Below, one piece after another: positions 1 to 64,000 of a stretch of DNA of 64,000 nt. The notes below the pieces were generated by a model, which was not told the origin of the DNA, did not search any database, and was given only the letters and a program-made list of their open reading frames with translations. Positions within the stretch are counted from its first letter, which is position 1. Each line of letters opens with the position of its first letter. The position numbers and the translations under genes are program-made. Source of the DNA: Flavobacterium ustbae (lineage in GTDB: Bacteria; Bacteroidota; Bacteroidia; Flavobacteriales; Flavobacteriaceae); NCBI RefSeq assembly GCF_003946915.1, contig NZ_RPOC01000019.1:1-64000 (forward strand). The letters run 5' to 3'.

Positions 1-50
1 ATATAAAATTTTTGAGAAGAACTGGAATATAGAATATATAAGTAATGCAT
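1..50 (-). CDS. GIY-YIG nuclease, second tandem copy (5' end only)
   Basis: Only the first 16 codons lie in the window; the gene continues past the left edge. These bases are identical to the start of the complete GIY-YIG gene at 142..429, offset by 379 bp. The start ATG at 50 stands in the same context, just after a terminator hairpin. Whether the rest of this copy is intact cannot be seen. Confidence 0.7.
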   Translation of the reverse strand, partial: MHYLYILYSSSSQKFY

Positions 51-73
51 TTGTGAGTATGTTGAAAAACAAA

Positions 74-97
74 AAACCCACTCGTTTGAGTGGGTTT
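74..97 (-). terminator. Duplicated tRNA-Phe terminator
   Basis: Exact copy of the hairpin at 453-476: a 10-bp stem with a 4-base loop. It lies between the tRNA 3' remnant and the partial GIY-YIG gene. On the minus strand it is followed by a T-rich tract. Confidence 0.75.
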
Positions 98-99
98 CG

Positions 100-138
100 T
101 GGTACCTCCAGTCCCGAGGCTTCGGGAGAACCAGGGAC
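100..138 (-). pseudogene. tRNA-Phe 3' fragment (T-arm and acceptor strand)
   Basis: Reading on the minus strand, the T-stem 5' side and GTTC of the T-loop (138-128) and the T-stem 3' side and acceptor strand (111-100) match tRNA-Phe. Five bases of the T-loop and stem (491-495 in the real gene) are replaced by a 16-base palindrome. There is no 5' half, so this cannot be a working tRNA. It starts three bases past the GIY-YIG stop codon, as if the tRNA 3' end were part of the mobile unit. Confidence 0.85.
112..127. repeat. 16-bp palindrome TCCCGA-N4-TCGGGA
   Basis: A perfect 6-bp inverted repeat with a 4-base loop, inserted in the T-loop of the tRNA-Phe remnant. A close relative (TCCCGAA-N2-TTCGGGA) lies at 26437-26452, which suggests a dispersed small palindromic element. 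Confidence 0.8.
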
Positions 139-141
139 GCA

Positions 142-429
142 TTATGATTTTCTTTTACTAAGAATGTCTTTTAGAATTGATGGGTCTGCTATTATTTTAT
201 TATTGAAAATTTTGCTTTTCATTTTTTTGATGAAGCTTTCAAGATATAAAGCTTCGTCTCTATTTTCACAGATAAAACTTAAAACTATTTCCCAATCTCT
301 AGCAATTTTAGTGAAAGAATTTGAATATGAATGGTTGTTGTGTTTTAATGTTCTTTCATCAATATTGCTTGTTTCGCCAATATAAAATTTTTGAGAAGAA
401 CTGGAATATAGAATATATAAGTAATGCAT
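142..429 (-). CDS. GIY-YIG family nuclease (tRNA-associated)
   Basis: A 95-residue protein made almost wholly of one GIY-YIG nuclease domain. Tyr5-Ile6-Leu7 and Tyr16-Ile17-Gly18 form the GIY and YIG strands. Arg26 and His30 lie on the following helix, and Glu64 in an ALYLE segment fits the metal-binding glutamate of the family. The start at 429 is chosen because a longer frame to 510 would run back through the terminator and the tRNA. The gene begins about 25 bases after the tRNA-Phe terminator, with no clear promoter, so expression may rely on read-through. The repeats around it suggest it moves or duplicates with the tRNA 3' end. The family is known for homing and repair endonucleases; the target of this protein is unknown. 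Confidence 0.88.
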   Translation of the reverse strand: MHYLYILYSSSSQKFYIGETSNIDERTLKHNNHSYSNSFTKIARDWEIVLSFICENRDEALYLESFIKKMKSKIFNNKIIADPSILKDILSKRKS

Positions 430-490
430 TTGTGAGTATGTTGAAAAACAAAAAACCCACTCGTTTGAGTGGGTTTCGTGGTACCTCCAG
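380..490. repeat. Direct repeat, right copy (111 bp)
   Basis: Identical partner of 1-111. Here it includes the genuine tRNA-Phe 3' end. Sequence identity stops inside the T-stem at 490/111 and resumes for 11 bases (496-506 matching 128-138) beyond the replaced T-loop. Confidence 0.93.
444..476 (-). terminator. Rho-independent terminator of tRNA-Phe
   Basis: A 10-bp perfect stem (453-462 with 467-476) and 4-base loop, followed on the minus strand by a T-rich run. It lies two bases beyond the tRNA 3' end and separates the tRNA from the GIY-YIG gene. Confidence 0.88.
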
Positions 491-551
491 GGATCGAACC
501 AGGGACACATGGATTTTCAGTCCATTGCTCTACCATCTGAGCTAAGGTACC
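479..551 (-). tRNA. tRNA-Phe (anticodon GAA)
   Basis: A 73-nt cloverleaf can be drawn: acceptor GGTACCT/AGGTACC with discriminator A, a D-arm with GCTC and GGTAGAGC, anticodon stem ATGGA/TCCAT around loop CTGAAAA (anticodon GAA), and T-loop TTCGATC. CCA is not encoded. The T-stem as drawn has a T-T opposition at positions 51 and 63. It is read leftwards, and its 3' end is followed by the terminator and the GIY-YIG unit. Confidence 0.96.
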
Positions 552-650
552 GTGCTTGTTGCGGGTGCAAATATATAATCATTTTTGGTTTGTGCAAAAC
601 ATTTTTTAGAAAAAATCAATTCGTATCTTCGCAAAAGCAAAAATAGAAAT

Positions 651-1385
651 ATGATTTTAACGGTCGATGTTGGCAATACCAGAATTAAAGCATCTGTATT
701 TGAGGATAATACTTCTCTAGAAAATTTTGTTTTTGATAAAAATGAAATCGAAAAAAAAATTGAAAAAATTTTAGAAAAATACCCAAAATGCTCCGATTTG
801 GCTGTTGCATCTGTTGGAAATATCGAAAAACAGTCGTTTTTAACATTCGAAAATAGACTGAAAGTTCATTTCTTTACTCACGAAGACATTTTTCCTTTTC
901 AAAATAAATATGCAACGCCAAAAACATTAGGAATAGACCGAATGATTTTGGCAGCAGGTGCAACATTACAATTCCCTAAACAAAATCGTTTAGTTATAGA
1001 TGCTGGAACATGCATTACCTACGATTTTATCGACGAAAAAGATAATTATTTAGGAGGAGCCATTTCTCCAGGGCTTCGTTTGAGATATGAATCGCTTCAT
1101 AATTTTACGGCCAGACTGCCGTTATTAACCTTAGAAGAACCCGATTCTTATGTAGGAAACTCTACGGCACAAGCCATACATTCTGGGGTTGTCAACGGTT
1201 TCGTCTATGAGATTGACGGTTTTATCGATGAATATCGCAAAGAGTTTTCAAATTTTATCATAATTTTAACGGGAGGTGATGCAGATTTTTTGGCTAAACG
1301 ATTAAAAAATACCATATTTGCCAATTCAAATTTCCTTCTGGAGAGTTTGAGCCAAACATATCAATATAAAATCGACAATGATTAA
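651..1385 (+). CDS. coaX: Type III pantothenate kinase
   Basis: This enzyme phosphorylates pantothenate, the first step of coenzyme A synthesis, in the cytoplasm. The 244-residue protein has the usual length of the type III family and its motifs: DVGNTRIK at the N-terminus (phosphate-binding loop), GIDRM near residue 104, DAGTCITYDF around 122-131 and GGAISPG around 140. The ATG at 651 is chosen over an upstream start at 585, which would add 22 residues unlike the family. A promoter-like TATCTTCG lies at 624-631. The 3' end overlaps the next gene by 8 bp, so the two are probably co-transcribed. Confidence 0.95.
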   Translation: MILTVDVGNTRIKASVFEDNTSLENFVFDKNEIEKKIEKILEKYPKCSDLAVASVGNIEKQSFLTFENRLKVHFFTHEDIFPFQNKYATPKTLGIDRMILAAGATLQFPKQNRLVIDAGTCITYDFIDEKDNYLGGAISPGLRLRYESLHNFTARLPLLTLEEPDSYVGNSTAQAIHSGVVNGFVYEIDGFIDEYRKEFSNFIIILTGGDADFLAKRLKNTIFANSNFLLESLSQTYQYKIDND

Positions 1386-2607
1386 AAAAGTAATACTAAG
1401 CGCTTGTTTGCTTATATCGTTCGTTTCATTCGCTCAACAAGGTACTGCTTCACCTTATTCTTTTTTCGGAATAGGAGATGTGAGATTCAAGGGAACACTT
1501 GAAAACAGATCTATGGCAGGAGTCGCAGTAGAACAGGATACGATTCACTTAAATATAGAAAACCCGGCAAGTTATGCCAGCTTAATTCAGACAACTTTTA
1601 CAGTTGGAGGAACATTTGCTACTTCTAATTTAAAAACAACTTCTCAATCAGAAAAAGCACAACGTACTACTTTTGATTATTTAGCTTTAGGAATCCCGAT
1701 GGGAAAATTTGGTGCTTCTTTTGGTTTAATACCGGTAAGTTCAGTAGGATACAAAATTCGTAATGACAATTCTGCTACAGAAGGCGCAACAAGTTCTCAG
1801 CTTGAAGGAAAAGGCGGGATAAACAAAGTGTATTTTGGTTTATCATATAAAATAATACCAGGCTGGAATATTGGAGCAGATGCACAATATAACTTTGGAA
1901 AAATTACAACCACTAGCATAGAAGCTGTTACTGGAGTTGAAAGTGGAACTGCAGAAGTTAATGCCTCTGAAGTTTCGGGTATAGCATTCAGTTTCGGAAC
2001 AATGTATCAGAAAAAGATCGATAAAAAAATGAGTATATTTTCTAGTTTAAGTTATTCTTTTGGGAGTGATTTAAATTCAGATAATACAAGAGTTATTTCG
2101 GTTCAAGGAGATTCTGATCCTTATACAGTTCCAACAGTATCGACAAAATTAAAACTTCCAAATAAATTAAGTATTGGTTTAGGTGTTGGTGAAGCTAGAA
2201 AATGGCTTGTAGGAGCCAATATGTCTTTTCAAGGAGACGGGCAGTTGGGCAACTACTATAATACCATGCCTAATGTGAGATATGAGAGTTATTCTAAATA
2301 TGCTCTTGGAGGATATTACCTTCCAAATTATTCCTCTTTTACTAGTTACTTGAGCAGAATAACTTATAGAGCAGGTTTGAAATATGAAAAAATTGGTTTG
2401 ATTGTTAATAATGAATCAATTAAAGATGTCGGAATGTCATTAGGAGCTGGAGTTCCAATTCCAGGATCGTTTTCTAATGTAAATTTCGGAATCGAATTTG
2501 GTAAACGTGGTACAACTTCGGCAGACCTAGTACAGGAAAATTATGTTAATTTTAGCGTGAGTTTCTCTTTCAATGATAAATGGTTTGTGAAGAGTAAATA
2601 CCAATAA
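1378..2607 (+). CDS. Putative outer-membrane beta-barrel protein
   Basis: A 409-residue protein with a clear Sec signal peptide (residues 1-19, ending SFAQQ). The rest is rich in alternating hydrophobic and polar residues, Gly and aromatics, as expected for an outer-membrane barrel, and ends in a strand-like FSVSFSFNDKWFVKSKYQ. It resembles OMPP1/FadL-like proteins of Bacteroidetes in general plan, but I cannot name a substrate. It overlaps coaX by 8 bp and precedes lptC by 50 bp, so it sits in an envelope-related operon. Confidence 0.7.
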   Translation: MIKKVILSACLLISFVSFAQQGTASPYSFFGIGDVRFKGTLENRSMAGVAVEQDTIHLNIENPASYASLIQTTFTVGGTFATSNLKTTSQSEKAQRTTFDYLALGIPMGKFGASFGLIPVSSVGYKIRNDNSATEGATSSQLEGKGGINKVYFGLSYKIIPGWNIGADAQYNFGKITTTSIEAVTGVESGTAEVNASEVSGIAFSFGTMYQKKIDKKMSIFSSLSYSFGSDLNSDNTRVISVQGDSDPYTVPTVSTKLKLPNKLSIGLGVGEARKWLVGANMSFQGDGQLGNYYNTMPNVRYESYSKYALGGYYLPNYSSFTSYLSRITYRAGLKYEKIGLIVNNESIKDVGMSLGAGVPIPGSFSNVNFGIEFGKRGTTSADLVQENYVNFSVSFSFNDKWFVKSKYQ

Positions 2608-2657
2608 GCAAAGTATTTTATCTTTAGAAGCTCATTACAATTTACTACATTTGGCAA

Positions 2658-3215
2658 ATGAATTTACCAAAGAGATATAGTCTGATGGTTGTCACAGTTA
2701 TTGCTGTGACACTGTTTTTTGGATGCGAAAGTAATTTTAAAGAAGTTCAGAAAATTAACTTTTCAGAATTTGTTCCTGCCAGTGATGCCGATACTGTAAA
2801 TATTAAATATACAGATTCTGGACGCATCACGGGGGTTTTGAAAAGTCCGAAAATGCTAGATTACTCTAATCTCGAATTTCCATTTACAGAATTCCCTAAA
2901 GGAATAGATGTTACCTTATACGATAAAAACCAAAAACGTACCTTTATAAAAGGCAATTATGCAGTTTCGTATAAAAATACCGGAATTATTGATTTGATAG
3001 GAAAAGTAAAAATAACTTCTGAAGCCGGACAGATTTTAGAAACAGAACAATTGTATTTCGATCAGAAAAATGAATGGTTTTATACCGAACGAAAGTTTAA
3101 ATTGACTGATAAAAAAGGTGTTTCCCATGGTCAGGGAATAGATTTTAGCAAAGATTTTAAAGTGATCAATTCGCAGCGAATAACAGGTGAAATTGAATCT
3201 AACGAAGAATTATAA
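2658..3215 (+). CDS. lptC: LPS export ABC transporter periplasmic protein LptC
   Basis: LptC bridges the inner-membrane LptBFG transporter and LptA in the lipopolysaccharide transport pathway. The 185-residue protein begins with a lipoprotein-type signal and lipobox LFFGC (Cys23), unlike the membrane-anchored E. coli protein; Bacteroidetes versions are often lipoprotein-like. The central part (about 55-160) contains the repeated short beta-strands of the LptA/LptC jelly roll. The neighbours (an outer-membrane protein, a small membrane protein and a CNNM transporter) are compatible, but no other lpt gene is in the window. Confidence 0.85.
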   Translation: MNLPKRYSLMVVTVIAVTLFFGCESNFKEVQKINFSEFVPASDADTVNIKYTDSGRITGVLKSPKMLDYSNLEFPFTEFPKGIDVTLYDKNQKRTFIKGNYAVSYKNTGIIDLIGKVKITSEAGQILETEQLYFDQKNEWFYTERKFKLTDKKGVSHGQGIDFSKDFKVINSQRITGEIESNEEL

Positions 3216-3220
3216 TTATT

Positions 3221-3415
3221 ATGGGTTATTTAAAATATACACAATACGTTTACATCCTTTTTGCTCTTTTCTTTACTTACGATGGTATAGTAAAGCTAAA
3301 TGAGGGCAATGAGAGCTATCCTTTCTATTTTGTAATTGCAGGAATGGCAATTTTTATGTTTTTCTTTAGGAGAAGATTTCTTAATAGGCATAACGATCGT
3401 AACAAAAAACAATAA
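3221..3415 (+). CDS. Small two-helix membrane protein
   Basis: A 64-residue protein with two predicted membrane helices (about 5-22 and 34-50) and a very basic C-terminal tail (RRRFLNRHNDRNKKQ). It lies 5 bp after lptC and 2 bp before the CNNM gene, so it is almost surely translated as part of this operon. I do not recognise a family. A role beside LPS export or the CNNM transporter is only a guess from position. Confidence 0.75.
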   Translation: MGYLKYTQYVYILFALFFTYDGIVKLNEGNESYPFYFVIAGMAIFMFFFRRRFLNRHNDRNKKQ

Positions 3416-3417
3416 AA

Positions 3418-4674
3418 ATGGAAATTAGTATTATAATAATCTGTTTAATACTAGCCGCCTTTTTTTCTGGGATGGAAATAGCTTTTACATCCGCCAACAA
3501 AATTTATCTCGAAATAGAAAAGAAGCAAGACGATTTCCTGTCTCGAATCTTAACAAAACTAACCGAAAATCCTTCAAAGTTTATTGCGGCCATGCTTATT
3601 GGCAATAATGTAACGTTGGTAATTTACGGTTTTTTTACGGGCGATCTAATTTTAAATTGGATAACCAATTTTGGTTTTGTTCTTTCTGATTGGTGGGATA
3701 TACTTATTCAAACTCTTCTAGCGACTTTGATCGTTTTAGTAACTTCAGAATTTTTTCCGAAAGTTTTTTTTCAAATTTACGCCAATTCGTTAATTAAAAT
3801 TCTAGCGCTTCCAGCTTATTTGTTTTACCGATTATTTTATTACATCTCTACTTTTTTTATCTGGATTGCAGATTTTGTTTTAAGTAAATTTTTTAAAACA
3901 GAAGGAAGTCAGATTCATTTGTTTAGCCGTATCGAACTTGGAAATTTTATAACAGAGCAAATGAGCGCTGTTGAAGAAGATGAGGAAGTAGATTCTGAAA
4001 TTCAGATTTTCCAGAATGCATTAGAATTCTCTGCCGTTAAAGCGCGTGATATTATGACGCCCCGCACAGAAATTGTAGACATGGATTTATTTGATACAGT
4101 AGATGATCTTAAAGCATTGTTTATAGAAACGGGCTATTCTAAAATCATAATAAGCCAGAATTCACTAGATGATATTGTTGGTTACGTTCATTCTTTTGAT
4201 CTTTTTAAAAAGCCATCAACTATAAAATCGGTTTTAATGACAGTCGAATTTGTTCCAGAAACAATTTTGATTAAAGATGTTCTGAATTTATTGATTAAAA
4301 AACGAAAAAATGTTGCCGTCGTTTTAGATGAATATGGAGGAACTTCAGGAATTATCACTATTGAAGATATTGTTGAAGAGCTTTTCGGCGAAATTGAAGA
4401 TGAACACGATTTGGATGAAGAATTGGTTGAAGAAGAAATAGGAGAAGGCAAGTATTTATTTTCGACTAGATTAGATGTTGAATACCTCAATGAAACTTAT
4501 AAATTGATGATTCCAGAAGAAGATTCTTATGGCACATTAGGTGGTTTTATCGTAAATCATACCAAAGAAATTCCGCAAAAAGGTGATAAAATCGTAATCG
4601 ACAGGTTCCATTTTTCTATTGAAGAGGCTTCAAATAAGAAAATAGAACTAGTTAAATTAAGAATTAAAGAGTGA
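3418..4674 (+). CDS. CNNM/CBS-domain (HlyC/CorC) transporter family protein
   Basis: A 418-residue inner-membrane protein. The CNNM membrane domain (about 1-190, opening with the AAFFSGMEIAFTSAN signature) is followed by a CBS pair (about 205-325, including DIMTPR and LDEYGGTSGIITIEDIVEELFGEI) and a CorC/HlyC cytoplasmic domain (about 335-415). The family includes magnesium and cobalt efflux proteins and the flavobacterial gliding protein GldE. This copy lacks gldD beside it, so I do not call it gldE. It starts 2 bp after the small membrane protein. Confidence 0.88.
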   Translation: MEISIIIICLILAAFFSGMEIAFTSANKIYLEIEKKQDDFLSRILTKLTENPSKFIAAMLIGNNVTLVIYGFFTGDLILNWITNFGFVLSDWWDILIQTLLATLIVLVTSEFFPKVFFQIYANSLIKILALPAYLFYRLFYYISTFFIWIADFVLSKFFKTEGSQIHLFSRIELGNFITEQMSAVEEDEEVDSEIQIFQNALEFSAVKARDIMTPRTEIVDMDLFDTVDDLKALFIETGYSKIIISQNSLDDIVGYVHSFDLFKKPSTIKSVLMTVEFVPETILIKDVLNLLIKKRKNVAVVLDEYGGTSGIITIEDIVEELFGEIEDEHDLDEELVEEEIGEGKYLFSTRLDVEYLNETYKLMIPEEDSYGTLGGFIVNHTKEIPQKGDKIVIDRFHFSIEEASNKKIELVKLRIKE

Positions 4675-4722
4675 TTTTTTAAATTAATGAAAAAAAAAGT
4701 TGAAAATAAAACGCTAGTTGTA

Positions 4723-4751
4723 TTGTTATTAACTAGATAATTGTATTTTCG
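4723..4751 (+). promoter_or_regulatory. Bacteroidetes-type promoter of the PpiD-like gene
   Basis: TTG at 4723-4725, an 18-bp spacer, then TATTTTCG at 4744-4751, one base away from TAnnTTTG. The predicted transcript start is about 25 bases before the ATG at 4782. Confidence 0.55.
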
Positions 4752-4781
4752 CAAACTGAATATAAAATTAACGATAATAAA

Positions 4782-6881
4782 ATGGCAGTTTTAGCAAAAA
4801 TTAGACAGCGTTCCGCTTTATTGATAGGTGTTATTGCACTTGCATTATTTGCATTTATAATACAAGATCTAATCGGTAAAGGAACATTTAGTCAAAGTTC
4901 AAAAGATGTGGGAAGTATCGACGGAAAAGATATTTCATTTGAAGACTTTAGAATTAAAGTTAGTAATGTTGAAAAGAGTGGGCAAGGTATAACTTCCACT
5001 GAAGCTGCAAACAGAGTTTGGGATCAAGAAGTTTCAATCGCTTTATTGTCAACACAATTTGAGAAATTAGGATTGAGAGTTGGTGAAAAACACATTTTAG
5101 AAGTTTTAAAATCAGATCCAAATATTGGTAAAAATCCAATGTTCTTAAACGCAGCAGGAATTTTTGATGTTGTTAAGTTTAAAGATTATTTTAAATCAAA
5201 CCCAGAAGCGGCACAATACATCTCTCAGAAAGAGAAAGATGCTGAATTGAATGCAAAGTTTCAAATCTATAATACTTTAATTAAGTCAGGACTTTACACA
5301 ACTGCTAGTGAAGGAAAATTAAAGTATGAAATGGAAGCTAATAAAGTAAGTTTTGCTTTTGCAGCAGCTCCATATTCTTCTATTAAAGATAGTGAAGTTA
5401 AAATTTCTGATGACGAGATTGTAGCTTACATGAAGAAAAACGAGAAAAAATTCAAAGCAGATGCAACTCGCGAAATTCAATACGTTTTAGTTGAAGATAA
5501 AGCTTCTAAAGAAGATGAAGCTGAAATTAAAGCTAAATTGACTTCATTATTATCTGGAAGTGTTGTTTACAACGCAAAAACTGGTAAAAACGATTCATTG
5601 CCTGGATTTAGAAATGCTACAAACATTGCTGAATTTGTAAACGCAAATTCTGATGTTCCTTACGATTCTACTTATGTTCCTAAAAATGCATTGCCAGCAG
5701 TTGATGCTGACAAATTATTCAGCTTGCCAGCTGGAGCAATTTACGGACCATACGTTTACGGAAGATATTATGCAATCTCTAAATCTCAAGGATTTAAAGC
5801 TGGTGTTAATGCAAAAGCAAGTCATATCTTAATTGGTTACGAAGGATCTCAAACTCCAAATCCAAAAGAGAAAAGAACTAAAGAAGACGCTAAAGCTAAA
5901 GCTGAAGAAATTTTAGCACAAGTTCAAGCTAATCCAGATAGTTTTATGATGTTGGCTTTTACTAGTTCTGATGATTCATCTGCACAACAAGGTGGTGATT
6001 TAGGATATTTTGGGCCAAACCAAATGGTAAAACCTTTCAATGATTTTGTATTCAGCAACGGAATTGGTAAAGTTGGTTTAGTAGAAACTCCTTTCGGATT
6101 TCATATTATCAAAATTACAGACAAACAAGACGGAATTCGTTTAGCTACAATTGCTCAAAAAATTGAACCATCTGAAGCTACTTCTGATAAAGTATTTACA
6201 TTAGCAACTAAATTTGAAATGGATGCTGCTGATAAAGATTTTAATGCTGCGGCAAAAGAATTAGGTTTAAAAGTTGCCCAGCCAGTTAATGCAAAAGCTA
6301 TGGATGAAGCATTTGGACCATTAGGAAACCAACGCAACATTGTAAGATGGGCTTTTGACAAAGAAACAAGCAAAAATGATGTTAAACGTTTTGAGATCGC
6401 AAACATCGGACACGTTATTGCGCAATATAAAGGTGAAAACAAATCAGGTTTAGTTTCTGTTGATATGGCAAGAGCTTACGTAGAGCCAATTTTGAAAAAC
6501 AAGAAAAAAGCAGAATTGTTAAAAGCTAAAATGCAAGGTTCTAGCCTTGAAGCTATCGCTAAGGCTGCAGGAGTTGCTGTTCAGCAAGCTGCAGATGTAA
6601 CGCTTGATAACCCAGTTTTACCTGGTGGAGTTGGACAAGAGCCAAGAGTTGTAGGTAATGCATTTGCTTTAGCTGCAAACAAAATTTCTGCTCCAATTGA
6701 AGGTAACACAGGTGTTTATGTAGTAATAAACATTAAAACTGTAAAAGCTCCAGCAATTGCTAATCACGCTGCTTATGTAGAGAAAGTAAAAGCTCAAAGT
6801 GCTAACGATGCAAGCAGAGTATTGCCAGCTTTGAAAAACAATGCTAAAATTGAAGATAACAGATTGCAATTTAATTACTAA
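4782..6881 (+). CDS. PpiD/SurA-type periplasmic peptidyl-prolyl isomerase
   Basis: A 699-residue membrane-anchored foldase. One N-terminal helix (about 13-32) anchors it in the inner membrane. A SurA_N-like chaperone segment follows, then a parvulin (PPIC) domain at about 340-447, running from AKASHILIGY to FGFHIIKITD with the GGDLGYFG motif. A second alpha-helical region fills the C-terminus. This order matches PpiD, which helps outer-membrane and secreted proteins fold after Sec export. It has its own promoter and a strong terminator, so it is probably a single-gene unit downstream of the lptC operon. Confidence 0.9.
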   Translation: MAVLAKIRQRSALLIGVIALALFAFIIQDLIGKGTFSQSSKDVGSIDGKDISFEDFRIKVSNVEKSGQGITSTEAANRVWDQEVSIALLSTQFEKLGLRVGEKHILEVLKSDPNIGKNPMFLNAAGIFDVVKFKDYFKSNPEAAQYISQKEKDAELNAKFQIYNTLIKSGLYTTASEGKLKYEMEANKVSFAFAAAPYSSIKDSEVKISDDEIVAYMKKNEKKFKADATREIQYVLVEDKASKEDEAEIKAKLTSLLSGSVVYNAKTGKNDSLPGFRNATNIAEFVNANSDVPYDSTYVPKNALPAVDADKLFSLPAGAIYGPYVYGRYYAISKSQGFKAGVNAKASHILIGYEGSQTPNPKEKRTKEDAKAKAEEILAQVQANPDSFMMLAFTSSDDSSAQQGGDLGYFGPNQMVKPFNDFVFSNGIGKVGLVETPFGFHIIKITDKQDGIRLATIAQKIEPSEATSDKVFTLATKFEMDAADKDFNAAAKELGLKVAQPVNAKAMDEAFGPLGNQRNIVRWAFDKETSKNDVKRFEIANIGHVIAQYKGENKSGLVSVDMARAYVEPILKNKKKAELLKAKMQGSSLEAIAKAAGVAVQQAADVTLDNPVLPGGVGQEPRVVGNAFALAANKISAPIEGNTGVYVVINIKTVKAPAIANHAAYVEKVKAQSANDASRVLPALKNNAKIEDNRLQFNY

Positions 6882-6900
6882 TATTTAGTAATTCCAATTA

Positions 6901-6940
6901 TAAAAAACCCGAAACATTTAAGATGTTTCGGGTTTTTATT
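6901..6940 (+). terminator. Terminator after the PpiD-like gene
   Basis: A 13-bp perfect stem (6905-6917 with 6923-6935) containing CCCGAAACAT, followed by a T-rich tract. It lies 20 bases after the stop codon. Confidence 0.92.
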
Positions 6941-7152
6941 TTTCTGTTTTTTTTTAAAATTGAAAACAAATTGTATTTTGTGTTAATTTTCTTAAATTAT
7001 ATAGAGATTATAGAAATTTAATTTAAAAAACTTGTGATTTTCAAATTATTACAGTTAATTTGCTCGATTTTTTCATTTTAACACTTTTTTGGCCTTCGCC
7101 GAAAATGAAAAATAATTTCCAATAAACGAACACTTTAATAATTAAACATTGA

Positions 7153-7593
7153 ATGTTTTTTACTTTCAAATTTTTTAAAAAGAAGCCAAGAGTATATACC
7201 AAAATAGAAAGTCATATTTATGGTATTATTATAGAGCTTTTAAAAGTGCCTAGCACCGACATCAATGTTGATGAATTGGGTGGAAAGTATTATTTAAGTA
7301 ATGACGAGCAGCATTTTAAAGTTACTATTTTGAGCAACGATAATGTGATTAGATTAACTAATACTCATGATTCTGTTGCCGAAAAGTACGATAAAATTTT
7401 TGTGGAAGATGTTTTAAGAGCAGTAAAAGAAGAGAAACACCGCCGAATGGAAGTGGTTTATGATTCTATTACAAACAGCATCGAAAAAATGGCAGAACGC
7501 TTGCATAATAGGCTTATAGAGTCTAATGAGCAAGAAAGCAAAGCTGTTCGTCGTTTAGAGACAAAGCACATTAGAGGCAAAAGAGCTAATTAA
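7153..7593 (+). CDS. Conserved-looking hypothetical protein
   Basis: A 146-residue protein with no signal peptide after a basic N-terminus (FKFFKKKPR). The first 80 residues look like an alpha/beta domain. Residues 85-146 are strongly charged and helical, with coiled-coil character (VYDSITNSIEKMAERLHNRLIE), and end in a very basic tail. I do not recognise the family. It stands alone between a terminator upstream and the convergent mevalonate operon 17 bp downstream. Codon use matches its neighbours, so it is probably a real gene. Confidence 0.7.
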   Translation: MFFTFKFFKKKPRVYTKIESHIYGIIIELLKVPSTDINVDELGGKYYLSNDEQHFKVTILSNDNVIRLTNTHDSVAEKYDKIFVEDVLRAVKEEKHRRMEVVYDSITNSIEKMAERLHNRLIESNEQESKAVRRLETKHIRGKRAN

Positions 7594-7610
7594 TTGTTTT
7601 GAAATTGATT

Positions 7611-8519
7611 TTATAAAATCATTTCTTCGTAAGTCAAAATCGTTTCATATCCTTTTTCTAAGAAATATTCTTTAGGATCTTCTTTAGAAACCACCAAAAT
7701 AAAATCGCCTCCCCAAGCTCCAAGACTTTTAATAACACCATTAAAATCTGGAAAAACAGCCTCTTTTATAGTTTGCATTTCTAAGATATTGCTCAAATGA
7801 ATTTCATGTTTCTGAACTGCCACAGCAAATTCTTTTAAAGTCTTTGCATTTAGAATAGCATTTGTAATTTTATTATTTTCTGCAACGCTTGATGCTAAAT
7901 GATTGCTTTTGTGATTGTTATAGGAGTATATAGCCGATTTGCTGTTTTGTTTTTTATTCAAATAAACAAAATAAATATGCTCTTTAAAATCAGGATTAAA
8001 TTCAACTTGCTCTACAAAATTATCTTTTATTCTATATAAAACAGGAGTGTTATTTTGTGCGCAAGCAATATCGTAACCGCTTCCGCCAAAGCTATTATTT
8101 AGCAAAGTAAAAGCATTAATTTCTGTCCATTGTGCAATATTATTGATTAGCGTTGAAGAGGTTCCTAATCCCCAGTTTCTTGGAAAACTTAAATGTGTGC
8201 TCACTTTATATCCTTCAGAATCATCAATGAACTTTGGATTCAAAATATATGCTTCGTGCAGAATATTGACTAAAGTTGATTTTACGCTATCTGTTTGAGA
8301 ATCTGAACCTTTTATAACTTCGTCAAACAAAATGGTTTCTTCAAACCATAAGTGTTTGTCATAGTCATAACTTTTCCATTCAATTTGCTTATAATCTGAA
8401 CTTTCAATTACTAAATCCTGACCAAATTTTGTAGGTAACGCAAAAGCATCTGCTCCATCTAAAACCAGATATTCTCCAGCGATAAAAAGTTTTCCGTTAC
8501 TGTAAAATGTTTTCTTCAT
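7611..8519 (-). CDS. GYDIA-family GHMP kinase (mevalonate pathway)
   Basis: A 302-residue kinase of the GHMP superfamily. Near the N-terminus it has the substrate-side motif GKLFIAGEYLVLDG. A glycine/serine loop (NWGLGTSSTLI) lies around 115-125, and the GSGYDIA signature that names the family follows at about 145-152. In Bacteroidetes this kinase accompanies the mevalonate pathway to isopentenyl diphosphate; mevalonate kinase is a common assignment, but the exact substrate is not proven by sequence. It lies 121 bp downstream of HMG-CoA reductase on the same strand, which supports the pathway role. Confidence 0.85.
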   Translation of the reverse strand: MKKTFYSNGKLFIAGEYLVLDGADAFALPTKFGQDLVIESSDYKQIEWKSYDYDKHLWFEETILFDEVIKGSDSQTDSVKSTLVNILHEAYILNPKFIDDSEGYKVSTHLSFPRNWGLGTSSTLINNIAQWTEINAFTLLNNSFGGSGYDIACAQNNTPVLYRIKDNFVEQVEFNPDFKEHIYFVYLNKKQNSKSAIYSYNNHKSNHLASSVAENNKITNAILNAKTLKEFAVAVQKHEIHLSNILEMQTIKEAVFPDFNGVIKSLGAWGGDFILVVSKEDPKEYFLEKGYETILTYEEMIL

Positions 8520-8540
8520 ACTTCTGTAAATTCCAATATT

Positions 8541-8630
8541 TTAATTTCAAATTCCAAAACTCAAATTCCAAATTCCAAATTCTTTTAGCTTTGGAATTTG
8601 GAGTTTGTTCAGAATTAAAATGTTTGGAAT
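8541..8630. repeat. Palindromic AAATTCCA repeat cluster
   Basis: Three copies of the word AAATTCCA (8550-8580) are followed by the complementary run TTTGGAATTTGGAGTTTG (8590-8608), so the transcript of the HMG-CoA reductase/kinase operon can fold into a long hairpin between the two genes. The same words recur at about 26391-26436. It may act as a processing or stability element. Confidence 0.6.
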
Positions 8631-8640
8631 CTAACTTTAG

Positions 8641-9954
8641 TTATTTTCTTAGGTTTTCAATAAATTCTACCACAGCACTGTGAGAAACGGCTATTTTTTT
8701 GAAGTGTGTTTTAATTAAATAGCGCTCTTCATCGGTAGCTTCAAATTGATTGATAATGTTGTTAAGATGCATTTTCATGTGGCCTTCTTGAATTCCGGTT
8801 GTAGTTAAAGAACGTAATGCTGCAAAATTTTGTGCTAAACCTGCAACAGCTACAATTTCCATTAGTTCTGACGCAGAGGGTTTTTCTAAAATATCTAAAC
8901 ATAATTTTACTAAAGGATGTAAAGATGTTAAACCGCCAACAGTACCAACGGCAAGTGGAATTTCAAGCCAAAAAGTAAAAATTCCGTTTTCGATTTTCGC
9001 GTGGGATAAACTCGCATACTGGCCATTTCTGGAAGCATAAGCATGTACGCCGGCTTCTACAGCTCTAAAATCATTTCCTGTTGCCAGAATTACACCATCG
9101 ACACCATTCATGATACCTTTATTATGAGTAACGGCTCTAAAAGGCTCGACTTCTGCAATTTGTACGGCTTGAACAAAACGTTCTGCAAATTCTTGAGGAT
9201 TCGTAATATGTTTTTCTGCTAAATCTTCAATCGGACATGAAACTTCGGCTCTAACAAGGCAATGAGGAACGTAGTTAGAAAGAATACTCATTATAACTTC
9301 TAGGTTTTCACCATTTTGGCATAAGTCAGAATTTTGAGCTTCTTCTTTTAAAGTAGTTGCAAATTGCTCTAAACAAGAATTTATAAAATTGGCACCCATA
9401 CTGTCTTTTGTTTCAAAAGTAGCATGAAGCTGGTAGTAGTTTTCTAGTAAACTTCTTTTGTCTTTTAGTTTAATGTCTAAGATCCCGCCGCCACGCTGCT
9501 GCATGTTTTTGGTAATGCTTTGCGTTTCTGAAAAGAATTTTGGTTTGATTTGGTCAAAAAACTGAGTAAGTTTTTCTGCATCTCCATTATACGTAAAATG
9601 CACTTGACCAATTTTTTCGGTATCAATTACGGTTGCTTTAAAACCTCCTCTTGTTGACCAATATTTTGCAGATTTTGAAGCCGCAGCAACCACAGAGCTT
9701 TCTTCAATAGCCATCGGGATGGTTTTGTACTTTCCGTTGATTAAAAAGTTAGGGGCAACTCCAAGTGGGATGTAAAGGTTTGTAATCGTGTTTTCTATAA
9801 ATTCGTCATGAAGTTGCTGTAGCTTTTCGTCTGAATTCCAGTAATTTCTTATAATATTTTGCGCCTCTTCAGGGTTTGAAAAATATTCGTTTGCAATCCA
9901 GTTAATTTTTTCTTTTTTGGATAATTTAGAAAATCCAGCAACAGCGTTGTTCAT
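8641..9954 (-). CDS. mvaA: Hydroxymethylglutaryl-CoA reductase, class II type
   Basis: Interconverts HMG-CoA and mevalonate. The 437-residue protein has the class II signatures: ENTITNLYIPLGVAPNFLING near residues 55-75, EESSVVAAASKSAKYW, DSMGANFINSCLEQ, and THNKGIMNGVDG with the catalytic Lys. A C-terminal His lies in EGHMKMHL. In Flavobacteria this class serves biosynthesis. The ATG at 9954 is preferred; an in-frame TTG two codons upstream (9960) is less likely. It is the first gene of the unit, followed by the GYDIA kinase, and has a strong promoter. Confidence 0.95.
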   Translation of the reverse strand: MNNAVAGFSKLSKKEKINWIANEYFSNPEEAQNIIRNYWNSDEKLQQLHDEFIENTITNLYIPLGVAPNFLINGKYKTIPMAIEESSVVAAASKSAKYWSTRGGFKATVIDTEKIGQVHFTYNGDAEKLTQFFDQIKPKFFSETQSITKNMQQRGGGILDIKLKDKRSLLENYYQLHATFETKDSMGANFINSCLEQFATTLKEEAQNSDLCQNGENLEVIMSILSNYVPHCLVRAEVSCPIEDLAEKHITNPQEFAERFVQAVQIAEVEPFRAVTHNKGIMNGVDGVILATGNDFRAVEAGVHAYASRNGQYASLSHAKIENGIFTFWLEIPLAVGTVGGLTSLHPLVKLCLDILEKPSASELMEIVAVAGLAQNFAALRSLTTTGIQEGHMKMHLNNIINQFEATDEERYLIKTHFKKIAVSHSAVVEFIENLRK

Positions 9955-9983
9955 TCTCAATATATTAAATAATAATGTTGCGG

Positions 9984-10015
9984 CAAAGATACTATTTTAA
10001 GAGTTTTGTTTGCAA
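9984..10015 (-). promoter_or_regulatory. Promoter of the HMG-CoA reductase/GYDIA kinase unit
   Basis: On the minus strand TTG (10015-10013), a 21-bp spacer, then a perfect TATCTTTG (9991-9984). This is an almost ideal Bacteroidetes housekeeping promoter, about 30 bp before the ATG at 9954. Confidence 0.75.
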
Positions 10016-10134
10016 TCTATTTTGAATATCAGAATATGCAATCGTTATTTTTTTTAACATTTAACACTTAAAATGTGTATTATGTTTAAATTTTTCACTA
10101 AAATTGGGCTCTTTTTATATTTAAAATAATTCTA

Positions 10135-12306
10135 ATGAATACAAGTAAATTTACTGCAGTACTTTTATTTTTAACTGCAGTCGTTTTTGGACAGCAAAAG
10201 ATAACTGTCGAAAATGTTTTTGGCGGTACTTTCCGGGCTAAGGGAATGGATGAGCTGCAATCGCTAAAAAATACAAATCAATATACTGTTTTAAATGTTG
10301 ATATGGCGGCCAGAAGTATGCAGATTGATTTATACGATTTTGCAACGTTAAAAAAAGTATCAAATCTTATTGATACAAAAAATCATAAAGAACTTGCCGA
10401 TGGAATTGACAGCTATACTTTTGACGCTTCAGAAAAAAAGATCTTAATTGCTTGTAATTCAACTAAAATTTTCCGTCACTCTTTTACTGCTGATTATTTC
10501 CTTTATGATATTGCAGCAAAATCTCTAACTAAACTGGTTGATTTTCAAATTCAGGAACCAACATTCTCACCAGACGGAACTAAAATTGCTTATGCTAAAG
10601 AAAACAACTTATATATATATGATGTTGCTTCAAAAAAATCAACGGCAGTTACAACAGACGGAAAGAAAAATGCTGTTATAAACGGTATTACGGACTGGGT
10701 TTATGAAGAAGAATTTGCATTTGTACGTGCATTTGACTGGAGTAAAGACAGTAAAAAACTAGCTTACATTCGTTTTGACGAAAGCCAAGTTCCAGAATTT
10801 TCAATGTCAATTTTCCATAAAGATTTATATCCAAAAATCGAAACTTTTAAATATCCTAAAGCAGGAGAAAAAAACTCGGTAGTTTCATTGCATATTTATG
10901 ATGCTGCTGGAAATGGTTCTAAAAAAGTAGATTTAGGAAACTATAATGATTTTTACATTGCAAGAATGCAGTGGACAAATGATGCAAATGTGCTTTCTGC
11001 ACAAGTTTTAAACCGTCATCAAGATAATTTAGATTTACTATTTGTTGATGGCAATACAGCTACAGCAAAAGTAGTTTTGAACGAAAAAGACAAAGCTTAC
11101 GTAGATGTGACAGATAATTTAACTTTCTTAAAAGATAACAGTTTTATCTGGACAAGCGAAAAAGATGGTTTTAATCATATTTATGTGTATGATAAAAACG
11201 GAAAGCTTAAAAATCAAGTTACAAAAGGAAACTGGGAAGTTACTTCTTACTATGGTTTCGACGAAAAAAACAAAACTATTTTCTACCAATCTACAGAAAA
11301 TGGTTCTATCAACAGAGCAGTTTATCGTATTTCATTAGACGGAAAAAATAAAACAGCTTTAACTGCTAAAATTGGAACAAACGCGGCGACTTTTAGTCCA
11401 AATTTCCAATATTTTATCAATACCTATTCTAGTGCTACTCAGCCAACGACTTATACTTTAAATGAAGCAAAATCAGGAAAAGAAATTCAGGTTATTGAAA
11501 ATAATCAAGCTCTTGCTGATAAATTAAAAGGATATAACCTTCCTTCTAAAGAATTTATTGTTCTTAAAACAGCAAAAGGGAACGAATTGAATGCTTGGAT
11601 CTTAAAGCCAAAAGATTTTGATCCTTCAAAAAAATATCCTGTTTTCATGTTCCAATATTCTGGTCCAGGATCTCAGCAAGTAGCAAATCAATGGAATAAT
11701 TCTAACGATTACTGGTTTCTGTCATTGACACAGCAAGGTTATATAGTGGCTTGTGTTGACGGACGTGGAACTGGTTACAAAGGAGCAGATTTCAAAAAAG
11801 TGACTCAAAAAGAGTTAGGAAAATATGAAGTTGAAGATCAGATCGATGCTGCAAAAGTAATTGGTGCTTATTCTTATGTTGATGCTTCAAGAATTGGAAT
11901 TTTCGGATGGAGCTATGGAGGATTTATGGCTTCGAACTGTATTTTCCAAGGAAACGACGTATTCAAAATGGCAATTGCAGTTGCTCCAGTTACAAACTGG
12001 CGTTTTTACGATAGCGTTTATACAGAAAGATATATGCAGACTCCGCAGGAAAATGCAAGCGGATACGATCAAAACTCTCCTATAAATCATGTTGATAAAT
12101 TAAAAGGGAAGTTTTTATTGATTCATGGTTCTGGAGATGACAATGTTCACGTTCAGAATTCAATGCAGATGATGGAAGCTTTAATTCAGGCGAATAAACA
12201 ATTTGATTCTCAAATTTATCCAGATAAAGATCATGGTATTTATGGCGGAAACACGAGAATTCAGCTTTACAATAAAATGACAAATTTTATCAAAGAAAAT
12301 TTATAA
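10135..12306 (+). CDS. S9 family peptidase, dipeptidyl peptidase IV type
   Basis: A 723-residue secreted serine exopeptidase that removes dipeptides (typically X-Pro) from peptides. A signal peptide (1-19, ending VVFGQQ) is followed by a beta-propeller DPPIV_N domain (about 90-440) and an alpha/beta-hydrolase catalytic domain (about 500-720). By my count the catalytic Ser is Ser593 in GWSYGG, the Asp is in GSGDDNVH (668-669), and the His is His700 in DKDHGIYGG. All are present, so the enzyme should be active in the periplasm. The two POT transporters immediately downstream would import its di- and tripeptide products. Confidence 0.95.
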   Translation: MNTSKFTAVLLFLTAVVFGQQKITVENVFGGTFRAKGMDELQSLKNTNQYTVLNVDMAARSMQIDLYDFATLKKVSNLIDTKNHKELADGIDSYTFDASEKKILIACNSTKIFRHSFTADYFLYDIAAKSLTKLVDFQIQEPTFSPDGTKIAYAKENNLYIYDVASKKSTAVTTDGKKNAVINGITDWVYEEEFAFVRAFDWSKDSKKLAYIRFDESQVPEFSMSIFHKDLYPKIETFKYPKAGEKNSVVSLHIYDAAGNGSKKVDLGNYNDFYIARMQWTNDANVLSAQVLNRHQDNLDLLFVDGNTATAKVVLNEKDKAYVDVTDNLTFLKDNSFIWTSEKDGFNHIYVYDKNGKLKNQVTKGNWEVTSYYGFDEKNKTIFYQSTENGSINRAVYRISLDGKNKTALTAKIGTNAATFSPNFQYFINTYSSATQPTTYTLNEAKSGKEIQVIENNQALADKLKGYNLPSKEFIVLKTAKGNELNAWILKPKDFDPSKKYPVFMFQYSGPGSQQVANQWNNSNDYWFLSLTQQGYIVACVDGRGTGYKGADFKKVTQKELGKYEVEDQIDAAKVIGAYSYVDASRIGIFGWSYGGFMASNCIFQGNDVFKMAIAVAPVTNWRFYDSVYTERYMQTPQENASGYDQNSPINHVDKLKGKFLLIHGSGDDNVHVQNSMQMMEALIQANKQFDSQIYPDKDHGIYGGNTRIQLYNKMTNFIKENL

Positions 12307-12344
12307 TCTAAAAATATATTAAACCTAATTAAATAGACGAAAAT

Positions 12345-14021
12345 ATGGGAGAAACTCAAGTAAAAACTGCGCATCCAAAAGGACTTTGGGTATTGTTTGG
12401 AACGGAGATGTGGGAGAGGTTCAATTTTTATGGAATGCGAGCTTTATTGACTTTATTTCTTGTAAATTCATTATTAATGAAAGAAGAGGAAGCTTCGCTA
12501 ATTTATGGAGGTTTTCTTGGACTTTGTTATTTGACACCAATGTTAGGTGGTTTTGTTGCCGACCGTTATTTAGGAAACAGAAATTGTATTCTCTTAGGAG
12601 GATTATTAATGGCGATTGGGCAAATGCTTTTGTTTACCAGCGGAAGTGTTTTTGAATCGAATTTAGGTCTGGCAAAAATTATCATGTATTCTGCATTGGG
12701 TGTAATTGTTTTTGGTAACGGATTCTTCAAACCAAATATTTCTAGTATGGTTGGAAGTTTGTACCCTAAACAAGAAAAAACAAAATTAGATAGTGCATTT
12801 ACTATTTTCTATATGGGAATCAACATCGGAGCTTTTTTGGGTCAGTCAATCTGTCCATTGTTAGGAGATGTTAAAGATGCAGGCGGAATTAGAGATATTC
12901 ATGCTTTTAGATGGGGATTCATGGCCGCTTCTGTTGCAATGTTATTGGGAACAATTCTTTTTTATGTCTTAAAAAATAAATATGTAGTTTCTCCAGAAGG
13001 AAAGGCATTAGGAGGACTTCCTTCTAAAAATGATGCTTCAGATTTTGAAGAAGGAGAAGCGCAAACAGCAAATTTTTCTCCAAAAGCTTTGATTGGTGCT
13101 GGAATTGCATTTATCGCTTTAGGATTCTTTTTCCATTATGTTGTAGGTCAGAACTTAATTTACACTTTGATTTATTCAAGTGGTTTGGCTTTGGCAGGAT
13201 TAATTATTTCAGATACTTCTTTAACTAAAATTGAAAGAGACAGAATTATTGTAATTTATATTGTTTCGTTCTTTATTATTTTCTTTTGGGCGGCGTTTGA
13301 GCAAGCAGGTTCATCTTTAACTTTTATTGCAGATAACCAAACTGACAGACATTTCTTTGGCTGGGCAATGCCGCCATCGATGGTTCAGATTTTTAACGGA
13401 TTATTCGTTGTGCTTTTAGCAGTTCCATTTAGTATTCTTTGGGATACTTTAAGAGCAAAAGGAAAAGAGCCGATTTCACCTGTAAAACTTGCTGCGGGAT
13501 TAGTGATAATTTCTATCAGCTTCTTAATGATTGCGACTCAAGTTTCTTATATAGGAACTACGGGACTTTTATTAGTTAAATGGTTGATCTTATTATATTT
13601 CTTAAATACATGTGCAGAATTATGTTTGTCTCCAATTGGTTTATCATTGGTAGGTAAATTATCTCCAAAACGTTTTGCCTCATTATTATACGGAGTATTC
13701 TTCTTGTCTAATGCGTCTGGATATGCATTAGGAGGAACTTTGGGTTCTATTTTGCCAGCAACTGGAGATAAATTTGCAAAAGCAAAAGAACTAGGAATCG
13801 ATCTTCAAGCGGTTTTAGATAAAAAAATAACACCATCAGCTGAGCAATTAGCTTTATTGGATCAACATCAAATTAGTGCGCAAAATCCAATTTTTGCAGG
13901 ATTCGAAATCCATAATTTATATGAGTTCTTTATGGTTTTTGTTGTCTTGACAGGTATTGCGGCAATTTTATTATTTGCTTTAACGCCACTATTGAAAAAA
14001 TTAATGCACGGTGTTAGATAA
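12345..14021 (+). CDS. POT-family proton-coupled oligopeptide transporter (first copy)
   Basis: A 558-residue inner-membrane transporter of the PTR2/POT family, with about 12-14 helices. It has the family motif EMWERFNFYGMRALL (ExxER on helix 1), GNGFFKPNISSMVG, and FYMGINIGAFLG on helix 5. It imports di- and tripeptides with protons. It lies 38 bp after the DPP IV gene and its stop codon directly abuts the next ATG. Residues 210-225 and 480-505 are soluble insertions that make it longer than the second copy. Confidence 0.93.
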   Translation: MGETQVKTAHPKGLWVLFGTEMWERFNFYGMRALLTLFLVNSLLMKEEEASLIYGGFLGLCYLTPMLGGFVADRYLGNRNCILLGGLLMAIGQMLLFTSGSVFESNLGLAKIIMYSALGVIVFGNGFFKPNISSMVGSLYPKQEKTKLDSAFTIFYMGINIGAFLGQSICPLLGDVKDAGGIRDIHAFRWGFMAASVAMLLGTILFYVLKNKYVVSPEGKALGGLPSKNDASDFEEGEAQTANFSPKALIGAGIAFIALGFFFHYVVGQNLIYTLIYSSGLALAGLIISDTSLTKIERDRIIVIYIVSFFIIFFWAAFEQAGSSLTFIADNQTDRHFFGWAMPPSMVQIFNGLFVVLLAVPFSILWDTLRAKGKEPISPVKLAAGLVIISISFLMIATQVSYIGTTGLLLVKWLILLYFLNTCAELCLSPIGLSLVGKLSPKRFASLLYGVFFLSNASGYALGGTLGSILPATGDKFAKAKELGIDLQAVLDKKITPSAEQLALLDQHQISAQNPIFAGFEIHNLYEFFMVFVVLTGIAAILLFALTPLLKKLMHGVR

Positions 14022-15506
14022 ATGGAAAGCAAGATTACTTTAGAAGAAATTCAAAATTTTGAAGGCAAGTACCCAAAGCAATTGTGGTACTTGTTTTTTG
14101 TTGAAATGTGGGAGCGTTTTTGCTTCTACGGAATGAGAGGTGTTTTAACAATCTTTATGGTTGATCAGCTTTTATTGAAAGAAGATCACGCTAATTTACA
14201 ATACGGAGCGATTCAAGCTTTTGTGTATGCATTTACCTTCATTGGAGGTATTTTTGCAGACAAAGTTTTAGGTTTTAAAAAATCGCTTTTTTTCGGGGCA
14301 ATTGTAATGATTCTTGGGAATCTTTTAATTGCTGTTGCGCCTCATGATTTGTTTTATTATGGTATTGCATTCTCAATTATAGGAACGGGTTTCTTTAAGC
14401 CGAACGTTTCGTCAATGGTTGGAGAGCTATATAAAGAAGATGACGGTAGAAGAGATGCTGGTTACGGAATGTTTTATGCTGGAATAAATATTGGAGGACT
14501 TCTTGGAGGTGCTTTGTGCGTTTATTTAGGAAAATACTATTCTTGGGAGCTGTGTTTCCTTTCTGCGGCAATTGTAATGTTTTTAGGATTGGTAACTTTT
14601 TTAATGACTAAAAAATATTTAGGGCCAATTGGAGATTCTCCTTTATTAAATCTAGATGCCAGCAAAAGAACAAAACGTGAAATTGCAGTATATGCTCTTT
14701 CGCTTTTAAGTATTCCGCTTATTTACATCATGGTTCAAAACACCGATTATACAGATTATTTCATGTATACTATTGGTATCACAGCAGTTTTGTATTTTGT
14801 TTACGAATTATATAAATTAGGAGATGTAAAACTGCAAAAGAAGCTTTTTGCCGCCTTCTTGTTTGTTTTTTTCTATCTTTTGTTTAATGCTATTTATGAG
14901 CAGAGCGGAGGATCATTATCGCTATTTGCTAAAGATAATTTAGATAACAAACTGTTGTTTTTTAACATTGATCCAAATATTATCAATAATAGTTCAAATA
15001 CTTTCTTTGTTGTTGTATTAAGTCCGCTGATTGGTTTATTGTGGATCTGGATGGGAAAAAGAAAAATTGAACCTAATACATTGATTAAATTCGGAATTGG
15101 ATTTTTGTTTTTAGCAGCTTCATTTTATATTTTCTATTTGACTAGATTTTTTGCAGACGCGAAAGGAATTGCTTCTCTGAATGTATTTACTTTTGCTTAT
15201 TTAGTAACAACAATTGGTGAGCTTTGTTTAGGTCCTATTGGAATGTCTATTATTACAAAATTATCACCAAAACGATTATTCGGAATGATGATGGGATTGT
15301 GGTTTTTGGCATCGGCTTTCGGACAATTATTTGCGGGTAAGTTAGGGGCAGAAATTTCAAGATCAAATACTGGAGATTCCTTGTTGTCTAAATTGCAATC
15401 TTATACAGAAGGATATTATCAGTTGGCAATTTATTCTCTTGTAGCGGGAGTCGTTTTAATTGCGATTTCGCCTTTAATCAAAAAATTAATGCAAGAAGTT
15501 AAATAA
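14022..15506 (+). CDS. POT-family proton-coupled oligopeptide transporter (second copy)
   Basis: A 494-residue paralogue of the preceding gene, starting on the base after its stop. The same signatures are present: EMWERFCFYGMRGVL, GTGFFKPNVSSMVG and FYAGINIGGLLG. The two proteins differ throughout the central loop, so they are old duplicates and may differ in peptide preference. Together with DPP IV they form a compact peptide-scavenging operon. Confidence 0.93.
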   Translation: MESKITLEEIQNFEGKYPKQLWYLFFVEMWERFCFYGMRGVLTIFMVDQLLLKEDHANLQYGAIQAFVYAFTFIGGIFADKVLGFKKSLFFGAIVMILGNLLIAVAPHDLFYYGIAFSIIGTGFFKPNVSSMVGELYKEDDGRRDAGYGMFYAGINIGGLLGGALCVYLGKYYSWELCFLSAAIVMFLGLVTFLMTKKYLGPIGDSPLLNLDASKRTKREIAVYALSLLSIPLIYIMVQNTDYTDYFMYTIGITAVLYFVYELYKLGDVKLQKKLFAAFLFVFFYLLFNAIYEQSGGSLSLFAKDNLDNKLLFFNIDPNIINNSSNTFFVVVLSPLIGLLWIWMGKRKIEPNTLIKFGIGFLFLAASFYIFYLTRFFADAKGIASLNVFTFAYLVTTIGELCLGPIGMSIITKLSPKRLFGMMMGLWFLASAFGQLFAGKLGAEISRSNTGDSLLSKLQSYTEGYYQLAIYSLVAGVVLIAISPLIKKLMQEVK

Positions 15507-15554
15507 TTAAATTGTAATCACTTTTTGTATATTTTTGTGAAAAATTTCCCCATT

Positions 15555-16022
15555 ATGAAAAAAATAGTACTTATTACTTTGTTTTTAATTGGTGCTGCAA
15601 ATCTTCAGGCGCAAGAATTAAAATGGTATACAGATGTTAGAGAAGCAATTACGATAAGTAACAAAGAGCAAAAGCCTATGCTTATGTTTTTTACAGGCAG
15701 TGATTGGTGCGGTTGGTGTATTCGTTTGCAAAATGAAGTTTTAAAGACTGCTGAGTTTAAAAAATGGGCGACAGATAATGTAGTTTTAGTAGAGTTAGAT
15801 TATCCAAGATCGGTTCCTCAGACTCCAGAAGTTAAGAGTCAGAATAATGAATTGCAACAAGCGTTCGGTATTCAAGGTTTTCCAACTGTTTACTTTACAA
15901 GTGCAGAAACAAAAGATGGAAGAGTTAACTTTAAAGGTCTTGGTAAAACAGGATATGTTGCTGGCGGTCCATCAGCTTGGTTAACTGTTGCAGAAGGAAT
16001 AGTGCATCCGAAGAAATTGTAA
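15555..16022 (+). CDS. Secreted thioredoxin-fold protein with CxxC
   Basis: A 155-residue protein with a signal peptide (1-19, ending NLQAQ) and a thioredoxin-like domain. The redox motif SDWCGWC places the two cysteines at 52 and 55, and the cis-proline loop is GFPTVYF. It is probably a periplasmic thiol-disulfide protein of the thioredoxin_7/DUF255-like group. The ATG at 15555 is chosen because it starts the signal peptide; a frame opening at 15525 would add ten unlikely residues. It is the first of three tandem paralogues and the only one that keeps CxxC. Confidence 0.88.
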   Translation: MKKIVLITLFLIGAANLQAQELKWYTDVREAITISNKEQKPMLMFFTGSDWCGWCIRLQNEVLKTAEFKKWATDNVVLVELDYPRSVPQTPEVKSQNNELQQAFGIQGFPTVYFTSAETKDGRVNFKGLGKTGYVAGGPSAWLTVAEGIVHPKKL

Positions 16023-16046
16023 AATTTTTTATCTAAAATAATAAGG

Positions 16047-16080
16047 AAGGCCTTTTACATTGTAAGAGGCCTTTTTTTTT
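16047..16080 (+). terminator. Terminator after first thioredoxin-fold gene
   Basis: A stem of about 12 bp with one mismatch (16047-16058 with 16062-16073, AAGGCC outer arms), a three-base loop and nine Ts. It separates the CxxC-bearing gene from its two paralogues. Confidence 0.85.
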
Positions 16081-16181
16081 GTTTAGTAGGAAAAACTCTT
16101 TAAAAATTTCTTATCTATTGTGTATTTGGTATTTTATTATTGATAAAAAAACACATAATATATTTTTTATGCCAATAAAAA

Positions 16182-16235
16182 TTGGATAATTAAAATATAA
16201 TGTTAATTTCGTCTTGCTAATCTAACCAAAACCAA
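16182..16235 (+). promoter_or_regulatory. Promoter and leader of second thioredoxin-fold gene
   Basis: TTG at 16182-16184, a 19-bp spacer, then TAATTTCG at 16204-16211. The short leader contains TAACCAAAACCAA at 16223-16235, five bases before the ATG. The same 13-mer precedes the third paralogue at 16932-16944. Confidence 0.6.
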
Positions 16236-16240
16236 TTAAT

Positions 16241-16693
16241 ATGACTAAAAAACTACTTGCCCTAGTGTTTTTTTTAGGTTCATTTATGATGCAAGCACAA
16301 AATTTAGCATGGAGAACTAACATGACAGATGCTATTGCTATTAGTAACGACCAGAAAAAACCAATGTTGATTTTATTCACTGCCTCAGGTGTACCGGAAA
16401 ATCTTCAAAACGAAATCTTTAAAACACCAGATTTTGCTGTTTGGTCACGTGATAACGTGGTTTTAGTGAAACTGGATTTGTCCGATATCAACGCTTCAGA
16501 TAGCGATCGCGAACAAAATGCGAAATTAAAAAATGCATTTGGAGTTCAAGATCTTCCAGAAGTATGCTTTGCAATGGCGTCGGTAAGAAAAAACAAAACT
16601 ACGTTTAGCGCCTTAGGAAAAATAGCGTATAAACCGGGAGGAGCTAAAGCTTGGATTGCAGAATCAAATGCAATTTTGCATCCTGCCGAGTAG
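16241..16693 (+). CDS. Secreted thioredoxin-fold paralogue lacking CxxC (1)
   Basis: A 150-residue paralogue of the preceding gene, with a signal peptide (1-20, ending MMQAQ). The alignment is easy: WRTNMTDAIAISNDQKKPMLILFTASG matches the first gene, but where that has SDWCGWCIRLQNE this has ASGVPENLQNE, so both redox cysteines are gone. The cis-proline loop is DLPEVCF and carries a new cysteine. A redox role by CxxC is excluded; a binding or chaperone role is possible. It has its own promoter and terminator. Confidence 0.82.
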   Translation: MTKKLLALVFFLGSFMMQAQNLAWRTNMTDAIAISNDQKKPMLILFTASGVPENLQNEIFKTPDFAVWSRDNVVLVKLDLSDINASDSDREQNAKLKNAFGVQDLPEVCFAMASVRKNKTTFSALGKIAYKPGGAKAWIAESNAILHPAE

Positions 16694-16732
16694 TAAACGA
16701 TTTCATTTAACTTTTATTTTAATTTTTTTTAG

Positions 16733-16764
16733 TCCCTTTTTGTTTTACAGAAAGGGATTTTTTT
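16733..16764 (+). terminator. Terminator after second thioredoxin-fold gene
   Basis: A 7-bp stem TCCCTTT/AAAGGGA (16733-16739 with 16751-16757), followed by a run of Ts. Confidence 0.7.
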
Positions 16765-16931
16765 ATTAAAATACTCATCAAGAATTTAATGATTTTCATT
16801 AGTGTTTATTTCACATTTATTAAAAAATAAGCCATTTATTAGCAATTTGATTTTAATGCTCAGAAGTTGGTTTTTAATCTCTTAAAATTTTTATATGATT
16901 CTGTTTTTATAGTATTTTAGTTTTATTAACA

Positions 16932-16944
16932 TAACCAAAACCAA
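16932..16944 (+). promoter_or_regulatory. Shared leader motif of third thioredoxin-fold gene
   Basis: TAACCAAAACCAA, identical to 16223-16235, six bases before the ATG at 16951. A weak promoter-like TATTTTAG lies at 16913-16920. The motif may be a translation-initiation or operator element kept after duplication. Confidence 0.5.
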
Positions 16945-16950
16945 AATTAT

Positions 16951-17397
16951 ATGCCAAAAAAATTACTTATTCTACTATTGTTTTTAAGTCCATTTTGTAT
17001 GAATTCTCAAAATATAATATGGAAAACAGACATTAACGATGCTGTTGCTACAAGTGCAGAAAAAAGAAAACCATTGCTGATTTTTTTTACTGGTCAAGGG
17101 GTAAATCCTCAGTTGCAAAATGAAATTTTTTCTACTCGAGATTTCGAAGAATGGTCTCGAAAAAATGTTATTCTGGTTAAGCTTGATCTTTCAGATCCAT
17201 CTATTACTGATGCTGCTAAAGAGCAAAATTTACTATTAAAGAATGCTTTGGGTATCGAAGAGATTCCGCAAGTTTGTTTTTCTGAAGTAACTGTTAGAAA
17301 AGGCAAAACAAATTTTAATAAGCTAGGTCTTATTGCGTATAGATCTTCTGCTAAAGCCTGGATTTCTGAATCAAATTCGATTTTAAATCCAGAATAA
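16951..17397 (+). CDS. Secreted thioredoxin-fold paralogue lacking CxxC (2)
   Basis: A 148-residue protein, closest to the second paralogue. It has a signal peptide (1-20, ending MNSQ) and the conserved WKTDINDAVATSAEKRKPLLIFFTGQG; GVNPQLQNE stands where the CxxC would be. The cis-proline loop EIPQVCF carries the same new cysteine as the second copy. Both copies lost the active-site cysteines but kept the fold and LQNE, so the change is old and probably selected. The stop lies 3 bp from the convergent comEC stop. Confidence 0.82.
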   Translation: MPKKLLILLLFLSPFCMNSQNIIWKTDINDAVATSAEKRKPLLIFFTGQGVNPQLQNEIFSTRDFEEWSRKNVILVKLDLSDPSITDAAKEQNLLLKNALGIEEIPQVCFSEVTVRKGKTNFNKLGLIAYRSSAKAWISESNSILNPE

Positions 17398-17400
17398 AAA

Positions 17401-19425
17401 TTATAATCTATAATATCCCTTTTCTTTTGTTGAATGAAAAGGGATATTGTTTTTACGGCAACTTTTTTTCCAATATTTCTGAATAGAATTTGAGTTGGAG
17501 CCATCTGCAATTACAATTTTTGGATGCATGTTTTGCAATAGCCGATCCAAATTAATTCTCGAGGTTTGGGTAAGAATTAAAATGTCTGGATTTATTTTTT
17601 CTGAAAATATTCCTGTACTGTCAACGATGAAAATTTTGTTTTTTTTGAAGTAAAGAACATTTTTAATCTTTTTAATTCCAGATAAATCAATTGAGTTCCC
17701 TACGAGATATGAATTTATATTTTTGTTTTTGCGAATTGCTGTGTCTCTGGTAAAAAGCACAATATTTTTTCCCAAACGCTCCGAAATAAGCGTGTTATTT
17801 TTTTCGCTGTAAACTATTAATTCTTCTTCTTTTTCAGTTTCTATTTTGGTGTAGATAAACGAAAGCTGCACTATAATAATTGAGGCAAATGCAAATAACA
17901 ATTTATGAAAACTCGGTTTTTTGATCCAAATTATTATACTTATTATTAAGAATGAAAATGCCCATAAATGATAGATGTTAAAGCTAATATCACGAATGAC
18001 AAAGGAGTCAAAAGAAGCGACAGCATGAATCATGAGATTTAGCAAATAAATACTTTTCTCAAAAATAATTGTTATAAATAATGGAGGGTTTGTAAAAACA
18101 GCAATCACCATAACGATAATTCCTGCAATCATTATGAATGATAAAAGGGGAAGTATGATGATGTTTGTAACAAAAAATAAACCTGGAAATTGATGAAAAT
18201 AATAAAGGCACAAAGGCAGAGTGCCAATCTGCGCGGCAAAAGAAACAGTTAGCGCTTCCCAAATATAAATGACGAACTTATTTTTCGGTTTATAAATATT
18301 TTTTAAAATAGGCTGCAGCCAAAGAATGAAAAATAACGCCAAATAGCTTAATTGAAAGCCCACATCAAATAAAAAATACGGTTCAAAAAGCAAAATCAGT
18401 AAAATAGAAACCAATAAAGTATGGTAAATATTGCCGTTTCTTCGAAGATGATTTCCAATTGCAAGAAATGAAAACATGACTACCGATCGTAGAACTGAAG
18501 GAGACAAACCGGAAATTATAGCAAAACCAGTTAATGAAATGAGAATCGAAGCTAATTTAATGAACGAGCCTTTTCTAGTGTTTGGAATTGGCTTCAGAAT
18601 AAAAGTGATAAAGAGCATTATAAACCCTACATGAAGTCCAGAAACAGATAGAACGTGCGTAACTCCAGAATATTGGTAATCTTGAATAATATCTGCCGAA
18701 ATCTCTTGTTGCTGGCCTAAAATTAAGGCGAGCGCGACATTCATTTCATCCTTGTTAAATTTTGATTTTTCAAGATTGGAGATTATTCTCGAATGCAATT
18801 TGGCACAATAATACCAAATGTCTTTTTGAATAGTTTTGCTAACCAAGATTTGACTTTTCTGGCAATAAATCTGCGCATAGATTTGTTTGTCGGCCAAATA
18901 ACGACTGTAATCAAACTGATTCGGATTTTTGCTAGGTTTGTTTGGCTGTAAAACGGTTTGAATTTTAATGCTGTTTCCTATAATGAGACGGTTTTGACTG
19001 CTGTCTTTCTGGATGTTTATAATTACTTTTCCGGAGTAAGTTTTTCCTGAAATCGTTTTTATAAGGCCAATATATCGATCGCTATAATCGTTGCTTTTTA
19101 ATTTTTCTCTTAAAAGTAAAGTTATTGATTGAGAATTTTTGAAAGCAGATTTGCAATGGGTATAATTGTTTTTGTGAAGGTTTTCGGTATGGCTTAAAAG
19201 TGTAAATGCTCCAACACAGAAAGATAGAATGTAGCTTGAAATTCCGAAAAAGTTTGATTTCTTGTTACGTTTTAAGTACCAAAAGAAAGCTCCGCAAAAG
19301 GCAATGAAACTCAGCGAAAGCGAAGAAATGATTACCGAAATTGGCAGAAAAAGATAATAACAGGCAATTACGCCTAATACAAAGGCAATTGTAATTTTTA
19401 CTAAAGGAAAATCTAATACTTTCAT
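17401..19425 (-). CDS. comEC: ComEC/Rec2-family competence protein
   Basis: A 674-residue inner-membrane protein related to the channel that carries transforming single-stranded DNA into the cell. It has N-terminal helices, a soluble DUF4131/OB-like region (about 50-200), and the multi-helix Competence domain (about 230-500) with the signature VTHVLSVSGLHVGF. The C-terminal 150 residues are short for the metallo-beta-lactamase domain of the Bacillus protein, and I see no HxHxDH motif, which fits Bacteroidetes forms. It is the last gene of a minus-strand series from surE. Its final codons contain the terminator hairpin of the convergent thioredoxin paralogue. Confidence 0.9.
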   Translation of the reverse strand: MKVLDFPLVKITIAFVLGVIACYYLFLPISVIISSLSLSFIAFCGAFFWYLKRNKKSNFFGISSYILSFCVGAFTLLSHTENLHKNNYTHCKSAFKNSQSITLLLREKLKSNDYSDRYIGLIKTISGKTYSGKVIINIQKDSSQNRLIIGNSIKIQTVLQPNKPSKNPNQFDYSRYLADKQIYAQIYCQKSQILVSKTIQKDIWYYCAKLHSRIISNLEKSKFNKDEMNVALALILGQQQEISADIIQDYQYSGVTHVLSVSGLHVGFIMLFITFILKPIPNTRKGSFIKLASILISLTGFAIISGLSPSVLRSVVMFSFLAIGNHLRRNGNIYHTLLVSILLILLFEPYFLFDVGFQLSYLALFFILWLQPILKNIYKPKNKFVIYIWEALTVSFAAQIGTLPLCLYYFHQFPGLFFVTNIIILPLLSFIMIAGIIVMVIAVFTNPPLFITIIFEKSIYLLNLMIHAVASFDSFVIRDISFNIYHLWAFSFLIISIIIWIKKPSFHKLLFAFASIIIVQLSFIYTKIETEKEEELIVYSEKNNTLISERLGKNIVLFTRDTAIRKNKNINSYLVGNSIDLSGIKKIKNVLYFKKNKIFIVDSTGIFSEKINPDILILTQTSRINLDRLLQNMHPKIVIADGSNSNSIQKYWKKSCRKNNIPFHSTKEKGYYRL
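17412..17455. terminator. Bidirectional hairpin at comEC/thioredoxin convergence
   Basis: A 12-bp perfect stem, AATATCCCTTTT (17412-17423) with AAAAGGGATATT (17437-17448), followed by Ts on the plus strand. It lies inside the last codons of comEC, so coding and termination share the same bases. Confidence 0.75.
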
Positions 19426-19471
19426 GAAAACAAAAGTATTAAATTTGTAGGAAAAATAATAAATATTTTAT

Positions 19472-19969
19472 TTACGGAATCACTCGATTTACCTGTTCAA
19501 AAGAATTTTTGTAATACGGTTCTTTAGTAGAAGAAATAATAACGCCTTTTGAAGTTGATGAATGCACAAATTTAACTTCATCAGAATTGGCTTCTGTAAT
19601 TAATCCGACGTGATTTATAGTTCTGCTTTTATTGGTTTTAAAGAAGATTAAATCGCCTTTTTTTGCATCATTAAGCGGAATCACTTTTCCAACTTTTGCC
19701 TGCTCGTAAGAGGGTCTCGGAAGTTTGATATTCTCACTTTCAAAAGTAGTATAAACAAGTCCAGAGCAATCAAATCCGCTTTTTGTAGTTCCTCCTGCTT
19801 TATACCGAACCCCAATATTTTCAGTTGCTTTTTCAACTAAAATATTAACCAATTGCCTGTTTTCTTTTTTTGATTCGCTTTTTGTGCTATTTTTTGAAAC
19901 CGCTGTTGAAGTCGATTTACAAGAAGTAAAAGCAATTGCTAAAAGCAGAAAAAGGATTATTCTTTTCAA
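19472..19969 (-). CDS. NlpC/P60 (C40) cell-wall peptidase, lipoprotein
   Basis: A 165-residue lipoprotein: signal and lipobox AFTSC place the lipidated Cys at 17. The NlpC/P60 domain covers about 48-160, with the catalytic Cys in GFDCSGLVY and the His in TINHVGLI; the third polar residue probably follows in FVHSST. Such enzymes cut the D-Glu to diamino-acid bond of peptidoglycan stem peptides. It lies 6 bp from lpxB on the same strand and probably shares its transcript. Confidence 0.9.
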   Translation of the reverse strand: MKRIILFLLLAIAFTSCKSTSTAVSKNSTKSESKKENRQLVNILVEKATENIGVRYKAGGTTKSGFDCSGLVYTTFESENIKLPRPSYEQAKVGKVIPLNDAKKGDLIFFKTNKSRTINHVGLITEANSDEVKFVHSSTSKGVIISSTKEPYYKNSFEQVNRVIP

Positions 19970-19975
19970 AGTCAG

Positions 19976-21097
19976 TTAATTATTTTGTTTTAAATCGGAT
20001 ACGATAAGTTTTGCGGTATTTTTACTAGCACCAACTCCACCTAATTTTTGCTCTAATATATCGTAATTTTGTAGCACTTTATTGCGATGGCTAGGCTCTA
20101 ATAATTTTTGAAGCTCTTCTTTTATTCGTTTTTTGTTACAATCTCCCTGAATTAATTCGGTTACCACTTCCTGATCCATAATTAAATTAACCAGAGAAAT
20201 GTATTTTAAAGTAATGATTCGTTTTGCAATCTGATAAGAAACTTCGCTTCCTTTATAGCAAACCACTTCGGGAACTTTAAAAAGAGCTGTTTCTAGAGTT
20301 GCAGTTCCAGAAGTTACTAATGCAGCTGTTGAACAGCGAAGCAAGTCATACGTTTTATTGGAAACAAACGCGATGTTTTTGTTTTTTAGAAACTGCTGAT
20401 AAAATTCATATTCCTGACTTGGAGCGCCTGCAATTACAAATTCGTAATCCTGAAAATCGTCAACAACGCTTAGCATTACGCTCAACATTTTGGTAATTTC
20501 CTGTTTACGGCTTCCGGGCAGAACGGCAATAATTGGTTTTTCGCCCAAATTATTTTCTTTTCTAAACAATTCCTGGTCAATTGCTGGCTGATTTTCGATG
20601 GCATCAATAAGCGGATGTCCAACAAAATCTACAGGAAAATGATGCTTGTCTTCGTAAAAGCTTTTTTCGAAAGGCAAAATAACATACATCTTGTCAACGT
20701 CTTGCTTGATGGCTTTAATTCGGTTTTCTTTCCAAGCCCAAATTTGAGGAGAAATATAATAATGTGTTTTATAGCCCAATTCTTTAGCCCATTTTGCAAT
20801 TCGCATATTAAAACCTGGATAATCAATAAAAATGATCACATCTGGCTGAAATTCTGTGATGTCTTTTTTACAGATTTTGATGTTGTTTAATATGGTTTTT
20901 AAGTTAAAAATCACTTCAATGAAGCCCATAAAAGCCAAATCACGATAGTGTTTTACTAGAGTTCCGCCTGCTTTTTGCATTAAATCGCCTCCCCAAAATC
21001 TAATTTCTGCTTCTGGGTCTTCGGTATATAATGCCTTCATTAAATTGGAACCATGTAAATCTCCAGAGGCTTCTCCTGCAATGATGTAATACTTCAT
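19976..21097 (-). CDS. lpxB: Lipid-A-disaccharide synthase
   Basis: Joins UDP-2,3-diacylglucosamine to lipid X to make the lipid A disaccharide at the inner-membrane surface. The 373-residue protein has the N-terminal IAGEASGDLHGSNLM, the central DVIIFIDYPGFN, and PGSRKQEI near residue 195, as in GT19 glycosyltransferases. Length is typical. It lies downstream of surE and the small membrane protein and upstream of the NlpC/P60 gene. Confidence 0.96.
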   Translation of the reverse strand: MKYYIIAGEASGDLHGSNLMKALYTEDPEAEIRFWGGDLMQKAGGTLVKHYRDLAFMGFIEVIFNLKTILNNIKICKKDITEFQPDVIIFIDYPGFNMRIAKWAKELGYKTHYYISPQIWAWKENRIKAIKQDVDKMYVILPFEKSFYEDKHHFPVDFVGHPLIDAIENQPAIDQELFRKENNLGEKPIIAVLPGSRKQEITKMLSVMLSVVDDFQDYEFVIAGAPSQEYEFYQQFLKNKNIAFVSNKTYDLLRCSTAALVTSGTATLETALFKVPEVVCYKGSEVSYQIAKRIITLKYISLVNLIMDQEVVTELIQGDCNKKRIKEELQKLLEPSHRNKVLQNYDILEQKLGGVGASKNTAKLIVSDLKQNN

Positions 21098-21164
21098 GTT
21101 GATTTTTTTGTAATGTGCTAAAAGTTGTAACTCCGTAATAACGGTGACTTAGCAAAGATAAGAT

Positions 21165-21434
21165 TTAAATAACTAATGTTGAAATTGCCAGAACAATGAC
21201 TGCTAAAATTATACCTCGAGCCATAAATTCTTTGTTTCTTTTTAAAAGAATAGCAAATACGGCAAGATTTAAAAGTGTTCCTAAAGTGATTATTTTTCCT
21301 AGATAGCCTTTTTCTCTAATGATTTGAAATCCCGAAGAAATGTCAAAGGTTGTAAAAAAAGTGATGAACAGATAGCTTCCTAAAAGGGCAGTGAAGATTC
21401 CGATTAGAAAACCAATTAATATTTCTTTAGTCAT
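21165..21434 (-). CDS. Small three-helix membrane protein
   Basis: An 89-residue protein with three predicted membrane helices (about 5-27, 48-63 and 69-88). Its start overlaps the surE stop by 8 bp, so it is translationally coupled to surE. I do not recognise a functional family. Its position between surE and lpxB appears to be an ordinary flavobacterial arrangement, but no role can be deduced. Confidence 0.78.
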   Translation of the reverse strand: MTKEILIGFLIGIFTALLGSYLFITFFTTFDISSGFQIIREKGYLGKIITLGTLLNLAVFAILLKRNKEFMARGIILAVIVLAISTLVI

Positions 21435-22206
21435 TTAATTTCCAAGTATTAAGTTGCTGAATAGAGTGGTGTGCAGTCAAGTCAAATTGTACAGGAACGA
21501 CCGAAATGTACCCGTTTGCAAGAGCCCATTCGTCGGTATCTTCGCCTTGATCTTCGTTTACAAATTTTCCGGCGAGCCAGTAATAATCTTTTCCAAAAGG
21601 AGTTTGTCTTTTATCGAATTTTTGAGCGTAGTAGGCTTTCGCTTGACGGCAAACTTTAATTCCTTTAATTTCAGATTCCTTTAATTTTGGAAAATTGACG
21701 TTTAGAACAACTCCCAGAGGCAGTTTATTGGCAAGAGTTTCTAAAGCGATTTTTTTGACAAAAGATTTTATAGGTTCAAAATCGGCATTCCAGTCAAAAT
21801 CTAAAAGAGAAAAACCAATTGCCTGAATGCCTTCAATTCCTGCTTCGACAGCCGCACTCATCGTTCCCGAATAAATAACATTGATAGAAGAATTTGATCC
21901 GTGATTTATTCCCGAAACGCATAAATCGGGTTTGCGTTTTAAGATTTCGTTTACTGCCAGTTTTACACAATCTACGGGAGTTCCAGAGCAGCTATATTCT
22001 GCAATTGTGTCATCGTCTTTGGATATTTTGTCAAGAAATAAAGTGTTATTTATCGTAATAGCGTGTCCCATTGCGCTTTGTGGTTTGTCTGGTGCAACGA
22101 CTATTACATCGCCTATGGTTTCCATAACACTAATAAGGGCTCTAATTCCGGGAGCCAAAATACCATCATCGTTTGTTACTAAAATTAGTGGTTTCTCAGC
22201 TTTCAT
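21427..22206 (-). CDS. surE: 5'/3'-nucleotidase SurE
   Basis: A metal-dependent phosphatase of nucleoside monophosphates. The 259-residue protein has the family motifs: LVTNDDGILAPGI at the N-terminus (metal-binding Asp-Asp), VVAPDKPQSAMGHAIT, and SGINHGSNSSINVIYSGTMSAAVEA. It is the first gene of the minus-strand series surE, small membrane protein, lpxB, NlpC/P60. Confidence 0.96.
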   Translation of the reverse strand: MKAEKPLILVTNDDGILAPGIRALISVMETIGDVIVVAPDKPQSAMGHAITINNTLFLDKISKDDDTIAEYSCSGTPVDCVKLAVNEILKRKPDLCVSGINHGSNSSINVIYSGTMSAAVEAGIEGIQAIGFSLLDFDWNADFEPIKSFVKKIALETLANKLPLGVVLNVNFPKLKESEIKGIKVCRQAKAYYAQKFDKRQTPFGKDYYWLAGKFVNEDQGEDTDEWALANGYISVVPVQFDLTAHHSIQQLNTWKLND

Positions 22207-22324
22207 TTAATAAATATTATGTGTAGTTTTAACAATTGTAAGATTTTAAATCTAAAATTAATCGCAAATTCATTGTGATAAGTCACAAATAATGCAAAAT
22301 TTGTCAACTAAGGTAAAGAACTTT

Positions 22325-22353
22325 TTTGCGAATTAAACATTTTTATATCTTTA
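22325..22353 (+). promoter_or_regulatory. Probable promoter of the Prc/Tsp gene
   Basis: TTTG at 22325-22328, a 17-bp spacer, then TATCTTTA at 22346-22353, one base from consensus. The start codon at 22417 leaves a leader of about 55 bases. Confidence 0.5.
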
Positions 22354-22416
22354 ACAAAAAATTATCGTGGCGTTAGCTCTCGTGGCATAGTTTTTAACGT
22401 AACTTAGATAAAAAAA

Positions 22417-24603
22417 TTGATGAATGCTATTATAAAGTTTATGAAAAGAAATTATAAGATACTCATAGCCGTATTGTGCCTATCGCTTACCTTATTTGCA
22501 TTTAAGATGAATGCGGACAGGACAATCGACCCAGATCCTAATAGAGATAAGACACTTTTAGAATTACTAGCATTTGTTATTGAAAAAGGGCATTATAGTC
22601 CTGCAGAAGTAAATGATGAATTTTCAAAAGGTATTTTTAAAGATTATATTGAGGCTCTAGATCCTTCAAAAAGATTTTTCCTTCAGTCTGATATTGATGA
22701 ATTTAAGCAATATGAATTAATGCTGGATGATCAATTTTTGAATAAAGATATCACTTTTTTTAACCTTACTTATACAAGGTTGATGAAGCGTATGGAAGAA
22801 AGCAAAAAACGTTACAAAACGATTTTGGCTCAGCCATTTAACTATAATGTCGATGAGACTTTTGATGCGGATTATGAGAAAATCCCGTATGCAAAAAACT
22901 TAACGGAGATTAACGAAAGATGGAGAAAACAGATAAAATTATCGACACTTTCTTCTTTAGTTACAAAACAAAAAATTGAAGAAGAAAAGAAGAAAAAAGA
23001 TGCAGCTTACAAAGAAAAATCTTTTGAAACTTTAGAAAAAGAAACGCGCGAAAGCTCTTTGAAGTCTTTAGATGATAACTTTAGCGTAATTAAAGATTTG
23101 AATAGAGAATATTGGTTTTCTGTGTATTTGAACTCTATTATGGCTCGTTTTGATCCGCATACAAGTTATTTTGCGCCAGAAGAAAAAGACCGTTTTGATG
23201 TAAATATAAGTGGTAAATTGGAAGGTATTGGTGCTCGTTTGACTAAGAAAAATGATTTTACTCAAATTGATGAGCTAATTTCTGGTGGTCCGGCTTGGAA
23301 AGGAAAACAACTTGAAGCAGGAGATTTAATCTTGAAAGTTGCTCAAGGAAATGAAGAGCCAGTAGATGTTGTTGGAATGCGTTTGGATGATGTGGTGAAA
23401 AAAATTAAAGGCCACAAAGGGACTGAAGTTAAATTGACAGTTAAAAAAGTAGACGGTTCTATCAAGGTAATTTCGATTATTAGAGATGTTGTTGAAATTG
23501 AAGAAACATACGCTAAATCTAGTATTGTAGAGAAAAACGGATTGAAATATGGCGTAATTTATCTTCCTAAATTTTATATCGATTTTGAAAATAAAGACGG
23601 ACGTGACGCAGGAAAAGATATTGCTCGCGAGGTTGAAAGATTGAAACAACAAAATATTAACGGTATCGTATTGGATGTTCGTGATGATGGCGGTGGATCT
23701 CTTTCTACTGTTGTTGATATTGCCGGTTTATTTATCGAAGAAGGACCAATTGTTCAGGTAAAATCTGCGGGTAAAAAGAAAGAAGTTTTATACGATAAAG
23801 ATAAAAAAATCGAGTGGGACGGTCCGTTGGTAATTATGGTAAACAGTTTCTCTGCGTCGGCGTCTGAAATCTTAGCGGCAGCTATTCAAGATTACAAACG
23901 TGGAGTAATTATCGGAAGTAAGCAGACTTACGGTAAAGGAACTGTACAAAACGTATTAGATTTGAATCAGTTTGTACGTAATGCAAATTATGGAGATCTT
24001 GGTGCATTGAAAATTACAGGACAGAAATTTTACAGAATTAATGGAGGTTCTACTCAATTGGAAGGTGTTCATAGTGATGTGGTAATGCCAGATCGTTATG
24101 CTTACTTAAAAATGGGAGAAAGAGATATTGATAACGCAATGCCTTGGGATAAAATTGATCCAGCCGATTACAGCACTTGGACTTCTACGGAGAATTTCAA
24201 TAAAGCAATTATGAACAGTAAAAACAGAATTGCTCAAAACGCTCAATTTAAGTTAATTGATGATAATGCGAAATGGATTGATGTTAAAAACAAAGAGAAC
24301 GTATACAGTTTGAATATCACGAGTTTTAAAGCAACTCAGGAACAAGTTGAAAATGAAGGAAAAAAATACAAGCCAATTTCTGATTACAAAAACGATTTGA
24401 TCTTTAAATCACTTCCTTATGAAGAAGAAGAAATGAAAGCAGATGCTTCTTTAAAAGAGAAGAGAGATGCATGGCACCAAGCTTTATCTAAAGATGTTTA
24501 TGTAGAAGAAGCTTTGAATGTATTAGATGATTTACAAACAAAGGGTTTGGTAAAAAATACGGTTAATCCGAAAATGAAGAAGGATAAACTAGTGAAGTCT
24601 TAA
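22417..24603 (+). CDS. prc: Carboxy-terminal processing protease (Prc/Tsp, S41)
   Basis: A 728-residue periplasmic protease that degrades proteins from their C-termini. A signal peptide follows the start; a second ATG at 22441 (MKRNYK) is also possible. The N-terminal Tsp domain covers about 45-240, the PDZ about 250-345, the S41 domain about 360-570 and the C-terminal DUF3340-like region about 580-710. The catalytic Ser is about Ser481 in FSASASE and the Lys about Lys507 in YGKGTVQ. It is a single-gene unit with its own terminator. Confidence 0.93.
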   Translation: MMNAIIKFMKRNYKILIAVLCLSLTLFAFKMNADRTIDPDPNRDKTLLELLAFVIEKGHYSPAEVNDEFSKGIFKDYIEALDPSKRFFLQSDIDEFKQYELMLDDQFLNKDITFFNLTYTRLMKRMEESKKRYKTILAQPFNYNVDETFDADYEKIPYAKNLTEINERWRKQIKLSTLSSLVTKQKIEEEKKKKDAAYKEKSFETLEKETRESSLKSLDDNFSVIKDLNREYWFSVYLNSIMARFDPHTSYFAPEEKDRFDVNISGKLEGIGARLTKKNDFTQIDELISGGPAWKGKQLEAGDLILKVAQGNEEPVDVVGMRLDDVVKKIKGHKGTEVKLTVKKVDGSIKVISIIRDVVEIEETYAKSSIVEKNGLKYGVIYLPKFYIDFENKDGRDAGKDIAREVERLKQQNINGIVLDVRDDGGGSLSTVVDIAGLFIEEGPIVQVKSAGKKKEVLYDKDKKIEWDGPLVIMVNSFSASASEILAAAIQDYKRGVIIGSKQTYGKGTVQNVLDLNQFVRNANYGDLGALKITGQKFYRINGGSTQLEGVHSDVVMPDRYAYLKMGERDIDNAMPWDKIDPADYSTWTSTENFNKAIMNSKNRIAQNAQFKLIDDNAKWIDVKNKENVYSLNITSFKATQEQVENEGKKYKPISDYKNDLIFKSLPYEEEEMKADASLKEKRDAWHQALSKDVYVEEALNVLDDLQTKGLVKNTVNPKMKKDKLVKS

Positions 24604-24630
24604 GTTCGAAGAGAATTTAATTTGTTTAAA

Positions 24631-24670
24631 AAACGCTCTATAAATTTTTGAATTTATGGAGCGTTTTTTT
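24631..24670 (+). terminator. Terminator after Prc/Tsp
   Basis: A 16-bp stem with one mismatch (24631-24646 with 24651-24666, AAACGCTC outer arms) and a T run. A candidate start for the next gene at 24656 lies inside this hairpin and is therefore unlikely. Confidence 0.88.
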
Positions 24671-24697
24671 GTAAGTTTATCTTTTAAAAATAGTAAT

Positions 24698-25483
24698 ATG
24701 AAAGTTTGTTTGAGTTTGGTTTTAATGAGTTTTGCATTGTTTTCTTGTAAAAAAGAAAATGTAGAAATTACAGAGAAAGAAAGTAATGAAGAAGCTATTT
24801 CTTTTAAGGGAAATTCTACAAGTACAGATTCTGTATATACGGTTGCTTATTTGCCAACTTCAACAACGAAGCAGATTGTAAAACACCAATATTATACCTT
24901 GTCGTATAATGAAAAATTTGAACAGGCGGAATGGGTGGCTTACGAATTAAAAAAGGAATATTTAAAAAATAATGATTTTAAAAGACCTTATTTTATTGAA
25001 GATCCAAATGTAACAACAGGTTCTGCTGATTGGAGAAACTATAAAAATTCAGGTTATGATAAAGGGCATCTTTGCCCTGCTGGAGACATGGAATTCAGTA
25101 AAGACGCTTACAATGATACTTTTTACACCTCGAATATTTCTCCGCAGAAAAAGAAATTCAATTCTGGAATTTGGAACAGAATAGAGCAGAAAACGCGTTA
25201 CTGGGCAGGAAAATATAATGATATTTATGTGGTAACAGGCGGGATTTTGAAAGATACGGATAAAAAAATAGGGACAGAAAATGTTGCTGTCCCTAAATAT
25301 TTTTATAAAATCGTTTTGGCTAAAAAAGGCAAAGAGCATAAAGCAATTGCTTTCTTGGTTCCCAACGAAAAGAGTGACAAATCTATTTATGATTTTGTTG
25401 TTCCGATCGAGACTTTAGAAAAAATGACTGGAATTGATTTCTTTCCGAATCTTAAAAATTTAAAAAGCAGTAAGGACTTTTAA
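24698..25483 (+). CDS. Secreted DNA/RNA non-specific endonuclease, lipoprotein
   Basis: A 261-residue nuclease of the NucA/Serratia nuclease family. A lipoprotein signal (MSFALFSC, Cys17) is followed by the nuclease domain (about 60-255). The catalytic motif is GYDKGHLCPAGDM, where the family's DRGH is DKGH; the catalytic His is kept. A metal-binding Asn is expected in YTSNISPQ. It probably degrades extracellular nucleic acid. The ATG at 24698 starts the signal peptide. Its last 24 bp overlap the convergent rpe gene. Confidence 0.88.
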   Translation: MKVCLSLVLMSFALFSCKKENVEITEKESNEEAISFKGNSTSTDSVYTVAYLPTSTTKQIVKHQYYTLSYNEKFEQAEWVAYELKKEYLKNNDFKRPYFIEDPNVTTGSADWRNYKNSGYDKGHLCPAGDMEFSKDAYNDTFYTSNISPQKKKFNSGIWNRIEQKTRYWAGKYNDIYVVTGGILKDTDKKIGTENVAVPKYFYKIVLAKKGKEHKAIAFLVPNEKSDKSIYDFVVPIETLEKMTGIDFFPNLKNLKSSKDF

Positions 25484-26122
25484 ATCTGCAATAGTTTCTG
25501 TTGGATTTTCGGCTTTAAAGACAAAGCTTCCAGCAACTAAAACATCGGCTCCAGCTTCTACTAATTGTTTGGCATTTTTGCTTGTTACGCCACCGTCAAT
25601 TTCGATTAGTGTGGAAGCATTTTTGCGTGTAATTAGCGCTTTTAGTTTCTTTACTTTATCATAAGTGTTTTCGATGAATGACTGGCCTCCAAATCCTGGA
25701 TTAACGCTCATAATACAAACGACGTCAATATCATTAATAACGTCTTCTAATAAGTCAACATTGGTATGCGGATTCATAGCTACTCCAGCTTTCATTCCTT
25801 CAGCTTTAATGGCTTGCAATGTTCTATGCAAGTGTGTGCAAGCTTCGTAATGTACAGTCAGTCCATTTGCGCCTAAATCGGCAAAAGTTTTAATGTATCG
25901 ATCTGGATCGATAATCATTAAATGTACATCGATATATTTTTTTGCATGTTTTGCAATAGCTTCTAAAACCGGCATTCCGAAAGAAATATTTGGAACAAAA
26001 ACTCCATCCATAATATCAATATGAAACCAATCGGCTTGACTGTTATTAATCATTTCGACATCGCGCTGTAAATTGGCAAAATCCGCAGCAAGAACAGAAG
26101 GAGCAATAAATGTATTTTTCAT
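25460..26122 (-). CDS. rpe: Ribulose-phosphate 3-epimerase
   Basis: Interconverts ribulose 5-phosphate and xylulose 5-phosphate in the pentose phosphate pathway. The 220-residue TIM barrel has IAPSVLAADFANL at the N-terminus, WFHIDIMDGVFVPNISFG (metal-binding His and Asp), VDVHLMI, and VNPGFGGQSF near the phosphate site. The ATG at 26122 is chosen; upstream extensions run through the promoter. It is monocistronic with a textbook promoter. Confidence 0.96.
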   Translation of the reverse strand: MKNTFIAPSVLAADFANLQRDVEMINNSQADWFHIDIMDGVFVPNISFGMPVLEAIAKHAKKYIDVHLMIIDPDRYIKTFADLGANGLTVHYEACTHLHRTLQAIKAEGMKAGVAMNPHTNVDLLEDVINDIDVVCIMSVNPGFGGQSFIENTYDKVKKLKALITRKNASTLIEIDGGVTSKNAKQLVEAGADVLVAGSFVFKAENPTETIADLKVLTAF

Positions 26123-26141
26123 TGTAGTGTGTTGTTTTCTA

Positions 26142-26175
26142 CAAAGATACTTAGAATATGAAATTTTACCGCAAA
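26142..26175 (-). promoter_or_regulatory. Promoter of rpe
   Basis: On the minus strand TTTG (26175-26172), a 22-bp spacer, then a perfect TATCTTTG (26149-26142), 20 bp before the ATG. Confidence 0.72.
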
Positions 26176-26311
26176 GCACACAAAGGATTTTCGCAAAGTT
26201 CGCAAGGTTTCTTTATAGTTTTTAGGAGGCAAAGATCACAAAGCTTTGTATGCTTGCCTTCAAGATAAACTTTATAATCTTAGCGAACTTTGCGTTACAA
26301 AAAAGATTAAA

Positions 26312-26342
26312 ATAAAAAACTCCGGTAATCAGCCGGAGTTTC
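26312..26342 (-). terminator. Probable rpoD terminator
   Basis: The stem ACTCCGG (26319-26325) with CCGGAGT (26333-26339) is followed on the minus strand by a T-rich tract. It lies about 135 bases after the rpoD stop, beyond a repeat element, which suggests the repeat was inserted between gene and terminator. Confidence 0.65.
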
Positions 26343-26436
26343 AATCATCAATCAAAAAACGAACAGTCAATCAAACTGTTGTTTGGGATAAAATTCCAAA
26401 TTATAAAACCCAAATCCCAATTTTGTTGGAATTTGG

Positions 26437-26452
26437 TCCCGAAGTTTCGGGA
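26437..26452. repeat. 16-bp palindrome TCCCGAA-GT-TTCGGGA
   Basis: A perfect 7-bp inverted repeat with a two-base loop, a close relative of the palindrome in the tRNA-Phe remnant at 112-127. It lies 23 bases from the rpoD stop. Confidence 0.75.
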
Positions 26453-26475
26453 TTAAATATTGAAATTTAATATTG

Positions 26476-27339
26476 TTATCCTAAATAAGTTTTAAGGATT
26501 TTACTTCTAGAAGTGTGTTTCAATCGACGGATTGCTTTTTCTTTAATCTGACGAACACGCTCACGAGTTAGGTCGAAAGTTTCTCCAATTTCTTCAAGAG
26601 TCATTGGGTGCTGATCGCCAAGACCAAAATACAAACGTACAACATCTGCCTCTCTTGGAGTTAATGTTTCTAAAGAACGTTCGATTTCAGTACGAAGAGA
26701 TTCGTGAATTAATTCTCTATCAGGATTTGGAGATTCGCCAGAACGTAATACGTCATAAAGGTTAGAATCTTCTCCTTCAACAAGAGGAGCATCCATAGAT
26801 AGGTGACGTCCAGAGTTTTTCATAGACTCTTTTACGTCGTTTACAGTCATGTCAAGTTCTTTTGCAATTTCTTCAGCAGAAGGCGGGCGCTCGTTAGATT
26901 GCTCTAATAAAGCGTACATTTTGTTGATTTTATTGATAGAACCAATTTTATTTAATGGTAAACGTACAATACGTGATTGCTCAGCCAAAGCTTGAAGAAT
27001 CGATTGACGAATCCACCATACAGCGTAAGAAATGAATTTAAAACCACGAGTTTCATCAAAACGTTGAGCCGCTTTAATTAAACCTAAGTTTCCTTCATTA
27101 ATTAAGTCAGGAAGAGTTAATCCTTGATTTTGATATTGTTTAGCCACAGATACGACGAAACGTAGGTTGGCTTTTGTTAGTTTTTCTAAAGCTCTTTGAT
27201 CACCAGCCTTTATTCTTTGTGCTAATTCTACCTCTTCATCAGCGGTAATTAGGTCAACTTTTCCAATTTCTTGTAGATATTTATCTAACGATGCAGTTTC
27301 ACGATTAGTTACCTGCTTGGTGATTTTAAGTTGTCTCAT
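26476..27339 (-). CDS. rpoD: Primary RNA polymerase sigma factor
   Basis: A 287-residue sigma-70 family factor of the short Bacteroidetes type. It lacks region 1.1. Region 1.2 begins near residue 16 ([16 protein letters not shown]). Region 2 has [47 protein letters not shown] and the [10 protein letters not shown] core. Region 3 is about 135-200 and region 4 has [15 protein letters not shown] and a helix-turn-helix ([26 protein letters not shown]). It directs housekeeping transcription from the TAnnTTTG promoters seen throughout this window. Confidence 0.96.
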
Positions 27340-27424
27340 GTTGTTGTCTCCCTATTTTTAAAGTGTACAAATGATTATACGTAGAGAGTATCGAAAAAGT
27401 TACAATTTGACGGATTTTTTTCAA

Positions 27425-27460
27425 ATAAAAAAACTCCAGAACTATAAAGTGCTGGAGTAT
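27425..27460 (-). terminator. Terminator of the DUF4249/TonB receptor locus
   Basis: The stem ACTCCAG (27433-27439) with CTGGAGT (27452-27458) is followed on the minus strand by seven Ts. It lies 24 bases after the stop of the last gene. Confidence 0.85.
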
Positions 27461-27481
27461 TGGTGTTTATGATGTGTTTTT

Positions 27482-29239
27482 TTAGTTTAAAGAAGTGTCT
27501 TTTACCTCTATAAATTCACTTATTGAAACGGGTGTTCCGTTTTTTGTAAATCCTTCTAATCTTATTTCAAAATTTCCTGAAATATCCGAAGTATAGAAAG
27601 AGTTATTATTTGATTCGTTTAATTTGAGATCCGGAATCCAGAATAACTGATTTCTGTAATCTGGAATTCGAGAGTTATCGACTTGGTTGTTGTATTCGAT
27701 TTTGTTATATATTTTTTTCGGTTTAGGACTCAGAATGTCGGTTTTTACAATTGAACTTCCTGTCTGAGTGCTAGTGAAATTTTTATCGAAAGTAGTAAAA
27801 CTTATTAAACCGTTAAAAGGTTTTGATCCCACATAATAACGCCCAATAATTATGTCAACTTTGAAAACGTTTTTCATTGGATAATTCATCAGGTCATTTT
27901 GATTTTCTAAATATAAACCGTCAATCAATACCAAAGCGGGCTCCGGCAACTGAGGAAATACGCTTGGATCGTTTACATGCAAATAATTTTTTCCGTCTTT
28001 TTGTCTTATAAAAATATCTGTTACCACCTCGATTGCCGTTTCTTTCAGCGTTTTAAATCTGGTGTAATCGTCCAGAACATATGTTTTAGCAAGTGGTGAA
28101 TAAAAAGGTTCTAAAGTTGGAACTTTAGAAAGATTATCTACTTTTTTATGAAAATAAGCATTTTCAATCTGAGCCGAAATGGATCTTTCTAGAATACTTT
28201 CTTTTAGAGAATAAGAAAGATTAACCGGTGCAGGAAATGTCAACCCAGAATAATTAATTTCAGGATCATTGTTTAATTTCAGAGTGTAATTTTCAGCTTT
28301 TTCATCAATAAGCTGCACCGTTATATTCGACGTGTAGTAGGTATCTTTTATGTAAAACACAAAATTTCCTGCCGCATCAGTTTGCGAAATTTCGAAAGTA
28401 AACGATTTTCCCGGTAAGGATAAACCAATAAATTTATCATTTACATTATCTGTGTTGTTTTTGGCAGTAATTTTTCCCGAAATAATTCCTCCGCGAGCTT
28501 CAGGCAAGTATAGTGTACTTGTCGGATTTTGAATATTCAGAACATTAATTTCTTTTGATGAAGAAGAAAATTCAGTTGCCGATGCTTGTTTTTTAGTAGA
28601 AATGTTATCTGTTTTTCTAACGGATAAAGAATAATTTCCGTCTTCAAAAAGAGAATTTGCTGTTTCAATTTTTAAATCGACAAACTCACGCGTTGAAAAT
28701 GTTTTTTTAGGAATTCTAATTTTAATGTTAGAATTTGTATTTGATACATTATTTGAAATAACTTCTGAATTTACTATTGGAGAATTCGTAGTTACTGATG
28801 TTGCTTTAATTTCAGCTTCATTCTTAGTTTCTGATTTAAAAGGATTAACGATCGTTAAATCTATTTGAAAGTAATCAGAAATTTTTTTGTTAAGCATCCA
28901 GGTTGTATATCCGATAAGTTTATAATTTCCTGTTTTTAAGGTTGTCGGAATAAAATAATCGCCTTGTCCAGTGCTATTCTGTAAAGCAATCTTGGTTTTG
29001 AAAACAGATTTCTGGTTTTCGTCTACAAGTTCAACATACCCCACTTTACTAATCGTACTTGGGGTTTTATCAGAAGATTTTAAGCAGTAAATCTTGAATA
29101 GGATTGTCTCTCCACAAACAAATGACGAAGCATTTGAATGGATGAATACCGTTTCGTCTAAGGTAACGGTTTGTTGTGCGTTTATGAATTGCCCACTAAT
29201 TAGAGTGAACAATAGTATAAGGGTTTTTAATTTGTCCAA
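27482..29239 (-). CDS. Secreted MG2-like protein with a TonB plug-like domain
   Basis: A 585-residue protein with a signal peptide (1-21, ending FINAQQ). Residues about 25-130 resemble a macroglobulin MG2 domain (SSFVCGETILFKIYCL ... KTGNYKLIGYTTWMLN). A carboxypeptidase-regulatory-like segment follows at about 250-310 (GGIISGKITAKN). Residues about 430-490 resemble the plug of a TonB receptor (PALVLIDGLYLENQNDLMNYP ... KVDIIIGRYYVG ... GLISFTT), but no barrel follows. It is the last gene of the locus and overlaps the DUF4249 gene by 13 bp. It probably works at the outer membrane with the receptor; the exact role is unknown. Confidence 0.72.
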   Translation of the reverse strand: MDKLKTLILLFTLISGQFINAQQTVTLDETVFIHSNASSFVCGETILFKIYCLKSSDKTPSTISKVGYVELVDENQKSVFKTKIALQNSTGQGDYFIPTTLKTGNYKLIGYTTWMLNKKISDYFQIDLTIVNPFKSETKNEAEIKATSVTTNSPIVNSEVISNNVSNTNSNIKIRIPKKTFSTREFVDLKIETANSLFEDGNYSLSVRKTDNISTKKQASATEFSSSSKEINVLNIQNPTSTLYLPEARGGIISGKITAKNNTDNVNDKFIGLSLPGKSFTFEISQTDAAGNFVFYIKDTYYTSNITVQLIDEKAENYTLKLNNDPEINYSGLTFPAPVNLSYSLKESILERSISAQIENAYFHKKVDNLSKVPTLEPFYSPLAKTYVLDDYTRFKTLKETAIEVVTDIFIRQKDGKNYLHVNDPSVFPQLPEPALVLIDGLYLENQNDLMNYPMKNVFKVDIIIGRYYVGSKPFNGLISFTTFDKNFTSTQTGSSIVKTDILSPKPKKIYNKIEYNNQVDNSRIPDYRNQLFWIPDLKLNESNNNSFYTSDISGNFEIRLEGFTKNGTPVSISEFIEVKDTSLN

Positions 29240-30417
29240 AATGAAGGTATTTGATTAGACGAAAATGATGTACAATCACCGCATTCAACTGGTACGGTGT
29301 AATAAAAAGAACTTTCGATGTTAAACTTATATCTGATTTTGTTGGCATTAAGTCTGTCGATTAATAATTTCCCTTCACATGGATTCGGTATGCTAAAATA
29401 AAAACAGAATTTGTATTCTTCTTCTGTACAATCGGTTACGTATGGAGGAAGTAGTTCTCCCGCAAAAAGATCTTTGTAATTAAAAAATATTCTTTTCTCT
29501 GAATAAGATGAAACTTCGAAGAATCCAATCGCTTTTTGATCTGTATGCGAAATACATCTAATATTTCCGCTTACAAATCCTGGTTGTTTAGGCGAAAGCA
29601 CACTTCCTGAACTTGAAATTTCTTTCATCGTTCTACGAAATGTATACGATTCTAAACTCTGTACATATTGTTTAACCAAAATGGAATAACGGTGACTTAT
29701 AATGTAATTTTGATCACTTATAAATCGTACAGGAAAATTTACACGGTCTTCATGCAAATCTGTGGTTGTGGTTAAAATAATATCGTTTGACAGTTTTGTG
29801 CTGTAGCAGGTACGTGTATTAGGATCATTAGGCTGTAATTCTACATTTTCAGGACCAGTTACTACCAGTTTTTCTTGTCTCCAGACTGGTGCAACAATCT
29901 TATATGTTTCTTCATATTCATATCTGTAATATTTTGAAGTATTTGTTGGGTCATAATTGGTTACACGAATCTCAACCCCTCGTCCTTCTTTGCTGTCTGT
30001 AATAACTGCAGGATTCACATCGATTATCGGATTTTCGGTAGTCAATGTTTCATTTGTAGATTCATAAACTTTACCGTCTTTAGTTTTAATTTCCAGAGTA
30101 TAAATGGTATTTGCTGTTGCCTGAAAAGGAGTGTCAGAAACATAAATTCCGTCTTTTTCAGAAAATGGATAAACGGTACCCAGATTATCTTTAACAATTA
30201 CGCTTGCTCCACTTTCAATTTCTACTCCGTCGTCTTCTAATCTAGCTGTTTTAGAAAGTTTGATTTCCTGAGTTTTAAGTTCATTTGTGATTGTTGCTTC
30301 TACAACCAGCGCTTCTTCGTAGTTGTCCGACTGTAAAGTGTAGCTTTCTGCACAACTATTCAATAGTACGCACAGCAACAATATAAAGATGGATCTGTTT
30401 TTTTGTATTGTTTTCAT
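29227..30417 (-). CDS. DUF4249 lipoprotein, TonB-receptor partner
   Basis: A 396-residue lipoprotein (lipobox VLLNSC, Cys about 20) with the DUF4249 layout: an N-terminal Ig-like region (LVVEATITNELKTQEIKLSKTARL ... GASVIVKDN) and a C-terminal cysteine-rich part ending in ECGDCTSF. DUF4249 genes regularly follow TonB-dependent receptors in Bacteroidetes and are thought to act as surface partners. The start at 30417 is chosen because it opens the signal peptide. It lies 24 bp after the receptor and overlaps the next gene. Confidence 0.85.
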   Translation of the reverse strand: MKTIQKNRSIFILLLCVLLNSCAESYTLQSDNYEEALVVEATITNELKTQEIKLSKTARLEDDGVEIESGASVIVKDNLGTVYPFSEKDGIYVSDTPFQATANTIYTLEIKTKDGKVYESTNETLTTENPIIDVNPAVITDSKEGRGVEIRVTNYDPTNTSKYYRYEYEETYKIVAPVWRQEKLVVTGPENVELQPNDPNTRTCYSTKLSNDIILTTTTDLHEDRVNFPVRFISDQNYIISHRYSILVKQYVQSLESYTFRRTMKEISSSGSVLSPKQPGFVSGNIRCISHTDQKAIGFFEVSSYSEKRIFFNYKDLFAGELLPPYVTDCTEEEYKFCFYFSIPNPCEGKLLIDRLNANKIRYKFNIESSFYYTVPVECGDCTSFSSNQIPSFWTN

Positions 30418-30441
30418 GATTTTTAAATCCATTTTGTTGTA

Positions 30442-33225
30442 TTAAAATTTAAAATTGTAAGTGATACTAGGAACAGGAATTGAGAATATAGAAGTCTTAT
30501 ACCCTTTTACCTTACCGCTCTGATCTGTTACGAAAAAGATTGAATACGGATTGTTTCGCCCTAAAACATTATAAACAGATATGTTCCAGAAACTATGTGC
30601 CAGTTTCTTTATTTTATGATTTCCTTCTATATTAATTCCGATGTCTAAACGTATGTAATCCGGAATTCTGAATTTATTTCTGTCGCTGTATAAAGTATAT
30701 TCAGCTCCTCCGTAATTATAAGTTCCAATTGGAAAAGTAATTGGTCTTCCTGTCTGATATAAAAAGTTGGTAGACAAGCTGTAACGTTTTGTAAATTTAT
30801 AATTTAAAACGGCACTCAGGTCATGAGGTTTGTCAAAATTTGCGGCAAAATATTTTCCGTTATTTACTTTCTCTTCGTTAAATTGTCCGTCAAGTTTAAT
30901 TAAAGATCTGGAATAAGAATATCCAAGCCATCCGTTTAATCTTCCTACTTGTTTTTTAACTAAAAATTCAATTCCATAGGCTTTTCCGTCGCCTTGCAAA
31001 AGTTCTGTTTCTACATTTTCGTTAAGTAATAATTGTGCTCCAACTTTATAATCTAATATGTTTTTAGATTTTTTGTAATATCCTTCTAAACTAAGTTCGT
31101 AAGTTTCGTCATCAAGATTTTTGAACAATCCTAAAGAAAACTGTTGAGCACTCTGCGGACGAACATTCGCATCTGAAAGCTTCCACGTATCTGTTGGAGA
31201 TTGTGTTACATTGCTGGAAAGCAGGTGAATGTATTGTCTGGTCACATCGTAGCCCGCTTTTACAGAAAAATCTTCCGTTAAGAAATACCTTGCGGCAAGA
31301 CGCGGCTCAAACCCTCCATAGGTTTTAATTACTTCGTTTTTTCCGTAATGATCCGTTCGTATTACAGTGGCATCATTTAGAGGCAGACCTTCCTGATAAA
31401 CATTTACATCAGCTTCTCCTAAGGCAGAATAGCTAGAATATCTTAATCCTAAATCAATTAATAGTTTTTCACTTAATTTATAAGTGTCAGCAAGATAAAC
31501 CGCAGATTCTAATCCCCGTTCTTTATCAATATCTGTTGGGACTAAAGTAGCATTCGGATTTGTCGGATGCTGATAACCCGGTGAAATATTGTATAATTTG
31601 CTGGAAATTCCATAAGATAAATTATGCTTCTTATTGAGTTCATAATTAAATTTTAATTGCAATTGCGTCTCATTGATTTTATATCCAAAATCAAATGAAT
31701 TGATATCATCAGAATCATAATCAATATTGAATTTATATTCGCTGTTCGTTAAAATTAAAGCAGATTTATGTCTGTCACTAAAAGTATGATCCCATTTTAC
31801 AGAAGCAAGTCTGTTGCTGTATTTGTATAAAGAATCAGAGCTAATTCTAAATCTATCGTTACTATAATATGCTGTAGCTTCTAAATTGTTATTTGCATTT
31901 ATTGCATTGTTGTATTTTAAGATACCATCATAAAAACCGGCTTCGCTATTTTTTAAGTTTTCGTCATCAAGCGTTTTTAAAATCCAGTCAGAATAAGTTG
32001 CTCTTCCTCCAAAAATAATACTTGATTTGTTTTTTTGAATAGGAAGGCTTAAAGTTAAATTCGAAGTAATAGGGCCAATTGCACCTTCTCCTGAAAATTT
32101 CTCCGGATTACCATTTTTAGTTCCAATATCAAATACAGATGATAATCTTCCTCCAAAACTTGCAGGAATACTACCTTTATAAATATCTGCTTTTTTAGCT
32201 GTATACGGATTTATGGCAGAGAAAAATCCCAGAAAATGCTGTGGATTATATAAAACTGCATTATCAAGAAGAATTAAGTTCTGATCTTCTTTTCCGCCTC
32301 GTACATTAAACCCGGCTGAACCTTCACCTGTAGTTTTAATTCCCGGAAAAGTAGTGGCAACTTTTAAGATATCTCTTTCTCCAAGTATTAACGGTACATT
32401 TTTAATGTTCTCAATATCAATAGAAACTAATCCGGAAATAACGGTTTCTGTTGCTTTTCTGCCTTTCTTCTGAATGACAACTTCATCAAGAAGATTCGAT
32501 TTTTCATTAATATTGATATCTAAATTACCATCATCATAAACCACAACTGTTTTTGTAACATCTTTGTGATTAAGTGATTTGATTTCAATTACGTTTGTAC
32601 CTCGCGGAAGTACCAAAGTGTAATTTCCATCTAAATCAGTAGAAGTGTTGATGTTTTTGTTTTTTACTCTAATGTAAATGTTTGGTTCAGCTTTACCCGT
32701 TTCTTCATTTCTGATAGTTCCTGAAACCGTGTAGCTTTTTTTTGCAGTACTGCTGTTTTCTTTTCCAATAAAAGTTACGGCCGATTTTTTAGTAACACTG
32801 TAATTATTTAAAGAATCATATTGCTGATAGAAAACAGGATTTCCGGAACCGTCATTTTTGTTAGTTCCTGTTTCTGTTGGTGCATCGGCAAAAAAGCCAC
32901 TAGGCAGACTTTCGTGAATTGTCTGGTTCAGTGTAAGAATGATTTTGTTTTTCAAAACAATAAAATTCAAATCAGTTTTGTTGAATAATTTGTCAAGTAA
33001 TTCGTCAATAGTTACATTACTGTAACTTTCAGAAATAAGGGTTTTGTTTGAATCAACCCAAACCGGATCAAAATAGAATTTATAAGAAGTAGATGCTTCT
33101 ATCTTTTTTAATGCTTCAGATAAAGTGTTATTATTAAATGTAATAGATAGTTTTTCATTTGAATTTTGGGAAAATGAAAAATTACATGATAATATAACAA
33201 CTAAGGCGAGTATAATTTTTTTCAT
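30442..33225 (-). CDS. TonB-dependent receptor with STN and carboxypeptidase-like domains
   Basis: A 927-residue outer-membrane receptor. In order: a signal peptide (1-19), an STN domain (about 23-98, NTLSEALKKIEASTSYKFYF), a CarboxypepD_reg-like domain (about 165-235, SGTIRNEETGKAEPNIYI), a plug (about 245-365, with FNVRGGKEDQNLILLDNAVLYNP) and a 22-strand-type barrel ending in VPSITYNFKF. STN domains normally talk to an anti-sigma factor of the FecR type, but no sigma/FecR pair is adjacent. The substrate is unknown; no SusD gene is present, so a glycan role is not supported. Confidence 0.92.
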   Translation of the reverse strand: MKKIILALVVILSCNFSFSQNSNEKLSITFNNNTLSEALKKIEASTSYKFYFDPVWVDSNKTLISESYSNVTIDELLDKLFNKTDLNFIVLKNKIILTLNQTIHESLPSGFFADAPTETGTNKNDGSGNPVFYQQYDSLNNYSVTKKSAVTFIGKENSSTAKKSYTVSGTIRNEETGKAEPNIYIRVKNKNINTSTDLDGNYTLVLPRGTNVIEIKSLNHKDVTKTVVVYDDGNLDININEKSNLLDEVVIQKKGRKATETVISGLVSIDIENIKNVPLILGERDILKVATTFPGIKTTGEGSAGFNVRGGKEDQNLILLDNAVLYNPQHFLGFFSAINPYTAKKADIYKGSIPASFGGRLSSVFDIGTKNGNPEKFSGEGAIGPITSNLTLSLPIQKNKSSIIFGGRATYSDWILKTLDDENLKNSEAGFYDGILKYNNAINANNNLEATAYYSNDRFRISSDSLYKYSNRLASVKWDHTFSDRHKSALILTNSEYKFNIDYDSDDINSFDFGYKINETQLQLKFNYELNKKHNLSYGISSKLYNISPGYQHPTNPNATLVPTDIDKERGLESAVYLADTYKLSEKLLIDLGLRYSSYSALGEADVNVYQEGLPLNDATVIRTDHYGKNEVIKTYGGFEPRLAARYFLTEDFSVKAGYDVTRQYIHLLSSNVTQSPTDTWKLSDANVRPQSAQQFSLGLFKNLDDETYELSLEGYYKKSKNILDYKVGAQLLLNENVETELLQGDGKAYGIEFLVKKQVGRLNGWLGYSYSRSLIKLDGQFNEEKVNNGKYFAANFDKPHDLSAVLNYKFTKRYSLSTNFLYQTGRPITFPIGTYNYGGAEYTLYSDRNKFRIPDYIRLDIGINIEGNHKIKKLAHSFWNISVYNVLGRNNPYSIFFVTDQSGKVKGYKTSIFSIPVPSITYNFKF

Positions 33226-33231
33226 GCAGTC

Positions 33232-33975
33232 TTATTTTTCAATCGAAAGAGAGTTGTTAATATATTTCATTAAGTTTTTCATAAATAAATTAAGATCAGA
33301 TTTTCTTAGGTCCCGATTCATTTCATAAAACTCATTGATGTTTTTTTTCTTTTCCGGAAATATTTTTATGATTTCACTTTTACTGTCTACAGTGTATAAA
33401 GATTTTTTGTAACCCAGTAAATAATTGCTCTTTGGTTTGAACTGATAGAAAACCCCATCTTCTCTAACTACCTTTTGGATTGTTTTACTGTGTTTGATGT
33501 AAAATGCAAAATCTGTGGTATTTTCTGTTACTTCATAATAGCCTGTAACAAAACCTGGTAAATTATATTGCTCTTTGTTTAGTTTGATAAAGTTTCGATT
33601 GTATAAAGAGAAAGATTCTACTTTATCTTTTACTAAACTTATTCCGATCAATTCTGAAGACCCGTAAGGGTTTAAAACTAATATATCTCTGTAGATATCG
33701 TATTTTAAAGATGTTTCATAGTACGTCTGTCCTTCAAAAGCCAGAGTTCCTTTCTCGAACTTGTCTTCCTGAAAATAGATTGTACTGCCGTCTAGTGTGC
33801 TGTAAGGATTAGTATGGAGGACACCATTGTTAATGTCAAGATTGTTTTTTCCAATACTTTTGTCAAACCAATTGTAGATTTCAATTTCTTTAGCGCTTTG
33901 GCTACGAATCGAATTAATGCTTAATAATATTCCAAATAAAGTCAGGAATATTATCTTTTTTTGATAATTTTTCAA
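33232..33975 (-). CDS. Secreted hypothetical protein heading the receptor locus
   Basis: A 247-residue protein with a signal peptide (1-25, ending SIRSQ). No domain is recognised. The body is beta-rich with many Tyr and Lys, and the C-terminus is helical and charged. It lies 6 bp upstream of the TonB receptor and is the first gene after the promoter, so it is likely part of the same uptake or surface system. Confidence 0.75.
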   Translation of the reverse strand: MKNYQKKIIFLTLFGILLSINSIRSQSAKEIEIYNWFDKSIGKNNLDINNGVLHTNPYSTLDGSTIYFQEDKFEKGTLAFEGQTYYETSLKYDIYRDILVLNPYGSSELIGISLVKDKVESFSLYNRNFIKLNKEQYNLPGFVTGYYEVTENTTDFAFYIKHSKTIQKVVREDGVFYQFKPKSNYLLGYKKSLYTVDSKSEIIKIFPEKKKNINEFYEMNRDLRKSDLNLFMKNLMKYINNSLSIEK

Positions 33976-34013
33976 AGGATTCTGTAGTTTAAATGATTTG
34001 TTTTGGTGGTTTT

Positions 34014-34021
34014 CAAAAGTA
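34014..34021 (-). promoter_or_regulatory. Promoter -7 box of the TonB receptor/DUF4249 operon
   Basis: Perfect TACTTTTG on the minus strand, 39 bp before the first ATG. The upstream -33 region is only T-rich, so activation by a regulator is possible. Confidence 0.5.
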
Positions 34022-34164
34022 TTAAAAAAACGTTATAAATAAAACGCAGATTTGTTAAAATGTGATATTTTTTTTATGTATTTAGAGCTTTTACTTCTTT
34101 AATTGTCGAATTTTGATGGTTGTTATTAAAAAAATAAAAATAAATAATCCTATTTTAGATAAAT

Positions 34165-34200
34165 TGAAAAACCCCAATTCGATTAAGAATTGGGGTTTTC
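34165..34200. terminator. Bidirectional-looking terminator after pnp
   Basis: A 13-bp perfect stem AAAACCCCAATTC/GAATTGGGGTTTT (34168-34180 with 34187-34199), loop of six. T-rich on both sides. It serves pnp on the minus strand, 33 bases after its stop. Confidence 0.92.
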
Positions 34201-34232
34201 TATGAATAAACCTTTAGTAAACTAAGATCTGA

Positions 34233-36368
34233 TTACTCTTTTTTATCCTCACGCGGAGGTCTTGGAACAAGTGCTTTTTTAGAGACTTTTTCTTTTTTAG
34301 TTTTAGGGTCAACTCCTAGGTATTTCACTTGGAAAACATCACCCATTTTAACTACGTCAGCAACATTTTCTGTACGCTCCCAAGCCAATTCAGATACGTG
34401 AAGCAATACCTCATTTCCTGGTGCAGCAGTATATTCTACCACAGCTCCAAAATCAAGCATTTTAATCACTTTCACTTCATAAGCTTCTCCCATTTGAGGT
34501 TTGAAAGTGATAGAAGCGATTTTTGCTAATACCGTTTCAATTCCAGCAGGATCTGTACCTAAAATTTCTATAACACCTTGCTCGTCAACTTCGTTAATAA
34601 CGATAGTTGTTCCAGTAGCTTTTTGTAATTCTTGAATTACTTTTCCACCAGGTCCGATCAATGCTCCAATAAAGTTTCCAGGAATAGTTCTGGTAATGAT
34701 TTTTGGTGCATGAGCTTTTACATCAGCTCTTGGCGCAGCAATAGTTTCGTTTATTTTTCCTAAAATATGTAAACGTCCGTCGCGAGCCTGAGCCAAAGCT
34801 TGTTCCATAATATCATAACGTAAACCGTCAATTTTGATATCCATTTGGCAAGCTGTGATACCGTCGGCAGTTCCAGTTACTTTAAAGTCCATGTCTCCTA
34901 AGTGATCTTCGTCTCCTAAGATATCAGACAATACAGCAAATTTCTCACCGTCAGTAATTAATCCCATAGCAATTCCAGAAACTGGTTTTGTCATTTGAAC
35001 TCCAGCGTCTAATAATGCCATTGTTCCAGCACAAACCGTTGCCATAGAAGAAGAACCGTTAGATTCTAATACCTCAGAAACAACACGGATTGTATAAGGA
35101 CAATCTGCAGGAATCATATTTTTTAATGCTCTTTGAGCTAAGTTACCGTGACCAACTTCTCTTCTTGATGTTCCTCTTAGTGGTTTTGCTTCACCAGTTG
35201 AGAAAGGAGGGAAGTTGTAATGTAAGTAGAATTTCTCTTCACCTTGCTCAGACGGAGAATCAATTTGGTTTGCTTCTCTAGAAGTTCCTAAAGTTACAGT
35301 AGCCAAAGCTTGAGTTTCTCCACGTGTAAATAAAGATGAACCGTGAACTCTTGGTAAATAATCAGTTTCACACCAGATTGGTCTGATGTCTGTAGTTTTT
35401 CTGCCGTCAAGACGAATTCCTAATTCTAAAACTACATTACGAACAGCTTCTTTGTTTGTTTTATAGAAATATTTAGAAACTAAATCTCCATCAGCGGCCA
35501 ATTCTTCTTCTGTAAATAAAGCTTTTACTTCTTCTTTTACTTCAGCAAATGCAGCGCCTCTTTCGTGTTTAGCCGAACCAACTTTTGCAATAGCATAAAT
35601 TTTATCGTATGCAGCTTCTTTTACTTTTTTGTAAATTTCTTCGTTTTCTTTTTCACCTTCGTAAGTACGAATTTCTTTTTTACCAAAAGCTTCTTGTAAA
35701 CGGTATTGAGCCTGAATTTGAACTTTGATAGCTTCGTGAGCAAATTTAATTGCTTCGATCATTTCAGCTTCTGAAATTTCTTTCATTTCCCCTTCAACCA
35801 TTGCAACAGAATCCATAGAAGCTCCAATCATCATATCGATGTCTGATTTTTCTAATTCTTCCCTGCTTGGGTTGATTACTAATTTTCCATCGATACGCGC
35901 AACACGTACTTCAGAAATTAAATTGTAAAACGGAATATCTGAAACTGCTAATGCTGCAGAAGCTGCTAAACCTGCTAATGCATCTGGCATAACTTCTTCG
36001 TCGTGAGACATTAACTGAATCATAACTTGTGTTTCTGCATGGTAATCGTCTGGGAAAAGCGGACGTAAAACACGATCTACTAATCTCATTGTTAATACCT
36101 CGCTGTCGCTAGGGCGTGCTTCTCTCTTAAAGAAACCTCCTGGAAAACGACCAGCAGCTGCAAATTTTTCGCGGTAATCTACCGTTAATGGTAAAAAATC
36201 AACGCCTGGGTTGCTGGTGCGAGCTGAAACTGCTGTTGCAAGAATCATCGTGTCGCCCATTCTAACTACTACAGAACCATCAGCTTGTTTAGCTAAACGT
36301 CCTGTCTCGATTGTGATGCTTCTGCCATCACCTAAATCGATCTTTTCTACAAATAATTGTGGAATCAT
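34233..36368 (-). CDS. pnp: Polyribonucleotide nucleotidyltransferase (PNPase)
   Basis: A phosphorolytic 3'-5' exoribonuclease of mRNA decay. The 711-residue protein has the standard order: first RNase PH domain (about 10-230), an alpha-helical linker, second RNase PH domain (about 320-545, with [11 protein letters not shown] and [13 protein letters not shown]), KH domain (about 560-620, [17 protein letters not shown]) and S1 domain (about 630-700). It lies downstream of rpsO, as in most bacteria, with a terminator and an unusual leader between them. Confidence 0.97.
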
Positions 36369-36394
36369 AAATTTTTTCCTTATTGATTATACAA

Positions 36395-36451
36395 TGGGTT
36401 TTAGTTGTGTTGTAGTTGTTGTTGTGTGTAGTTGTTGTTATCTAAAACCCA
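36395..36451 (-). promoter_or_regulatory. pnp leader inverted repeat with A/C-rich loop
   Basis: On the minus strand, TGGGTTTTAG (36451-36442) and CTAAAACCCA (36404-36395) form a 10-bp perfect stem around a 37-base loop made almost only of ACAAC-like units. It ends 26 bases before the pnp ATG. PNPase is known in E. coli to autoregulate through its leader stem-loop; a comparable role here is inference. Confidence 0.55.
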
Positions 36452-36550
36452 ATGAAAAACCAAACTTTTTTTAATGTTAATATCAATTACAAGAATCAAT
36501 ATTAATGTGTTGTAAAGTTAGAAATCTAAAATCTAATTTCTAAAATTTAA

Positions 36551-36583
36551 AATAAAAAAAGAGGCACTCTCGCACCTCTTTAC
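36551..36583 (-). terminator. Terminator after rpsO
   Basis: The stem AAAGAGG (36558-36564) with CCTCTTT (36575-36581) is followed on the minus strand by seven Ts. It lies 10 bases after the rpsO stop, and would separate rpsO from pnp or attenuate read-through. Confidence 0.82.
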
Positions 36584-36591
36584 TATATTGA

Positions 36592-36858
36592 TTATTTTCT
36601 GATATTCAATACTTTGATAATCTCACGATATCTGTTGATCTCTTTCTTTTTCAAGTAATCCAACAAAGCTCTTCTTTTACCTACTAATAGTACAAGAGAA
36701 CGTTCAGTGTTATAATCGTGACGATTTTTTTTCAAGTGTTCAGTTAAGTGAGTAATTCTGTAAGTGAACAATGCAATTTGACCTTCTGCGCTTCCAGTGT
36801 TTGTTGCACCACCGTGTTGTGCGAAAATCTCTTCTTTCTTTTCTTTAGTTAAATACAT
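36592..36858 (-). CDS. rpsO: 30S ribosomal protein S15
   Basis: An 88-residue small-subunit protein that binds 16S rRNA early in assembly. Family motifs are clear: GSAEGQIALFTYRITHLTEHLKKNRHDYNTERSLVLLVGKRRALLDYLKK. Length matches the family (about 89). It is followed by pnp, the common bacterial order. Confidence 0.98.
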   Translation of the reverse strand: MYLTKEKKEEIFAQHGGATNTGSAEGQIALFTYRITHLTEHLKKNRHDYNTERSLVLLVGKRRALLDYLKKKEINRYREIIKVLNIRK

Positions 36859-36956
36859 TCCAATATTATTTAATGATTTTTATGTATGTCAGACAACTTT
36901 TGTAAGACGGGTGCAAAAATAATACTTTTTTTCAGAAAAATAAATTTTATTGCGTC

Positions 36957-37901
36957 TTATTTTGCTTTTATTGTTATTGGTAATTTATAAAGTACTCTAA
37001 CAGGAACACCTCTATTCTTTCCAGGATTCCATTTTTTTGCTTCTTTAATCAATTGAATGGCATTTTCATCAATGCCGAAACCAACTCCTTTTAGTACTTT
37101 TGGGTCTGCTAAATTTCCTTCTTCATCGACTATAAAAGTGATGTATATTTTTCCAGAAATGTTTCTGGCTTCTACAGGAATATGCATAGATTTTCCTATG
37201 TAGCTGTAGAAAGATTCAATTCCGTTTTTAGGGCTTGGGTAAACATATTTTGTGCTGTACGAATGTTTTGTATTCAAAGAATCGGTAGTCACGCCAGAAA
37301 TTAGTTTTCCATTTTTATAAATTTCAGAAAAACTTGATTTTCTCTTAAAATCCTTTCCCGTCCAGAGGCCTTCTTGCAGACCATTCTTTAATAGGCCGGC
37401 CTCTTCATTGTTTTCGCTCTTGTCTGAATAATTTCCATTTCCATCGATAACGATTCGTTCTTTTTCAGGATTCCAAAAATTAATAATTTTACTCTCAATT
37501 TGCCCTTTTTTATTTTCAAAATAGTCAATTTCAGATTTTAGATTTCCGTTTTCGTACCAGTTAAATTCTCTTCCTGATTTTCTTTTATTGACATAATTTG
37601 CAATGTGTTTTTTATTTCCATTTTCATAATAAGAAACCGCTTGACCATCATTTATCATGATATCCTTATCTAGAGTCGTAGCGATAAATTTTAATTTTCC
37701 AGATTTATAAAAGTCTTTATAAACGTAAGATTCTTTATCAGCATAATAGTCTTCAATAAGTCTTGTATATTTATAATTGTCTTCATTGGATTGCGTCCAC
37801 ATAGAATCTAAATAGATCAATTTATTTGTAACAACCGCGTTTTGTGAGAATGATTTGGTGGAAATTACAATAATAAGAAGTAGACGTAGAAATGTTTTCA
37901 T
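36957..37901 (-). CDS. MORN-repeat protein with TonB C-terminal domain
   Basis: A 314-residue protein with a signal peptide (1-19, ending KSFSQ). MORN-variant/YwqK-like repeats lie at about 60-200 (DFYKSGKLKFIATTLDKD ... YYENGNKKHIANYVNKRKSGREFNWYENGNLKSEIDY). The last 80 residues form a TonB C-terminal domain (GKIYITFIVDEEGNLADPKVLKGVGFGIDENAIQLIKEAKKWNPGKNRG). It lacks the N-terminal anchor helix and Pro-rich linker of a true TonB, so it may be a periplasmic partner rather than an energy transducer. It is a paralogue of the next gene. Confidence 0.85.
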   Translation of the reverse strand: MKTFLRLLLIIVISTKSFSQNAVVTNKLIYLDSMWTQSNEDNYKYTRLIEDYYADKESYVYKDFYKSGKLKFIATTLDKDIMINDGQAVSYYENGNKKHIANYVNKRKSGREFNWYENGNLKSEIDYFENKKGQIESKIINFWNPEKERIVIDGNGNYSDKSENNEEAGLLKNGLQEGLWTGKDFKRKSSFSEIYKNGKLISGVTTDSLNTKHSYSTKYVYPSPKNGIESFYSYIGKSMHIPVEARNISGKIYITFIVDEEGNLADPKVLKGVGFGIDENAIQLIKEAKKWNPGKNRGVPVRVLYKLPITIKAK

Positions 37902-38006
37902 AGAAAATTAAAAAGTTTTATGTAAAGCCAAAGTAGTATTTTTAATACAATATACCAAGTTTCTCTTATTAACAAATTCTGAAGTTTCTCGCAGATTTTA
38001 GATAGA

Positions 38007-38675
38007 TTATTTTTGGTCTTTAATTTTCTTTTTTGAATTATCTAGATTCTTTTCATCAACATTTGTTGTAGATAATAGAATGCCTTTATTGTAATTTTCG
38101 TTAAATGTAATGTTGCTAGAAGTATCTGTTTTCTCCCACACTCCTTGTTTTAAGCCATCTTTTACAGTTCCTTTTTGCAAAATAAACTGATTTTTTTCCT
38201 CGTATTCTCCGTTACCGTCAATAACAGTTTGTTCTTTATTTTCGTCCCAAAAATTTAGAATTAAAGTTTGAACAGTTTTTGTTTTAGGATTCCAAATATT
38301 CAGTTTTTCAGACTTTTTATTTTGGTTTTCGTACCAATTTATTTCTTTACCTTCTTTACGGTCTTCTTTAAAATTTATTACAGACTCTTTTGCGCCATTT
38401 TTAAAATAGTAAATAAATTCGCCGTCTTTTTTTAAAACATCACGATCTAATGTCGCGCCAGTCATTTTCTTTCTTCCGTTTTTATAAAAATCGGTTACAA
38501 CATAACGCGCGCTTTTCTGAGAGTAATTGGTAATTACTCTCGTGTAAGTATAATTTTCTGGTGTGCATTCTCGATTTAAGGAGTCTAAAAATATTTTTTT
38601 AGAAACCATATTAATTTGCGAAGACAGAGTAGCTGAAATTATCAGAAGCAAAAAAAGTAGTATGTTCCTTTTCAT
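38007..38675 (-). CDS. MORN-repeat protein, paralogue lacking the TonB domain
   Basis: A 222-residue protein with a signal peptide (1-19, ending TLSSQ). It aligns with the first two-thirds of the protein at 36957..37901 (same TPENYTYTRVITNYS start region, same ENGN/WYEN repeats and the same VIDGNGEY segment), then ends in a lysine-rich tail (NSKKKIKDQK) where the paralogue continues into its TonB domain. It is either a truncated duplicate or a specialised repeat-only form. Confidence 0.8.
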   Translation of the reverse strand: MKRNILLFLLLIISATLSSQINMVSKKIFLDSLNRECTPENYTYTRVITNYSQKSARYVVTDFYKNGRKKMTGATLDRDVLKKDGEFIYYFKNGAKESVINFKEDRKEGKEINWYENQNKKSEKLNIWNPKTKTVQTLILNFWDENKEQTVIDGNGEYEEKNQFILQKGTVKDGLKQGVWEKTDTSSNITFNENYNKGILLSTTNVDEKNLDNSKKKIKDQK

Positions 38676-38708
38676 TCAGTCCTATTTTTTATCTTAAAAA
38701 TAGTTCTT

Positions 38709-39164
38709 CTAGAATAATTTAGCAACTTCTTGATTTACAAATTCTAAAAATCTTTCGTCAGCTTCTGTAAAAGGATCGATCACGTGGCTGTCAATGTCGA
38801 TTTGTCCGATATTTACTCCATTTACAAAAAGAGGCACCACAATTTCTGATTTCACAGTTAAACTGCAGGCAATATAATTGTCTTGTGCTTTAACGTCTGG
38901 TACAACAAAATTAGCATTACTTTCTGCTACTTGGCCGCAGATTCCTTTTCCGAACGGAATTACAGTATGGTCTGTTTCTGCGCCAACATAAGGTCCTAAA
39001 TGTAAAGTTTTATTGTCATGATTGGCAAAATAAAAGCCAACCCAATTATAGTAGTCAACATTTTCGTTTAAAAGCTGGCATATTGCTAATAGTTTTTCGT
39101 CTCTATTTGCTTCGTTTCCAGTAATAATTGCACTTATTTTTGGTTGTAATTCTTGAAATGTCAT
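38709..39164 (-). CDS. msrC: GAF-domain free methionine-(R)-sulfoxide reductase
   Basis: A 151-residue cytoplasmic protein consisting of one GAF domain. The fRMsr features are present: VGFYFANHDNKTLHLGPYVG, GKGICGQVAES (Cys76) and IACSLTVKSEIVVPL (Cys100), with a 24-residue spacing between cysteines as expected for the family's redox pair. It repairs oxidised free methionine. The ATG at 39164 is chosen; a longer frame to 39284 runs through the divergent promoter and gene. Confidence 0.88.
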   Translation of the reverse strand: MTFQELQPKISAIITGNEANRDEKLLAICQLLNENVDYYNWVGFYFANHDNKTLHLGPYVGAETDHTVIPFGKGICGQVAESNANFVVPDVKAQDNYIACSLTVKSEIVVPLFVNGVNIGQIDIDSHVIDPFTEADERFLEFVNQEVAKLF

Positions 39165-39180
39165 AATGTAAAAATTTATA

Positions 39181-39221
39181 CAAAAGTATTTAAAGCTGAA
39201 CTTAAAAAATACATAAATTTG
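39181..39221. promoter_or_regulatory. Divergent promoters of msrC and xrtF
   Basis: Minus strand: TACTTTTG (39188-39181), 17 bp before msrC. Plus strand: TAAATTTG (39214-39221), 14 bp before the TTG start of xrtF. The two -7 boxes are 25 bp apart, so the two units share a very short control region. Confidence 0.55.
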
Positions 39222-39234
39222 AAAAAAAAATCTC

Positions 39235-39771
39235 TTGAAAAAATATTTAGTCCAGTTTAAGCCGTTCCTGATTTTTGTAAGCATCTTTTTTTTGACCTAT
39301 ATTGTGCTTACAATTCTCTATAAGTTTTATTTAAGTGGCTATCAGTCTGAAGATTTGGACACTATGACGGTAATTTCTGGCAATACCTCAGAGCAATTGC
39401 TAAAGCTTTTTAATTACGACATCATAATTCAGAAAAACTCACAAAATCCGTGGCAGGATATTATTTTAAATGGCAAATATATAGCCCGCATTACCGAAGG
39501 TTGTAATGCTATAAGTGTAATGATACTCTTTGTATCGTTTGTAATGGCTTTTTCGGGTAGTTTTAAGAAAACTTCGCTGTTTATTATTTTAGGAATTATA
39601 TCAATTTATATATTAAATGTCACAAGAATTTCTCTTTTGATTGTACTGGTATACAATTTTCCACAATATACCCAATTTCTACATGGAACTTTCTTTCCAT
39701 TAATGATTTATGGATATGTTTTTATTTTATGGATTTTATGGATCAATAGATTTTCAAAGTATGCTAAATAA
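39235..39771 (+). CDS. xrtF: Exosortase XrtF
   Basis: A 178-residue membrane protein of the exosortase family, transpeptidase-like enzymes that sort proteins by C-terminal tripartite signals. The catalytic triad is visible: Cys90 in TEGCNA, Arg131 in NVTRIS and His150 in FLHGT. There are five or six membrane helices. No in-frame ATG is available upstream; the start is a TTG at 39235. Its partner gene overlaps its last 11 bp. No obvious substrate with a matching sorting tail lies in the window. Confidence 0.9.
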   Translation: MKKYLVQFKPFLIFVSIFFLTYIVLTILYKFYLSGYQSEDLDTMTVISGNTSEQLLKLFNYDIIIQKNSQNPWQDIILNGKYIARITEGCNAISVMILFVSFVMAFSGSFKKTSLFIILGIISIYILNVTRISLLIVLVYNFPQYTQFLHGTFFPLMIYGYVFILWILWINRFSKYAK

Positions 39772-40207
39772 GTTAAAAGAGAATAAATTTAAAATCTTTG
39801 TTGCCATTATTGCCGTAATAGGCTTTGCTTTGATTAGAACTTTTGAAAATAAATTGTTTTATGATCCGTTTCTAGTATATTTTACTGCCGATTTTCACTC
39901 GATTCCTTATCCTGAAGTGCATACTTTCAAGCTTTTTACGGGACTTTTTTTTCGATATTTTCTAAATTCTGCGCTATCCCTTTTGTTAATTTATGCTTTG
40001 TTTCAGAATCGCGATATTTTTAAATTCAGCTTGTTTATGTATGCCTTCTTCTTAGTTGTGCTTTTAAGTTCCTTTTTTATAATACTTTATTTTATTCCGG
40101 ATGCTGGCTGGCTTCTTTTTTATGTAAGGAGATTTATAATTCAGCCTATTTTGGTGCTATTATTCATTCCTGGATTTTACTATCAGCTTCAAAAAACCAA
40201 AAAATAA
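39761..40207 (+). CDS. Exosortase F system-associated membrane protein
   Basis: A 148-residue protein with four predicted helices and conserved-looking loops (ENKLFYDPFLVYFTAD, PEVHTFKLFTGLFFRY, FYVRRFIIQP). This is the known partner encoded directly after xrtF in Flavobacteria. The ATG at 39761 overlaps the end of xrtF (ATGCTAAATAA), which implies translational coupling. Its biochemical role is unknown. Confidence 0.87.
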   Translation: MLNKLKENKFKIFVAIIAVIGFALIRTFENKLFYDPFLVYFTADFHSIPYPEVHTFKLFTGLFFRYFLNSALSLLLIYALFQNRDIFKFSLFMYAFFLVVLLSSFFIILYFIPDAGWLLFYVRRFIIQPILVLLFIPGFYYQLQKTKK

Positions 40208-40240
40208 CATTTGTTTTAGATTTTATCGGCAGTTTTTAAA

Positions 40241-40248
40241 TAGCTTTG
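40241..40248 (+). promoter_or_regulatory. Promoter -7 box of the HYC_CC_PP locus
   Basis: Perfect TAGCTTTG ending four bases before the ATG at 40253. If used, the mRNA would start almost at the ATG (leaderless). Confidence 0.5.
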
Positions 40249-40252
40249 CAGT

Positions 40253-40651
40253 ATGAATTTGAAAAAGTGTACAGGCCTATTTCTAGCTTTCCTTTTATTG
40301 GTTTCCAATATTGGGTTTGCTTTTGATGTGCACTATTGTGGCGGACACATTGCTTCGGTTTCTTTAAAAACTACAGCAGAACCTGTTGTCGAAAAGAAAT
40401 GCTGCGGTTCTAAAGAGAAAAAAAAATCTTGCTGTAAAGACAAAGTTGTTCATTTCGAAAAAAAATCAGATGATGCAACAATAAAATTCTTCTTTTTTCA
40501 ATTTGCTTTTCCAGCAGTTATACAAGATTATACACCTCTTGTCTTTTTAGAACTTCCAAGTTTTAAAAAGAAAGAAGTTCTTTCGTATTATGCTGATGCG
40601 AATGCGCCTCCCTTATTTAAATTATACCATCAGTATATTTACTATTCCTGA
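40253..40651 (+). CDS. HYC_CC_PP family Cys-rich secreted protein
   Basis: A 132-residue protein with a signal peptide (1-23, ending GFAF). The name-giving motifs are visible: HYCGGH at about 27-32, then CCGS and SCCKDK with a lysine-rich spacer, and DANAPPLF near the C-terminus. Such small proteins in Bacteroidetes accompany a TonB receptor and a heavy-metal (HMA) protein, exactly as here. A role in handling copper or another soft metal is inferred from the Cys/His content and the neighbours. Confidence 0.85.
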   Translation: MNLKKCTGLFLAFLLLVSNIGFAFDVHYCGGHIASVSLKTTAEPVVEKKCCGSKEKKKSCCKDKVVHFEKKSDDATIKFFFFQFAFPAVIQDYTPLVFLELPSFKKKEVLSYYADANAPPLFKLYHQYIYYS

Positions 40652-40769
40652 TTTTATTGTTAAGATGCACTGCAAGTCTTGATTAAGGCTTTGCATTTAC
40701 ATTTTATTGCTTTTTGCTTTGCGCAGAATGCCAAAATGTAACTCTATTTCAACATTAAAATCATTTTTT

Positions 40770-42776
40770 ATGCAAAAAAATATAATGCTTTTTGCGGTGT
40801 TTTTGCTTTCTGTTTCTATGTTTTCGCAAGAAGATTTAGAGGAAGTAAAAATCACTAAAAAGCAAAAAGGAATTAAAAAATCCTATACGTTAACAACCAA
40901 TACATCTCTAATTACTAGTAAAGAGTTGCTTAAAGCGGCATGCTGTAATTTGGCAGAAAGTTTTGAAACCAATCCATCAATCGATGTTAATTTTTCTGAT
41001 GCTTTAACAGGAACAAAGCAAATCAAAATGCTTGGACTTACGAGTCCGTATTTAATGATTACAGAAGAAAATATTCCATCTGTTCGCGGCGCTTCTCAAG
41101 CTTACGGATTGTCATTTACTCCTGGAACTTGGATCGAAAGTGTTCAGATTACCAAAGGAGCGGGGAGTGTTATAAACGGTTACGAAAGTATTTCGGGTCA
41201 AATCAATACAGAACTTTTAAAACCATTAAGCGATATTCCTTTTTTTCTAAATGCTTATGGTTCTACCGATTCTCGTTTTGAATTGAATACACATTTTAAT
41301 AAAAAACTATCAGATAAATGGGCAACAAGTTTATTTGTTCACGGAAATACGCGTGTAGCAAAAAACGACATGAACAATGATGGTTTTCTAGATAATCCGT
41401 TAGGGAAACAAATCAATGTATTAAATCGTTATCAATATTACAATCCAGAAAGCGGTTTGGTGAGTTTTATCAATTTCAGATATATGAACGATAAAAAACA
41501 AACTGGTGAAGTAGATTTTGATAAAGATCGCGATAGAGGAACTACAAACTATTGGGGATCTGAAATTAATACAGAACGTTTTGATGTTTCAACAAAAATC
41601 GGTTATGTGTTTAAGGATATGCCATATCAAAGCATCGGATTTCAAAATGCTTTTAATAGTCATAAACAAGATTCTTATTTTGGTTTAAATCAATATGATA
41701 TCAAGCAAAACAGTTTTTATTCGAATTTGATTTTCAATTCGATTATAAACAATACGATGAATAAGTTTACAACTGGTTTGAATTTTTCTTACGATCAATA
41801 TCAGGAATTTGTAAATCTTACAGATGTAACTAGAATCGATAATTCGGTTGGTGCTTTCTTCGAATATACGTATGACAATACAGATAATTTCAGTTTAATT
41901 TTAGGAGGAAGAGTTGACAATCATAATCGATTAGGAATTTTTGTAACACCAAGATTGCACATGAGATATAATCCTTGGAAAAATGGAGTAATTCGTTTTT
42001 CTGCAGGAAGAGGGAAACGTTCTGCTAACATTTTTGCCGAAAATCAGCAGCTTTTTGCGAGTTCAAGAACTTTTTCGATTTTAGATTCTAATGGAAAAGT
42101 ATACGGGTTAAATCCAGAAATTGCTTGGAATTATGGAGTAAGTTTTTCGCAGAAATTTAAAATATTTGGCAACAATGCCGATGCAGGTTTTGACTTCTAC
42201 AGAACCGATTTCCAAAATCAGGTTGTTGTAGACGTGATGCAGAGTCCGCAGCAAGTTTTGTTTTATGATTTGAAAGGAAGTTCTTTTGCCAATAGCCTTC
42301 AAGTTGAATTTAATTATGAATTGATTCATAACTTAAATTTGAGAACGGCTTATAAATATTACGACATTCAAACCGATTATTTAAGAGGAACATTCCAGCG
42401 TCCGCTTCAGGCGAAACATCGTTTTTTAGGGAATTTAGAATACGAAACAACTATGAATGACGATAAACAATGGAAGTTTGATTTTACTTATAATTGGTCT
42501 GGGAAACAGCAATTACCTTATACGGCATCAAATCCAGCAGAAGATCAATTTCCTGATTTTTCGCCAGCTTATGCAGTGATGAACGCGCAAGTGACTCGTG
42601 TTTTTTCTTCTGTTTTTGAAGTTTATGTAGGAGGAGAAAACATTGGAAATTACAAACAAGAAAAAGCAATTTTAGGGGCAAATGATCCCTTTGGACCTAA
42701 TTTTGATGCATCGATAGCATACGCACCAATTTTTGGGCAAATGTATTATGCAGGATTACGATTTAAAATAAAATAA
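40770..42776 (+). CDS. TonB-dependent receptor of the Cys-rich metal-linked locus
   Basis: A 668-residue outer-membrane receptor with a signal peptide (1-20, ending MFSQ), a plug (about 40-155; KAACCNLAESFETNPSIDV ... KMLGLTSPYLMITEENIPSV ... ITKGAGSVINGYESISGQIN) and a barrel to the C-terminal GLRFKIK. It has no carboxypeptidase-like or STN domain. The Cys-Cys pair at the start of the plug is unusual for receptors and echoes those in both neighbours. The ATG at 40770 opens the signal peptide; the frame extends to 40707 without a likely start. Confidence 0.9.
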   Translation: MQKNIMLFAVFLLSVSMFSQEDLEEVKITKKQKGIKKSYTLTTNTSLITSKELLKAACCNLAESFETNPSIDVNFSDALTGTKQIKMLGLTSPYLMITEENIPSVRGASQAYGLSFTPGTWIESVQITKGAGSVINGYESISGQINTELLKPLSDIPFFLNAYGSTDSRFELNTHFNKKLSDKWATSLFVHGNTRVAKNDMNNDGFLDNPLGKQINVLNRYQYYNPESGLVSFINFRYMNDKKQTGEVDFDKDRDRGTTNYWGSEINTERFDVSTKIGYVFKDMPYQSIGFQNAFNSHKQDSYFGLNQYDIKQNSFYSNLIFNSIINNTMNKFTTGLNFSYDQYQEFVNLTDVTRIDNSVGAFFEYTYDNTDNFSLILGGRVDNHNRLGIFVTPRLHMRYNPWKNGVIRFSAGRGKRSANIFAENQQLFASSRTFSILDSNGKVYGLNPEIAWNYGVSFSQKFKIFGNNADAGFDFYRTDFQNQVVVDVMQSPQQVLFYDLKGSSFANSLQVEFNYELIHNLNLRTAYKYYDIQTDYLRGTFQRPLQAKHRFLGNLEYETTMNDDKQWKFDFTYNWSGKQQLPYTASNPAEDQFPDFSPAYAVMNAQVTRVFSSVFEVYVGGENIGNYKQEKAILGANDPFGPNFDASIAYAPIFGQMYYAGLRFKIK

Positions 42777-42810
42777 AGAATAATTTCAACAACAATAAAT
42801 AGTAGACAAA

Positions 42811-43152
42811 ATGAATAAAATAGTTTTAATCGCAATGATAATGTTTTTAGGTTTTTCGGCACAGGCTCAAACCAAAAAAAATAAGAATTTAAAATATACA
42901 ACCGAAGTAAACGGAAACTGTGAACAATGCAAGAAACGTATAGAAAAGGCCGCTTATGGTGTTGCAGGTATAAAATCGGCAAGCTGGGATGTAAGTTCGC
43001 ATCAGCTTTCTGTAATTTTAAACGAAGAGAAATGTTCTCCGTCAGATTTGAACAAAGCAATTGCAAAGGCAGGTCATGATACTAAGGATGTTAAAGCAAC
43101 TGAAGAAGATTATGATAATCTTCACAGCTGTTGCAAGTATGTAAGAGAATAA
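42811..43152 (+). CDS. Secreted HMA-domain metal-binding protein
   Basis: A 113-residue protein with a signal peptide (1-19, ending SAQAQ) and a heavy-metal-associated domain (about 27-95). The metal site is GNCEQCKKRIEKAA (Cys37 and Cys40). A C-terminal HSCCKYV adds a further Cys pair. Because it is exported, it should bind metal in the periplasm and may pass it to or from the receptor upstream. It lies 34 bp after the receptor and ends at a strong terminator. Confidence 0.9.
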   Translation: MNKIVLIAMIMFLGFSAQAQTKKNKNLKYTTEVNGNCEQCKKRIEKAAYGVAGIKSASWDVSSHQLSVILNEEKCSPSDLNKAIAKAGHDTKDVKATEEDYDNLHSCCKYVRE

Positions 43153-43161
43153 TGCAAAGAG

Positions 43162-43192
43162 AAGCCCAGAACGACTAGTTTGGGCTTTTTTT
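43162..43192 (+). terminator. Terminator after the HMA-protein gene
   Basis: The stem AAGCCCA (43162-43168) with TGGGCTT (43181-43187) is followed by Ts. It closes the HYC_CC_PP, receptor and HMA unit. Confidence 0.85.
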
Positions 43193-43288
43193 AATAGTTA
43201 ATTTATGTTTAAAATACCGCATTTTATTGTGGTTAAAGTAAATTATTGTTACTTTCACGAACTTATATAGATAACCAATTTCCCTTTT

Positions 43289-43969
43289 ATGAATAATTTT
43301 GATTGGACCCAGTTAATTAACCCTGAATTTTACATTACTTTAAGTGTCGGAGGTTTTCAAATTGGGTTGTTTATTGTGCTGTTTATAGTTTTTGCTGAAA
43401 CAGGACTTTTTGCAGGTTTTTTTCTGCCTGGAGACAGTTTGCTTTTCTTAGCAGGTATTTACAGTCGTGATTTAATTGAGAATGTTGCCTATATCCCAAA
43501 TGATTTTATAAATGTTTTTCTTCTTGCCACAGCAGTAGCTATTATGGGAGTTTTAGGAAATATGACCGGTTATTGGTTTGGTGCAAAAAGCGGTTATTAT
43601 TTATTTAAAAAAGAAGATTCATTCTGGTTTAAGAAAAAATATCTACTTCAATCAAAAGATTTTTTTGAAAAGTACGGTGGAAAAGCAATAATTTATGCAC
43701 GTTTCCTACCAATTTTTAGAACGTTTGCTCCAATTGTTGCTGGAATCGTTTCAATGGACAAAAAGAAGTTTATGTTTTATAATATCCTGAGTTCTTTCCT
43801 TTGGTCATTTATATTGATTTTTGCAGGACACTACTTATATGGTGTGTTCTTAAAACAAGGAATCGATTTAAAGAAACATATCGAATATATCATCATCATT
43901 ATCATTATTATCTCAACTCTTCCAGTTGTATTGAAATTGTTGAAAAAGAGACCAAGCGAGAATATTTAA
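43289..43969 (+). CDS. DedA family membrane protein
   Basis: A 226-residue inner-membrane protein of the DedA/SNARE-associated family. Signatures: [17 protein letters not shown] near residues 42-58, and [28 protein letters not shown]-like [22 protein letters not shown] around 129-150, with the conserved Arg residues. Members act in undecaprenyl-phosphate or phospholipid flipping. It is a single gene between two terminators. Confidence 0.92.
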   Translation: [226 protein letters not shown]

Positions 43970-43991
43970 AAGAAGAAAATCAAATTCATAT

Positions 43992-44026
43992 AAAAAATCC
44001 GAAGTGAAAGCTTCGGATTTTTTTTA
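43992..44026 (+). terminator. Terminator after dedA
   Basis: A 10-bp perfect stem AAATCCGAAG/CTTCGGATTT (43995-44004 with 44011-44020), loop of six, then eight Ts. Confidence 0.92.
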
Positions 44027-44137
44027 TAATATGTCGAATTATGAAATGTGTAAGGAGTTGATTTTTAGTAAGTGTTTTGAATAGCTTTTGGCTTTGTTTC
44101 AAAACTTGACAATATTATTATGCTTTAGAAAAAAAAA

Positions 44138-44174
44138 CTCAGAACCTTAGCCTCTTAGTCCCTTAGCAACTTAG
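44138..44174. repeat. Dispersed CTTAG-type intergenic repeat, copy 1
   Basis: Contains CTCAGAACCTTAGC followed by CTCTTAGTCCCTTAGCAACTTAG, that is, the word CTTAG four times. The first 14 bases recur reverse-complemented at about 52894-52907. It abuts the rodA stop. Confidence 0.6.
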
Positions 44175-44175
44175 A

Positions 44176-45411
44176 TTACCATTCATTCACTTTATTGGCA
44201 TCCATTTTAAGGAATATAAACAGTAAAATAGTGAATCCCCAGAGGCCAGAACCTCCGTATGAAAAGAAGGGCAGAGGAACCCCGATTGTTGGGAAAATAC
44301 CAATTACCATCGCGATGTTTACAAAGAAGTGTATAAAGAGAATTGCGGCGACACAGTAGCCATAAACCCGACTAAACTTTGTCTTTTGTCTTTCTGCTAA
44401 ATAAATTACTCTAAGCAATAAGCTAACGAAAAGTAGAATAACAACAAAAGAACCAGCAAATCCCCATTCTTCACCAACGGTTGTAAAAATATAATCGGTG
44501 TGCTGTTCAGGAACAAATCCTCCTTTTGTTTGTGTTCCTTCTAGAAAACCTTTTCCAATCCATCCGCCAGATCCGATTGCAATTTCAGACTGATTGGTAT
44601 TATAACCAATACCTTTCATGTCTACAGTTTTACCTAGTAAAATATTGAAACGGTCTCTATGGTGCTGTTTAAAAACGTTATCAAATACATAATCTACAGA
44701 AAAAACAAATCCAGAAATTAAAATCAATAAGATACCGCTTAAAATGATATTTCGATCTACTGCTCTGCCTTTGAAATGTATGATTGCCAAAACCACAAAA
44801 GCCATTATGATAACAGCGTACGGTTCTAAAACCAAAGTAAGAACAAAGAGAATAATAGTTATAAAACCAGTCCAAACATACCAAGAAGGTAAACCTTCTC
44901 TATACAAAACAAGAATAAAGGCACTATAAATTAAAGCACTTCCAGGGTCGGGTTGAGGTAAAATCAATAATACCGGCAAAAGCATAATAGCCAAAGCCTG
45001 AATCTGTCTGTTAGTTTCTTTTAAGTTAATTTGCGTATCGCTTAAATATTTGGCCAAAGCCAAAGAAGTGGCGGCTTTTGCAAACTCAGAAGGCTGAAGG
45101 GTAAAACTTCCTATGGCATACCAGCATCGTTGTCCAGCAATTGTTTTTCCGAAGAGAAATAATCCTGCAAGAGACAATAAAGCGACACCAAATATAATGC
45201 TGGCATATTTTTCATAAAATTTACCATCAACAAAAAGAACGACAAAGATCAAAGGAATTGTACAGCAAATAAAGATAAGCTGTTTTTGATAAGTGCCATC
45301 TGTTGACAATAAAGAAGACGAATAGATATTAAGCCAACCTAAAGTTACCAGCGCAATGTAGATAAAGACACTTATCCAATCAATATTATTTTTTACACTT
45401 TGATTTTTCAT
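44176..45411 (-). CDS. rodA: Rod shape-determining protein RodA (SEDS glycosyltransferase)
   Basis: A 411-residue SEDS-family membrane protein that polymerises lipid II in the elongasome. About ten helices. Family motifs are seen in SFTLQPSEFAKAATSLALAKYL, LPQPDPGSALIY, EGTQTKGGFVPEQHTDYIFTTVGEEWGF and the C-terminal GVPLPFFSYGGSG. It is the last gene of the mre operon, 18 bp after its partner penicillin-binding protein 2. Confidence 0.96.
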   Translation of the reverse strand: MKNQSVKNNIDWISVFIYIALVTLGWLNIYSSSLLSTDGTYQKQLIFICCTIPLIFVVLFVDGKFYEKYASIIFGVALLSLAGLFLFGKTIAGQRCWYAIGSFTLQPSEFAKAATSLALAKYLSDTQINLKETNRQIQALAIMLLPVLLILPQPDPGSALIYSAFILVLYREGLPSWYVWTGFITIILFVLTLVLEPYAVIIMAFVVLAIIHFKGRAVDRNIILSGILLILISGFVFSVDYVFDNVFKQHHRDRFNILLGKTVDMKGIGYNTNQSEIAIGSGGWIGKGFLEGTQTKGGFVPEQHTDYIFTTVGEEWGFAGSFVVILLFVSLLLRVIYLAERQKTKFSRVYGYCVAAILFIHFFVNIAMVIGIFPTIGVPLPFFSYGGSGLWGFTILLFIFLKMDANKVNEW

Positions 45412-45429
45412 TTGAAATAATCTTCTTTC

Positions 45430-47400
45430 TTAATTTTTCTTAGTTGTGTCTACTGCTGTTTTCTTGGCTTCTGGTTTAGGAACAACTGGTTTGGGAACAA
45501 TAATTTTGGCTCTTAAAACAGAATCTTTAGGCACAGATTCTATAATACTTGCTGGATTTGGCGGCGCAACTTTTGCATATTCTGCTGCCAAACTTTTATT
45601 TAAAACTCTAATTTCTAAATCGGTTCTGGTGATTTTTTTTCTCAAATATTTTTCAATCATCAAACTTGCGATCGGTCCAGCTACAGTTGCACCAAAACCT
45701 CCATTTTCGATCATTACGGCAATGGCAATTTTCGGATTGTCTTTTGGAGCAAATGCCACAAATATAGAGTGGTCTTTAAGCTGTGTTCTTTTTCCGTTAA
45801 TTTTCGCAAAGTTCTCTGCTGTTCCTGTTTTACCGCAAATATCAATTCCTTCTACTCGAAGTGAATAAGCGGTACCTCTATTGTAAACATCAAAAAGACC
45901 GCTGATTATAGGAGTAAAATATTTTTGATCGATTGTGGTAACGTGTTTTGTTGTAAACTTAGGATCAATCTTTTCACCTTCAATTTTTTTAATGATATGA
46001 GGCGTATAGTAATAACCTTGATTGGCTATTGTTGCCATCATATTAGCTAGCTGAATAGGCGTCATTAAAACTTCTCCCTGTCCGATAGCATTAGATACAA
46101 TTGCAGTACTTCTCCAGCCACCGTTTGGATAGATTCTTTTGTAGGTTTTGGAAGTCGGAATATTACCTCGTTTACCTGTAGGCAAATCGTAACCCATAAA
46201 CTGACCTAACCCAAAACTTTTTACGTGATTGCTCCAAATATCTACAGCAGCGCCTGGCTTAGTGTATTTGTTTATAGTTCTCATATATGCAGTTGCGAAA
46301 TAAGTATTACAAGATTGATAAATACCTCTGTGCAATTGTAATTGTCCTCCACTGCAGTGGCATCTCATAAAACGGCCACGTGCGTAACTAAAACCGTGGT
46401 GACAAGAAACACTGAATTTTTCCTCGTCTATCACACCTTCTTGCAATGCCACCAAACCTGTTAAGATTTTAAATGGCGAACCAGGAGGATATTCGGCCAA
46501 TAGACCTCTGTCATATAAAGGTTTTGCAATAGAATCGTTGTATAAAAGCGTGTAATTTTTAGATCTTTGGCGCCCTACTAAAATTCCCGGATCATAAGAA
46601 GGAGCGGTAATTAATGAAAGAATTTCACCAGTTTTAGGTTCAATGGCTACAATTCCGCCTCGCTTATTAATCATTAATTCTTCGCCATATTTCTGAAGTT
46701 CGGCATCGATAGTTAAATTAATGTCTTCTCCAGCTACAGCAATTGTATCGTATTTTCCTTCTTTATAAGGGCCAATTTCTCGATTGTATTTATCTTTCTG
46801 AATATATTTTACACCCTTTATTCCGCGTAAAATTTCTTCATAGCTTTGTTCTACACCTTGTTTCCCAATTAAATCTCCGCTATTGTAGTATGGATTCTGA
46901 GCAATTAATTTTTCGTTAACTTGTGTGATAAAACCAAAAATGTTTGCTCCATAATCTACTTCGTAGTCACGCAACGATCTCTTTTGGAAATAAAAACCTT
47001 CATATTTTCTGATTTTTTCCTGAAAAGCAGCGAATTCGTTTTTATTCAGCTGAGATAAGAAAACAGAGGGAAGTCTAGGGCTATATACTTTTGCTTTTGC
47101 AACGCGTTTATGATATTCTTCTGGAGTTATATTCAAAAGAGCGCAGAATTCGTCAATATTTAGATCTTTTTTGATTTCTCTCGGAATAACCATGATATCA
47201 TAAGAAGCCTGATTCGCAACAAGAAGTTTTCCGTTACGATCATAGATGTAGCCTCTTTCTGGGTAGTCATAGACCTTTTTTATCGCATTATTTTCAGATT
47301 TCAATTTAAAAGAATCATCAATAATCTGCAGGTAAAAGATTCTGATCACTAGCAAAGATGCTGCAATAATAATTATAGTGGGCAGCAAGACTTTTCTCAT
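45430..47400 (-). CDS. mrdA: Penicillin-binding protein 2
   Basis: A 656-residue class B transpeptidase of cell elongation. An N-terminal membrane helix (about 4-24) is followed by the PBP dimerisation domain (about 45-215) and the transpeptidase domain. The active-site motif PPGSPFK has its Ser near residue 308, and KTGTAEN is near 525. The C-terminus is a Pro/Lys-rich tail. It overlaps mreD by 4 bp and precedes rodA, its SEDS partner. Confidence 0.96.
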   Translation of the reverse strand: MRKVLLPTIIIIAASLLVIRIFYLQIIDDSFKLKSENNAIKKVYDYPERGYIYDRNGKLLVANQASYDIMVIPREIKKDLNIDEFCALLNITPEEYHKRVAKAKVYSPRLPSVFLSQLNKNEFAAFQEKIRKYEGFYFQKRSLRDYEVDYGANIFGFITQVNEKLIAQNPYYNSGDLIGKQGVEQSYEEILRGIKGVKYIQKDKYNREIGPYKEGKYDTIAVAGEDINLTIDAELQKYGEELMINKRGGIVAIEPKTGEILSLITAPSYDPGILVGRQRSKNYTLLYNDSIAKPLYDRGLLAEYPPGSPFKILTGLVALQEGVIDEEKFSVSCHHGFSYARGRFMRCHCSGGQLQLHRGIYQSCNTYFATAYMRTINKYTKPGAAVDIWSNHVKSFGLGQFMGYDLPTGKRGNIPTSKTYKRIYPNGGWRSTAIVSNAIGQGEVLMTPIQLANMMATIANQGYYYTPHIIKKIEGEKIDPKFTTKHVTTIDQKYFTPIISGLFDVYNRGTAYSLRVEGIDICGKTGTAENFAKINGKRTQLKDHSIFVAFAPKDNPKIAIAVMIENGGFGATVAGPIASLMIEKYLRKKITRTDLEIRVLNKSLAAEYAKVAPPNPASIIESVPKDSVLRAKIIVPKPVVPKPEAKKTAVDTTKKN

Positions 47401-47903
47401 CGTTTATTGGGCTTAATAAGATAAATTATTATTATTGAGGTGATTATCGTAAAGATAGAGCTAAATAAGGTTCGGAGCAAAATGTCCCAGATAAATTTGA
47501 ATTGAAATGCTTCTAAGACAAACAAGACAATATGATGCATTAAAACCGAGACCAGTATAAATGAAAATCTTTCGGGTGTTAAAGATTCGTTTAGTTTAAT
47601 AGTTTGATATTCATAACTCAAACCAAAAGAAAATTTGAAAATATAAGGTCTGTAATAAGCTAGAATAACACATGCAGTGGCATGTATACCTCCAGAATTA
47701 CAAAACATATCCATTATTAATCCTAAGAAAAAACTAGAAATTATTAATCCTGCTTTATTGCTATTTACAGGGTATAAAATAATATACAAGATATACGGAA
47801 AAGGACTTATGTATCCTAAGAAATTCATGTTGTTGAAAATAACAACCTGAATTGCCAGTAACATAATAAATCGAAAAATATTTACCAACAAAGCGCTATT
47901 CAT
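47397..47903 (-). CDS. mreD: Rod shape-determining protein MreD
   Basis: A 168-residue inner-membrane protein with five or six helices. Sequence conservation in MreD is low, but size, topology and position between mreC (8-bp overlap) and mrdA (4-bp overlap) make the call safe. It is part of the elongasome membrane complex. Confidence 0.9.
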   Translation of the reverse strand: MNSALLVNIFRFIMLLAIQVVIFNNMNFLGYISPFPYILYIILYPVNSNKAGLIISSFFLGLIMDMFCNSGGIHATACVILAYYRPYIFKFSFGLSYEYQTIKLNESLTPERFSFILVSVLMHHIVLFVLEAFQFKFIWDILLRTLFSSIFTIITSIIIIYLIKPNKR

Positions 47904-48726
47904 CTTTCTCTTTGCTTTTGTTTTCTAAATTAATAAGCTCTTCTCTTCCTTTACTTTTAATGATATAAACGTGTCCCAAATTGGTCATGTCGTTGAACAA
48001 TTTCACTTTTATAACATAAAAACTTGTGCCTTCTTTTTTATAGACAATATCAACAGTTCCAATATTAATGCCTTCAGGGAAAATTACAGATTGCCCACCA
48101 GTAACAATAGTATCTCCTTTTCTGATAGAAGCCAATCTAGGAACATCTTCTAACTGTACATATCCGGTGCTTTTTCCGTTCCATGTCAATGAACCGAAAT
48201 GATTTGATTTCTTGATTTTCGCATTGATGTGCGATTTCATATTCAAAATACTAACTACAGTTGAGTAGTTTGGCGAAGTATTGTCAATAACACCGACAAT
48301 TCCTAAGCTATTGATAACTCCCATATCTTGTTTAACCCCGTCTTTGCTTCCAGAGTTTAAAGTGATATAGTTCTCGTGTGTGCTGTATGAATTATGAATA
48401 ACTTTAGATACTATAATATCTGAAGGTTTTACGCCTTTAATACTGTCAGGTGTAGGTGGTTTTGTAGTGTCTTCTTTGTTGAATAAAAGACTCTTTAATC
48501 TTGCGTTCTCAAGTACAAGTTCGTCGTTTTCTGCTCTTAAATTCAAGTATTCATTTACACGATTGATTCTTTCGTAAACACCGCCACTTAAAAAATTAGC
48601 AGAACTAATTACTCTGCTTCTGTGAAAGGAATGTGATTGAATTGTGAGTCCTAACGATATACCTAAAAGCAGCAAAAACAGCAATCGATTACTGTTTCTT
48701 ATAATAAAATTAAATATTTGCTGCAT
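47896..48726 (-). CDS. mreC: Rod shape-determining protein MreC
   Basis: A 276-residue periplasmic scaffold anchored by one helix (about 13-29). A coiled coil (about 50-80, INRVNEYLNLRAENDELVLENARL) is followed by the two beta-barrel MreC core (about 105-260; NYITLNSGSKDGVKQDMGVINSLGIVGVI). The acidic/basic tail is typical of flavobacterial copies. It links MreB filaments to PBP2. Confidence 0.95.
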   Translation of the reverse strand: MQQIFNFIIRNSNRLLFLLLLGISLGLTIQSHSFHRSRVISSANFLSGGVYERINRVNEYLNLRAENDELVLENARLKSLLFNKEDTTKPPTPDSIKGVKPSDIIVSKVIHNSYSTHENYITLNSGSKDGVKQDMGVINSLGIVGVIDNTSPNYSTVVSILNMKSHINAKIKKSNHFGSLTWNGKSTGYVQLEDVPRLASIRKGDTIVTGGQSVIFPEGINIGTVDIVYKKEGTSFYVIKVKLFNDMTNLGHVYIIKSKGREELINLENKSKEKDE

Positions 48727-48838
48727 TTCTTGTCTGGTTATTTTGTTTCAGGATATGCTTAAAGGTTTCAGTTTTTACAAGGGTCAAATATTGAAAATTC
48801 GACCCTTATAAAAGTAAATTGATTGTTATTTTTAGATC

Positions 48839-49867
48839 TTATTTAATTAAGATGCTTTTAAATTTTGCAATGTTTTTAAGAGCCATTCCTGTTCCTCGTA
48901 CAACTGCTCTTAACGGATCTTCAGCAATATAAACTGGTAAATCTGTTTTTTGAGAAATACGCTTGTCAAGACCTCTTAACATTGATCCACCACCAGCTAA
49001 ATAAATACCAGTGTTGTAGATATCTGCTGCTAACTCTGGAGGAGTCTGAGATAATGTTTCCATTACAGCATCTTCAATACGCTGAATAGATTTATCTAAA
49101 GCTTTTGCTATTTCACGGTAAGAAACATCTACTTGTTTTGGTTTACCCGTAAGCAAATCTCTACCTTGAACCGACATATCTTCTGGCGGGCCATCTAAAT
49201 CTTCGATTGCCGCTCCAATTTGAATTTTAATTTTCTCAGCAGTACTTTCTCCAACAAAAAGGTTGTGCTGTGTACGCATGTAATAAACGATATCATTTGT
49301 GAAAACGTCACCTGCAATTTTTACAGATTTGTCACATACAATTCCGCCCAAAGCGATAACCGCGATTTCCGTTGTACCACCTCCGATATCTACAATCATG
49401 TTACCTTTTGGCTGCATAATGTCAATACCAATACCAATTGCCGCTGCCATTGGCTCATGAATCAAGTAAACTTCTTTTCCGTTTACTCTTTCACAAGATT
49501 CCTTCACCGCTCTCATCTCCACTTCAGTAATACCAGAAGGAATACAAACAACCATACGTAAAGCTGGAGTAAACATTCTTTTTTTCAATGCAGGAATACT
49601 TTTAATGAACATATTGATCATTTTTTCCGAAGCATCAAAATCAGCAATTACACCATCTTTCAAAGGCCTTATAGTTTTGATGTTTTCATGTGTTTTACCT
49701 TGCATCATGTTGGCTTCTTTACCAACAGCAATGATTTTGCCTGATACTCTATCACGTGCAACGATAGACGGACTATCAATGACAACTTTATCATTATGAA
49801 TGATTAAAGTGTTTGCGGTTCCAAGGTCTATCGCAATATCCTCGGTCATGAAATCAAAAAATCCCAT
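48839..49867 (-). CDS. mreB: Rod shape-determining actin-like protein MreB
   Basis: A 342-residue cytoplasmic actin homologue that guides cell-wall elongation. The ATP-binding motifs are DLGTANTLI (phosphate 1), GNMIVDIGGGTTEIAVIALGG (phosphate 2) and YLAGGGSMLRGLD (adenosine). The N-terminal MGFFDFMTEDIAIDLG is typical. It is first of the mre series, 56 bp after purH and 112 bp before mreC. Confidence 0.97.
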   Translation of the reverse strand: MGFFDFMTEDIAIDLGTANTLIIHNDKVVIDSPSIVARDRVSGKIIAVGKEANMMQGKTHENIKTIRPLKDGVIADFDASEKMINMFIKSIPALKKRMFTPALRMVVCIPSGITEVEMRAVKESCERVNGKEVYLIHEPMAAAIGIGIDIMQPKGNMIVDIGGGTTEIAVIALGGIVCDKSVKIAGDVFTNDIVYYMRTQHNLFVGESTAEKIKIQIGAAIEDLDGPPEDMSVQGRDLLTGKPKQVDVSYREIAKALDKSIQRIEDAVMETLSQTPPELAADIYNTGIYLAGGGSMLRGLDKRISQKTDLPVYIAEDPLRAVVRGTGMALKNIAKFKSILIK

Positions 49868-49923
49868 AAGTTTTTTAGGGGTTTAAAATGTTATAAATTA
49901 TTTATCGAACAAAGTTAAACAAA

Positions 49924-51450
49924 TTAATGTTTAAAATGACGAGTTCCTGTAAATACCATTGCAAGATTATTTTCATTGCAATAATTAATACTTAATTCGT
50001 CTTTAATCGAACCTCCAGGCTGAATTACAGCAGTTATTCCTGCTTTTTTAGCCAATTCTACGCAATCCGGAAATGGGAAAAATGCGTCACTTGCCATCGA
50101 AGCTCCATTTAAATCAAATCCAAAAGCTTTTGCTTTGTCAACAGCTTGAATTAAAGCGTCGACTCTTGAAGTCTGACCTGTACCTGATGAAATCAATGTT
50201 CCGTTTTTAGCAAATACAATAGTGTTTGATTTTGTATTCTTGCAGATTTTAGAAGCAAAGATCAAATCTTCGATCTCTTGAGCAGTAGGTTCTGTAATTG
50301 TAACGGTTTTTAAATGCTCTTTATTATCCGTAATATTATTTCTGTCCTGAATTAACAAACCATTAAGACAAGTTCTAACTTGGCGAGCTGGTAATTCAAC
50401 TTCATTCTGAACCAAAATAATTCTGTTTTTCTTCTCTTGAAGTACTTCAATTGCTGTATCATCGTAAGCTGGAGCAATTACAACCTCGCAGAATAGTTTG
50501 TTGATTTCTTGAGCCGTTTCTAAGTCAATTTTAACATTTGAAATTAAAACTCCTCCAAAAGCAGAAGTAGGATCACATGCTAAAGCTGCTAAATAAGCTT
50601 CGCTGATTGTTTTTCTAGAAGCCAATCCGCAAGCATTGTTGTGTTTTAAAATGGCGAATGTTGGTCCGTCAGTTTTAAATTCAGCAATTAAATTAACTGC
50701 AGCATCTACATCTAGTAAATTGTTGTATGATAATTCTTTTCCATGAATTTTATTGAACATTGCATCAAAATCTCCAAAGAAGAATCCTTTTTGGTGAGGG
50801 TTTTCACCATATCTTAAAACTTGACCATTTGCAATACTTTCTTTGTAAATAGTCTCGTCTGTATTAAAGTAATTAAAAATAGCTCCATCATAGTGAGATG
50901 AAACGTGGAAAGCTTTAGTAGCAAACAATCTTCTGTTTTCAAGAGTTGTTGCTCCGTCTTGCTCTGTAATCAAATCCAGAAGTAGGCTGTACTCGTGAAC
51001 AGAAGCTACAATTACAGTGTCTTTGAAATTTTTTGCACCTGCACGAATTAATGAAATACCACCAATATCAATTTTTTCAATAATATCTTGTTCGCTTGCT
51101 CCAGAAGCAACTGTTTTTTCAAAAGGATATAAATCAACAATTACTAAATCGATTTGCGGAATATCAAATTCCTTCATTTGCTGAACATCGCTCTCGTTGT
51201 CTTGACGATTTAAGATACCACCAAAGATTTTTGGATGCAAAGTTTTTACTCTTCCGCCTAAAATTTCAGGAAAAGAAGTAATGTCTTCAACAGGAACTAC
51301 CGGAATACCAAGGTTTTTGATGAAATCTTCAGTTCCTCCAGTTGAATAAAGTGTTACATTTTGTTCGTGTAGTTTTCTAACAATTGGTTCTAATCCATCT
51401 TTAGAAAAAACAGAAATTAATGCCGATTGTATTTTTTTAGTTGTGCTCAT
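49924..51450 (-). CDS. purH: Bifunctional AICAR transformylase/IMP cyclohydrolase
   Basis: Catalyses the last two steps of IMP synthesis. The 508-residue protein has an N-terminal MGS-like cyclohydrolase domain (about 1-140; SALISVFSKDGLEPIV, STGGTEDFIKNLGIPV, GGRVKTLHPKIFGGIL) and the AICARFT domain with LRYGENPHQKG, KHNNACGLA, SDAFFPFPD and QPGGSIKD. The ATG at 51450 is chosen over one at 51477 that lies within the -7 box. It probably leads into mreB. Confidence 0.96.
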   Translation of the reverse strand: MSTTKKIQSALISVFSKDGLEPIVRKLHEQNVTLYSTGGTEDFIKNLGIPVVPVEDITSFPEILGGRVKTLHPKIFGGILNRQDNESDVQQMKEFDIPQIDLVIVDLYPFEKTVASGASEQDIIEKIDIGGISLIRAGAKNFKDTVIVASVHEYSLLLDLITEQDGATTLENRRLFATKAFHVSSHYDGAIFNYFNTDETIYKESIANGQVLRYGENPHQKGFFFGDFDAMFNKIHGKELSYNNLLDVDAAVNLIAEFKTDGPTFAILKHNNACGLASRKTISEAYLAALACDPTSAFGGVLISNVKIDLETAQEINKLFCEVVIAPAYDDTAIEVLQEKKNRIILVQNEVELPARQVRTCLNGLLIQDRNNITDNKEHLKTVTITEPTAQEIEDLIFASKICKNTKSNTIVFAKNGTLISSGTGQTSRVDALIQAVDKAKAFGFDLNGASMASDAFFPFPDCVELAKKAGITAVIQPGGSIKDELSINYCNENNLAMVFTGTRHFKH

Positions 51451-51474
51451 TGTGTAGTTATGATTTTCAGACTG

Positions 51475-51482
51475 CAAAAGTA
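51475..51482 (-). promoter_or_regulatory. Promoter -7 box of purH
   Basis: TACTTTTG on the minus strand, 24 bp before the ATG at 51450. The -33 element is not clear. Confidence 0.5.
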
Positions 51483-51614
51483 GTTTTTTTATATATTATT
51501 TTAAAGTAATTGATGTAACAAAATGCTAAAAAAATCTACTGATGAGTAAGTTAACTTTTATTAGGTTTTTGAATTTAAATTATTGAATTTTACTTTATTG
51601 AAAAATACAAAAAT

Positions 51615-52862
51615 ATGATCGTTTATTTAAGATTATTAAAAGAAAGTCTAAGTTTTGCTATTAATGCACTTCGCAATAACAAATTGAGAACATTATTGTC
51701 TTTATTAGGCGTTACAATTGGTATTTTTTCAATCATTGCTGTTTTGGCTGCCGTTGATTCTTTAGATAAAAAAATTACTAAAGATTTGAGCAGTTTAGAT
51801 AAAAATACGATTTATTTAATGAAATTCAGTTTTGGGCCTTCTGAAATTCCGCAATGGAAACGTGAACAGTTCCCCAATGTGAAATATGATGAATATGTCG
51901 GACTTAAAAATTCGATGAACGATACAGATCAAGTAGGGTATCAGCTTTTTGTAAATAGAGAAAGTTTAAAATACGATTCTAAAACAGTCAGCGATGTCAA
52001 TATTATTCCTGCGTCAAGCGAAATGGTCGATATTGACGGAGTGAGTTTTGATAAAGGAAGGTTTTATAACGAATCTGAATCTAACTCTGGAACTGCTGTT
52101 GTTGTTCTCGGTTACGATATTGCCGATGGACTTTTCGGAACAAGTGACCCAATTGGTAAAAACATCCGTCTGTACGGACAGCGATTTACAGTTATTGGCG
52201 TAATGGCAAAACAAGGAGCAGGATTTTTTGGAGACAGTAACGATACCTCGGTTTATATTCCAGCTAATTTTTTAAGAAGAATGTACGGAGATAGCGATGC
52301 AATGACACCTGTAATTGTTTTGAAACCGGTAAAAGGAGTTGATATGGACGCGTACAAAGCGCAAATTGCACAGAAACTTAGGGCAATTCGCGGAATGAAA
52401 GCGGGAGAAATGGACAATTTTTTTATTAATGTACTTTCTGGATTTACCGATTTTATTGATGGAATTTTAGGGCAAATGAATTTTGTGGGCTGGGTGATTA
52501 GCGGATTCTCTCTTTTGGTTGGCGGCTTTGGAATTGCCAATATTATGTTTGTTTCGGTTAAAGAAAGAACCAATCTTATCGGGATTCAAAAATCATTAGG
52601 AGCAAAAAATAAATTTATCCTGTTTCAATTTTTGTTCGAAGCTGTTATTCTTTCTGTAATAGGAGGTATTATTGGTCTTTTAATGGTTTGGGGAATTGCC
52701 TTTGCCTTGACCAAAATGCTGGATTTTGAATTTGTTCTTAGTATAGGGAATGTCATTTTAGGAACAACTTTGGCCGCAATTATCGGATTAATTTCAGGAA
52801 TTCTTCCCGCAATTTCTGCCGCAAATTTAGATCCGGTTGAGGCTATTAGAACAGGGATGTAG
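51615..52862 (+). CDS. ABC transporter permease, MacB/FtsX type
   Basis: A 415-residue inner-membrane protein. One helix (about 28-48) is followed by a periplasmic MacB-type core domain (about 50-260), then a three-helix FtsX domain (about 290-405; VKERTNLIGIQKSLGAKNKFIL). Such permeases work with a LolD/MacB-like ATPase in lipoprotein release or efflux. No ATPase gene lies next to it, so the partner must be encoded elsewhere. It stands alone between purH and a convergent lipoprotein gene. Confidence 0.9.
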   Translation: MIVYLRLLKESLSFAINALRNNKLRTLLSLLGVTIGIFSIIAVLAAVDSLDKKITKDLSSLDKNTIYLMKFSFGPSEIPQWKREQFPNVKYDEYVGLKNSMNDTDQVGYQLFVNRESLKYDSKTVSDVNIIPASSEMVDIDGVSFDKGRFYNESESNSGTAVVVLGYDIADGLFGTSDPIGKNIRLYGQRFTVIGVMAKQGAGFFGDSNDTSVYIPANFLRRMYGDSDAMTPVIVLKPVKGVDMDAYKAQIAQKLRAIRGMKAGEMDNFFINVLSGFTDFIDGILGQMNFVGWVISGFSLLVGGFGIANIMFVSVKERTNLIGIQKSLGAKNKFILFQFLFEAVILSVIGGIIGLLMVWGIAFALTKMLDFEFVLSIGNVILGTTLAAIIGLISGILPAISAANLDPVEAIRTGM

Positions 52863-52867
52863 GTTTT

Positions 52868-52912
52868 TTTAAAGGCTCTAAGGCGCTGAGATGCTAAGGT
52901 TCTGAGGTTTTT
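52868..52912. repeat. Dispersed CTTAG-type intergenic repeat, copy 2
   Basis: GGCTCTAAGGCGCTGAGATG followed by CTAAGGTTCTGAGG; its reverse complement shares CTCAGAACCTTAGC with 44138-44151. Both copies lie within about 15 bp of a stop codon, in convergent intergenic spaces. Confidence 0.6.
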
Positions 52913-52943
52913 CTTTGTGAAAATTCCAGAGAAACGACACATT

Positions 52944-53552
52944 TTATTTGTTTTGCAATTTAGGTTTTGAAAAAGGAAATGTAATTCTGTTTTTATCCCA
53001 TTTAATATCTTCTGAATTGTAATATTCACTTCCCTTCTTGTATTTTAATACCGTATCTTCTTCTTGAGTTGTCCTTCTGACGATGTAGATGTCTCTATAT
53101 TTTGTAAAAGAAATTATAGATTTTTTTAAGTCAAAAAAGGCTTTCGAATTTATGGTGTCAGATTTTGAAGCAATATATGTCACATTTCGAAAATCATCTT
53201 TATAATTTAATTTTATAAACTGATAGATGTTTTTATTCGATAATAATATTAAATCTTTTGGATGTAAATTGATAAAATGCGGAATTGTATCGGCAGTTGG
53301 TGTTCCGCAAATCATGCCTATTGCTGGTCTTTGAAAGTAATACATTGTTGTATCTGAATCAATAATAAAAGTATTTGTGCCATAAACGAGCCAGCCAGGA
53401 ATAGGGTAGCTTGGTGGAATAGTGTCATTGCCAGTGATTTTTCCTTTTCTTTCCTTCGAAACTATATAAGGAATATTTTCTTCAATGTCTTTTTTCTTAT
53501 TGCAGTCAGTAAGAAGAAAACAAATTACAACACCAATAAAAAGTCTATTCAT
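52944..53552 (-). CDS. Hypothetical lipoprotein
   Basis: A 202-residue protein with a lipoprotein signal (lipobox LLTDC, Cys17). The mature part is beta-rich with no recognised domain (GWLVYGTNTFIIDSDTTMYYFQRPAIGMICGTP). The ATG at 53552 opens the signal peptide. It is a single gene between the ABC permease and accD; no function can be suggested. Confidence 0.72.
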   Translation of the reverse strand: MNRLFIGVVICFLLTDCNKKKDIEENIPYIVSKERKGKITGNDTIPPSYPIPGWLVYGTNTFIIDSDTTMYYFQRPAIGMICGTPTADTIPHFINLHPKDLILLSNKNIYQFIKLNYKDDFRNVTYIASKSDTINSKAFFDLKKSIISFTKYRDIYIVRRTTQEEDTVLKYKKGSEYYNSEDIKWDKNRITFPFSKPKLQNK

Positions 53553-53583
53553 AAAAATCAGATTTAAAATAAAGATATAAAAA

Positions 53584-53613
53584 AATCCCATTTACAAATT
53601 TGCAAATGGGATT
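53584..53613. terminator. Near-perfect palindrome between accD and lipoprotein gene
   Basis: AATCCCATTT (53584-53593) and AAATGGGATT (53604-53613) flank an inner CAAATTTG palindrome, so 28 of 30 bases pair. A/T-rich flanks fit a terminator for accD, 25 bases after its stop. Confidence 0.8.
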
Positions 53614-53637
53614 CTAGGTATTTGAATAGTTTAAAAA

Positions 53638-54495
53638 CTATTTTCTGATATCATTATTTTGAATCAAATCGATGTATAAGTTGATCTTATCTTTCAATTC
53701 TTTTCTAGGCGTGATAAAGTCTAAGAAACCGTGCTCTAAAAGAAACTCAGCAGTTTGGAAACCTTCTGGTAAATCTTTTCCTGTAGTATCACGTACAACA
53801 CGCGGACCAGCAAAACCAATCAAAGCGCCCGGCTCAGAGATGTTAATGTCTCCTAACATAGCGTAAGAAGCTGTTGTTCCTCCGGTTGTTGGATCTGTAC
53901 AAAGAGAGATGTAAGGTAATTTAGCCTCAGCTAACTGCGCTAATTTTACAGAAGTTTTAGCTAATTGCATTAAAGAATAAGCCGCTTCCATCATACGAGC
54001 TCCACCAGATTTAGAAATCATTACAAAAGGCAATTTATTTTTGATCGCGTGATCAATACCTCTTGCGATTTTTTCTCCTACTACTGCACCCATAGATCCA
54101 CCGATAAAAGCAAAATCCATACAGCAGATAACAAGTTCTCTTCCTTTAGATTTTCCTACTCCCGTACGTACAGCGTCTTTAAGATGAGTTTTTTCCATTA
54201 CATCTTTCAAACGATCTGCATATTTTTTTGTATCCACAAAATGCAGAGGGTCTTTAGAAGTCATGTTTTTGTCTAACTCAACAAATTCGTTGTTGTCGAA
54301 TAAAATTTCAAAATAGGTTGCGCTTCCAATTCGAACGTGAAAATCATCTTCAGGGCTTACGAATAAATTTCTCGCTAATTCGTCAGCATCAATAATTTTT
54401 CCAGTAGGAGATTTGTACCACAATCCTTTCGGAACGTCCATCTTGTCTTCTGTCGCGGTCGTAATTCCTTTTTCTTGTCTTTTAAACCAAGCCAT
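53638..54495 (-). CDS. accD: Acetyl-CoA carboxylase carboxyltransferase subunit beta, zinc-finger-less
   Basis: Transfers carboxyl from biotin to acetyl-CoA in the first step of fatty acid synthesis, with AccA. The 285-residue protein has the crotonase-like carboxyltransferase core ([59 protein letters not shown]). The N-terminal zinc ribbon is present in outline, but the four metal cysteines are replaced by Ser29, Gly32, Ser47 and Asp50 (WYKSPTGK ... LFVSPEDD). The fold may persist without zinc. No accA is in the window. Confidence 0.95.
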
Positions 54496-54502
54496 TTCTT
54501 TT

Positions 54503-54598
54503 AGTATTCAGTGTTCAGTAATAAAATTTTAGTGTTCAGTGGTATTCAGTTTTAAGTATTCAAAAGGGAACACTTAAAACTGTAAACTGAATACTTTT
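54503..54598. repeat. Nested palindromic repeat between accD and fbaA
   Basis: Outer pair AGTATTCAGT (54503-54512) and ACTGAATACT (54586-54595); inner pair CAGTTTTAAGT (54547-54557) and ACTTAAAACTG (54572-54582), both perfect. Variants of GTGTTCAGT recur between them. It occupies nearly all of the 103-bp gap. Confidence 0.75.
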
Positions 54599-55666
54599 TT
54601 ATAACGTGTTAACGTTATTTAAGTCAGCAAAAGCTTGCTCCAATCTTGCGTTGAATGTTACTTCGCTTTCACGTACCCATCTTCTTGGGTCATAGTATTT
54701 TTTGTTAGGAGCATCAGCACCTTCTGGATTACCGATTTGTGATTTTAAATAGTCAAGGTTTTTAACCATATAATCACGAATTCCTTCTGTATATGCAAAC
54801 TGTAAATCAGTATCAATATTCATTTTGATAACTCCGTAGCTAATTCCTTCTCTGATTTCTTCTAATGTAGAACCTGAACCTCCGTGGAAAACGAAATCAA
54901 CTGGATTGTGTCCTGTGTTGAATTTGTTTTGTACGAAATCCTGAGAATTTTTTAAGATTTTTGGAGTTAATTTTACGTTTCCTGGTTTGTAAACACCGTG
55001 AACGTTTCCGAAAGCAGCAGCAATTGTAAATTTAGGGCTCACTTTAGATAATTCTTCGTAAGCGTATGCTACTTCTTCTGGCTGAGTATATAATTTTGAG
55101 CTGTCAACATCAGAGTTGTCAACACCATCTTCTTCACCACCTGTAATACCAAGCTCGATTTCCAATGTCATACCCATTTTGCTCATTCTAGCTAAATATT
55201 CTTTACAGATTTCGATGTTTTCTTCGATTGGCTCCTCAGACAAATCGATCATGTGAGAACTGAATAATGGTTTTCCTGTTTCTGCAAAGTGTTTTTCAGA
55301 AGCGTCTAATAAACCATCAATCCAAGGCAAAAGTTTTTTTGCACAGTGGTCAGTGTGTAAGATTACAGTTGCACCGTAAGCTTCTGCCAAAGTATGAATA
55401 TGTTTTGCTCCTGCGATTCCTCCCGCGATTGCTGCTTTTTCACCTGCATTAGATAAACCTTTTCCAGCGTTGAATTGTGCTCCACCGTTAGAAAATTGAA
55501 TGATAACTGGCGCGTTTAGTTTTGCTGCAGTTTCAAGAACTCCATTAATTGTGCTAGATCCAGTAACGTTTACTGCTGGAAGAGCAAAACCCTTCTCTTT
55601 CGCATAATTAAAGATCTCTTGAACTTGATCTCCTGTAGCTACTCCTGGTTTAATGTTGTGTGCCAT
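54599..55666 (-). CDS. fbaA: Class II fructose-bisphosphate aldolase
   Basis: Splits fructose 1,6-bisphosphate in glycolysis, using zinc. The 355-residue length and motifs match class IIA: VILHTDHCAKKLLPW (zinc His near 111), EIELGITGGEEDGVDNS, FGNVHGVYKPGNVKL (zinc His) and VFHGGSGST. A -7 box (TATTTTTG) lies at 55712-55705 on the minus strand. Confidence 0.97.
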   Translation of the reverse strand: MAHNIKPGVATGDQVQEIFNYAKEKGFALPAVNVTGSSTINGVLETAAKLNAPVIIQFSNGGAQFNAGKGLSNAGEKAAIAGGIAGAKHIHTLAEAYGATVILHTDHCAKKLLPWIDGLLDASEKHFAETGKPLFSSHMIDLSEEPIEENIEICKEYLARMSKMGMTLEIELGITGGEEDGVDNSDVDSSKLYTQPEEVAYAYEELSKVSPKFTIAAAFGNVHGVYKPGNVKLTPKILKNSQDFVQNKFNTGHNPVDFVFHGGSGSTLEEIREGISYGVIKMNIDTDLQFAYTEGIRDYMVKNLDYLKSQIGNPEGADAPNKKYYDPRRWVRESEVTFNARLEQAFADLNNVNTL

Positions 55667-55704
55667 TGTAATTTTTTTTATAGTTGTTTTTAGTTTTTAG
55701 GTTG

Positions 55705-55712
55705 CAAAAATA
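55705..55712 (-). promoter_or_regulatory. Promoter -7 box of fbaA
   Basis: TATTTTTG on the minus strand, 38 bp before the fbaA ATG, in the short gap after tamL. Confidence 0.5.
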
Positions 55713-55726
55713 AGAATTAATTAGCA

Positions 55727-58282
55727 TTAGAACGGATAATTTATCCCAAAATTTAAGACCGAGTGTCCAAAATTGTACTCTTTAAACCATCGGTCTCCCT
55801 TCTCATGCGCCGGATTATAAGTCTTAAAGCCTAAATCTAAACGAATAACAAAAAAGCTTAAATCGTATCGTAATCCAAATCCTGTACCCAAAGCAATTTC
55901 TTCTAAATCGTTTAAGTTGTCAAATTTTGCTTTTGGATCTACCACATTATCGAGCACATTCCAGATATTTCCGGCGTCTGCAAAGATAGCGCCTTTAACA
56001 TCGCCGAAAATTTTAAAACGAAATTCACCGCTCAATGCAATTTTCATATTGGCCTCATTAAAATCGTTTACGGCATTGGTGCTTCCTGGCCCCAAAGCAT
56101 AAGGTTGCCAAGCTCGATTGTCATTAGATCCTCCTGCATAATAACTTCTTGAAAAAGGAATGTAATTAGAGTTTCCAAACGGAATCGCAATTCCGAAGAA
56201 ACTACGAACCGCCAAAACTTTTTCCTTTCCAAAATCCCAGTGCTTAATATAGTCAAATTCGGTTTTTATATATTCAGAATATTCCAAATTAAATATTTCG
56301 TAATTTCCTCTGGCATTTTTTTGGAGATTACCAATAGAAGAAACCGCAGACAAAAGGGTTCCTGCAGATTCAATTTTTGCTCTAATTTGATAAAAAGTAT
56401 TATCGGCAAGATCTTTTTTGGTCGTTTTTGTAAAAGTGTAATTGGTGGCTAAAATAAAATCGTTTTCTGTAAGACGAATTCGTCTTTCTTCAATACTTTC
56501 AACTTCTTGGTATTGAGAATCTGCTGGTGTTAGTGGAGTTTGTCCAGTTAGTACTTGCTCCGTAAATTCGGTTGTTCCTGTTGGAACAGTTAAATTATTA
56601 TTGTCATCAACTTCCGCACCTTGAGTGTTATAGGTTTGTGCAATATTATTCAAATCATCGTAAGAAGAGGTGTAAACATTATAATAATTACCCGGATTAA
56701 GGTTACGGACAAATTGCGCGTTTAACAATTCCAATTTTGCCGTATTATGGCGTTTAGGAGTCCAGTTGTAAGCAATACCTCCCGTAAAGTTTTCTTTGTC
56801 CAAACCAATATTTCGCTGTTTAGAAAAACCAGACGATATAGAAGTATACGGAATCATACTCTTAGGAATAATTTTTTCTGTTCCGAAGGGCAGTAAGATT
56901 CTTGGAAAATTCAGTTTTAAATCTAAACCATATTCAGAAACGTTAAAGAAATTATCGTTCGGATTGGCCATGTCTCTAGAGGAACCTACATTTAAACGAG
57001 CCGAAATTTCTAGCGTTTCTGCACGGTTAAATACATTCCGAATAGTTTCAGAAATACTGGCTCCAATTCCGAAATCCTGAATATTGGAATGGGTTACGTC
57101 GAGAGTGGCTCCAAAACTGTATTTCTTTCTGGGAGTTAAGTAGACATTGGCTATAAGAGATTGTGCTGTTGAATCTCGTTTGTCAACTTCATATTGAATA
57201 GAAGGATAGTTGAAGACCCTTAAATTATTTAAATATCGAGAAGAAAGAGTAGTTCTAAAATCAGCATATGTACCTCCTTTTGTAATGAAAATGGCATCTG
57301 TAATAGCACGAGGCTTATACTTTAAAGACTTGTAGCTGTATAGGTTAAAATTGTTGTAAGTTACACTGTCTGTTGGTTTTTTCTTTGCATTTGCAGCAGA
57401 ATAATCAGTATAAATATTTACATCACTAATTTTATATAATTTGAAAGGTTCTGTACGACTAGAATCTCTTTCTTGAATGCTATTGTTATTAATGATTAAA
57501 GTAACATCTGCTTTAGCTTTTTTGCCAATGGTATCAATGTCAAAAGTTACATAAGTCGGCTGAAAATAATAAGCGCCGTGATTTCTAAAGTATGTTGTAA
57601 TACGGTTTTTTTCTTCTTCAAAATCTGTGGTTTTGTATTGGTTTCCAGATTTTAATAACGAAGGTTCATTGTTGGTTCTGTATAATGAATCTAATGCAGG
57701 AGTCATTATTTGAGTTCTGATAGTGTCCAATTTATAAGCGGGCCCAGTAGTGATGTTGTAATTAATTGCGGCTCTCTTTTTTCCTACTGTATCTATAGTA
57801 TAATCTGTTTGAACATTAAAAAAACCATTGTTGAAATAGTAGTATTTTAAGCGCAGTAACGATTTTTTGGTTTTTGAAGTGTCAATTATTACCGGCGGTT
57901 CACCAGTGTTTTTTAGAAATTCGTGAATTCCTTTATAATAAAATGATTGTCCCAAACGATCTACTTGTTTTGCAGAGAATATTTTGGACATACGCTCATA
58001 CTTTCCAGGATTATTTTTAAATTTTGCCTGATAAGTAGAATCTGGATTTAAATTGGCTAAATTGTATAAGTTTAATCGAAGTTTATAGCCTAATAATTTA
58101 CCATTTGGTTTTTGGTACATTTGGTTAGAAGCCGTTTCATCGTTTGTTGATTTTCCGTTAACAAGAATATTATTTTTTACAAGAAGGTTTTTTCCATCGG
58201 GAACTCTTTTTACGGCATTACAAGCGCAAATTAATATTGCAATTAGAAGAAATGCTATTATTTTTGTGGAATTATTTTTCAA
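55727..58282 (-). CDS. tamL: Omp85-family translocation and assembly lipoprotein TamL
   Basis: An 851-residue outer-membrane protein of the BamA/TamA superfamily. A lipoprotein signal (lipobox ILICAC, Cys near 20-22) is unusual for Omp85 proteins generally but defines TamL of Bacteroidetes. POTRA-like repeats span about 30-390 and a 16-strand barrel about 400-851, with the conserved YYAGGSNDNRAW (RGF-like region) and a C-terminal strand GHSVLNFGINYPF. It probably works with TamB, not seen here, in outer-membrane assembly. Confidence 0.9.
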   Translation of the reverse strand: MKNNSTKIIAFLLIAILICACNAVKRVPDGKNLLVKNNILVNGKSTNDETASNQMYQKPNGKLLGYKLRLNLYNLANLNPDSTYQAKFKNNPGKYERMSKIFSAKQVDRLGQSFYYKGIHEFLKNTGEPPVIIDTSKTKKSLLRLKYYYFNNGFFNVQTDYTIDTVGKKRAAINYNITTGPAYKLDTIRTQIMTPALDSLYRTNNEPSLLKSGNQYKTTDFEEEKNRITTYFRNHGAYYFQPTYVTFDIDTIGKKAKADVTLIINNNSIQERDSSRTEPFKLYKISDVNIYTDYSAANAKKKPTDSVTYNNFNLYSYKSLKYKPRAITDAIFITKGGTYADFRTTLSSRYLNNLRVFNYPSIQYEVDKRDSTAQSLIANVYLTPRKKYSFGATLDVTHSNIQDFGIGASISETIRNVFNRAETLEISARLNVGSSRDMANPNDNFFNVSEYGLDLKLNFPRILLPFGTEKIIPKSMIPYTSISSGFSKQRNIGLDKENFTGGIAYNWTPKRHNTAKLELLNAQFVRNLNPGNYYNVYTSSYDDLNNIAQTYNTQGAEVDDNNNLTVPTGTTEFTEQVLTGQTPLTPADSQYQEVESIEERRIRLTENDFILATNYTFTKTTKKDLADNTFYQIRAKIESAGTLLSAVSSIGNLQKNARGNYEIFNLEYSEYIKTEFDYIKHWDFGKEKVLAVRSFFGIAIPFGNSNYIPFSRSYYAGGSNDNRAWQPYALGPGSTNAVNDFNEANMKIALSGEFRFKIFGDVKGAIFADAGNIWNVLDNVVDPKAKFDNLNDLEEIALGTGFGLRYDLSFFVIRLDLGFKTYNPAHEKGDRWFKEYNFGHSVLNFGINYPF

Positions 58283-58302
58283 GTGTTTTTTAATATTTAA
58301 TT

Positions 58303-58310
58303 CAAAAGTA
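58303..58310 (-). promoter_or_regulatory. Promoter -7 box of tamL
   Basis: TACTTTTG on the minus strand within the 37-bp gap between the divergent tamL and trmH-type genes. A TTTG-like -33 would lie inside the neighbouring gene. Confidence 0.45.
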
Positions 58311-58319
58311 CATTATTTT

Positions 58320-59048
58320 ATGGTTAGTAAAAACCAAATAAAGCTTATCTCAAGTTTGCATCAAAAAAAGCAGCGTTTTGTTAATCAATTATTTTTTGCT
58401 GAAGGAGTAAAAGTAATTCAAGAATTGCTGCAATCCAATTTTGAATTAGAACATTTATACACTACATTAAATGATTTCGAAGCAGTTGATGCTTCAAAAC
58501 GAACGCTTATTAATGATCAAGAACTGAAAAAAATAAGTGCCCTGTCGACTCCAAATTCTTGTTTAGCAGTTTTTAAAATTCCAGCCGAAAACAAAATAAT
58601 CGATTCGGGATTAATTTTAGCTTTAGACGATATTAGAGATCCTGGAAATTTAGGAACCATTTTGCGTCTTTGCGATTGGTTTGGTATTAAGCAGATTGTC
58701 TGTTCTAAAGAAACAGTAGATATCTATAATCCGAAAGTAGTACAAGCTACAATGGGGTCTATTACCAGAGTAAATGTAAGCTATGTTGATTTAAAACTTT
58801 TTCTTGCTCAAACTAAACTGCCTGTTTTTGGAACTTTTATGGACGGAGAAAATATTTATCAGTCTAAATTACCTCAGGAAGCAATCATTATAATGGGTAA
58901 TGAAGCCAACGGGATTTCAGAAGAAATTGAAAAAATAGTAACAGACCGTCTAACAATTCCTAGATTTGGAGAGCTGCAAAAAACCGAAAGTTTAAATGTA
59001 GCTACTGCAACAGCAATTATTCTCAGTGAGTTTAAACGAAATAGTTGA
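58320..59048 (+). CDS. SpoU/TrmH-family RNA 2'-O-methyltransferase
   Basis: A 242-residue methyltransferase. An N-terminal substrate-binding domain (about 5-75, KQRFVNQLFFAEGVKVIQELLQ) is followed by the SPOUT domain (about 95-240) with the three family motifs: DDIRDPGNLGTILRLCDWFG, IIMGNEANGIS and SLNVATATAIILSEF. It methylates rRNA or tRNA ribose; the target is not evident. It starts 37 bp from the divergent tamL. Confidence 0.93.
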   Translation: MVSKNQIKLISSLHQKKQRFVNQLFFAEGVKVIQELLQSNFELEHLYTTLNDFEAVDASKRTLINDQELKKISALSTPNSCLAVFKIPAENKIIDSGLILALDDIRDPGNLGTILRLCDWFGIKQIVCSKETVDIYNPKVVQATMGSITRVNVSYVDLKLFLAQTKLPVFGTFMDGENIYQSKLPQEAIIIMGNEANGISEEIEKIVTDRLTIPRFGELQKTESLNVATATAIILSEFKRNS

Positions 59049-59057
59049 TGTTTTGTT

Positions 59058-59774
59058 TTAGTGGAAAGTAAAATTTATTAAAATCGCTCTAGATTTCATC
59101 GAATCGATATTATCTGTCCACGGACTTGGCCCGTTTATTGGTTTATCGCGAATTAATTCATCCGAAATTCCAAACATTCCTCTTACAGAAGGAGAGAAGA
59201 TAAAATATTCTGTGAAGAAATCAATTCCAAAACCAACCTCGTAGGCAGCTGTCCATTGTTTTACTCTAAATTTTCCTTCAAAATTGTCATCAGAAGATTT
59301 AGAATTACTAGACAGATTTAAGGTAGTCGACATTCCTCCAACTAAATAAGGACGAATGTTTCCAGTTCTTAAAGCTGAAAACTTAACAAGTAATGGAAAA
59401 TGAATATAAGTACTGTTTACTTCTCTTAAATAATCGCTTTCTGAAGTTCCAACGCCAGGAAAATATAAATCTCTTTTGGTATAATACAAACCTGGCTCAA
59501 AACGAAGGTTAATATATTCCTGAAGTCTTAAATCGGCTACGACACCAACATTAAATCCAGTAGTTTTTTTAACCTGAATATCTTCCTGTACAGGATTTTT
59601 GTAGTCAAATTTAAAGTCAAAACTATTAAAACCTAAATAATAACCAAAGTAAACACGCTGTTTCTGCCAGTTTTCCAGGTTAATTATAGGATCTTTGCTA
59701 AACATATTTTTAGCAAATTGAGAATGTCCTTTTGTCGTTAAGACCAATAAAAATAAGATTACAACTTTTTTCAT
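59058..59774 (-). CDS. porT: Type IX secretion protein PorT (outer-membrane barrel)
   Basis: A 238-residue protein with a signal peptide (1-19, ending KGHSQ) and an eight-strand-type outer-membrane barrel (FEPGLYYTKRDLYFPG ... STYIHFPLLVKFSALRTGNIRPYLVGG). PorT (SprT in gliding Flavobacteria) is needed for the type IX secretion system, and is found next to ubiE in many Bacteroidetes, as here. The ATG at 59774 leaves one base after the ubiE stop. Size is close to the known proteins. Confidence 0.87.
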   Translation of the reverse strand: MKKVVILFLLVLTTKGHSQFAKNMFSKDPIINLENWQKQRVYFGYYLGFNSFDFKFDYKNPVQEDIQVKKTTGFNVGVVADLRLQEYINLRFEPGLYYTKRDLYFPGVGTSESDYLREVNSTYIHFPLLVKFSALRTGNIRPYLVGGMSTTLNLSSNSKSSDDNFEGKFRVKQWTAAYEVGFGIDFFTEYFIFSPSVRGMFGISDELIRDKPINGPSPWTDNIDSMKSRAILINFTFH

Positions 59775-59775
59775 A

Positions 59776-60507
59776 CTATTTTTTAGATGCAGAATAAATT
59801 GTTGCGACACCAAAAGTTTGGGGCATTGCCACAACATCTATAAACCCAGTTTTTCTCAAAATATTGTTCAAAGCCTCTCCATAAGGAAAAGCCGCCGCCG
59901 ATTCAGATAAATAGCCATAGGCATCATTGTCTTTAGAGAACAGTTTTCCTATTAGCGGAAGTATATTTTTGCTGTAAAAATTATAGCCTTGTTTATAAGG
60001 AAATTTATCTGGAACAGAAGTTTCTAAGATAACAAATACTCCATTTGGTTTTAAAACTCTTAAGATTTCTGCAAAACCTTTTTCTAAGTTTTCAAAATTT
60101 CTTACGCCAAAACCTACTGTAATTGCGTCAAAATAATTGTCCTCAAACGGCATGTTTTCAGAATCGCCCAAAACAAGTTCAATAATATTAGAAAGTTTTT
60201 TTTCTTCTACTTTCTTTTTTCCGACTTCCAGCATTCCGGCAGAAATATCCAAGCCAATAATTTTTTCAGCATTAGTTTGTGCCATCAAAATGGCTAAATC
60301 GCCAGTTCCTGTTGCAATATCCAGGATAACTTTTGGTTTTTTGTCTGATACAATTTTTAATACTTTTTTACGCCATTTAACATCAATTCCAAATGAAATT
60401 ACACGATTCAAATTGTCGTAATTCCCAGAAATGGTATCAAACATTTGGGTTACTTGCTCTTTTTTACCTAGTGAAGAGTCTTTATACGGAGTTACTTTTT
60501 CAGACAT
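59776..60507 (-). CDS. ubiE: Demethylmenaquinone methyltransferase (UbiE/MenG)
   Basis: Methylates demethylmenaquinone to menaquinone, the respiratory quinone. The 243-residue SAM-dependent enzyme has [16 protein letters not shown] (SAM motif I), [10 protein letters not shown], and the UbiE signatures [19 protein letters not shown] and [18 protein letters not shown]. It is transcribed with porT from a promoter at 60522-60529. Confidence 0.95.
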
Positions 60508-60521
60508 TTTTTTTATTTAGG

Positions 60522-60529
60522 CAAATATA
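60522..60529 (-). promoter_or_regulatory. Promoter -7 box of ubiE-porT
   Basis: TATATTTG on the minus strand, 14 bp before the ubiE ATG. Confidence 0.5.
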
Positions 60530-60623
60530 AACAATCTAGGTTAACTGTAATTGAGTTTTTTAATTTGTAAAATAAATGTTTTGCAGTGTTTTTATTGAAA
60601 CATACTATAAGGGCAATCGTGCC

Positions 60624-60672
60624 ATCCCTAAATCTAGGTATTTTGTCAAAATCCCTAAATCTTGGTATTGTC
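60624..60672. repeat. Tandem operator-like repeats
   Basis: ATCCCTAAATCTAGGTATTT (60624-60643) and ATCCCTAAATCTTGGTATTG (60651-60670) differ at two positions in 20, with a 27-bp period. Each holds an inverted CCTA-N4-TAGG (or TTGG) core, as a dimeric regulator site would. Confidence 0.6.
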
Positions 60673-60859
60673 TAATAGCGCTATTATGAGCAACTTTGTT
60701 GAAGTAAAAATGATTAAAGTTTTAATGATTGATAGTCGCTTTAACTTAAGCAAATGATTACTTTTTTTGCGCTGGTAATTCATTTGTTCTTGAAGAAGTT
60801 TTGTAAGTATTATTCTTGGGGGAAATACTATATTTAAGTGCAAAGTACGTTCTTAGGAT

Positions 60860-61080
60860 TAAATTTGTTTTTGGAAATTTTAATTTTCTGCCTTTAATAT
60901 CTTAGTGGTATTTGTTATTAAAGGCGTTTTGAGACTTAGGTCTCAAATAACATTAAATGTTATTCAGTTTTACAGATGTTTCTTAACATTTGTGATTTTT
61001 TTTAAACAAAAATTTTTCTTGAGCGAGTTAAGCAACAGTTCAGTTATTTTAAAAACATCCTCCCTAAAAAGAGGATGTTT
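60860..61080 (+). ncRNA. Candidate structured small RNA
   Basis: A TAAATTTG box (60860-60867) precedes three stem-loops: GCCTTTAATA/TATTAAAGGC (60890-60899 with 60916-60925), TTTGAGAC/GTCTCAAA (60928-60935 with 60940-60947), and AATAACATT/AATGTTATT (60946-60954 with 60956-60964). The stretch ends with a terminator at 61053-61080. All stems are perfect. The strand is chosen because the terminator has its T run on the plus strand, but this terminator may simply serve folA. No known RNA family is recognised. Confidence 0.35.
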
Positions 61081-61088
61081 TTTATTTA
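61050..61088. terminator. Terminator hairpin beside folA
   Basis: A 10-bp perfect stem AAACATCCTC/GAGGATGTTT (61053-61062 with 61071-61080) with an 8-base loop. T-rich on the plus strand and moderately so on the minus strand, where it would end folA transcripts. Confidence 0.85.
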
Positions 61089-61568
61089 TTTTCTAATGTA
61101 AGTTTCATAAGTGTAGTCATAAAGATGCTTTTCGTCTTTAAAATTTTCTTCAGATTCCACTAAAACCCATTCACTTTTATTGATTTTAGGAAAAAAAGCA
61201 TCTGCTTCAAAAGAATGATGCACTTTGGTCAATTCAATAATATCGGTAAATGGAAGGCCAAGATTGTAAATTTCTCCGCCGCCAATAATGTAGCTGTCAT
61301 CGTCTTCAGGACATACAGCAAGAGCTTTTTCAATACTATCTACAACAATACATCCTTCTGGGTTATAATTTTCTTGTCGAGAAATTACAATGTGAACGCG
61401 ATTTGGTAATGGTTTCGGAAAACTTTCAAAGGTTTTTCTACCCATAATAATATGATGGCCGGTAGTTAGCGATTTGAATCTTTTAAAATCATTTGGCAGA
61501 TGCCAAACTAATTCGTTGTTTTTTCCAAGCGCATTATTTTCGGCTGCTGCCGCTATCATTATAATCAT
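61086..61568 (-). CDS. folA: Dihydrofolate reductase
   Basis: Reduces dihydrofolate to tetrahydrofolate, restoring the cofactor oxidised by thymidylate synthase. The 160-residue protein has IAAAAENNALGKNNELVWHLPNDFKRFK at the N-terminus, GHHIIMGRKTFESF, and YIIGGGEIY near 95. A second ATG three codons in is also possible. It lies 11 bp after the 2TM gene; thyA is 930 bp away. Confidence 0.97.
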   Translation of the reverse strand: MIIMIAAAAENNALGKNNELVWHLPNDFKRFKSLTTGHHIIMGRKTFESFPKPLPNRVHIVISRQENYNPEGCIVVDSIEKALAVCPEDDDSYIIGGGEIYNLGLPFTDIIELTKVHHSFEADAFFPKINKSEWVLVESEENFKDEKHLYDYTYETYIRK

Positions 61569-61579
61569 ATTATGCCTAA

Positions 61580-61924
61580 CTAAATTTTATTTTCATTCTC
61601 TTCATTAATAGAAGATTCAAGCTGACTGATTCTTTTTTGCTGTAAAGCAACTAGTCTGTCAATTTGTTCCCTTTCCCATTTTTTATTCATAAAACGGTCG
61701 GTTATGTACACTTTTATAAAATGCAGAATAAAAAGGAAAAGCCAGATGGTAATACCCCAAATACACCAATTTTGAGTTGAGCCTTCTCCGAAACCAAAAA
61801 ATCTATTGGCGACAAATAAAAATAAACTTCCTAGAAGGAAAAGAACAAAGTGAAAATATAAGACTTTTTTTTGTCTTAAGCGGCGTCTAGCGTATTCGTA
61901 CTGTTCGTGTGCTTCTTTTTCCAT
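61580..61924 (-). CDS. 2TM-domain membrane protein
   Basis: A 114-residue protein with the 2TM layout: an N-terminal amphipathic stretch (EQYEYARRRLRQKKVLYFHFVLFLLGSLFLF), two membrane helices (about 22-40 and 52-72) and a charged helical C-terminus (WEREQIDRLVALQQKRISQLE). The domain is also found on the histidine kinases and DNA-binding regulators of Bacteroidetes, where it may sense membrane signals. It probably shares a transcript with folA. Confidence 0.85.
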   Translation of the reverse strand: MEKEAHEQYEYARRRLRQKKVLYFHFVLFLLGSLFLFVANRFFGFGEGSTQNWCIWGITIWLFLFILHFIKVYITDRFMNKKWEREQIDRLVALQQKRISQLESSINEENENKI

Positions 61925-62162
61925 AAGATAAAAATCAGATTATAAAGTTAAAATTTATTTTTGAAAGTCAGTATTTTGCATATAGAATATTTGTTTTTAA
62001 ATATTCTAAGAATTTGAAAAACAAAATTTTAACAGCTTTAAATTATAAATAAAGCGAAAATGTTATACTCTTTTTGGTATTATGATAAATCGGTTCTGAT
62101 GGTAGACCGTGTTTCGCTGATTTTAATTATTTTAGATGTATAAATCTAAAAACGAAATAGTT
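61925..62162. other. Divergent intergenic region with one hairpin
   Basis: A 9-bp perfect hairpin AGAATATTT/AAATATTCT lies at 61984-62007. No clear TAnnTTTG box is seen for either flanking gene; a weak TATTTTAG lies near 62126. Nothing else is recognised. Confidence 0.5.
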
Positions 62163-62459
62163 ATGTCTTTAAAGAAACAATTTGTGAAAACGAAACCAGT
62201 ATGTAAAGTTACGTTTTCAATAGATGCTAAAGATGCAGATTCTGCTGCTGTTGTTGGAGATTTCAATAATTGGAATGCCGAAGAAGGCGCTTTGAGTAAA
62301 TTGAAAAACGGAACTTTTAAAGCAACTTATGACTTGGTTAAAGATGCGATTTATGAATTTAAGTATCTGGTTGACGGAAATTACATAAATGATCCAGAAG
62401 CCGATTCTTATAAATGGAATGATTTTGCTGGAAGTGAAAACAGTGTTTTAATTGTATAA
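62163..62459 (+). CDS. Isoamylase N-terminal (CBM48-like) domain protein
   Basis: A 98-residue single-domain protein with the early-set glycogen-binding fold of isoamylase and AMPK: CKVTFSIDAKDADSAAVVGDFNNWN, then the LKNGTFKATYDL strand pair and YEFKYLVDGNYINDPEADSYKWNDFAGSENSVL. It may bind alpha-glucans, but no catalytic domain is attached and no glycogen genes are near. The ATG at 62163 is preferred over one at 62136. Ends in a strong terminator. Confidence 0.87.
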   Translation: MSLKKQFVKTKPVCKVTFSIDAKDADSAAVVGDFNNWNAEEGALSKLKNGTFKATYDLVKDAIYEFKYLVDGNYINDPEADSYKWNDFAGSENSVLIV

Positions 62460-62460
62460 A

Positions 62461-62494
62461 AAAATCCGCTTTAATTTTAAAGCGGATTTTTTTG
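62461..62494. terminator. Bidirectional terminator between isoamylase-N gene and thyA
   Basis: A 12-bp perfect stem AAAATCCGCTTT/AAAGCGGATTTT (62461-62472 with 62479-62490), loop AATTTT, flanked by A and T runs on both sides. Confidence 0.93.
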
Positions 62495-62495
62495 T

Positions 62496-63347
62496 TTATA
62501 CAGCGACACTTCCTTTTATAGCAGGATGCGGATCGTAGTCAACAAGTGTGAAATCACCATAATCAAAATCAAAAATGTTTTTAATCTCTGGATTTAAAAT
62601 CATTTTTGGTAATGGTTTTGGTTCTCTCGTAAGTTGCAATTCTAATTGCTCAAAATGATTGTTGTAGATATGTGCGTCGCCAAAAGTGTGAATAAATTCG
62701 CCTGGCTCTAAGTCACATACTTGCGCAATCATCATAGTCAGCAATGCATAAGAAGCAATATTAAAAGGAACCCCTAAAAAGATATCGGCACTTCGCTGAT
62801 ATAATTGACAAGAAAGTTTTCCTTTTGTTTCTCCTTTTTCAGGATCTGGACTTGCTACATAAAACTGAAAAAAAGCATGGCATGGAGGCAACGCTGCCTT
62901 GTTGTTGGCAACATTTTCTTCAAAAGATTTTGTTGTATCTGGCAGAACCGAAGGATTCCAAGCCGAAACCAGCATTCTTCTACTATTCGGATTTGTTTTT
63001 AATTCTTTAATTAATTCAGAAATCTGATCAATTTCTTCACTGTTCCAATTACGCCATTGATGACCGTAAACAGGTCCTAAATCGCCATTAGAATCTGCCC
63101 ATTCATCCCAGATTTTTACTCCGTTTTCCTGAAGATATTTTACGTTTGTATCACCTTTTAAAAACCAAAGCAATTCGTAAATGATGGATTTTAAATGAAG
63201 TTTTTTAGTTGTAACCATTGGGAAACCTTCACTTAAATCAAAACGCATTTGGTAACCAAAAACACTTTTTGTTCCAGTTCCAGTTCGGTCTCCTTTTTGA
63301 TTGCCGTTTTCTAAAACGTGTTTTACTAAATCTAAGTATTGTTTCAT
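62496..63347 (-). CDS. thyA: Thymidylate synthase
   Basis: Converts dUMP to dTMP with methylene-tetrahydrofolate. The 283-residue protein has [13 protein letters not shown], the catalytic Cys in [34 protein letters not shown] and GDAHIYNNH. It is about 20 residues longer than the 264-residue E. coli enzyme because of two insertions flanking the catalytic Cys region: one after [13 protein letters not shown] (about residues 135-155) and one at [11 protein letters not shown] (about 168-178). Both are surface-loop positions. The product of FolA nearby feeds this reaction. Confidence 0.97.
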
Positions 63348-63353
63348 TTGTTT

Positions 63354-63416
63354 GTTTATTCGGTTATTCGTTTAATTGTTTAATCGATTTAACGAATAAA
63401 CGGTCAACGATTAAAC
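63354..63416. repeat. Overlapping inverted repeats upstream of thyA
   Basis: Two perfect 9-bp pairs interlock: GTTTATTCG (63354-63362) with CGAATAAAC (63393-63401), and GTTTAATCG (63378-63386) with CGATTAAAC (63408-63416). The stems are mutually exclusive in RNA. They lie 7 bp before the thyA ATG on the minus strand. Confidence 0.65.
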
Positions 63417-63423
63417 ATTGAAT

Positions 63424-64000
63424 TTATCTTCTAGAGATTTCGTCTCTAATTTTGGCTGCTTTTTCATAGTCTTCCTGAGAAACAGCTTGATCCAAAAGTT
63501 CGTTTAATTCTTGCAAAGAATGTTTTGCGTATACATCTCCAGACTGATTGCTTTCTTCTTCGTGTCCGAAAGTTTCAGGATTAGAAAGAACATCATCAAT
63601 TTCCTGAGCTCCAGAATCTGTTTCGGCAGTATTTGATTTTAGATAAATACCCGCTTTGTCTAAGATGTTTTTATAAGTGAAAATAGGAGCGTTAAAACGT
63701 AATGCCAAAGCAATAGCATCTGAAGTTCTAGCGTCGATAATTTCTTCGATTTTATCTCTTTCGCAGATTAAGCTTGAATAAAAAACGCCATCAACTAATT
63801 TGTGAATGATAACTTGCTTAACCACGATATCAAATCTTTCAGCAAAATTTTTGAATAAATCGTGAGTTAAAGGACGTGGCGGTTTTATCTCTTTTTCTAA
63901 AGCAATAGCGATTGACTGGGCTTCAAAAGCGCCAATAACAATAGGTAATTTTCTTTCGCCATCCACTTCATTCAAAATTAAGGCATAAGCGCCATTTTGA
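63424..64000 (-). CDS. Bifunctional nuclease family protein (5' end outside window)
   Basis: The visible 192 residues enter from the right edge. The N-terminal part is a DUF151/BFN domain (NGAYALILNEVDGERKLPIVIGAFEAQSIAIALE ... PRPLTHDLFKNF ... DARTSDAIALALRFNAPIF). The C-terminus has a UvrB/UvrC-type motif (LNELLDQAVSQEDYEKAAKIRDEI), as in many bacterial members. The DUF151 family includes plant bifunctional nucleases; the bacterial function is not established. The true start lies a few codons beyond 64000. The gene is upstream of thyA on the same strand. Confidence 0.9.
   Translation of the reverse strand, partial: QNGAYALILNEVDGERKLPIVIGAFEAQSIAIALEKEIKPPRPLTHDLFKNFAERFDIVVKQVIIHKLVDGVFYSSLICERDKIEEIIDARTSDAIALALRFNAPIFTYKNILDKAGIYLKSNTAETDSGAQEIDDVLSNPETFGHEEESNQSGDVYAKHSLQELNELLDQAVSQEDYEKAAKIRDEISRR

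Follow-up and report, generated by a model that had tools for sequence, protein, structure and literature searches.

The short unit at the tRNA-Phe gene near the left end of the DNA analysed here probably belongs to a large family of minimal elements in the chromosomes of Flavobacterium and its relatives, each specific for one tRNA isotype, which would be of the homing type and be amplified by cutting and repair; we give this reading a probability of about 0.6. The window, as it is called below, is the whole analysed stretch of 64,000 nucleotides from Flavobacterium ustbae (contig NZ_RPOC01000019.1, positions 1 to 64,000). Read along the minus strand, the tRNA-Phe gene is followed by a terminator, a GIY-YIG nuclease gene, a partial tRNA-Phe copy that contains a palindrome, a copy of the terminator and the start of a second GIY-YIG gene. 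The parts are as follows.

478..551, minus strand: intact tRNA-Phe gene, anticodon gaa (ARAGORN; Rfam tRNA, 66.6 bits)
452..477, minus strand: intrinsic terminator, copy U, between the tRNA and the nuclease gene (11 pairs, loop of 4, T tail)
142..429, minus strand: GIY-YIG nuclease gene encoding 95 amino acids, with its ATG at 429 and its stop at 142-144 (open reading frame, Pfam, alignment, AlphaFold2)
99..150, ends approximate, minus strand: partial copy of tRNA-Phe comprising tRNA positions 34-56 and 62-74 (locus comparison with L016 and L031)
112..127, minus strand: palindrome TCCCGAAGCCTCGGGA, which substitutes for T-loop positions 57-61 in the partial copy (sequence comparison)
73..98, minus strand: terminator, copy D (11 pairs)
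1..50, minus strand: start of the second nuclease gene, 16 codons (50-3), cut at the contig end (translation)
1..111, no strand: direct repeat, equal to 380-490 (identity 100%; unit period 379)
380..490, no strand: direct repeat, equal to 1-111 (identity 100%)

The exact repeat and the 379-bp unit are just as the initial annotation had described them. Its list of parts also holds for the terminators, the GIY-YIG gene and the start of the second gene. The plain tRNA 3' fragment of that list does not hold, since a palindrome replaces positions 57-61 of the copy. At its 5' end the partial copy runs into the final codons of the nuclease gene, and the longer frame 142-510 matches Pfam PF01541 with E=3e-13. 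The tRNA-Phe gene is uninterrupted, and the nuclease gene is accompanied by neither an intron nor an intein, as judged by open reading frames, Pfam and Rfam. Between the repeats the GIY-YIG gene is the only frame of note; no integrase or transposase frame lies inside the unit of the window, in agreement with what had been proposed at the outset. In Rfam searches over positions 1-700 the tRNA alone scored above threshold, and no ribozyme was detected. Since the window and its contig (G000:C10:1) begin at the same base, the array cannot be read further to the left. The contig break fits an unresolved tandem array, and an effect of the assembly on copy number is also possible. A relative, G054, carries at L045 a two-unit array with a period of 379 bp as well, with unit starts at 1122 and 1501 once the locus is turned. 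In the window and at L083, L103, L114, L117, L122, L127 and L143, the contig stops no more than about 250 bp from a unit, as if tandem copies broke short-read assemblies at tRNA loci. At a further locus (L029, 1501-1836), the open frame continues across the partial tRNA copy and the palindrome, so that the GIY-YIG protein receives a tRNA-derived tail.

The host genome, that of F. ustbae, has 12 places that match PF01541, six of which are spread over five tRNA loci (Phe, Asn, Ala, Val with two units, and Asp). These loci share one build, namely tRNA, terminator, GIY-YIG gene, palindrome-interrupted partial copy of the same tRNA, and terminator. The second terminator copies the first at the Phe and Asn loci and is similar or different at the Ala, Val and Asp loci. 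The single-copy GIY-YIG genes on contigs C20, C9 and C55 of this genome adjoin no tRNA. The genome also contains a second, identical tRNA-Phe gene that carries no element, which counts against the preferred explanation.

Matches to the nuclease are frequent among relatives. The protein search gave a match in 30 of 61 genus genomes (E<=1e-8), and the alignment search in 96 of 149 family genomes (E<=1e-12) and 107 of 296 phylum genomes (E<=1e-18); all these figures include GIY-YIG genes of other kinds. Loci from the host, genus and family were annotated by one script, and the clusters obtained form a non-random sample biased to the best matches, as it comprises the host's own matches, the top-scoring loci from each search and a further 60 regions picked down the ranking among the matches listed. 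Larger stretches of the same places are counted in place of L045-L047, L049, L054 and L058. In this sample of 125 GIY-YIG clusters, which counts one locus twice (L098 = L111), 93 clusters adjoin a tRNA gene on the same strand; 68 of them lie directly after it (class 3') and 25 directly before it (class 5'). The remaining 32 adjoin no tRNA; they include 11 of a separate clade, several near contig ends, and L086, which was scored as tRNA-less despite a tRNA between its two nuclease matches. A tRNA gene on the opposite strand was found within 600 bp in 0 of the 125 clusters. In the phylum search, 25 of the best 28 loci are tRNA-adjacent. In a collection of named genomes, tRNA-Phe lies directly upstream at 18 of the 19 loci with at least 52% identity, no tRNA being called at the other (L264). 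The initial annotation had considered a purely local duplication for the case that no other tRNA carried such a unit and the single copy was constant; units are instead found at tRNA genes in 93 of 125 clusters and at 25 of 28 phylum loci, in 1 to 6 copies.

Partial copies of the adjoining tRNA are a regular part of these loci. In tests on 92 clusters, from which L098 was dropped, a copy of the cluster's own tRNA with at least 20 matched bases lies beyond the gene in 75 clusters, compared with 1 of 337 far flank windows. Under a looser rule of at least 9 matched bases, the counts are 86 of 92 and 24 of 337. Foreign-isotype tRNAs reached 20 bases in 66 and 9 bases in 177 of 460 draws, a control that is no clean null because tRNAs resemble one another. 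The search for small GIY-YIG genes at tRNAs with tRNA fragments, suggested together with the initial annotation, thus yields many tRNAs and many genera, with a clear copy in 75 of the 92 clusters. Clear partial copies were obtained for Ala, Arg, Asn, Asp, Met, Phe, Pro, Ser and Val and, among the phylum loci, for Gly and Lys; the Thr copy of the phylum loci is weaker, with 19 bases. A clear copy is missing in 17 of the 92 clusters, including all four His clusters, in which the units lie 106-373 bp from the tRNA, and this counts against the preferred explanation.

When rRNA, tmRNA and other RNA genes were considered as targets of the seemingly tRNA-less clusters, 27 of 27 Rfam matches at 40 loci were tRNA, so that these candidates were rejected and the mirror arrangement of class 5' was revealed. 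In this class, for example at L128, L131, L101 and L077, a 5' partial tRNA copy, mostly with a palindrome, is followed by the GIY-YIG gene and the intact tRNA; at L128 the partial copy consists of tRNA bases 1-22, CCTGCCTGCCGCAGGCAGG and bases 23-35. The two orders together give a simple rule: the gene has the strand of the tRNA and is flanked by an intact tRNA on one side and an interrupted copy on the other, whichever comes first. The initial annotation had placed the target at the tRNA 3' end. With 25 clusters on the 5' side of an intact tRNA, the 3' end alone is too narrow a description of the target, which is the tRNA gene.

The clades of the nuclease follow the isotype of the tRNA. When the label of each row (isotype or none) was placed on a tree of 115 nuclease rows, in which in-frame stops were entered as X, 31 changes were required compared with 79.2 for shuffled labels, and 0 of 200 shuffles were as low. 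The 8 Phe rows are united in one clade (SH-aLRT 99) that also takes in four rows from beyond the genus, and the 4 His rows form another (SH-aLRT 93). Met, Ser and some others are scattered on this tree, which was built from few columns and leaves many forks open; for L096 the label Ser-gct is questionable, the rows next to it on the tree being Pro of class 5'.

The palindrome occupies a place that is likewise related to isotype. By a rule that requires a stem of at least 6 with at least 3 G/C and its absence from the intact tRNA, a palindrome is present in 68 of 86 partial copies and in 10 of 158 flank windows of 110 bp. The 18 of 86 copies in which this rule finds no palindrome count against the preferred explanation. 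In the aligned partial copies the position of the palindrome is largely constant per isotype group. It lies at tRNA positions 57-61 in the T-loop for Phe, at 46-50 or in the T-loop for Asn, in the anticodon arm for Val, Pro, Arg-tct and most Ala, in the T arm for the host's own Ala copy, near the anticodon loop for Met, and between positions 22 and 23 for Arg of class 5' (Arg-tcg). By standard tRNA numbering we take these isotype-constant sites to be loops or whole arms of the cloverleaf.

The number of head-to-tail units varies from 1 to 6 among loci. Six units were found in G007, five each in G022 (one contig) and G183, four in G161, and three each in G017, G202 and G086. The array of G007:C24 (L294, 33800-38000) was spotted by the spacing of its palindromes; it consists of six units with Pro-type partial tRNA copies, and no intact tRNA lies inside this stretch. 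The advance forecast that G007:C24 is a tRNA-nuclease array, made from six GC-type palindromes about 358 bp apart, was thus partly right. An array that ends in one intact tRNA would be the product expected when a cut tRNA gene is repaired from the copy with the palindrome.

The repeats on both sides of the gene match each other within a genome. Over 16 Phe loci, the tRNA end with its terminator before the gene matches the corresponding stretch after the copy at 0.94 in the same genome and at 0.79 across genomes; L253, which has no second terminator copy, was left out of this comparison. The match between upstream and downstream repeats was reached in 0 of 10000 permutations, and the own copy was best or joint best at 10 of the 16 loci. 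This high match within genomes indicates that the copies track the local tRNA locus, which could reflect either target duplication on insertion or continued conversion by repair. Among the isotypes other than Phe, the two repeats often agree less well, with values that fall to about 0.5. A terminator frequently lies after the partial copy.

Empty and filled sites, the comparison of which had been proposed with the initial annotation, both occur at the tRNA-Phe/coaX locus. Among the 30 loci examined there, 3 are filled, 26 are empty and 1 is unreadable. The flank of the filled locus of G015 after the palindrome aligns to the empty locus of G008 over 1457 columns (81%); the corresponding values for G054 are 1407 columns and 80%. 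G006, which is nearest to the host genome at this place (93%), is empty, and F. ginsenosidimutans (L252), whose nearness in coaX is about equal to that of G006 (91.1% vs 91.4%), is filled. Truncated remnants are seen at L279 and L253. The tRNA 3' ends are alike in filled and empty Phe loci, so that protection from cutting is not visible there, which counts against the preferred explanation.

Under the preferred reading, the nuclease would cut or nick the isotype-matched tRNA gene close to the position of the palindrome, and the palindrome would render the partial copy uncuttable, allowing it to persist as a template. Repair from the partial copy on the same or the sister chromosome would then produce an extra tandem unit, and repair from the element of another cell would fill an empty tRNA gene. 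The host would retain a working tRNA, the intact copy being either kept or rebuilt. The mobile or self-amplifying element of the initial annotation thus finds its counterpart in the units at other tRNAs, in the variable copy number and in the empty and filled sites; cleavage by the nuclease and movement of the unit are what we infer from these features.

The distances among the Phe elements bear on a possible transfer between cells. The nuclease DNA of L250 and L255, which represent two distant host lineages, is 79.7% identical to that of 13 other Phe elements, which are 78.7% identical among themselves, and the corresponding values for coaX are 76.5% and 85.4%. Among the 105 pairs of rows, the pair L250/L255 set against the rest takes rank 87 for the nuclease and rank 1 for coaX, which speaks for transfer. 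Against transfer count the short nuclease tree, which fails to reject a clade of the three distant hosts (AU p=0.39), and the weak correlation of host and nuclease distances (Mantel r=0.36; 351 of 5000 shuffles as high); the empty loci L201, L203 and L206 as well as L199 were left out of these two comparisons. For tRNA-Val, the flanks of empty and filled loci did not align. Searches for a carrier gave no plasmid match for the window protein and no phage match for a Val-type protein, and a viral search with the Phe alignment gave one weak contig match of 45 residues at 38%.

The nuclease itself is a small single-domain GIY-YIG protein. Columns Y5, Y16, R26, H30 and E64 (window numbering) are invariant in 17 aligned proteins, and we take them to be the GIY-YIG active site. 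The AlphaFold2 model of the window protein has a pLDDT of 92.5. Its best fold matches among solved structures are UPF0213 (1zg2, first), Slx1 and I-TevI, none under E 0.001, and the best sequence match among solved structures is again UPF0213 1zg2, with E=2e-13. NCBIfam gave no match above cut-off for this protein. Protein identity is near 80%, compared with a fourfold-site identity near 47% (silent sites saturated), a pattern consistent with purifying selection on the nuclease gene. Neither the alignment nor the AlphaFold2 model reveals a separate DNA-binding domain, which counts against the preferred explanation.

Palindromes resembling those of the units are also scattered through the genomes, and this opens another reading, in which the palindrome would be the mobile module, the GIY-YIG protein a helper that spreads it in a REP-like manner, and the tRNA arms a favoured landing place. 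Palindromes of the form TCCCGN..NCGGGA recur at unrelated tRNAs and genomes, and TCCCGAAGCNTCGGGA has 38 forward and 45 reverse matches in the host genome vs 0 for controls. At 4 of 16 Phe loci (L252, L260, L261 and L263, imperfect in L261) a further palindrome lies inside the loop of the copied terminator, and the structure-specific Slx1 is among the sequence and fold neighbours of the nuclease. Furthermore, TCCCGAWNNWTCGGGA is commoner in genomes with a Phe-type nuclease, its mean number of sites per genome being 11.3 in the 30 with and 1.7 in the 31 without a Phe-type match (61 genus genomes, E<=1e-8; Mann-Whitney p=1.4e-4; partial rank correlation given genome size 0.36, p=0.004), but kinship confounds this correlation, which is based on a single query, and G060 is miscounted as without although the alignment search matches it. 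G006, near the host and without a Phe-type match, has 2 such sites compared with 59, and one of its tRNA-Val genes is followed by a run of N. Against this reading, the results for the GC-type palindrome are mixed among these genus genomes, and 20 sampled stretches (1.1-1.9 kb) around genome-wide palindromes of the host contain no tRNA and no tRNA-type nuclease frame, though one host palindrome lies about 200 bp from the non-tRNA GIY-YIG gene of C55. The nuclease and the genome-wide palindromes may or may not be causally linked, and we regard a leading role of the palindrome as rather unlikely. On G012:C6, paired palindromes sit among apparent outer-membrane genes.

A domesticated host system is unlikely too. 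The nuclease, together with a tRNA-like RNA, would in that case regulate or cleave its cognate tRNA, or act on foreign tRNA genes in defence, and the number of copies would tune the dose. The strict same-strand placement at tRNAs and the conservation of the protein despite saturated silent sites would suit such a function, and partial copies, which often precede a terminator, may be transcribed. However, the unit is patchy at one orthologous locus (3 of 30), it decays to remnants at L279 and L253, and the identical second tRNA-Phe of the host is free of it. That the window merely displays a local tandem duplication or an effect of assembly at a contig end, with no mobility involved, is very improbable: the window does start at a contig end and its second copy is visible for 111 bases only, but the five-unit array of the one-contig G022 and the units at many tRNAs of many genera largely refute this as a general explanation.

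The closest system in working is the free-standing homing endonuclease SegB of phages. SegB of phages T4 and T6 is encoded by a GIY-YIG gene among tRNA genes, has cleavage sites within tRNA genes, and is required for tandem amplification of a unit of tRNA and segB (PMC13096335; PMC2988022). Both systems have a GIY-YIG nuclease at tRNA genes and tandem units of tRNA and nuclease gene. However, SegB has 221 residues compared with 95 in the window protein, and the A1 profile of the present family does not detect T4 SegB, so that the two are not the same sequence family. Beside T4 segB, the adjacent tRNAs have no clear partial copy (best local scores 17 and 12). In contrast to SegB, the present family is chromosomal, single-domain and isotype-specific by clade, and has a palindrome in most partial copies. 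UPF0213 shares the single GIY-YIG domain and provides the nearest solved structure, 1zg2. The 11 GIY-YIG rows without a tRNA neighbour, two of which are presumably UPF0213-like, form a clade of their own, distinct from the rows of the tRNA type.

Integrative islands at tRNA 3' ends use the tRNA gene as their site, create a direct repeat with the tRNA 3' end and keep the tRNA intact. The present units resemble them in all three respects. They differ in that the unit of the window has one gene in 379 bp and no integrase, and in that the family lies 5' or 3' of the tRNA with a palindrome inside the repeat; an island of the integrase type was rejected because no site-specific recombinase lies between the repeats of the window. 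A group I intron in the tRNA was also rejected, the tRNA being uninterrupted and no ribozyme scoring above threshold in positions 1-700 or, at gathering score, at 40 related loci. REP/RAYT systems share the short palindromes scattered in the genome, but 0 of 9 Y1_Tnp places of the host genome are at tRNA units. An origin of the palindrome from RAYT is improbable, as the clustered palindromes at L037, L038 and L039 differ, although single YCCCG..CGGGR palindromes occur 0.2-1.3 kb from the Y1_Tnp gene in L036, L037, L039 and L044. The Y1_Tnp genes of L037, L038 and L039 have upstream clustered palindromes of their own, of types CCACGGATTTTAATCCGTGG, CCCACGGTTTCAACCGTGGG and TGACCCTTTCAGGGTCA, which are unlike those of the tRNA units. 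In the open-access literature, covered by titles and the starts of abstracts, chromosomal tRNA-lodged GIY-YIG units are nowhere recognisably described.

If the preferred reading is true, it would add to the known parasites of tRNA genes a widespread chromosomal kind that is isotype-specific and has no integrase or transposase of its own, and it would show how a tiny nuclease lives next to its own target. It would also account for oddities of annotation such as tRNA-derived tails on small GIY-YIG proteins and contig breaks at tRNAs. Since the nucleases and tRNAs form natural pairs, the DNA target specificity of single-domain GIY-YIG enzymes could be read from their variation. A bolder version is tentative and, in our judgement, well short of even odds: a 95-residue GIY-YIG protein, a palindrome and a host tRNA gene would together constitute a new minimal mobile element that amplifies itself, with each nuclease lineage adapted to the arms of a single tRNA isotype (clear copies are seen for at least 11 amino-acid identities). 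The palindromes left or needed by these nucleases would then be the same as those scattered in the genome, and nucleases lodged at tRNAs would account for some of the palindromic repeats in these bacteria.

Small GIY-YIG genes of the host are associated with palindromic repeats in a second way. Long inverted repeats (GTCATCCTGACGAAGGAAGGATC and variants) lie about 10-60 bp after the GIY-YIG genes of L008 (G000:C20), L026 (G000:C9) and L027 (G000:C55).
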